From: Flavobacteriaceae bacterium
GTDB taxonomy: Bacteria > Bacteroidota > Bacteroidia > Flavobacteriales > Flavobacteriaceae
Assembly (NCBI GenBank): GCA_009921505.1
Contig: RFXU01000004.1
Location: 1-32,008 of the forward strand
Direction of reading: 5' to 3'
DNA: 32,008 nucleotides
In this document: positions 1-32,008 of the stretch, piece by piece
How positions within the stretch are numbered: the first letter of the stretch is position 1
Layout of the letters: each line of letters opens with the position of its first letter
Made by a program: the position numbers and the translations under genes
The notes under the pieces: generated by a model
What the model was told of the DNA's origin: nothing
Database searches by the model: none
What the model saw: only the letters and a program-made list of their open reading frames with translations

Positions 1-935
1 ATATAAACCTCAGCTTTGAATTTAGCGTGTGGCTTAACAGATCCTGGCTTCACGATAACCATACCTCTTTTGATATCAGTTTTCTCGATACCACGCAATA
101 GGATCCCTACGTTATCTCCAGCCTCACCACGGTCAAGGATCTTACGGAACATCTCAACCCCAGTAATTGTAGAAGTCAATTTTTCCTCACCCATACCGAT
201 GATTTCAACAGCATCACCAGTGTTGGCAACTCCTGTTTCAATACGACCCGTAGCAACAGTACCACGACCAGTAATAGAGAATACATCTTCGATTGGCAAC
301 AAGAAAGGCTTGTCAACTTCACGAAGTGGCTCTTCGATCCAAGAATCAACAGCCTCCATTAATTCGACAACAGTATTCACCCATTTTTCTTCACCGTTCA
401 ATGCACCAAGTGCTGAACCTTGAATTACTGGACCGTTGTCACCATCGTATTCATAGAAACTCAACAAATCGCGAATTTCCATTTCAACGAGTTCTAACAA
501 TTCTGGATCGTCCACCATGTCAACTTTGTTCATGAAAACAACGATACGTGGAATACCAACCTGACGTCCTAATAGGATGTGCTCACGAGTTTGTGGCATT
601 GGACCATCGGTAGCCGCAACCACAAGAATCGCACCATCCATTTGAGCAGCACCAGTAACCATGTTCTTTACGTAATCCGCGTGACCTGGACAGTCTACGT
701 GGGCGTAGTGACGATTAGCTGTTTGATACTCAACGTGTGACGAGTTAATAGTAATCCCACGCTCTTTTTCTTCAGGAGCGTTGTCAATTTGATCGAAAGA
801 TCGAGCTTCAGAATAACCTTTATCGGCCATTACCTTAGTAATCGCTGCGGTCAAAGTAGTCTTTCCGTGATCAACGTGACCGATTGTCCCAACGTTCAAG
901 TGTGGTTTTGACCGGTCGAAAGTTTCTTTTGCCAT
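1..935 (-). CDS. tuf: Elongation factor Tu, N-terminal part (gene runs off the left edge)
   Basis: Minus-strand translation from ATG at 935 reads [32 protein letters not shown]...[26 protein letters not shown]...MNKVDMVDD, diagnostic EF-Tu G motifs; open to position 1. Confidence 0.98.
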
Positions 936-990
936 TGTGTATTAATTTAACTTAGTTATTTATTAGTGTTCAAATTTAATTCCAATTTAG

Positions 991-1063
<73 letters not shown>

Positions 1064-1138
1064 TGTGTTGTTACACCCAAAACCGTTTCACATCAGACAA
1101 TGGCTGCAACCACAGGCGTATTACGCTTGTGAGATTTG

Positions 1139-1211
1139 AGCGGGAGACCGGGTTCGAACCGGCGACATTCAGCTTGGAAGGCTGACGCTCTACCAACTGA
1201 GCTACTCCCGC
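1139..1211 (-). tRNA. tRNA-Gly (anticodon TCC)
   Basis: GCGGGAGTAGCTCAGTTGGTAGAGC...CCTTCCAAG...GGTTCGAACCC...CTCCCGC on minus strand. Confidence 0.95.
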
Positions 1212-1286
1212 AATAACCCAAACAATCTTGGGTAAAATTCAATATGTCAATGTTCCTTTTCTAAAGCAGCCTCCACAAAAGGCGTG

Positions 1287-1316
1287 CAAAGATAATTAAA
1301 AATGAGTCATTTACAA
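1287..1316 (-). promoter_or_regulatory. Bacteroidetes-type promoter for the tRNA-Gly/tRNA-Thr/tuf unit
   Basis: Minus strand TTG (1316-1314), 19-nt spacer, TATCTTTG (1294-1287), matching TTG-N(about 19)-TAnnTTTG; lies about 75 nt upstream of tRNA-Gly. Confidence 0.6.
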
Positions 1317-1468
1317 AAAATGAATACCGCATTTTGTAACACTGATATTCATTCCGCACACAAACCTCATTTCCTAATATCAAGAGCACACACGTTTAGG
1401 ATCGTCTCTCAATATTTTTGAATGCACCGTACTCAAGACATATTGAGCATTCGGTTTAATTCAAAAAG

Positions 1469-1550
1469 TGGGGAGAGCAGGATTCGAACCTGCGAAGGTA
1501 AAACCAACAGATTTACAGTCTGTCCTCGTTGGCCGCTTGAGTATCTCCCC
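1469..1550 (-). tRNA. tRNA-Tyr (anticodon GTA), long variable arm
   Basis: GGGGAGATACTCAAGCGGCC...CTGTAAATC...GGTTCGAATCC...TCTCCCC on minus strand; 82 nt class II tRNA. Confidence 0.94.
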
Positions 1551-1588
1551 GATGCACAAAATAAGTGCTTGTTTTAGAACGTTTTATG

Positions 1589-1662
1589 AGCCGATGAAGG
1601 GACTCGAACCCCCGACCCCGAGATTACAAATCACGTGCTCTAGCCAACTGAGCTACATCGGC
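1589..1662 (-). tRNA. tRNA-Thr (anticodon TGT)
   Basis: GCCGATGTAGCTCAGTTGGCTAGAGC...TTTGTAA...GGTTCGAGTCC...CATCGGC on minus strand. Confidence 0.95.
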
Positions 1663-1695
1663 AAAAAGCCACTTTTTTTGGCGTGCTAAACGCAT

Positions 1696-1722
1696 AAAAA
1701 AGTCCGCTATTTCTAACGGACT
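1696..1722 (-). terminator. Rho-independent terminator 3' of hpf
   Basis: Minus strand AGTCCG-TTAGAAATAG-CGGACT followed by a T tract; immediately downstream of hpf, upstream of tRNA-Thr. Confidence 0.7.
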
Positions 1723-1723
1723 G

Positions 1724-1731
1724 CAAATGTA
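1724..1731 (-). promoter_or_regulatory. Putative -7 box for the tRNA-Thr/tRNA-Tyr transcript
   Basis: TACATTTG on minus strand matches TAnnTTTG; TTG at 1749-1747 gives a shortish 15-nt spacer. Confidence 0.4.
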
Positions 1732-1774
1732 TATAAATATTTGTATCAAAAAAATATTTTTGAAAAAAAATGGG

Positions 1775-2077
1775 CTAGACATGGGCCCTCTGTTTCGCCT
1801 TTGTTTTCTTCAGTCCACGCTCCAAAGAATGAACGCTTAAATCTATTGCCGCCTCGAATGACGCCGCCTCTTTTTTAATGACTAATTGCTCCCCGGGCAA
1901 GTGCAATAGAATCTCTGATATTTTATTCGACTTCTCGGAACTGTTAACCACTTTTAGGAAGACTTCTGCCCTTATGATACGATCGTAAAACAACTCCAAT
2001 TTATCGAGTTTTTTTTGAATGAAATTGTTGAGTTTGAGACTCACGGAATGTTGCGGAGATTGAATAGTTACTTTCAT
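1775..2077 (-). CDS. hpf: Ribosome hibernation-promoting factor, HPF/RaiA (YfiA) family, short form
   Basis: 100 aa ORF: MKVTIQSPQHSVSLKLNNFIQKKLDKLELFYDRIIRAEVFLKV...; typical HPF S30AE fold pattern; next to xerC and tuf as often seen in Bacteroidetes. Confidence 0.85.
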   Translation of the reverse strand: MKVTIQSPQHSVSLKLNNFIQKKLDKLELFYDRIIRAEVFLKVVNSSEKSNKISEILLHLPGEQLVIKKEAASFEAAIDLSVHSLERGLKKTKAKQRAHV

Positions 2078-2095
2078 AACAATTGAATTTTGCGG

Positions 2096-2998
2096 TTAAG
2101 ATTTATTATTTCTGGGATGCGCCCGTGCATGAGCCTGTTTTAATTTTGCAATACTGTTATGCGTATACACCTGTGTGGAGGACAAACTCGCATGACCAAG
2201 CAATTCTTTGACCGCATTAAGATCAGCGCCTTCGTCCAAAAGATGTGTAGCAAAAGAATGACGCAAAATATGCGGGCTTCGCTTTATTTTTTTGGACACC
2301 TTACTAAAATAACCATTTATCACACGGTAAACAAGCTCTGGATAAATTTTAACGCCTTTTTGGGACAGCAACAAATACTTTTGATCGACGATATGATCTA
2401 GCTTGAACCGTTCTTGAATATAACCTCTATACACAGGCTCAAGCGACTCAAGTAAAGGAATTAATCGTTCCTTTTGTCGCTTGCCAAGAACCTTAACCAC
2501 GTTTGAAGACCAATCAAAATCCGAGAGTTTTAAATCCACCAATTCCGCGCGACGCATACCTGTGGCATAAAAAAGCAACACAATGAGACGATCTCTAGTG
2601 CCTTGGAACCCCTCCTCTTGCGCCAACAATTCCATCACCTGATTAATTTCGTCCATTGAAAAGGGCACCTGCACCTTGGTAGAGGTTTTTAACGCCCGAT
2701 GTTTAACCATTGGATCGATTTCGATTTGACGCGTTTTAAGTAAAAATTTAAAATAGGCCTTGAGTGAGGAAATTTTTCTATTAATCGTTCTGTTGGTCTT
2801 ACCCTGTTCTACCAAAATGACAATCCAACTTCGAATCATAGGATAGCTCACTTGGACAAAATCCTTTGTCTCGTATTGCTCCAAAAGAAAATCCTTGAAA
2901 AAATTAAGGTCTTTTAAATAGGCTGTAACCGTATGCTTAGAATAATTTTTCTCTAAACCCAAATAATCGACAAAATCTTGAAAACCAGAGTTTTTCAT
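2096..2998 (-). CDS. Tyrosine recombinase XerC/XerD family
   Basis: 300 aa; N-terminal SAM-like core-binding domain, catalytic motifs ATGMRRAELVDL, SPHILRHSFATHLLDEGADLNAVKELLGHASLSSTQVYTH. Confidence 0.93.
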   Translation of the reverse strand: MKNSGFQDFVDYLGLEKNYSKHTVTAYLKDLNFFKDFLLEQYETKDFVQVSYPMIRSWIVILVEQGKTNRTINRKISSLKAYFKFLLKTRQIEIDPMVKHRALKTSTKVQVPFSMDEINQVMELLAQEEGFQGTRDRLIVLLFYATGMRRAELVDLKLSDFDWSSNVVKVLGKRQKERLIPLLESLEPVYRGYIQERFKLDHIVDQKYLLLSQKGVKIYPELVYRVINGYFSKVSKKIKRSPHILRHSFATHLLDEGADLNAVKELLGHASLSSTQVYTHNSIAKLKQAHARAHPRNNKS

Positions 2999-3083
2999 AA
3001 TTCAAAATGAACGTAATCAAGTTACAAAAATCTGTCGAGTCGAAGTTTTTTCTTTCACATTTTGCGCTCTTATTTATTCAAAA

Positions 3084-3115
3084 AAAAATCCGCCGAGAAA
3101 CTCGGCGGATTTTTT
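3084..3115. terminator. Strong bidirectional-looking hairpin terminator downstream of rpsU
   Basis: ATCCGCCGAG-AAA-CTCGGCGGAT flanked by A tract (left) and T tract (right). Confidence 0.85.
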
Positions 3116-3134
3116 GCAATTATATGAGCTCGAT

Positions 3135-3329
3135 CTAGATTTCCTCTTGATCACGCAAATGCTGAATGTATTGTGCTTTCTGAACTTGAGCACGTCTTTT
3201 CACAGAAGGCTTGGTAAATTGCTGTCTTGAACGCAATTGACGCATCGTCCCTGTCTTGTCAAACTTACGCTTGAAACGCTTTAGGGCTCTGTCGATATTT
3301 TCTCCGTCTTTTACTGGTATAATTAACAT
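3135..3329 (-). CDS. rpsU: 30S ribosomal protein bS21
   Basis: 64 aa MLIIPVKDGENIDRALKRFKRKFDKTGTMRQLRSRQQFTKPSVKRRAQVQKAQYIQHLRDQEEI; classic S21. Confidence 0.97.
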   Translation of the reverse strand: MLIIPVKDGENIDRALKRFKRKFDKTGTMRQLRSRQQFTKPSVKRRAQVQKAQYIQHLRDQEEI

Positions 3330-3335
3330 AGTGTC

Positions 3336-3345
3336 ATCACCTCCT
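3336..3345 (-). promoter_or_regulatory. Strong Shine-Dalgarno sequence of rpsU
   Basis: Minus strand AGGAGGTGAT, complementary to the canonical 16S 3' end (AUCACCUCCU), with the GGAGG core about 10 nt before the rpsU ATG. Confidence 0.85.
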
Positions 3346-3358
3346 CTCTTTAGGACGG

Positions 3359-3366
3359 CAAATATA
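3359..3366 (-). promoter_or_regulatory. Putative -7 box upstream of rpsU
   Basis: TATATTTG on minus strand (TAnnTTTG); no clear TTG -33 seen. Confidence 0.4.
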
Positions 3367-3404
3367 AAATTTTTCTATAAAATAAAAATGTCTTTTCGTC
3401 GAAA

Positions 3405-4571
3405 TTAAGTGACCGGCTTATAGGACTTCCCATCGACCACCATCTTCGCGATGATTTCCTTGAGGATTTCAGAAGTACCGCCCCCTATTGGCCCTAGCCT
3501 GCTGTCTCTAAAATGGCGCGCCATGGGATATTCTTCCATGTAGCCATAGCCCCCTAGAAATTGAACGCACTCGTAGGCCACTTTATCGGAAACTTTAGTC
3601 GACATGAGCTTAGACATTGTGGCCTCTTTAACCACATAGGACCCACGGTTCATGGCATCTGCTACGGCATAATTAAAAGTCTTACAGACCGTAACTTCTG
3701 TACTCAACTCGGCCAGTCGATGACGTAAGGCTTGAAATTCTGCAATAGATTTTCCAAATGCAGTACGATCCTTCATGTAAGCGATCGTATACTCGAGCGC
3801 CCACTCACTTCGAGCATGAGCATTAATCCCCATAATGAGTCGCTCAGAGGCAAAATGTTGCATGATATAACCAAATCCCTGACCTTCATTCCCAAGCATC
3901 TGATCTTTATGAACTTTTACCTGATCAAAAGCTAATTCTGCAGTATCTGAAGCGCGCCATCCTAACTTATCAAGTTTGGTTGCGCTGAGCCCTTGCATAT
4001 TTCGGTCTAGGATAAAGAGGCTGATGCCCTTGTTTCCTTTTTCTGGACTTGTTTTTGCCGCGACAATTAAATAGTCACTATAAACGCCATTAGTTATAAA
4101 AGTCTTTGAGCCGTTAATGATGTAGTGATCCCCTTCAAGTACTGCCGTAGTGCGCATTCCACTTACATCACTTCCTCCGAAAGGCTCTGTAATACAAAGC
4201 GCCCCGATTTTATCACCATTGATACTCGCCGCTAGGTATTTACTTTTTTGAACTTCATTACCCTCTGCATTGAGATGAGTCATTGCGAGATAAACATGGG
4301 CCCATATTGCCGCAGCAAAACCGCCACTATTGACCCGCTGCAATTCCTCCAAAAAGATTACGGTGTAGAAAAAATCGAGTCCTAAGCCTCCATAAGCCTC
4401 GGGATAGGACAATCCCAAATAGCCCATTTCGGCAAACTTCTTCCAAATAAAAGGTTCTATCGTCCCTTCTTTTTCCCATTTATCAATATGGGGCACCACT
4501 TCTTTGTTCAAAAATGCGCGAAAGGAATTTCGAAAAGCTTCATGCTCTTCGGTAAAATACGATTGATTCAT
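3405..4571 (-). CDS. Acyl-CoA dehydrogenase
   Basis: ORF 3405..4616; probable start at internal ATG 4571 (MNQSYFTEEHEAFR). Motifs CITEPFGGSDVSGMRTTA, ASERLIMGINAHARSEWALEYTIAYMKDRTAFGK, FLGGYGYMEEYPMARHFRDSRLGPIGGGTSEILKEIIAK. Confidence 0.95.
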   Translation of the reverse strand: MNQSYFTEEHEAFRNSFRAFLNKEVVPHIDKWEKEGTIEPFIWKKFAEMGYLGLSYPEAYGGLGLDFFYTVIFLEELQRVNSGGFAAAIWAHVYLAMTHLNAEGNEVQKSKYLAASINGDKIGALCITEPFGGSDVSGMRTTAVLEGDHYIINGSKTFITNGVYSDYLIVAAKTSPEKGNKGISLFILDRNMQGLSATKLDKLGWRASDTAELAFDQVKVHKDQMLGNEGQGFGYIMQHFASERLIMGINAHARSEWALEYTIAYMKDRTAFGKSIAEFQALRHRLAELSTEVTVCKTFNYAVADAMNRGSYVVKEATMSKLMSTKVSDKVAYECVQFLGGYGYMEEYPMARHFRDSRLGPIGGGTSEILKEIIAKMVVDGKSYKPVT

Positions 4572-4596
4572 CAAAGACAATTTAATCCCCAAGGAC

Positions 4597-5469
4597 TTAA
4601 ATACCCTCAGGTTCATTTTTCATAGCATACAAATATAACTGAATTACCTCAAATAACAGCGGTTGCATTTCCTCAAGCGCGTGCAATTCTTCGAGGGCGT
4701 TTAACCCTTGACGAAGACGAACAAATTCCCAAATAGATTTGGCCAAAGAGAAATTAATCCCAGGGATCTCAGTAAGATCTGAAGGATAGATTGTATTAAT
4801 GTTTCGGGGCACTATAACTTTTTCATCAAATACAAAGGACCTCAGCAGCTCATCCTTTAATTTAGGGGTAATACCATAAATCATATGAAGTTCTTGTTCA
4901 TAGGCAATACCGCCCCATTTTTCGCCTGCGTCGATGATGCGCTTTGCTATGGCCGGACCTATACCATGAACACGTATAAGCTGCTCCTTAGTGGCTAAAG
5001 CAAAGGGTATCTTTTTTCCTTGAACCGGTTGCTCAAATTTGGGCTTATCTGCAAATTCGGGAAATTTAAACAAGGAGGAAAATTCGTTTAACCAGTTATC
5101 AGATACTCTGGTAACCCGCTTAAAATCATCGACACTATTGATCCATTTCCCTGCCTGACGAAATTCCTGAAAACGCCGATACTCTTCCGCAGTTAGGCCT
5201 AAGCGATCCGCCTTTGCAGGGGTAATAAAATTGGGGTTAAAGGGATAAATGCGTAAAGCGCGCTGAGCATTGGCTTCAATCACCGAATCATATGAGGCTA
5301 ACCAAGCAGCAACCTCTTTAGAATCTAAGTCAATCATAAAAGAATCTGCTGATTTCTGCAGATGATCAATGATCAACAGTATCGTAAATAACAATAACGT
5401 AATAAAAAAGCCACCGCGTTCAACTTTAGTGAGACGCAAGTGGCTGTATTTTAATCTTGGAATCCCCAT
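4597..5469 (-). CDS. ComEA-like helix-hairpin-helix protein with N-terminal membrane anchor
   Basis: 290 aa; hydrophobic segment near N-terminus, repeated HhH motifs (LIRVHGIGPAIAKRIIDAGEKWGGI; LTEIPGINFSLAKSIWEFV). Confidence 0.8.
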   Translation of the reverse strand: MGIPRLKYSHLRLTKVERGGFFITLLLFTILLIIDHLQKSADSFMIDLDSKEVAAWLASYDSVIEANAQRALRIYPFNPNFITPAKADRLGLTAEEYRRFQEFRQAGKWINSVDDFKRVTRVSDNWLNEFSSLFKFPEFADKPKFEQPVQGKKIPFALATKEQLIRVHGIGPAIAKRIIDAGEKWGGIAYEQELHMIYGITPKLKDELLRSFVFDEKVIVPRNINTIYPSDLTEIPGINFSLAKSIWEFVRLRQGLNALEELHALEEMQPLLFEVIQLYLYAMKNEPEGI

Positions 5470-5506
5470 ACATTTTAATCACGGGGAATTACATAGGTCA
5501 ACGAAA

Positions 5507-7075
5507 CTAAGACTCCTTTATTGCAACCAAGAATCTTTTAAGCTGCTCTTTAACCACTGGGAACAAGAAATAAAGTCCCAGCATATTGGGGAATACCATA
5601 GCAAAAATCATAGCATCAGAAAACGCCCAAATTGAATCCATCGAGGCAGCAGCGCCGATGATAATAAATCCAAGAAACAAAAATTTGTAGGCTAAGTCCG
5701 CCTTTCTACCGCGGCCAAACAAGAATTTCCATGATTGCAATCCGTAGTATGACCACGAAATCATGGTAGATACCGCGAATAACACGACGGCAATAGTCAA
5801 GAAAATATGCGAATATGGTATGTATGCTGCAAACGCCTTTGAGGTGATTCCAGCACCTTCATAAGAGACGCCTTCAATCATAACTGATCCAGAACCATCT
5901 CCACCGTAAACAAAATACCCCTCGAAATTAAAAATGATAATCACTAAGGCGGTCATCGTACAAATGACTACTGTATCAATAAAGGGCTCTAGCAGTGCTA
6001 CAAGACCCTCACTTGCAGAATATTTTGTGCGAACAGCTGAATGCGCGATCGATGCGGATCCTGCACCAGCCTCATTTGAAAAGGCAGCACGACGAAATCC
6101 AACGAGAAGCACCCCAATAACACCTCCCACACCAACGGCTTGCGGATTAAAAGCCTCTGATAAGATTAAACCAAATGCATCATCTACCAAACCGAAATTG
6201 GCAATAATAATATACAAACAGCAGATAATGTAGAGCAGCGCCATGAATGGAACAATTTTCTCTGTTACAGAAGCAATCCGTTTGATTCCACCGATAATGA
6301 CGATACCAACAAAAAATGCGATAACCACACCGATCCAAAATCCTGCTCCTGTACTTTCAAGTCCCAAAAGCTCTTTTATCACAATAGTGGCCTGATTACT
6401 TTGTGCCGCATTACCACCCCCGAAGGAACCACCAATACAGAAAATAGCAAACAATACTGCAGAAACTTTACCTAAAGTCGCCCAGCCTCTTTCTTTGAGC
6501 CCCTTAGTCAAGTAATACATTGGCCCGCCGTAAACAGTTCCATCCTCACCCACGTCGCGATAATGAACCCCAAGGGTACATTCGACAAATTTTGTGGACA
6601 TCCCTAGCAAACCACAAATGATCATCCAAAACATGGCCCCTGGACCTCCTAAGGCGATAGCCAAAGCGACCCCGGCGATATTTCCATTTCCAACGGTTCC
6701 AGAAACAGCTGTAGCCAGTGCTTGAAAGTGACTTACTTCTCCTTCATCTTTCTCATCCTCAGACGTCGCCTGATCTGCAGCATCAACACGATGTTCTATC
6801 TCATCATATTTTCCACGGACCGTATTTATGGCCTTTCCAAAATAACGGATGTTCGGAAATCCAAAATAAAGCGTAAAGAAGGCGGCACTAACGACCAACA
6901 AGATTAACACAAATGGTGTTCCTGCAATTTCAAAGAAAATTAGCGCGCTAAAAAAGTCTGAAACAGGTTTAAACGCCTGATCAATTTTCTTGTCAATCCC
7001 TAATTCCGCAACCTCTTGAGCACTCGTAATTAAGGGCGCCAAAAAAGTAAAAAATACCGTGAGTAAATATTTCAT
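5507..7075 (-). CDS. Alanine/glycine:cation symporter family (AGCS) protein
   Basis: 522 aa; ALATAVSGTVGNGNIAGVALAIALGGPGAMFWMIICGLLGMSTKFVECTLGVHYR, AAFSNEAGAGSASIAHSA. Confidence 0.95.
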   Translation of the reverse strand: MKYLLTVFFTFLAPLITSAQEVAELGIDKKIDQAFKPVSDFFSALIFFEIAGTPFVLILLVVSAAFFTLYFGFPNIRYFGKAINTVRGKYDEIEHRVDAADQATSEDEKDEGEVSHFQALATAVSGTVGNGNIAGVALAIALGGPGAMFWMIICGLLGMSTKFVECTLGVHYRDVGEDGTVYGGPMYYLTKGLKERGWATLGKVSAVLFAIFCIGGSFGGGNAAQSNQATIVIKELLGLESTGAGFWIGVVIAFFVGIVIIGGIKRIASVTEKIVPFMALLYIICCLYIIIANFGLVDDAFGLILSEAFNPQAVGVGGVIGVLLVGFRRAAFSNEAGAGSASIAHSAVRTKYSASEGLVALLEPFIDTVVICTMTALVIIIFNFEGYFVYGGDGSGSVMIEGVSYEGAGITSKAFAAYIPYSHIFLTIAVVLFAVSTMISWSYYGLQSWKFLFGRGRKADLAYKFLFLGFIIIGAAASMDSIWAFSDAMIFAMVFPNMLGLYFLFPVVKEQLKRFLVAIKES

Positions 7076-7162
7076 ATCGTGCTGTTTGGTTATGTTATAA
7101 GAAACAGCAAGATGGCAAAAAATTAAGGGCCTGACAAATTTTTATCTGAGATAATTCTAATT

Positions 7163-8173
7163 TTAAACCCTGTAGTGCTGCTTTAAATTTTCGATCTGGT
7201 CAGGACGACCGATTAGAATGAGTTTAGAGCCGGGTTCAAGGACCATATCGGCTTCAGGATTGACAATGTATTCACCTGATCTAGACTTGTAACCTATAAT
7301 GGAGCAGCCCGTTTTTTTTCGCAAATCGAGTTCACGTATTTGTTGGGCTCGCCCGTCTGGGCAAACTTTATCAAAGGGTACCTGTTCAACATAATAACTG
7401 TCTTGGTCTCCTGAAACAGTTAAATTATCTAGAAACTCTACCAAATCTGGAACGACCACTAAAGAGGCCATATGATCTCCCCCAATCTTATCCGGCAAGA
7501 TAACATTATCTGCTCCGGCCAGTTTTAATTTTTTATAGGACGTCTCCTCAGTTGCTCTTGAAATAATCTTGAGGTCCTTATTGATCTGGCGTGCAGATAA
7601 GACCACAAATAAATTATCCGCATCGCTCGGCAAAGCACTTATAAGAGATGAAGCGCGCTCCACCCCAGCTTTTATAAGTACCTCATCATCATTGGCGTTA
7701 CCCAATACTGCGAGTTGATTGTGCTCGTAGAGTCGCTCCACAATTTCTTCATTGTGCTCCACCACCACATAAGACTTTTTATAGGCTTCTAATTTTTGGG
7801 TCGCCTGCATTCCGTTGCGGCCATACCCACAAACAATGACATGACCGGATAGTTTATCGATTTTTTCTTGCACTTTCTTAGGTCTTAAATTTCCGATATT
7901 GGTTTGACTCAAAAGATATTCTGAAACCACCTTAATCGAATATCCAACTATAAAAATACTCGATACAATTAACACCGAGGTATAAATCTTTTCTGAAGCA
8001 CTCATGGGATGCACTTCTCCAAATCCAACCGTGGTAATGGTGATTACGGTCATGTACAAAGCATCGACCCAGGTATACTCATAAAAGGCTTTGAAACCCA
8101 ATACGCCCCCAATAAAAATGAGTAAAAACCCGAATACCGCCGTCTGTATTTTTGAACTTTTGAATTGTTTCAT
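7163..8173 (-). CDS. Potassium channel protein with TrkA-N/TrkA-C (RCK) domains
   Basis: ORF 7163..8227; likely start ATG 8173 (MKQFKSSK) overlapping the upstream PspC stop in ATGA. Pore TVITITTVGFGEVHP, Rossmann GHVIVCGYGRNGMQATQKL, C-terminal TrkA-C. Confidence 0.92.
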   Translation of the reverse strand: MKQFKSSKIQTAVFGFLLIFIGGVLGFKAFYEYTWVDALYMTVITITTVGFGEVHPMSASEKIYTSVLIVSSIFIVGYSIKVVSEYLLSQTNIGNLRPKKVQEKIDKLSGHVIVCGYGRNGMQATQKLEAYKKSYVVVEHNEEIVERLYEHNQLAVLGNANDDEVLIKAGVERASSLISALPSDADNLFVVLSARQINKDLKIISRATEETSYKKLKLAGADNVILPDKIGGDHMASLVVVPDLVEFLDNLTVSGDQDSYYVEQVPFDKVCPDGRAQQIRELDLRKKTGCSIIGYKSRSGEYIVNPEADMVLEPGSKLILIGRPDQIENLKQHYRV

Positions 8174-8391
8174 AAATCGAAGACAGAACTCCTTTTTGTG
8201 AAGATAAGATCTTTCATCTTCATCCAAAAGGCCAAAACTAAATAAACCGCAAATCCAACACCGAGCGTAGCGAAAGTGACATAAATAAAGGATAGGCGAA
8301 CCGTCTTTGCGCGCATGCCCAAACGATCTGCCAATCGCGCACTTACATAAAATCCATGGCGCTCAAGATAATGTCGTAGCGTTTTCAGCAT
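8170..8391 (-). CDS. PspC-domain small membrane protein
   Basis: 73 aa; RLADRLGMRAKTVRLSFIYVTFATLGVGFAVYLVLAFWMK typical PspC; translationally coupled to the K+ channel gene. Confidence 0.75.
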   Translation of the reverse strand: MLKTLRHYLERHGFYVSARLADRLGMRAKTVRLSFIYVTFATLGVGFAVYLVLAFWMKMKDLIFTKRSSVFDL

Positions 8392-8392
8392 A

Positions 8393-9373
8393 TTATTCGA
8401 TATAGCCCATTTTTTTCATCCACTCGGGATTATACATTTTTCCTACGTAGCGACTTCCATGGTCATGGAATAGTACGACAACGACATCGTCTTTGGTAAA
8501 GTGCTCCGATAATTGTAATACCCCTTTAATGGCTGCACCGGCAGAATTACCCACAAACATCCCCTCTTCTTTCGCTAACTTTTGGGTGTAAACTGCAGCA
8601 TCTTTATCGGTAACCTTAGTGAAGCCATCGATGATGCCAAAATTGACATTTGCCGGAAGTATGTCTTCTCCAATACCTTCTGTAACGTAGGGGTAGATTT
8701 CGTTTTGATCAAAGATACCCGTTTCATGATATTTCTTAAACACACTGCCGTAAGTATCTATTCCCCAAATCTTGATCTCAGGATTTTTCTCTTTAAGATA
8801 TCGTCCCACACCACTTATGGTTCCTCCTGTGCCCACACCCACAATAAAATGGGTTATTTTTCCATCGGTCTGCTGCCATATTTCGGGACCGGTACTCTCG
8901 TAATGGGCTTGAGCGTTACTCGGGTTATCATATTGGTTTACATACCATGAATTTGGTATTTCTTTCCCAAGTCGCGCTGCTGTGCTATAGTATGATCTGG
9001 GATCTTCGGGAGCGACATCGGTTGGACAAACGTAAACTTCACTTCCCACGGCTCTTAAAATGTCTACCTTTTCTTTACTCTGCTTGTCCGTGGTGACACA
9101 AATCATCTTATACCCTTTTACGATGGCTGCCAAAGCCAATCCCATTCCAGTATTACCACTCGTCCCCTCAACAATTGTCCCTCCGGGTTTCAATCGTCCA
9201 TCCGCCTCGGCATCTTCAATCATTTTAAGCGCCATTCGGTCTTTTACTGAATTGCCGGGATTAAATGTCTCGTATTTGGCCAAAACCAAACAAGGTAAAG
9301 ACGCGGTTAGTTTGTTGATTTTTACCATCGGGGTGTTCCCTATGGTTTCCAAAATATTGTTTGCGTAGTTCAT
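8393..9373 (-). CDS. PLP-dependent cystathionine beta-synthase/cysteine synthase-like enzyme
   Basis: Probable start ATG 9373 (MNYANNILETIGNTPMVKINKL); FNPGNSVKDRMALKMIEDAE, GTSGNTGMGLALAA, GVGTGGTISGVGRYLKE, EGMFVGNSAGAAIKG. Confidence 0.92.
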   Translation of the reverse strand: MNYANNILETIGNTPMVKINKLTASLPCLVLAKYETFNPGNSVKDRMALKMIEDAEADGRLKPGGTIVEGTSGNTGMGLALAAIVKGYKMICVTTDKQSKEKVDILRAVGSEVYVCPTDVAPEDPRSYYSTAARLGKEIPNSWYVNQYDNPSNAQAHYESTGPEIWQQTDGKITHFIVGVGTGGTISGVGRYLKEKNPEIKIWGIDTYGSVFKKYHETGIFDQNEIYPYVTEGIGEDILPANVNFGIIDGFTKVTDKDAAVYTQKLAKEEGMFVGNSAGAAIKGVLQLSEHFTKDDVVVVLFHDHGSRYVGKMYNPEWMKKMGYIE

Positions 9374-9435
9374 CAATGTCGAATCCTCTAATGATTGAGG
9401 CAAAAATACAAAACACAGGTGGAACCCCTTTGAAT

Positions 9436-10686
9436 TTATCCATCAAAGCGCAAAGCGCGCACTGGACTGATCTGGGCCACTAAATAGGACGGAATCAATA
9501 AAAAAAGTAAACACAAAACAAAAGTGCTTAAATTGAGTAATCCCCATGCTCCAAAGGGCAGACTTACCGGGGCACTGTGCACGTAATAGGTCTTTGGATC
9601 GAGTTCAATTATTTGCCATGCCTCTTGAACCCAAACACATCCCAGTCCTAAAAGATTTCCCCAAAAGAGACCCCAAAGAATAATGTAAGCCGCTTGAAAG
9701 AGAAAGATTTTTTGTAAGCGCCAATTTCCAGCGCCCATAACTTGAAAAACACCAATCATTCGGGTTCGCTCTAAAATCAAGACAATTAAGGCAGTGACCA
9801 TATTGATCGTGGCCACTAAAATCATGATAAAGATGATCAGATAAATGTTGAAATCAAATAAAGACAACCACTCAAATATATTGTAAAACGAGGCGTACAT
9901 ACTTATGGCGTCTACAGTCACCGGGGCCAAATCATAAAGCGCACGGGTGAGCGCCTCGATATCGGCATGGTCGTTTGACAAGACCTCTAATCGGCCTATT
10001 TCTTGTGAATCCCATCGATTTAGACGCTGGATATGACGTAAATCGACAAAAACCATTTGGCGGTCAAAATCATCAAAACCGCTATCATATATACCTACAA
10101 CTGTGAATCCACGGGCCCGGGTTTTTGGACTGATTTGATCGGTATCCTGTTGATCGAGAAAATAGGTATTTAGTGTCGCACCAAGAGTCAAACCCAGACG
10201 CTGAGCGATCGTTTCTGAAATGATCATTTGGTTGTTTAAAACAGCATCCGTATCGATAAATTTACCTTGAGTAAGGAATTCAGAAAGGCGATCCCATTTA
10301 TAATCTGCGCCCACACCTTTAAGGACAATTCCCTCAAAATCTTCGTCGGTTAGAATTAATCCGGGCTTATGCGCTGTTCCTTGTAGATGAGCCACCCCGT
10401 TTACCTCAGACAAAAGCGCTTTGGTTTCTTCAGTCAATTGCCAAGGCACTAAATCTTCAATTTGTCCTTGATTTTCTAAATGGACTAAAGTTACCGCGCC
10501 GTTAAATGATTCGACCTTTTGACGGATCTTTTGTTGCAGACCTACCCCCGTCGCAACAGATAAAATCATAATAGTCATTCCTGCAGCAATGGCAGCAATG
10601 GCTATTTTAATTATTGGGGCCGAAACACTACCTTTATCTTTCTCTGAGGAAAGTATCCGACGAACTGTAAACCATTCAAAATTCAC
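9436..10686 (-). CDS. FtsX/LolC/E-like ABC transporter permease
   Basis: ORF 9436..10722; probable GTG start at 10686 (VNFEWFTVRRILSSEKDKG). One N-terminal and three C-terminal TM segments, MacB-PCD-like periplasmic domain, C-terminal SPVRALRFDG. Confidence 0.85.
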   Translation of the reverse strand: MNFEWFTVRRILSSEKDKGSVSAPIIKIAIAAIAAGMTIMILSVATGVGLQQKIRQKVESFNGAVTLVHLENQGQIEDLVPWQLTEETKALLSEVNGVAHLQGTAHKPGLILTDEDFEGIVLKGVGADYKWDRLSEFLTQGKFIDTDAVLNNQMIISETIAQRLGLTLGATLNTYFLDQQDTDQISPKTRARGFTVVGIYDSGFDDFDRQMVFVDLRHIQRLNRWDSQEIGRLEVLSNDHADIEALTRALYDLAPVTVDAISMYASFYNIFEWLSLFDFNIYLIIFIMILVATINMVTALIVLILERTRMIGVFQVMGAGNWRLQKIFLFQAAYIILWGLFWGNLLGLGCVWVQEAWQIIELDPKTYYVHSAPVSLPFGAWGLLNLSTFVLCLLFLLIPSYLVAQISPVRALRFDG

Positions 10687-10688
10687 GC

Positions 10689-11909
10689 GTGATGATTTGG
10701 CATGTTTGGACCAAAAATACACTAAAAATTGTGCTTACCCTCGGACTATTGATGCCTTTTTCATGCAAAAGCCAAGGAGATCAGAGCCCATTGCAACCAA
10801 TTCCAGCAGCTCAAAATATGGGTCGTTACCTGCCACTGCTCCACGGGAAACAGATTGGCCTTGTCGCCAACCAAACTTCGGTGGTTAAAAACAGCACCAT
10901 AGAAACTGAAAGCTTTACACATCTGGCCGATACACTTAGATCACTCGGGATTTCACTAAAAAAAGTTTTCTCCCCAGAACACGGTTTCAGAGGAACGGCA
11001 GACGCTGGAGCACATATTTCAAACGGTGTCGATCAAAAGACGGGGCTCGAAGTTATTTCACTTTACGGCGCCAACAAAAAGCCGCGCGTTGAAGATTTAG
11101 CAGGTATCGACCTTATGATTTTTGATATCCAAGATGTGGGCGTAAGGTTTTATACCTATATATCGACGCTGCATTACGTCATGGAAGCCTGTGCAGAGCA
11201 AAATATTCCTTTGATTGTTCTAGACCGTCCAAATCCTAACGCACATTATATTGATGGACCTGTATTAAAAGATGATTTTAAAAGCTTCGTAGGCATGCAT
11301 CCCGTGCCGGTAGTTTATGGCATGACTATCGGAGAATATGCTAAAATGATCAACGGAGAGTCTTGGCTCCAAGGGCAAATAAAAACGGATTTAACGGTGA
11401 TTTATGTAGAAAATTACACTCATGACACGCCTTACGCCCTACCCATCGCTCCATCACCCAATTTACGCAGTACACAAGCCATTGCACTCTATCCCAGTTT
11501 GTGTTTTTTTGAGGGCACCCCTATAAGCGCTGGACGGGGTACGGATCGTCCATTTGAAATTTTTGGAGCCCCTAATTTAAATGTCGAGCACTACCCTTTT
11601 GAATTCCGTCCCGTGGCCGGACAAGGCGCAAAATGGCCAAAATTCAAGGACGAGATTTGTCATGGGCTTGATCTAGGACAAATTACCCCTGGGGAACATT
11701 TGGAATTAGGATGGCTTATCGACACTTATAATGAAGCAGCAGACAAAGAAAATTTTTTCAATCCCTTTTTCGATAAACTTGCCGGAACGGATCAATTAAA
11801 AAAGGACATCCAGGCAGGGTTGAATAAAGAAGAAATTTATGCGCGCTGGACCAAAGAACTAGAGGATTTTAAGCAAATAAGAGCAAAATATCTTTTTTAT
11901 ACAGATTGA
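10689..11909 (+). CDS. DUF1343 lipoprotein, NamZ-type exo-N-acetylmuramidase-like
   Basis: LIGLVANQTSVV-like start, KKVFSPEHGFRGTADAGAHISNGVDQKTGLEVISLYG, DLMIFDIQDVGVRFYTYISTLHYVMEAC, LDRPNPN; lipobox-like LLMPFSC. Confidence 0.9.
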   Translation: MMIWHVWTKNTLKIVLTLGLLMPFSCKSQGDQSPLQPIPAAQNMGRYLPLLHGKQIGLVANQTSVVKNSTIETESFTHLADTLRSLGISLKKVFSPEHGFRGTADAGAHISNGVDQKTGLEVISLYGANKKPRVEDLAGIDLMIFDIQDVGVRFYTYISTLHYVMEACAEQNIPLIVLDRPNPNAHYIDGPVLKDDFKSFVGMHPVPVVYGMTIGEYAKMINGESWLQGQIKTDLTVIYVENYTHDTPYALPIAPSPNLRSTQAIALYPSLCFFEGTPISAGRGTDRPFEIFGAPNLNVEHYPFEFRPVAGQGAKWPKFKDEICHGLDLGQITPGEHLELGWLIDTYNEAADKENFFNPFFDKLAGTDQLKKDIQAGLNKEEIYARWTKELEDFKQIRAKYLFYTD

Positions 11910-11943
11910 TCGGACCCAGAAGACTCGATCAAAATAATTTAGT

Positions 11944-12450
11944 CTACTTCACCCACCCTGGATCTAATGCGCTACGTAGGTCCTCAACAATATTAAATGC
12001 TGCCGGGCAAATCGCAACGTTTTTGAGCGTTAAATGGGTAATTTGTTGAAATTTTTTTCGGTCCGTATGAGGAAACTCGCGACACGCTTTGGGCCTAACC
12101 TCGTATATGGAACACCGATTATCCGCGCCGAGAAAACTACAAGGGAGTTCTTGTAATACCCAATCGCGATCCTCGTCGATACGCAAATATTGCTCTGTAA
12201 AGGCCTGAGGCTTCATTCGTAAATGCTTTGCAATACGCACGATATCTTTTTCTGTAAACAAGGGCCCCGTGGTCTTGCAACAATTGGCACAGGCCAGGCA
12301 ATCCGTCTTTTTGAATTCACGCTCATGTAACGCAACCATTATTCGATCAAGCTGTTTTGGGGGCTTTCTTTTAAGTAAGCTAAAGAATTTTTTGTGCGCG
12401 TTCTCCTTATCTTTGGCCAGTGCCGGTAATGCTTTAATACGCTGTTCCAT
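11944..12450 (-). CDS. YkgJ-family cysteine-cluster protein
   Basis: Probable start ATG 12450 (MEQRIKALPALA); CLACANCCKTTGPLFTEKDI...LPCSFLGADNRCSIYEVRPKACREFPH. Confidence 0.88.
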   Translation of the reverse strand: MEQRIKALPALAKDKENAHKKFFSLLKRKPPKQLDRIMVALHEREFKKTDCLACANCCKTTGPLFTEKDIVRIAKHLRMKPQAFTEQYLRIDEDRDWVLQELPCSFLGADNRCSIYEVRPKACREFPHTDRKKFQQITHLTLKNVAICPAAFNIVEDLRSALDPGWVK

Positions 12451-12482
12451 GAACTGTAGATTGATTACAAATCTAAGCAATA

Positions 12483-13226
12483 ATGAATGTAAACAAAGAC
12501 CTTTTTGGTCATGCCCTGAGTCAATTCTATTTTAAAAAAGACCCAGCGAAACTTTATAGCGAAAGTGATATCAGTCATTGGGATGAGTATCCCTTGACGC
12601 ATTTATTTCGGGACTTTGACCAAATGCCCGAAATTGAGCGCCAAGCCTTATCCCTTGCAAAAGGAAAGATTTTGGACGTGGGTTGTGGAGCAGGCAGTCA
12701 TAGTCTCTATCTTCAAAACCTAGGTCTGGAAGTTCACTCTATAGATTTATCCAAAGGAGCGGCCCAAATCGCACAATCACGGGGCGTGGCTCAAGTCACC
12801 GAAACCTCTCTTTTGGATTACGACGGGGAAGGCTTCGACACCATTATTATGCTGATGAATGGTACCGGAATTTTTGAATCGCTCGATAGCGTTCCGATGT
12901 ACCTCAACAAACTCAAAACCCTTTTAAATCCAAAAGGGATGCTTTTAATTGATTCTAGTGATTTGCGCTATATGTACGACACCGGTGACGATAAGTCCAT
13001 ATGGGTTCCGGCAGACCGTTACTATGGCGAGCTAGAGTTTAGATTGCGTTATAAAAAAGAATTCAGCGAAAAATTCCCTTGGTTATTTATGGATAAGAAT
13101 ATTTTCGCTCATTTAGCCGAATCTAATGGCTGGACCTTTGAAATGGTTTGTGAAGGCGACAATTATGACTATCTCGCTAAGCTGATGCCCGAGCGAATCA
13201 ATTCTTCAAATGCCCTCCTTTTATGA
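12483..13226 (+). CDS. Class I SAM-dependent methyltransferase
   Basis: GKILDVGCGAGSHSLYLQNLGLEVHSIDLSKGAAQIAQSRG motif I and II. Confidence 0.92.
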   Translation: MNVNKDLFGHALSQFYFKKDPAKLYSESDISHWDEYPLTHLFRDFDQMPEIERQALSLAKGKILDVGCGAGSHSLYLQNLGLEVHSIDLSKGAAQIAQSRGVAQVTETSLLDYDGEGFDTIIMLMNGTGIFESLDSVPMYLNKLKTLLNPKGMLLIDSSDLRYMYDTGDDKSIWVPADRYYGELEFRLRYKKEFSEKFPWLFMDKNIFAHLAESNGWTFEMVCEGDNYDYLAKLMPERINSSNALLL

Positions 13227-13737
13227 GTTGGCGCATTTTATTCTTAAACAAGGTCTCAGACCAATCCTTTTTTATTTGATCTAGTGCTAACGCGATTGAA
13301 TCCCTTTTTTCAATCAATTTTTGACCGGACTGTGTTTTAAAAAATTGATCCACTGCTTTTTGATCTTTAGCACTTAAGTCTTGCTGCATCGCATATTTCT
13401 GACCGGCATCGCTGGCATAAAAAGTACTCATAGCGGCCACATCTTCTCGATTTAAAAACTGACGATAAGCAAACGCCCCTTGAGTGACATATTCCTTTAC
13501 TTGTTCCGCTTCATCTTGTCGGAGCTCTTGCCAAACCTCAGGCTCAATTTGTTTATTGGCAAAATTCCGCTGAAGCTTTGGAAATACATCGTGAAAGCTA
13601 ACACTTGCCGTAACCTCATCTCCTTTCAACGCCATCATATCCATAATTTCAAGATGAAAATCGTCCGTTTGACCCCATAGAACCCCTTGGGTAATACAAA
13701 ATACCGTTAAAATAAAAGCGCGCATTTTTCTAATCAT
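13198..13737 (-). CDS. DUF2059 family exported protein
   Basis: Signal peptide MIRKMRAFILTVFCITQGVLWG; EDVAAMSTFYASDAGQKYAMQQ...FFKTQSGQKLIEK. Confidence 0.75.
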   Translation of the reverse strand: MIRKMRAFILTVFCITQGVLWGQTDDFHLEIMDMMALKGDEVTASVSFHDVFPKLQRNFANKQIEPEVWQELRQDEAEQVKEYVTQGAFAYRQFLNREDVAAMSTFYASDAGQKYAMQQDLSAKDQKAVDQFFKTQSGQKLIEKRDSIALALDQIKKDWSETLFKNKMRQLIKGGHLKN

Positions 13738-14557
13738 GACAATTAAACTAAGTTTGCCTAAGTTACCAAAAAAACAATCAATGCGCTATTTCGGGTCATT
13801 TTCCCTATTCATATTTCTTGCTGTACTGATCCACAGTTGCAGCAGTGACGAATCCAATACACCAAACGACCCAAACATTGAAAACAATCGTCCGCTAGGC
13901 ACTTCTGCAGCGGATATCCTCGGGCCAAATGAATACGGCTCGTTGACCATAGAATTGGTGTACACGAATTCTTTTCGTCCTGAACCCTCAAGTATTCTTG
14001 GGTTTAAGAACTTTGTATTGGGCCTAGCCAACAAACCGGAAGGCGTACAATTTATTGAACGCGTAATTCCGAATCAGCCTGGAGCACCTTTTTCCATCGA
14101 AGAGATTAGAGCGATTGAAGAGGCCAATCGTACGGTCTACACAGAAGGGAACAACCTTGGAGTGTATGTATTTTTCTCCAATGGCGCTTCTGAAAATGAC
14201 ACAAACAACTCCGTGACTTTGGGCACAGCCTATCGAAATACATCGATAGTGATCTATCAAAAAACGTTGGAGTTTATCACCCAAACAGATCCGGAAGTTC
14301 TACCAATCTTGGAACAAACAACCCTGAATCACGAGATGGGTCATCTTATGGGGCTCGTCAATATTCAGAACGACGATATTCATCAAGTCCACGAAGACCC
14401 CAATAGTGAAAAACACTGTTTACATGAAGATTGTTTAATGTATTACGATGCCACAAATGTCGGGCGTCAAATGTTAAACCGATGGACTCAATTGCGCGCC
14501 GTACCGCAACTCGAAGTCCAGTGTTTACAGGACTTACAAGCCAAAGGGGCTCTATAA
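13736..14557 (+). CDS. Lipoprotein zinc metalloprotease (metzincin/archaemetzincin-like; flavobacterial 'membrane metalloprotease')
   Basis: Lipoprotein signal FIFLAVLIHSCSSDE; LNHEMGHLMGLVN and KHCLHEDCLMYYD; possible alternative start ATG 13781. Confidence 0.8.
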   Translation: MTIKLSLPKLPKKQSMRYFGSFSLFIFLAVLIHSCSSDESNTPNDPNIENNRPLGTSAADILGPNEYGSLTIELVYTNSFRPEPSSILGFKNFVLGLANKPEGVQFIERVIPNQPGAPFSIEEIRAIEEANRTVYTEGNNLGVYVFFSNGASENDTNNSVTLGTAYRNTSIVIYQKTLEFITQTDPEVLPILEQTTLNHEMGHLMGLVNIQNDDIHQVHEDPNSEKHCLHEDCLMYYDATNVGRQMLNRWTQLRAVPQLEVQCLQDLQAKGAL

Positions 14558-16201
14558 TTCATAGACGTTCTCTCCGTCAATATAGGTTTTTAGCACCTTA
14601 ATTTCCGCAAGTTCCTCTAAGGGACATGTTAATGGATTTCGATCTAAGAGGATAAAATCTGCATCCTTCCCAGATTGAAGACTTCCTCTTTGATTTTCAC
14701 TAAAGTTTGCGAAAGCCGCCCAAAGGGTCATTCCTTTTAGGGCTTGTTCTCTAGTAATCCCCTCGTTAGGATAAAATCCTGATTCCGGGTACCCTGAGCT
14801 GTCTCTGCGGTAAACTGCCGAGGACAAGGTTAGCATAGGATTGACATATTCAACTGGAAAATCAGTGCCAAGAGCAAGTATTCCAGCGTGTGCCAGCAGC
14901 GAATTATAGGCATAAGCCCCTTTCATCCTACCTTCCCCCAAGCGCTCTTGGACCCAATACATATCACTAGTGGCATGGGTCGGTTGCACTGATGGAATGA
15001 TATTTTTTGAAAATACCTTAAAATATTCAGGGGGAACAACTTGAGCGTGTTCAATGCGCCAACGAACATTTTCGTCATGAGCCTTTGTATGCGTGGCCAG
15101 AGCCTCTTGATAAACCCGAAGCACTGAAACATTGGCTGAGTCCCCTATCGCGTGGGTATTGACCTGAAAGCCCGCTCTAAGTGCGCGATCAGCCAAAACC
15201 TCTAATTCATCCATTGGAGTGATAATTGCCCCAAAATGATCAGGATCATCACTGTATGGTGCTCTAAGGGCTGCTCCGCGAGACCCCAAGGCCCCGTCTG
15301 CATACACTTTGATGGCACCTACTCTTAATCGGTGTTTCACCATCGGTCCTTGATCCAAATAATAACTTACATCAGGCTCAATGTTCGAAACCATGGCATC
15401 AATTTTCATTTTGAATTCTCCTGCCTGCTGCAAACTATCAATAAGTTCGATAATCGGTCTTCTGAGTCCTGCGTCATGCACGCCCGTAAGTCCCATAGAA
15501 AAACAATACTCCTGAGCCGACTTTAAAGCCAGGGAAGAAATCTCAATGGTTGGTTCAGGAACTAACTCAAAGACGCGATCACAAGGGGCATCTACTAAGA
15601 TTCCAGTAGGATTTCCTCCCGCATCCCCCATAATCATACCTCCTGGAACAGGCCCCGATCGATTAATACCTGCCATGTTCAATGCCTTTGAATTGACCCA
15701 CAGGGCATGGCCATCGACACGTTGCAAGGCTACAGGTACCTCGGGAAATACGGCGTCCAAATCCTCTTTTGTGGGATAAGACTGATCGATCCAGTCATTT
15801 TGATCCCAGCCGCGCGCTACAATAAACTCAGCATTTTGATACGGCACAAAATCAGAAATTCGCTTTATGACCTCCTCTTTAGACCTTGTTCCCCTTAGAT
15901 CGACCTCTTGAAGTCCCAAGCCCAACTGATAAAAATGCGCATGGGCATCTATGATCCCGGGCATAATCACTTTGGTTTGAGCATTTAAAAGCTTACTGGA
16001 CTCATATCGATTAAATACTTGCTCGTCGGATCCAGTATAAAGAATCTTTCCTTGATCAACCGCAAAGGCCTGCGCTTCGGGAGCATTATCGTCTAAGGTG
16101 ATGACATGAGCATTAAAGACAATTAAATCAACCTCCTGTTTTTTTTGACATCCAAAAACTATAAACGAAGCAATACAAATTCCTAAAATTCGAATAATCA
16201 T
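14552..16201 (-). CDS. Amidohydrolase family 3 (YtcJ-like) lipoprotein
   Basis: Probable start ATG 16201 (MIIRILGICIASFIVFGCQKK); VIMPGIIDAHAHFYQLGLGLQEVDLRG, GFQVNTHAIGDSANVSVLRVYQEA, ALGTDFPVEYVNPM, GKDADFILLDRNPL. Confidence 0.92.
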   Translation of the reverse strand: MIIRILGICIASFIVFGCQKKQEVDLIVFNAHVITLDDNAPEAQAFAVDQGKILYTGSDEQVFNRYESSKLLNAQTKVIMPGIIDAHAHFYQLGLGLQEVDLRGTRSKEEVIKRISDFVPYQNAEFIVARGWDQNDWIDQSYPTKEDLDAVFPEVPVALQRVDGHALWVNSKALNMAGINRSGPVPGGMIMGDAGGNPTGILVDAPCDRVFELVPEPTIEISSLALKSAQEYCFSMGLTGVHDAGLRRPIIELIDSLQQAGEFKMKIDAMVSNIEPDVSYYLDQGPMVKHRLRVGAIKVYADGALGSRGAALRAPYSDDPDHFGAIITPMDELEVLADRALRAGFQVNTHAIGDSANVSVLRVYQEALATHTKAHDENVRWRIEHAQVVPPEYFKVFSKNIIPSVQPTHATSDMYWVQERLGEGRMKGAYAYNSLLAHAGILALGTDFPVEYVNPMLTLSSAVYRRDSSGYPESGFYPNEGITREQALKGMTLWAAFANFSENQRGSLQSGKDADFILLDRNPLTCPLEELAEIKVLKTYIDGENVYEL

Positions 16202-16224
16202 AAGCCAATTTTGAACTAAAGATA

Positions 16225-16255
16225 AAAAAAGCACCCCACTTTCATGAGGTGCTTT
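16225..16255 (-). terminator. Rho-independent terminator for the TPR/OM-barrel operon
   Basis: Minus strand AAAGCACCTCA-TGAAAG-TGGGGTGCTTTTTTT hairpin with T tract. Confidence 0.75.
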
Positions 16256-16331
16256 AGTTATTAAACCCTAAACTTAACGAATCACTTTTTTAAGTCATTA
16301 AAAAGACGTTCAAGGTTCCATTTGGTTGCGT

Positions 16332-18083
16332 TTAAAAGGCATTAAAATTATATTGGAGCCCAAGATTAACGCGTACGCCCTGTATCGGATAATTGGCCCA
16401 TAGGCCGTTACTTTGATTCAAAAGGTTAATCCCTGAAATCGTGGCGCTGAAATTTTTTGTGAGCGCGTAATTTAAATGTAATTGGGTATCAATAAAGCCT
16501 TCGACCGTTTCTGCAGAAATTTGATCAGCCCACATGAACTGTTCTTTTCTTGGGCCATAACCTAATAATTTGGCGGTAAGTAATAACTGCTGGTTCACGT
16601 GAAAAGTCCCAGAACCGCCAAAGCTGAATCCTGGAATATTCCAAGGCTCTGAATTATTTTCAGGACGGTTATCAATCATTGCGGCATCTAAGGCAATATC
16701 CCATTGCTGTGACAGTCGTCCATTAATTTTTGCGGTAATTTTTAATTCATTTCCACGGTCATAATTCACAGCAAAACTATTGCCATTATCATAAGCAAAA
16801 GAACTTTGTTCACCAGACCATGGTCGACTGATAAAATAAGCCTGATTTTCAAAATTTCGGAATTCAGCATCGAGGTTGTACTGCCACAAGTCAGTTATCG
16901 CTCCATTAATTCCAAAACGAATAATCTGTTTGTCAATTTGCGGCTGCAGTCCCGCACCCGGAGCGAGAAAAGCTTGGATATTGACCAAAGAATTTGTCTC
17001 GTATTGTTTGTACTGGCCACTGAAACTCAAACTGGCTTCAAGACTTCGTCCCAATAAAGGGTAATTTAATTCGATCTTTGGAAAAAGCCGCAAAGTATTG
17101 TTGCTTGTTCCATTGTGTCCCCAACCTTTAGCGCCCACATTGACCATCAAATCGCCAAAATCCAATTCTGTCTGGACCCCCAATTCAGCGTTGAGCGCAT
17201 TGTAATCTTGAGTGGTAATTTGGGGATCATCAAAACTGAACCTCGTGCTCAAATAGGAAATATTCCCCGAAAACGATATAATTCGCTTAGCCCAAATTAA
17301 TTCCGCGTTTGAGGATGACGCAACACTCCATTCATTGACCCCATAACGATCGGAAAAAAATGAGAGCTCACTATCAAGGCCAGTAAACCAGCCCCCATTA
17401 GAACCTAACCGATGACGCAAAGCTGCCTTCTGATACGTTTGTCCATAGTCATTATTCAATGATTGATCCAGGCTCAAGGTATCCGGAACCCCATACCATT
17501 GCACGGCCGAACGATTTAACGATAGTGTCAGGGTTGACGGGCGATCTTGTAACTCGGTCCGCCATTGAGCCCTCAAACCACTTTTAGCCCAATCCGTAGG
17601 TAAAGTGACGCCCTTAATTGCTCCATTGAGTTGTTGATGGTCAAAAGCAAGGTTCAAATAGGACGCACGACTGAATTCCCGATTTACAAAACCTTCTAAT
17701 CCAGCTGAGGAGCGCGTACCCAGCCAAGCCCGCAAATAATTGGGCAACGGTCTGGGTGTAATTTCTTTTTCAGGCCCCTGAGCGCGCAATACAGCAGGTA
17801 ACTCAGAAGGACTTAAATCAAAATTTTCATGAATATAGGCAAACTCTTGTCTGGATTCCTGTACTGCTTCTCTCGCCAAGTCCCATTTGGTTTTCGGGCG
17901 TAAATTAATTGAGGGCGTATAGGATTTAACCACATCAACGACCTCTGTAGCAACGCCTGTGCTGTCTGCAGTGTTCTGTGCCTGGACTTCGCCGCTTACA
18001 AGTGCAAACAAAATAAGGGTTAAGGTCAATTTTTGTCTGCGCACAATTCCTTGAATAATTTGATCTGTCAGCGCCTTAATCAT
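16332..18083 (-). CDS. Outer-membrane beta-barrel protein (TonB-dependent-receptor-like barrel)
   Basis: Probable start ATG 18083; signal peptide ...LTLTLILFALVSGEVQAQ; alternating beta-strand pattern; ends in aromatic C-terminus (LGLQYNFNAF). Confidence 0.8.
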   Translation of the reverse strand: MIKALTDQIIQGIVRRQKLTLTLILFALVSGEVQAQNTADSTGVATEVVDVVKSYTPSINLRPKTKWDLAREAVQESRQEFAYIHENFDLSPSELPAVLRAQGPEKEITPRPLPNYLRAWLGTRSSAGLEGFVNREFSRASYLNLAFDHQQLNGAIKGVTLPTDWAKSGLRAQWRTELQDRPSTLTLSLNRSAVQWYGVPDTLSLDQSLNNDYGQTYQKAALRHRLGSNGGWFTGLDSELSFFSDRYGVNEWSVASSSNAELIWAKRIISFSGNISYLSTRFSFDDPQITTQDYNALNAELGVQTELDFGDLMVNVGAKGWGHNGTSNNTLRLFPKIELNYPLLGRSLEASLSFSGQYKQYETNSLVNIQAFLAPGAGLQPQIDKQIIRFGINGAITDLWQYNLDAEFRNFENQAYFISRPWSGEQSSFAYDNGNSFAVNYDRGNELKITAKINGRLSQQWDIALDAAMIDNRPENNSEPWNIPGFSFGGSGTFHVNQQLLLTAKLLGYGPRKEQFMWADQISAETVEGFIDTQLHLNYALTKNFSATISGINLLNQSNGLWANYPIQGVRVNLGLQYNFNAF

Positions 18084-20952
18084 TTTGTTCTTTTTGATTA
18101 TTATCCTTTGGATCATTTGACGAAGGCTCTTTGGTGCTATCCATTTCTGAGGCCCCTGCACTATTTTCAGGTTCCTGAGCGTTTTTTGATTCATCCATTT
18201 TTTCCAAGCGCTCCGCAGCCTCTTGCTGTAGCTCTGGAAAGTCCTGCATATTGTCCCGAATATTTTCTAAAATAAATCGCGCCTGAAATGGATCGGATAA
18301 GGCTTCAAAATTCTTGGCCATAAGCATCAATCCACGAGCACCATATACCATATAATTCGCATAATTCTGAGCCAGATTTTGAATCTGTTCATTGGACCTT
18401 GAATAGTCTTGATCCAAATGAGCAAAATAGGCCTGGGCAAAATTCAATTGAGCCCCATATTGCCCTTTTGCAAAATCGTCCATATCCTTGTATTGCTCAC
18501 GAGCCAAATCAAATTCTTTTAATTCAAAATAACTCCACGCACTGATCAGCCGCGCCTGAGTAAGTAATGGGTCTTGGGTGTTATTGGACAAATGCGTGGT
18601 TAGATCATTCGTATAATGTATGGCCTGTTGCCACCGCGATTGATCACTCATCATTTGCATTAAATTACTCAAGGCAAATGTGCGCTGATCCGCATCTAAG
18701 GGTTGAGTCAAAAGTTTGATCAGTGACAATTCCGCCTCGGCAAATTCTTGATTTGAAAGATAATGGCGGGAGACGCGAATTAAAGTGGGAATAATAAAAG
18801 ATGGATTTTCATCAGCGGCGATCACAAAATCGGCATGTAAAAGTGCTTTTGTAACCTCTTGTTGGCGCCAATAAATCTCTGATAAAATATAATGTGCCTC
18901 CAAGGCATATCGTCCTTGGGTATAATTTTCCAAATACGCTTCAAATCGTTCAACAGACAAGGCATCATTTTGCGCAGCATATGCTTGTTTAGCGGACTCA
19001 AATGAAGCCTGATCCAGTGCGGCCTGATCAATTGAAATAAAATCGAGTTCATCGACCCATGCCCCATATTCCTGAACGCGCCCCAGAGAAATAAAGGTAT
19101 TTCTCGCAGACTGCACCGCAGAGATTGCCTCCTGCGTTCCAGGATATAAATTCACCACAGACTTAAAATAATTTAAAGCCGGTTCAAATTCACTATTGTT
19201 ATCCGCAATTAACCCAAGGTTTAAGTAAGCTGAAGCCACCAGCGGACTATTTTTTTGTTCTGAAATGAGCTGAGTGTACTGGGCTTTAGCCTCTGCAATT
19301 TTATCCAAACTGACATAAGCACTGCCCAAACTTAAATACACCCGATCACGATAAACTGAATTGGGATAAGTCTTTAAAAATTTGACTAATCGCTCGGTCT
19401 TTGCCTCTAACCCTTGAGTGAAGGAAAGGCACATCGCGGCCTGAAAATCAGCGTAATCCTCGTTTACCCCTCCATTATCAAGAACCCTATTATACTGGGC
19501 TAAAGCTTGCTTATAATCCTTTGACGCAAAATAACAATCGGCCAGATTAAGCCGCGCTTCATTTTCCTTGGCAATGGGCTTGGGTTGTTTGAGATAATTT
19601 AAAAAGCCCTCTTGAGCACGAGAATAATTTTTTAATGCCATGTATGCAAAGGCCTGTTCATAATGGAAAATAGACCATTCAGGAGCTTTTTTAAACGCCT
19701 GAGAATCCATTAATTTATCGAACGTTGAAAGGGCACTTTCAAAGGCACCGGACTCCCCAAAAATGACGCCAGACCAGAACATGGCTTGACCGCCAATCAA
19801 AGAATTGGATTTAATTTTTTGGGCTAGTTGAAATGAGTTTTGCGCGGCTAAAGAAAGACCTTGATCGTACTGTTGACGACCTTTCAAAAAATACGCCCGC
19901 TGCAAAGCACTTTGACGTTCATCACCCATTACTTTGTCCGATAAAAGTGAAGGGGCGCTGAGATAGGCAATAACCTGATCGTAATCCTCACTCTCTAACA
20001 GTGTACTCAGCCACCATTGCTCTACTTCACCGCGCTTAGGGTCCTGAGGATATCTGTTTATAAAAGACTCAAGAACATCTGGAACAGAAGTATAACTCAA
20101 TCTTAAGTCATAAGTGAGCTTTGCATATTGGTAATACGCCTTGGGGGTAAATGGTCGCTCATCTGGGGTTTCACAGGCCTTTTTATAAGCATTTAACGCC
20201 TCCGTTTTTTGATCAAGAGCGAGATAAGCCCCGGCCAAGACATAAGCCACATCTTGAGCGAGTAGCCCCTCGGCTTGAACATTGGACAAGACGGCGATAG
20301 CCTTTTCATTCTGTCCAAGGGTTGAATAGGCTTGCCCCAAATAAAACTGATTTTCAAGGTGTTCCTCACTCTGTTTTTGTCGCGATGGTTTATCCACCGC
20401 CTCTTCCAGGTAATTTACTGCAATGGCATGGGCGCCCATTTGTGCATATGCGCGACCCACAATCCCATTTAAAGAACCTTGATTGATATTTCTTTTGTCT
20501 CCAGAAATCTGGATTGCGTCCAAAGCGCGAATCCCCCATGCGGCAGCTTGTTCGAAATTACTGGTGCGAAACGAAAGGTCAGCCATCAGCCCCCAAACTT
20601 CGAGCTCGTCTCGCTGCTCAAGGGCAATTCGATCCAATTTTTCCAGGGCCTGTTGCCATTTTTTATTCTGGTAATCAATATAAGCACTGTAATACAGTGC
20701 TCTGGAACCATAATTAGGACTACTTTCTAATGGCCCAAAAAAACGTTTTGCTTCTGAGAAATTACCGAGTTTGAAATGAGCATAAGCGATTTCAAATTCA
20801 TGTTGATCTGTAAGCGCCTGAAAACCCTCAGCCTCTTTATACCAGGCAAGTGCATTAGCATACTGGCCTTTAGTAAAATAATAATGACCCACGGTGGTAT
20901 AGGCACGCTTGACTTCTGGTGCGCTAGGATATTCCCGAACAAATCGTTTCAT
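18076..20952 (-). CDS. Large tetratricopeptide-repeat protein, apparently lacking N-terminal region
   Basis: 958 aa with many TPR units (e.g. EARLNLADCYFASKDYKQALAQYNRVLDNG; ASAYLNLGLIADNNSEFEPALNYFKSVVNLYPG); begins directly inside a TPR repeat with no signal peptide. Confidence 0.85.
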   Translation of the reverse strand: MKRFVREYPSAPEVKRAYTTVGHYYFTKGQYANALAWYKEAEGFQALTDQHEFEIAYAHFKLGNFSEAKRFFGPLESSPNYGSRALYYSAYIDYQNKKWQQALEKLDRIALEQRDELEVWGLMADLSFRTSNFEQAAAWGIRALDAIQISGDKRNINQGSLNGIVGRAYAQMGAHAIAVNYLEEAVDKPSRQKQSEEHLENQFYLGQAYSTLGQNEKAIAVLSNVQAEGLLAQDVAYVLAGAYLALDQKTEALNAYKKACETPDERPFTPKAYYQYAKLTYDLRLSYTSVPDVLESFINRYPQDPKRGEVEQWWLSTLLESEDYDQVIAYLSAPSLLSDKVMGDERQSALQRAYFLKGRQQYDQGLSLAAQNSFQLAQKIKSNSLIGGQAMFWSGVIFGESGAFESALSTFDKLMDSQAFKKAPEWSIFHYEQAFAYMALKNYSRAQEGFLNYLKQPKPIAKENEARLNLADCYFASKDYKQALAQYNRVLDNGGVNEDYADFQAAMCLSFTQGLEAKTERLVKFLKTYPNSVYRDRVYLSLGSAYVSLDKIAEAKAQYTQLISEQKNSPLVASAYLNLGLIADNNSEFEPALNYFKSVVNLYPGTQEAISAVQSARNTFISLGRVQEYGAWVDELDFISIDQAALDQASFESAKQAYAAQNDALSVERFEAYLENYTQGRYALEAHYILSEIYWRQQEVTKALLHADFVIAADENPSFIIPTLIRVSRHYLSNQEFAEAELSLIKLLTQPLDADQRTFALSNLMQMMSDQSRWQQAIHYTNDLTTHLSNNTQDPLLTQARLISAWSYFELKEFDLAREQYKDMDDFAKGQYGAQLNFAQAYFAHLDQDYSRSNEQIQNLAQNYANYMVYGARGLMLMAKNFEALSDPFQARFILENIRDNMQDFPELQQEAAERLEKMDESKNAQEPENSAGASEMDSTKEPSSNDPKDNNQKEQND

Positions 20953-20982
20953 GGCTCCATTGGCTCAGTAATCCTCAGTTTT

Positions 20983-21501
20983 ATGAAAAAAATTTTAGCA
21001 ATATATTTGGGCGTTTTGATCAGTGGATGTGGCTCCTCTGAATCCATATCAAGCCTTATCACGGTCAAAGATCAAAAAATTGGCATCGACACCAAAAATC
21101 CTGATGAATTGCTCACAGTCAATGGAAGTGTTCATGCTAAAGAGGTTCGAGTGGATCTCGATGGAGCACTGGCCCCTGATTATGTTTTTGATCAATATAA
21201 TGGAGCGGCGACACATCCAAATTACAGCCGCATGCCGATCGAAGAACTTCAGGCTTATGTTCAAAAGCACGGTCACTTGCCGGGGGTGCCGACCCATGAG
21301 GCGCTCAGTAGCAATGGCATGGATTTAAAGAAGTTTTCTTTAACCTTATTGGAAAAAATAGAGGAGCTCACGCTTTACTTGATCGAGCAGCAAAATCAAA
21401 TCAAAATTTTGCAAAACACCTTGGAAGTAACAGCCCAATCCCCATCATTCAATTCGACCGAAAAATCCAAAGATAATTCAGTGGAAAAAATAGAGAATTA
21501 A
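20983..21501 (+). CDS. Small lipoprotein with TMF-like / tail-fibre-type C-terminal domain
   Basis: MKKILAIYLGVLISGCGSS lipobox; KIGIDTKNPDELLTVNGSVHAKEVRVDLDGALAPDYVFD...LPGVPTHEALSSNGMDLKKFSLTLLEKIEELTLYLIEQQNQI. Confidence 0.75.
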   Translation: MKKILAIYLGVLISGCGSSESISSLITVKDQKIGIDTKNPDELLTVNGSVHAKEVRVDLDGALAPDYVFDQYNGAATHPNYSRMPIEELQAYVQKHGHLPGVPTHEALSSNGMDLKKFSLTLLEKIEELTLYLIEQQNQIKILQNTLEVTAQSPSFNSTEKSKDNSVEKIEN

Positions 21502-21552
21502 AAAACAGCGCGATCGAAATTTGTACCTTTAACCCTTATAAAAATCCAATCG

Positions 21553-22242
21553 ATGTCAAGCACTGTAGTTGATTTCAATAAAGCTAAAATCGTTCAACGC
21601 GATCAAGTAATTTTTGAGGCTATAGACTTAAAAATCGCTAAAGGAGAGTTCGTTTATTTAATTGGAAAAACTGGAAGCGGAAAAAGTAGTTTATTAAAAA
21701 CCCTTTATGGGGAATTACCATTAAATTCAGGGACAGGTCAGGTTGCCGGGTTCAATCTACTTGGATTAAAGGAGCGTCAAATCCCCGACTTACGAAGAAA
21801 GCTGGGGATTGTTTTTCAAGATTTTCAATTACTCAACGACCGAAACATCTACGAAAATTTGCGGTTTGTGCTCAAGGCAACCGGATGGACACAAGAAGCC
21901 CAAATTAGCCAGCGCATCGAAGAAGTCCTGAGCAGGGTTGGCATGAATGATCAAGGGCGCAAACTTCCTTATCAAATGTCGGGCGGAGAGCAGCAAAGAA
22001 TTGCTATCGCTAGAGCCTTACTCAATGACCCAGAACTGATTGTTGCGGATGAGCCCACAGGAAATCTCGACCCCCAAACCAGTATGGAGGTCATGACTTT
22101 GCTCAAGGACCTCAACAAAAATGGCAGAAGTATTCTTATGGCCACCCACGATTACGCCCTATTATTAAAGCACCCGTCTCGAACATTAAAATGCGAAGAC
22201 GGTAGAGTTTTTGAGGTTGTACAAAAAAAGCCTACGACATAA
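21553..22242 (+). CDS. ftsE: ABC transporter ATP-binding protein, FtsE-like
   Basis: Walker A GKTGSGKSSLLKTL, signature MSGGEQQRIAIARALLNDPELIVADEPTGNLDPQTS. Confidence 0.85.
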   Translation: MSSTVVDFNKAKIVQRDQVIFEAIDLKIAKGEFVYLIGKTGSGKSSLLKTLYGELPLNSGTGQVAGFNLLGLKERQIPDLRRKLGIVFQDFQLLNDRNIYENLRFVLKATGWTQEAQISQRIEEVLSRVGMNDQGRKLPYQMSGGEQQRIAIARALLNDPELIVADEPTGNLDPQTSMEVMTLLKDLNKNGRSILMATHDYALLLKHPSRTLKCEDGRVFEVVQKKPTT

Positions 22243-23589
22243 CTAGGGTCTTAACGTCAAGCTAGGATCAATGGACAACTTGATGCCCTGATTGTTTTCA
22301 GGGGCCAAGAGTGTTCCAGGTTTAAGTATGATTTGTTTTTTGGCGCGCAAAGTAAATTCCGACTGCTCTTTAAATTGAATGTCCTTTAAAATAACGACTC
22401 GATTATAGGCGGTAAGCTTTTGTCTCCATCGACTAAATTTTTGGTCTTTTAATACAGAAACCCCTTCCGCGTCATAAAGCGTCGAGACCAAGTCTAACGC
22501 GGCCCCGCTTTGAAGCATCCCTGCCCCGTAATGGCCCTTAAATGGAACATTGGCCTGGATATGATCAATACTTTTTGCCGTCAATTTTAAAATAGTTTCT
22601 ACCTCTTCGGCCCTCAACTCTGGGCGTAAAGAAAACATCAAGCCTATGGTTCCCGTAACCAAAGGAGCAGCGGTGGAAGTGCCTTGATAGGTGTTATAAC
22701 TCAAAATACCCTGGGTTACCCATTGGCTATAACGCATCACCCCAACTGTTGGTGCGAGTAGATCTACTGCACTATTTAAGGTCGCAGTGGATTGGGGATA
22801 AATTCGAAATTCAGGACCTGATTTTTTATGATTAATTTCGGCGGTACGCCCCACCATACCCCACATATTTTCGACGTAAGGCTTGCCGCTTTCTTCATAC
22901 TTGAGCGCCTTGTGCCAATCATGGTGTTGGTACATTACCGACGAAACCGAAATCACTCCATCATATGATGCAGGATAATATTTTTTTTGACCTTTATTAA
23001 TTCCCCAGTTTTGATTGCCCGCGCCAGCCACCACCACCACACCGCGTTCGAGCAGAAGGTTAATCACTTCTTGACCCCGCTCTGTGGCGATTGAACTGAC
23101 CCAACTGCAATTGATGACTTTTGCCCCCGCATCAGCCAGTTCCAGTAACATTTCCATATTGGGGTTACCGTAATTCGTGGTCACCAGACCACAATCATAA
23201 CATACCCCTGGAATACCAAAATCATTATCCCCCTGCGCCACGGCTATTGCAGCGACCCCCATTCCATGGCCATTTTGAAAGTCGACTGCTCTAAGAACCC
23301 GAGTCTTTCCGGCAAAATCCTTTTGAAGTGGGTCTACCTGGGCATCCGAGAGTCCGACAATAACTTTTGGATTTCCGGTGGTATATTGCCAGGCCTGAGT
23401 AACCCCAATGGCTTTGTAATAACTCAAATCCATGGTGTCTACAATCTGACCCGCAGCATCGCGCAAAAAGTAAAAATCATTGGGTAAGAAATTTTTCTTT
23501 GCAGGGTTTTGACCAGACACGCCTTGACAAAGCAAAAAAAACAACAGTGAAATATAATATTGTCGCGACACGGCGTTAAGCAATAGCAT
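22243..23589 (-). CDS. S8 family serine peptidase (subtilase), exported
   Basis: Asp region KVIVGLSDAQVD, His region NGHGMGVAAIAVAQGDNDFGIPG, Ser region YQGTSTAAPLVTGTIGLM; N-terminal signal peptide. Confidence 0.88.
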   Translation of the reverse strand: MLLLNAVSRQYYISLLFFLLCQGVSGQNPAKKNFLPNDFYFLRDAAGQIVDTMDLSYYKAIGVTQAWQYTTGNPKVIVGLSDAQVDPLQKDFAGKTRVLRAVDFQNGHGMGVAAIAVAQGDNDFGIPGVCYDCGLVTTNYGNPNMEMLLELADAGAKVINCSWVSSIATERGQEVINLLLERGVVVVAGAGNQNWGINKGQKKYYPASYDGVISVSSVMYQHHDWHKALKYEESGKPYVENMWGMVGRTAEINHKKSGPEFRIYPQSTATLNSAVDLLAPTVGVMRYSQWVTQGILSYNTYQGTSTAAPLVTGTIGLMFSLRPELRAEEVETILKLTAKSIDHIQANVPFKGHYGAGMLQSGAALDLVSTLYDAEGVSVLKDQKFSRWRQKLTAYNRVVILKDIQFKEQSEFTLRAKKQIILKPGTLLAPENNQGIKLSIDPSLTLRP

Positions 23590-23657
23590 AATCGAATGTA
23601 ATAAAAAGTCGTGTCAGTACATGACGAAAATCGTAAATTAGCCATGATTACGCCAAG

Positions 23658-24533
23658 ATGCTTTCGATACTGATCCCCACTTTTAATGATGATATCACGC
23701 CACTAGTTGAGCGACTATGGTACGAAATTGAGCGCATAGAAACGCCCATTGAAATCATTATTGGAGATGATCATTCCACCCGTGAAGCTTCATTAAACAC
23801 ATTTCAGAATCTAGATTCTGTCGTGTTTTTTAGAAATCCTGAAAATCTTGGACGTACCGCGACGCGTGATCTTTTGGCAAAAAAAGCAAGGTATAATACG
23901 CTCCTTTTTTTGGACGCTGATGTCCTGCCCGCTCAAAGTGATTTCATTAAGAAATATTTGTCAGCCATAGGGAAATCCCAAGTTGTCTTTGGTGGAGTGC
24001 AGTACACAAAAGAAAAGCCGGAACAAGCCATGCTTCTGCGTTGGGTTTATGGAAAAGAAAGAGAGGCGAAATTAGCACAAGAAAGACAGCGTAACCCCTA
24101 TTACATCATTTCTCAAAATTTAATGATTGACAAGGATGTATTTTTGGCCGTCAATGCCCCTGAAATTAAACGTTACGGCTGGGATAATGTGTTTTCCTTT
24201 CAATTGTATCGCCAGGGTATAACGGTACATCATATCGACAATGCCGTAATTCACCTGGGTCTGGAGCCTTGTGACAGTTACCTTAGCAAAGTCCAGCAAG
24301 CGATGTCTACTTTAGTTTGGGCGGAGAAAAATGATATGATCTCAGAGAACTTTACCAGTATTCAAAAATTTTACAATTCACTGAAAACTTTTGGACTTGC
24401 TGGCCTTCTCAGAATAAGTTTAACCCTTTGGTTGCCCATTATGCGCGCACAACTGGCCTCAAAATTCCCCAGTGTTCGTGTATTAGACCTTTATAAGTTT
24501 TATTACTTTTCGACATACAAATACAAAGCATAA
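23658..24533 (+). CDS. Family 2 glycosyltransferase
   Basis: MLSILIPTFNDDITPLVERL...EIIIGDDHST...NPENLGRTATRDLLAKKARYNTLLFLDADVLP. Confidence 0.92.
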   Translation: MLSILIPTFNDDITPLVERLWYEIERIETPIEIIIGDDHSTREASLNTFQNLDSVVFFRNPENLGRTATRDLLAKKARYNTLLFLDADVLPAQSDFIKKYLSAIGKSQVVFGGVQYTKEKPEQAMLLRWVYGKEREAKLAQERQRNPYYIISQNLMIDKDVFLAVNAPEIKRYGWDNVFSFQLYRQGITVHHIDNAVIHLGLEPCDSYLSKVQQAMSTLVWAEKNDMISENFTSIQKFYNSLKTFGLAGLLRISLTLWLPIMRAQLASKFPSVRVLDLYKFYYFSTYKYKA

Positions 24534-25483
24534 TGGCGCAATTCACTGTAGTGATCCCCTTATATAACAAGGCTGCCGAAATTCGGGCCACCTTAAACTC
24601 AGTCTTTGCGCAAACATTTTCTGATTATAAAGTCATCGTCATTGACGATGGTTCTACAGATCATAGCGTCAAAATTGTCGAAGAATTTACAGATACAAGA
24701 CTTCGATTGATTCGCCAAGAAAATCAAGGGGTCGGACCTGCCAGAAATAAGGGTGTTAGCGAGGCCGAATCCCCCTTCATTGCCTTTCTCGATGCAGATG
24801 ATTATTGGTATCCCGAGCATCTGGAACACCTCAATGAGCTGATCGATCGTTTTCCGCAAGCCCAGTGGATGGCCACAGCCTATGAAAAAGCCTTTACCGC
24901 AAAACTCATTAAACCTGTAGACACGCCTTTGCGTTCATTTGAGCAAGGGTGGCAAGGTGAAGTCCCAGACTATTTTGCCATGGCAAAAAAGGACGCTCCT
25001 GCTTGGACCTCTGCCATGTGTTTTTCAAAGGATTTTTTTCAAAAGCTCGGGGGTTTTGATCCATCCATAACGATGGGGGCCGGAGAGGATACAGATTTGT
25101 GGATTCGGGCGGCGCTAACCCAGCCCATGTATTGGATTAACTCTATTAGTGCGCAACATCTGCAGTTTAGCAGCAATCGGGTTTCACATGCGCCCACCCT
25201 AAAACGCCATTTTATCGATTTAGATCAATATGAACATCTCGCTAAAAATCACAAATCCCTAAAAATATACTTAGACTTAAATCGCTATTCAATTGGCCTG
25301 AAGTATCAAATGGCTGGAGACCCATCACGAGCAAAAACCTATTTTAACGCTTTGGACCAATCATCGCTCAACGCCCTGCAGCGCATACTCATAAGACTTC
25401 CTGGAGGAGTTTTGCGTTTTGGACTTTCGACCCAAAGATTTCTTGCGGGTTTTGGTTTAAGATTATCGGCCTTTGGCCGTTAA
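24533..25483 (+). CDS. Family 2 glycosyltransferase
   Basis: FTVVIPLYNKAAEIRATLNSVFAQTFSDYKVIVIDDGSTDHS...FIAFLDADDYWYPEHL; coupled to previous gene by TAATG. Confidence 0.95.
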   Translation: MAQFTVVIPLYNKAAEIRATLNSVFAQTFSDYKVIVIDDGSTDHSVKIVEEFTDTRLRLIRQENQGVGPARNKGVSEAESPFIAFLDADDYWYPEHLEHLNELIDRFPQAQWMATAYEKAFTAKLIKPVDTPLRSFEQGWQGEVPDYFAMAKKDAPAWTSAMCFSKDFFQKLGGFDPSITMGAGEDTDLWIRAALTQPMYWINSISAQHLQFSSNRVSHAPTLKRHFIDLDQYEHLAKNHKSLKIYLDLNRYSIGLKYQMAGDPSRAKTYFNALDQSSLNALQRILIRLPGGVLRFGLSTQRFLAGFGLRLSAFGR

Positions 25484-25870
25484 AAAATCGTTGTATTCTC
25501 GAATGTAGTCTGCCTCTTCGAAGCGACCAGAGGAAAGGACCAAACATACCGCCCCGGATGAAAAATCATCTAACGAGCGCCAAATTCCTGTTGGGATGAG
25601 TAAGCCTTGGTTGGGTTTGTTGAGCACCACTCTTGTTTGATTGGCTCCATCATCCAAAAGCACTGAAAAACTTCCGCTTAACGCAATTAGGCATTCGAGT
25701 TGCTCTTTATGCGCATGTCCCCCCCGCGCTGCATCAGAGGGCACGTCATAAAGATAGTACACCCGCTCTATGCGATACGGCAAAACATCGCCCTCGATAA
25801 CCGACAGATTACCTCGAGGGTCGTGAATTTTTGGGATTTGAATAATCTTTAAGTCTTCAATCGTGGTCAT
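25463..25870 (-). CDS. FdtA/QdtA-like cupin (dTDP-4-keto-6-deoxyglucose 3,4-ketoisomerase family)
   Basis: IPKIHDPRGNLSVIEGDVLPYRIERVYYLYDVPSDAARGGHAHKEQLECLIALSGSFSVLLDDG; probable start ATG 25870. Confidence 0.88.
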   Translation of the reverse strand: MTTIEDLKIIQIPKIHDPRGNLSVIEGDVLPYRIERVYYLYDVPSDAARGGHAHKEQLECLIALSGSFSVLLDDGANQTRVVLNKPNQGLLIPTGIWRSLDDFSSGAVCLVLSSGRFEEADYIREYNDFLTAKGR

Positions 25871-27029
25871 AAGTTTGCTCAATCAATTCTTTCCATTGTT
25901 GGGATACTTTATCGGCACTATACCCCGCTACCGAGGACTTTGTCTTTGACTTAATCCCTATATAAAACGACTCATCCAGACACAAGGTATCTATAGCCTT
26001 ACCAAAAATACGACTATTTCGCTCACGCACCAGCAGACCGTTAACCCCATCGTGAATCAATTCATCAGGCCCTGATAAAATATCCAATGAAATAACAGGT
26101 GTTCCTAAAGACAAGGCCTCGAGTAAAGCCATGGGGAACCCCTCATAGTGACTCGTCAAACAAACACATCGGGCCCCTTGGATTAAACCTTGAGGATTTG
26201 GATCAAACGAAAGAAATTCCACAGAGGACTCTACCCTCAAATCCTTAGCTCGGTTTTGAAGTGCCAAGGCGTCTGGTCCAGAACCTAAAATAATCAGTTT
26301 ATAACCCTGCTTCTTGGCGGCGCTATGGGCAAAAGCCTCAAGCAATAGCCGAACATCTTTGACGGATTCATCAAGGCGACCGAACCAAAGAAGATATGGT
26401 GCCGTTATCTGGGATTCCGTTTTAGTCTGAGCATGCGATTGATCAGCCTGAGCTAGCCATTGAGCCGAGATAAAATTTGGGATATAATTACGGTGTTTCA
26501 GGCCGTATTTTGGCATTAAATCTTGGGTTATATATCGGGACACTCCAACATGCTGAGAATATTTTGCTGTAATGATTCCAAACCTGTGAGGATTGTCCGT
26601 GAGATAAATCGGCGCATGGGCACTGTGGCAAACATAAATCACGTGCGTTGTTCCGTAAATGAGTTTTCGATAAACCCATTCTTTGAATACACTGGTTCTC
26701 GAGCGATGATCGACAACCACGTCAGGGCGATTCACCTTGATATAGCGATACAATCGCCATAGGCGCTGCCAGGATTGTGTCGCTCTCGTAGGGACGTTAT
26801 TTAATTTTGAATCGACTTTATTTTGGACGTTTTGAACAGGATTTCTACCACCCAAATGCAATAATTCACCACTGTAGACGTAATCTATTGGATCGCGAAG
26901 AATGGCTACAGTGACCCTGTAGCCCAGGGCGGTAAACATCTGGCTATGTGCGGCGACAACGCGCTGTGCACCACCAGTACCGAGCGAGATGGCGACCAGG
27001 CAAACATGAATATTTTTAACTTCGCTCAA
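25857..27029 (-). CDS. Family 4 (GT-B) glycosyltransferase
   Basis: LVAISLGTGGAQRVVAAHSQMFTALGYRVTV ... LLWFGRLDESVKDVRLLLEAFAHS ... HYEGFPMALLEALSLGTPVISLDILSGPDELIHDGVNGLLV. Confidence 0.93.
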   Translation of the reverse strand: MSEVKNIHVCLVAISLGTGGAQRVVAAHSQMFTALGYRVTVAILRDPIDYVYSGELLHLGGRNPVQNVQNKVDSKLNNVPTRATQSWQRLWRLYRYIKVNRPDVVVDHRSRTSVFKEWVYRKLIYGTTHVIYVCHSAHAPIYLTDNPHRFGIITAKYSQHVGVSRYITQDLMPKYGLKHRNYIPNFISAQWLAQADQSHAQTKTESQITAPYLLWFGRLDESVKDVRLLLEAFAHSAAKKQGYKLIILGSGPDALALQNRAKDLRVESSVEFLSFDPNPQGLIQGARCVCLTSHYEGFPMALLEALSLGTPVISLDILSGPDELIHDGVNGLLVRERNSRIFGKAIDTLCLDESFYIGIKSKTKSSVAGYSADKVSQQWKELIEQTYDHD

Positions 27030-27060
27030 ATAGGCTAACTTAGTGGTCTCTCACAAAGAT

Positions 27061-28216
27061 ATGAAGATACTTTTAGTAGGCGAATACAGTAGATTGCACA
27101 ATTCCCTCAAAGAAGGTCTGCCATCAAGTTATACTGATGGGAGACGGCGATTATTTTAAAAATTATCCCGTCGATATTAAACTCAATCGCCGATTTCAAA
27201 AAGGAGTTTTGAAGCGATTCAAGAACTTAATTTTCCGCTTGAGCGGTTTTGATATTTCTTCATGGCTCATGCTGCGCTCTGCTCTGCGCCATAAACAGGC
27301 GTTACAGGGGCATGATATCGTTCAACTCATTAATGAGAGTCCCCTGGGCATTATGCCCAAACACGAGCTAAAACTCATACAATGGCTCGTCGCGCACAAC
27401 GACAAATTGTTTGTTATGGCCTGCGGAACCGATTATGTCAGTGTTAAATTTGCCATGGACAAAAACTTTCGCTACTCCATTTTAGAACCGCTATTTCAAG
27501 GGAAAGTCAGTAAGAAAGATTACGCAGCAATTCTGAAATACCTCAGCCCAGGGCATTTAGCCCTGCACAAGTCGGTTTTCGAGTTGTGTCATGGATATAT
27601 CGCAAGCGATTTGGATTATGCCTTGCCCTACCGTGGATTAAGTAAGTATTTGGGCCTGATTCCCAATCCGATCAATGTGGAGGATATAAAATTTATCCCT
27701 CAACTAGAAGATACAAGGCCCATCATATTTCACGGGGTGAATACAAAAAATTATTACAAAAAGGGTAGTGATTATTTTGATCAAGCCCTAGAAATTGTAA
27801 CCCAAGAACGACCCAATTCCTGCACAATCATTCGCACCCAAGACTTGCCCTACCACGAGTATAGGGCGAAGCTCACCCAAAGTGACATCGTACTCGATCA
27901 AGTCTTAGGGTATGACCAGGGTTATAATGCGCTCGAGGCTATGGCCCAAGGAAAAGTACTATTGACCTGCGCCGAAAAAGAATGGCGCGAACATTATAAT
28001 ATTCCCGAGCATTGTGTCGCTCTAAATGCACTACCTGACGCACAAAAAATCGCAAACCTGATCATAGAACTTATCGATCATCCGGCTCAAAGAGTTGTAT
28101 TAGGGGAACAAGCGCGAACCTTTGTAGTGGAGCATCACGATTATAAAAAGGTCAGCCAGAAGTACCTCGAACTTTGGTCAACAGGGCGCGACGCGGCGTC
28201 AACCTCTGGAACTTAA
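27061..28216 (+). pseudogene. GT-B glycosyltransferase with frameshift near the N-terminus (frame change at about 27120)
   Basis: Frame from 27061 reads MKILLVGEYSRLHNSLKEGL then runs out of frame to a stop at 27157-27159; the next frame reads HQVILMGDGDYFKNYPVDIKLNRRF from 27122. The two halves fit a single GT N-terminus. Confidence 0.65.
27137..28216 (+). CDS. Remaining intact ORF of the glycosyltransferase (would start at MGDGDYF if expressed)
   Basis: 359 aa ORF; GT-B C-terminal features QSDIVLDQVLGYDQGYNALEAMAQGKVLLTCAE. Confidence 0.7.
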   Translation: MGDGDYFKNYPVDIKLNRRFQKGVLKRFKNLIFRLSGFDISSWLMLRSALRHKQALQGHDIVQLINESPLGIMPKHELKLIQWLVAHNDKLFVMACGTDYVSVKFAMDKNFRYSILEPLFQGKVSKKDYAAILKYLSPGHLALHKSVFELCHGYIASDLDYALPYRGLSKYLGLIPNPINVEDIKFIPQLEDTRPIIFHGVNTKNYYKKGSDYFDQALEIVTQERPNSCTIIRTQDLPYHEYRAKLTQSDIVLDQVLGYDQGYNALEAMAQGKVLLTCAEKEWREHYNIPEHCVALNALPDAQKIANLIIELIDHPAQRVVLGEQARTFVVEHHDYKKVSQKYLELWSTGRDAASTSGT

Positions 28217-28956
28217 AATAGCTTAAGATATTTGTCGAGCATAGACTGTTCGCCGGTCCAATCGCGGTCAATATCTTCGCGCAGTAACTTTACAGGAATT
28301 CCTCCAACCAAAATGTTTTCTCCCAAGGCGGTAATATCTTTGGTACAAAGGCTGTTCGAGGCGACAGTGCAGTGATTGGGGGTTTTGGCCCCTTGGAGAA
28401 ACGTAACCCGGTTACTCACAAAATTATAAGCTCCAATACTGATCGGACCGCGCATAGGCAGCGGCGTATTGGTACTGACGGTGCGCATAGCGTGAAAGTT
28501 AGTGTCGATCACTTGGGCTTCAGATCCTAAGCGGGCGTAGTCTCCAAAACTAATGGATTGATGACAAATAACTTTACTGTTAGAAGCCACACTGGACATA
28601 TGGCCCATGGTTAAGATTCCTTCTGGACCTAGATGCAGCAGATAATCCAAACCAAATTGCACATACCCCTTAAAAATGAGCTGGCCCTCAATATGTATTT
28701 GAGCAATACCGCGGGCCTGGGTGACCAATTCATAAGGTTGTCCAAATCCAACCATGCCCATGTGGATTTCCTCCGGCAAAATAATGCGCCCTTTTAGTTT
28801 TCCAAAATGCACCCTTCCGTAAAACAAAACAGGGAGTTTGCGCGCTGTTGAAAATGAAAAGTACTTGAAGTTAAAGTATAAAGACTTACACCAGTTGATT
28901 TTTCGAAACAACCGACAACGCTCTTTTAACTTCCGGTACAAGGGTCTAATGCTCAT
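28213..28956 (-). CDS. Hexapeptide-repeat acyltransferase (WbbJ/maltose O-acetyltransferase-like)
   Basis: Left-handed beta-helix repeat pattern; ...ISIGAYNFVSNRVTFLQGAKTPNHCTVASNSLCTKDITALGENILVGGIPVKLLRE. Confidence 0.82.
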   Translation of the reverse strand: MSIRPLYRKLKERCRLFRKINWCKSLYFNFKYFSFSTARKLPVLFYGRVHFGKLKGRIILPEEIHMGMVGFGQPYELVTQARGIAQIHIEGQLIFKGYVQFGLDYLLHLGPEGILTMGHMSSVASNSKVICHQSISFGDYARLGSEAQVIDTNFHAMRTVSTNTPLPMRGPISIGAYNFVSNRVTFLQGAKTPNHCTVASNSLCTKDITALGENILVGGIPVKLLREDIDRDWTGEQSMLDKYLKLF

Positions 28957-30433
28957 CGGAATCTTGGTCTTTTTTACTGCGCAGTATTTGAACTAAATCA
29001 ATGCGTTGATTTAATCGATACAACGAAAATAGGCAAGTTATCGCAATTAGAATAGCGGTTAAGGCAATTTGCAGCACCGTTCCTGAGAGGCTACTGAGCA
29101 CAAAAACCAAAATACAAAGGATTAAACCTAAGAAAAACATGGCGTAAAGAGTCCTAGGAAGCCTCAACGCATAACGCCAGCGAACAATCAAGATGAGACT
29201 CAAAAAATGAATGATATAGTAGCCAAAAAAACTCAGACCCAAACCTAAAAGCCCCCAATAATAATAACCCAAAGCATTTAAGGTAAATAAGATGAGGTTA
29301 AAACTCAAGGTTGTCCTTAAAAACAATTTTGAATCGCCACGCGCAATAATGACATAGCCCAAAGAAAAGGACACGGCTTTAAAAAGCATTCCTAATATTC
29401 CCCAACGCACAAGAGGCACGACCGCCTCAAATTCTGGTGTATAGAGCAAGGTGATGATCCAAGGGGCTAAAGCCAAAAAAATCACGATAATCGGAAGCAT
29501 GAGGAGTGTCGCCATTTCGGCTTGATTACCGACGATCATCTTGGTTTTATCCAAGTCCTCCCCCACAGAGGACAAACGAGGGAAATAATCGGTTCCCATG
29601 GCCGTAAATATCAGCCCGACATAAGTGTTTAGAATTAAAAACCCGGCGTTGTATAGACCTACCTGTTCTAGTCCACCTATTCCCGAAATAAATAATTGCA
29701 TCCCATAACCCACCAGTAGGGTCACGATAGAACTCACGCTGAGCATAAGCCCTAAGCGCACCATTGCGGTTCCCTCCTGCCACGCCTTCAGTGGTGCAGT
29801 AAAAACTGTCGTCTGCTTATTCCGCGCATCGACGAACTGCGCCACGGCGAAGCTGATCAAGGCAGAAAGTACAATCGCAGGAACGATGGCATCAATCCGA
29901 AAATAATAGTAAAGGGGGATCGTCACCAAAAGGGCTAAAAAATTACCCCAAACGTTGGCTTTGGCCAAGCCCTTTAGCATGCGCAAGCCCTGTAATCGGG
30001 TCAATGTAGATTGGGTGAGTTGCTTGAATAGCAAGGCTAAAGAAAGTGCCCGTATATGGGTGGCATAGTGATTGTCCCCGAAGGTCACAACGCTAATCCA
30101 AGGAGCCGTGATTAAAAGCAGTAATACCCCAATAATCGCCGTTATAAGAAAAAGTGTTTTTAAAACACTGAGTATATTTTTTTGGTCCTTGTCCCCAAGA
30201 CTCTCGTGGGCCGCAATTTCTTTTACCCCACTTCGATCCAAACCCAAGTTTGTAATGGCTAAGACCACATTGAGTGTGGCCATAAGTAAACTCGCGATAC
30301 CCATCCCCGCGGGCCCTATGAATAAAGCGATGAACTTAGAGCGCAAAAGTGCCATCAAAATATTGGCCACCTGAACCCCACCAAAAAGGGTCGTGGCCTT
30401 GAGCATACTTTGATAAGACTTTTTTGAATCCAT
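28946..30433 (-). CDS. Polysaccharide flippase, Wzx family (O-antigen translocase-like)
   Basis: 495 aa, about 12 TM segments, MLKATTLFGGVQVANILMALLRSKFIALFIGPAGMGIASLL. Confidence 0.88.
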   Translation of the reverse strand: MDSKKSYQSMLKATTLFGGVQVANILMALLRSKFIALFIGPAGMGIASLLMATLNVVLAITNLGLDRSGVKEIAAHESLGDKDQKNILSVLKTLFLITAIIGVLLLLITAPWISVVTFGDNHYATHIRALSLALLFKQLTQSTLTRLQGLRMLKGLAKANVWGNFLALLVTIPLYYYFRIDAIVPAIVLSALISFAVAQFVDARNKQTTVFTAPLKAWQEGTAMVRLGLMLSVSSIVTLLVGYGMQLFISGIGGLEQVGLYNAGFLILNTYVGLIFTAMGTDYFPRLSSVGEDLDKTKMIVGNQAEMATLLMLPIIVIFLALAPWIITLLYTPEFEAVVPLVRWGILGMLFKAVSFSLGYVIIARGDSKLFLRTTLSFNLILFTLNALGYYYWGLLGLGLSFFGYYIIHFLSLILIVRWRYALRLPRTLYAMFFLGLILCILVFVLSSLSGTVLQIALTAILIAITCLFSLYRLNQRIDLVQILRSKKDQDSDEH

Positions 30434-30443
30434 TGAATTAAGG

Positions 30444-31742
30444 CTAAACGCGTTCTGAGTTATGTTGTTCTTGCTTACGCACGTATTGCCAAACTAAAAC
30501 AAAGACCACGACCAAATACACAAAATACCGAATGAGATGACCGATAACCACCCCCTCAACTCCATATATATCAATAAAATAATGGGCAAATAAGTAGAAT
30601 AAACCTACCGATAAGATTTCTGTAAACACAAAGTGGTACACTAATTTTTTGGCAATAAAATAATAGGAAACGACCATAGAAATCAGACGAACAAAATCCC
30701 CTAACAATTGCCATTGAAACAAGGAAGACATGGCATCAAACCCCGGAAAAATCAGCGCGATAATAAAGTCTCTAAATAAATAAACCCCGATCATTCCTAA
30801 GCCAAAAATGGGCAGTATCGTTTTGTACACATGGCCCATTTCTCGCACAAAAGAACGCCGGCCGACCACAAGGGCAAACTTCGGGATCACGTACATGGTA
30901 AACAAGATGGTCGAAAACGCCATATAATTCTTAGACAAATCCAGCATTGCGGACCAGATCCCTGCATCACTTTCAGAAATCCGCCTTAAAATCATATTTC
31001 GAATTTCAATCTCAACGGTGCTCAAAATAACCGTTGAGAAAAATGACATTAACGAAAATGCGAGAAAATACTTGGCCAAAGGGGCTTTAAAATAGAGGTC
31101 TTTGAACTTGAGGTACTGAGTCAATACTTTGGTAAAAACCCACAATAAAGTCCCTAATTGAATGGCGGGTGTAATCGCTATAGCAATTAAAACACCGTCA
31201 AAATTATCGGCGTACAAAAAGCCAATAATAAGAGCCGAGCTAAGTAAATAACTCAACAAATCTATTTTGGCAAATTTCTTATACTGCGAGAGTCCGTTGA
31301 TCACTCCATTAAAAACCCTTTGAAGACTTATCGTGGGAACTAAAAGTGCGATGAGTTGAATGAGATAAGCATATCGATCGCTGCCGAACAAATAAGTGCT
31401 CAGCGAATCGTGCCACAAAAGCAAAACCACCGAACTGATGACGCTTCCCAGGACCGTAAAAACAAATGTCGTAGAAAAAAGGGCCGCCAATTGCTTTTCA
31501 TCCTCTTTAAACTCAGAAATGTATTTCACAATTCCGTTAAAAATCCCCAAAGAGGTAAACGAGGTCAATAACTGAATTAAACTCCGCAACTGTCCTTGCA
31601 AGAAAATACCAGACTCCCCAAAATTTTCAGCAATAACCCGACGAATGAACAGTGAAATAAATTGACGCGCCAAAATCACTGGCGCATTAAGCGATGTCAT
31701 TTTAAGGAGGGTATTGCCCTTTATGAAGTCGATGATTTTCAA
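30444..31742 (-). CDS. Second polysaccharide flippase, WzxE-like
   Basis: 432 aa polytopic protein; SLNAPVILARQFISLFIRRVIAENFGESGIFLQGQLRSLIQLLTSFTSLGIFNGIVKYISEF. Confidence 0.85.
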   Translation of the reverse strand: MKIIDFIKGNTLLKMTSLNAPVILARQFISLFIRRVIAENFGESGIFLQGQLRSLIQLLTSFTSLGIFNGIVKYISEFKEDEKQLAALFSTTFVFTVLGSVISSVVLLLWHDSLSTYLFGSDRYAYLIQLIALLVPTISLQRVFNGVINGLSQYKKFAKIDLLSYLLSSALIIGFLYADNFDGVLIAIAITPAIQLGTLLWVFTKVLTQYLKFKDLYFKAPLAKYFLAFSLMSFFSTVILSTVEIEIRNMILRRISESDAGIWSAMLDLSKNYMAFSTILFTMYVIPKFALVVGRRSFVREMGHVYKTILPIFGLGMIGVYLFRDFIIALIFPGFDAMSSLFQWQLLGDFVRLISMVVSYYFIAKKLVYHFVFTEILSVGLFYLFAHYFIDIYGVEGVVIGHLIRYFVYLVVVFVLVWQYVRKQEQHNSERV

Positions 31743-32008
31743 GGCGTAAAAGAATTTAGGCCTGCAATTACTTGATCCACTTGTTCATTTGTTAGAACGG
31801 GACTCATGGGAATACTCAAGACCGTATCGTGCAGCTGTTCAGATATTGGATGTCGCTCTATACCCAGTTCGGATAAGCCTTCTTGTTTATGCGGTGGCAC
31901 AGGATAATGGATCAAGGTCCCGATACCAAGTTGCTTTAAATGGCTTTCTAATTTGGTACGATTCTCGGTCCGCACAACATATAAATGGTAGACATGATCC
32001 CCATCATA
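31739..32008 (-). CDS. DegT/DnrJ/EryC1/StrS (FdtB/QdtB-like) sugar aminotransferase, C-terminal part (runs off right edge)
   Basis: Open frame to the edge: YDGDHVYHLYVVRTENRTKLESHLKQLGIGTLIHYPVPPHKQEGLSELG...LSIPMSPVLTNEQVDQVIAGLNSF; overlaps downstream flippase start in ATGA. Confidence 0.88.
   Translation of the reverse strand, partial: YDGDHVYHLYVVRTENRTKLESHLKQLGIGTLIHYPVPPHKQEGLSELGIERHPISEQLHDTVLSIPMSPVLTNEQVDQVIAGLNSFTP

Follow-up and report, generated by a model that had tools for sequence, protein, structure and literature searches.

The stretch of DNA analysed here, referred to as the window, is 32,008 nucleotides long and is one contig (C224) of a fragmented genome of a marine flavobacterium, assembled from environmental DNA, whose nearest relatives are metagenome-assembled Flavobacteriaceae. 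The assembly (G000) comprises 480 contigs and is 81.6% complete and 4.73% contaminated. Positions 23658–32008 of the window form a surface polysaccharide locus, with two GT2 genes, an FdtA/WxcM-like isomerase, a GT4 gene, an acetyltransferase-like protein and two Wzx-type flippase genes. Two divergently transcribed glycosyltransferase genes are found here. One, a GT4 gene, lies on the minus strand (25857–27029) and has a conserved TTG start at 27029. It is separated by a 31-bp spacer from the ATG at 27061 that opens the glycosyltransferase gene on the plus strand.

The plus-strand gene is split between two reading frames. Frame 1, which opens at ATG 27061, reads MKILLVGEYSRLHNSLKEGL and then PSSYTDGRRRLF before the stop at 27157–27159. 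Its product is 32 residues long: 20 true residues, the last in-frame base being 27119–27120, followed by 12 out-of-frame residues. This remnant (27061–27159) begins at the same ATG that homologues use. Frame 2, which is closed upstream, reads HQVILMGDGDYFKNYPVDIKL onwards and has no stop until 28216; past the break, this +1 frame is HQVILMGDGDYF. Its first ATG, at 27137, gives 359 codons (27137–28216, plus strand) that are 91% identical to residues 30–385 of an intact homologue and include Pfam PF13524 in the C-terminal half. Frame 1 matches the most conserved stretch of the family over 20 residues and frame 2 matches at 91% over 356 residues, which excludes chance resemblance. The frame split near the N-terminus that an earlier, sequence-only reading had described is thereby confirmed. 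A second intact copy was not found in the window's genome, which has one copy only.

The size of the defect was established by comparison with relatives. Whole-window alignments with four congeners (G005, G007, G002 and G001) each place exactly 11 missing nucleotides at the junction, 27119/27120. A pattern search across the junction in eight genomes of the genus found one copy per genome; the matched segment measures 53 nt in seven of them and 42 nt in that of the window. These results bear out the inferred loss of about 11 nt and rule out a one-base error. The gene is present in all seven other genomes of the genus, at 52–91% identity, and all seven, together with every complete copy read from the same family, are intact at the junction. 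The 20 complete homologues taken from genus and family are 378–390 aa long and all start at the same MKILL/MRILL. A natural start at MGDGDYF, which had been named beforehand as grounds for abandoning the split gene, occurs in none of the 20 aligned, and a late start is ruled out by their upstream ATG. The junction sequence was also searched for in viral contigs, with no match.

Structural modelling identifies the intact protein (378–390 aa) as a GT4-type enzyme with the GT-B fold. The AlphaFold2 model of an intact homologue (L025, supplied with 19 relatives; pLDDT 89, pTM 0.86) has two Rossmann-like domains, and the top PDB matches identified by Foldseek are the GT-B enzymes BshA, MshA and PimA. 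This agrees with the GT-B fold and N-terminal beta-alpha-beta unit that had been recognized from the sequence. The N-terminal elements in the model are a strand at residues 2–6, a helix at 11–22 and a second strand at 26–31. The donor-binding C-terminal domain scores above the cut-off of PF13524 and has a conserved acidic motif, with a near-invariant YDQGYNALEAMA stretch among homologues.

The window copy lacks a complete N-terminal domain, that is, strand 1 and the loop that follows it, as the frame is broken after residue 20. Twelve of the first 20 residues are invariant in the 20 divergent homologues: M1, I3, L4, L5, G7, E8, S10, H13, N14, L16, K17 and G19. The 359-codon frame begins at residue 30 of the intact homologue, and residues 1–29 supply strand 1, helix 1 and most of strand 2. 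A protein translated from this frame is, on the model, very probably inactive because these elements are absent. It could be argued that translation starts at ATG 27137, either as internal initiation or as re-initiation following termination at 27159, and that the resulting truncated 359-aa protein retains a function. The frame is open and under purifying selection, and ATG 27137 lies approximately 20 nt before the short-frame stop, a geometry that permits re-initiation. However, this position is not the start of any of the 20 homologues aligned, and the missing part contains the 12 invariant residues, so that a working protein from an internal start, one of the possibilities raised earlier, is very unlikely.

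The gene does not appear to have decayed. Along the branch leading to the window, 29 synonymous changes and 10 non-synonymous ones were counted, compared with 20 and 8 on the sister branch; a raised dN/dS, the sign of relaxed selection, is not seen on the window branch, and the window gene has no lesion other than the junction. As there is neither relaxation nor a further lesion, these sequence comparisons leave two readings, a very young break or a spurious one. The earlier suggestion of a recent event, if the event is real, therefore stands. Such an event would be a null allele, in which the frame is lost after codon 20 through an 11-nt deletion and the glycosyltransferase no longer works in this strain or a subpopulation, and we give this somewhat less than even weight. 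It would account for the clean, unique sequence with all relatives intact, as well as for the unrelaxed selection that a young event predicts, and the predicted loss of beta-1, alpha-1 and the 12 invariant residues would abolish activity. In addition, phage pressure often leads to the loss of glycan genes. If the allele is real, one sugar of the surface polysaccharide would not be added. Against a real deletion, there is no direct repeat at the junction.

Clonal or phase variation of the surface glycan, also raised from the sequence, is a different matter. Here, the break would be one state of a switch, and the position of the gene in a polysaccharide locus would fit. However, neither a short tandem repeat nor a convincing invertible repeat was found around the junction, and none of the eight genomes in the genus has more than one allele. 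With no repeat and no second allele, a phase-variable switch is exceedingly improbable.

The junction lies at the edge of an ultra-conserved block of DNA, positions 27000–27119, which takes in the spacer and the 5' ends of the two divergently transcribed glycosyltransferase genes. Where the window is covered by four relatives, no other 100-nt stretch is as conserved as this one: 98% of its positions are invariant, while the mean is 56%. In 30-nt windows compared with the five closest congeners, identity is 97–100% in the block and approximately 60–87% right after it. At codons 2–20, five species use the same codon at 15 of 19 positions, compared with 13 of 84 further on (P = 2e-7). Two sister species are letter-identical to the window over 119–120 nt. 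In the compared loci, the longest exact matches cover window positions 27000–27119 for G002 (120 nt) and 27001–27119 for G001 (119 nt), and both end at the gap. The next best exact match to G002 is 51 nt, whereas a further match of 119 nt to G001 lies at 3256–3374 of the window. The block is also found in two other genera, at approximately 87–88% identity.

The block is real, as judged from these alignments, and probably contains overlapping divergent promoters. At 27054–27061 on the minus strand, TATCTTTG matches TAnnTTTG, the consensus of the Bacteroidetes promoter box (PMC5682007), and would point to the minus-strand gene; this motif turns up approximately 0.6 times per kb on each strand of the window, which makes TATCTTTG weak evidence. 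A sigma-70 promoter scan returned one weak site, not above shuffles. The block has no Rfam match to a structured RNA and folds no better than shuffled sequence except in one homologue (z of −2.55 in L008 and +1.04 in the window). A pairing is predicted between the 5' spacer and the Gly-His-Gln-Val codons after the junction (L003 1380–1500; L008 1377–1497). One change per side in L008/L009 keeps this pairing, which is weakly supported and may be due to chance.

Ranking next in conservation within the window are 23592–23693 and 13693–13810. These blocks are also starts of divergent gene pairs, and conserved divergent promoters consequently look like a general feature of the genus at the sequence level. 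Such blocks would lend themselves to studies of how divergent genes with little space between them share regulatory DNA. A more specific proposal is that 27000–27119 acts as a dual regulatory element, its divergent promoters lying within the opening codons of the two glycosyltransferase genes and fixed at the DNA level in three genera or more. The deletion at its edge would then be real, silencing one glycosyltransferase and sparing the promoter of its neighbour. We consider this combination unlikely.

The block also bears on whether the deletion occurred in the organism at all. An assembly artefact is expected at a repeat or at a segment shared across species, and the exact match of 119–120 nt ends at the junction. 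As any exact match necessarily ends at the gap, only the length of the match and the divergence of the relatives from each other, which begins within approximately 2 nt of 27119, carry weight. Against an artefact, exact matches of more than 100 nt occur at other gene starts without error (13693–13810, 23592–23693 and 3256–3374).

An artefact is further expected to come with broken frames in indispensable genes. In this assembly, gyrA is present once and has a 4-nt tandem duplication near codon 70 (L125 3959–3968, on contig C10), which splits it into two frames covering model positions 1–64 and 62–799. This break is almost certainly an assembly error: a cell in which the sole copy of an essential gene is split would not be expected to survive, and in at least one case, therefore, a frame break in this assembly is almost certainly spurious. 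Contigs of G005 likewise end in this region of gyrA, a sign that assemblies of this genus may branch there. A second junction is found in the window itself, 6 kb from the glycosyltransferase junction. At 20959/20960, approximately 355 bp that are present in G005, G007, G002 and G001 are missing. The lost segment comprises a divergent promoter region, the signal peptide and the first approximately 95 residues of a TPR protein gene (18076–20952, minus strand), which is left without its native start and is otherwise intact in frame.

Over approximately 100 kb compared between the window's genome and its nearest relative, G005, there are only three coding frame breaks, all on the side of the window's genome. 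These are the 11-nt junction, the gap of approximately 355 bp and the gyrA duplication. Suspected coding indels at four other loci (L126, L130, L121 and L114) turned out to be intergenic. Both rpoB and ileS are uninterrupted in this assembly; its error rate is therefore not extreme, which counts against an artefact. Short runs of N were not found in the loci of this genome, which neither proves nor excludes trimming of scaffold N runs as the cause of the gaps.

Taken together, the gyrA frameshift, the second large deletion in the same contig and the position of the break at the exit of the cross-species shared block favour an artefact; all three weigh against the null allele, and the frameshift should be lethal. 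We therefore regard it as moderately probable that the 11-nt gap is an error of metagenome assembly and not a mutation of the organism, and such an error is more likely than a real null allele. The contig passes through the block that is letter-identical in sister species. If such species co-occurred in the sample, the assembly graph would merge inside the block and branch at its end, as is expected where a shared segment exceeds many assembly word lengths. The sequence would then have been rejoined, 11 nt too short, exactly at the end of the block. The native gene would encode a full-length, working GT-B glycosyltransferase of approximately 388 aa in the surface polysaccharide locus.

The features of this locus can be compared with three known systems. 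The intact protein resembles GT-B enzymes of the GT4 type (BshA, MshA, PimA and PglA) in its C-terminal PF13524 domain, and its predicted structure matches BshA (3mbo), MshA (3c4q) and PimA (2gej) with Foldseek E-values of approximately 1e-11 to 1e-12 and a probability of 1.00. It differs from them in being only 10–14% identical and in an N-terminal half without a Pfam match, and the in-frame part of the window copy begins only after residue 29. Like divergent bacterial promoters with TAnnTTTG (PMC5682007), the block has a short spacer (31 bp), a box, TATCTTTG, directed toward the minus-strand gene and strong conservation of the DNA. Unlike them, its conservation reaches 20 codons into the plus-strand gene and there is no clear upstream (−33) box.

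As a lesion of a gene, the glycosyltransferase break is ordinary. It serves as a warning that frame breaks in genomes assembled from environmental DNA can coincide with stretches that are letter-identical across sister species, in this case a probable conserved divergent promoter, and can be mistaken for pseudogenes or clonal variation. As in the frameshift and fragmented-gene artefacts known from metagenome-assembled genomes, the frame is broken in an otherwise intact, selected gene, and the same assembly contains other frame breaks, one of them in an essential gene. The usual artefact of this kind involves one base, whereas 11 nt are lost here.
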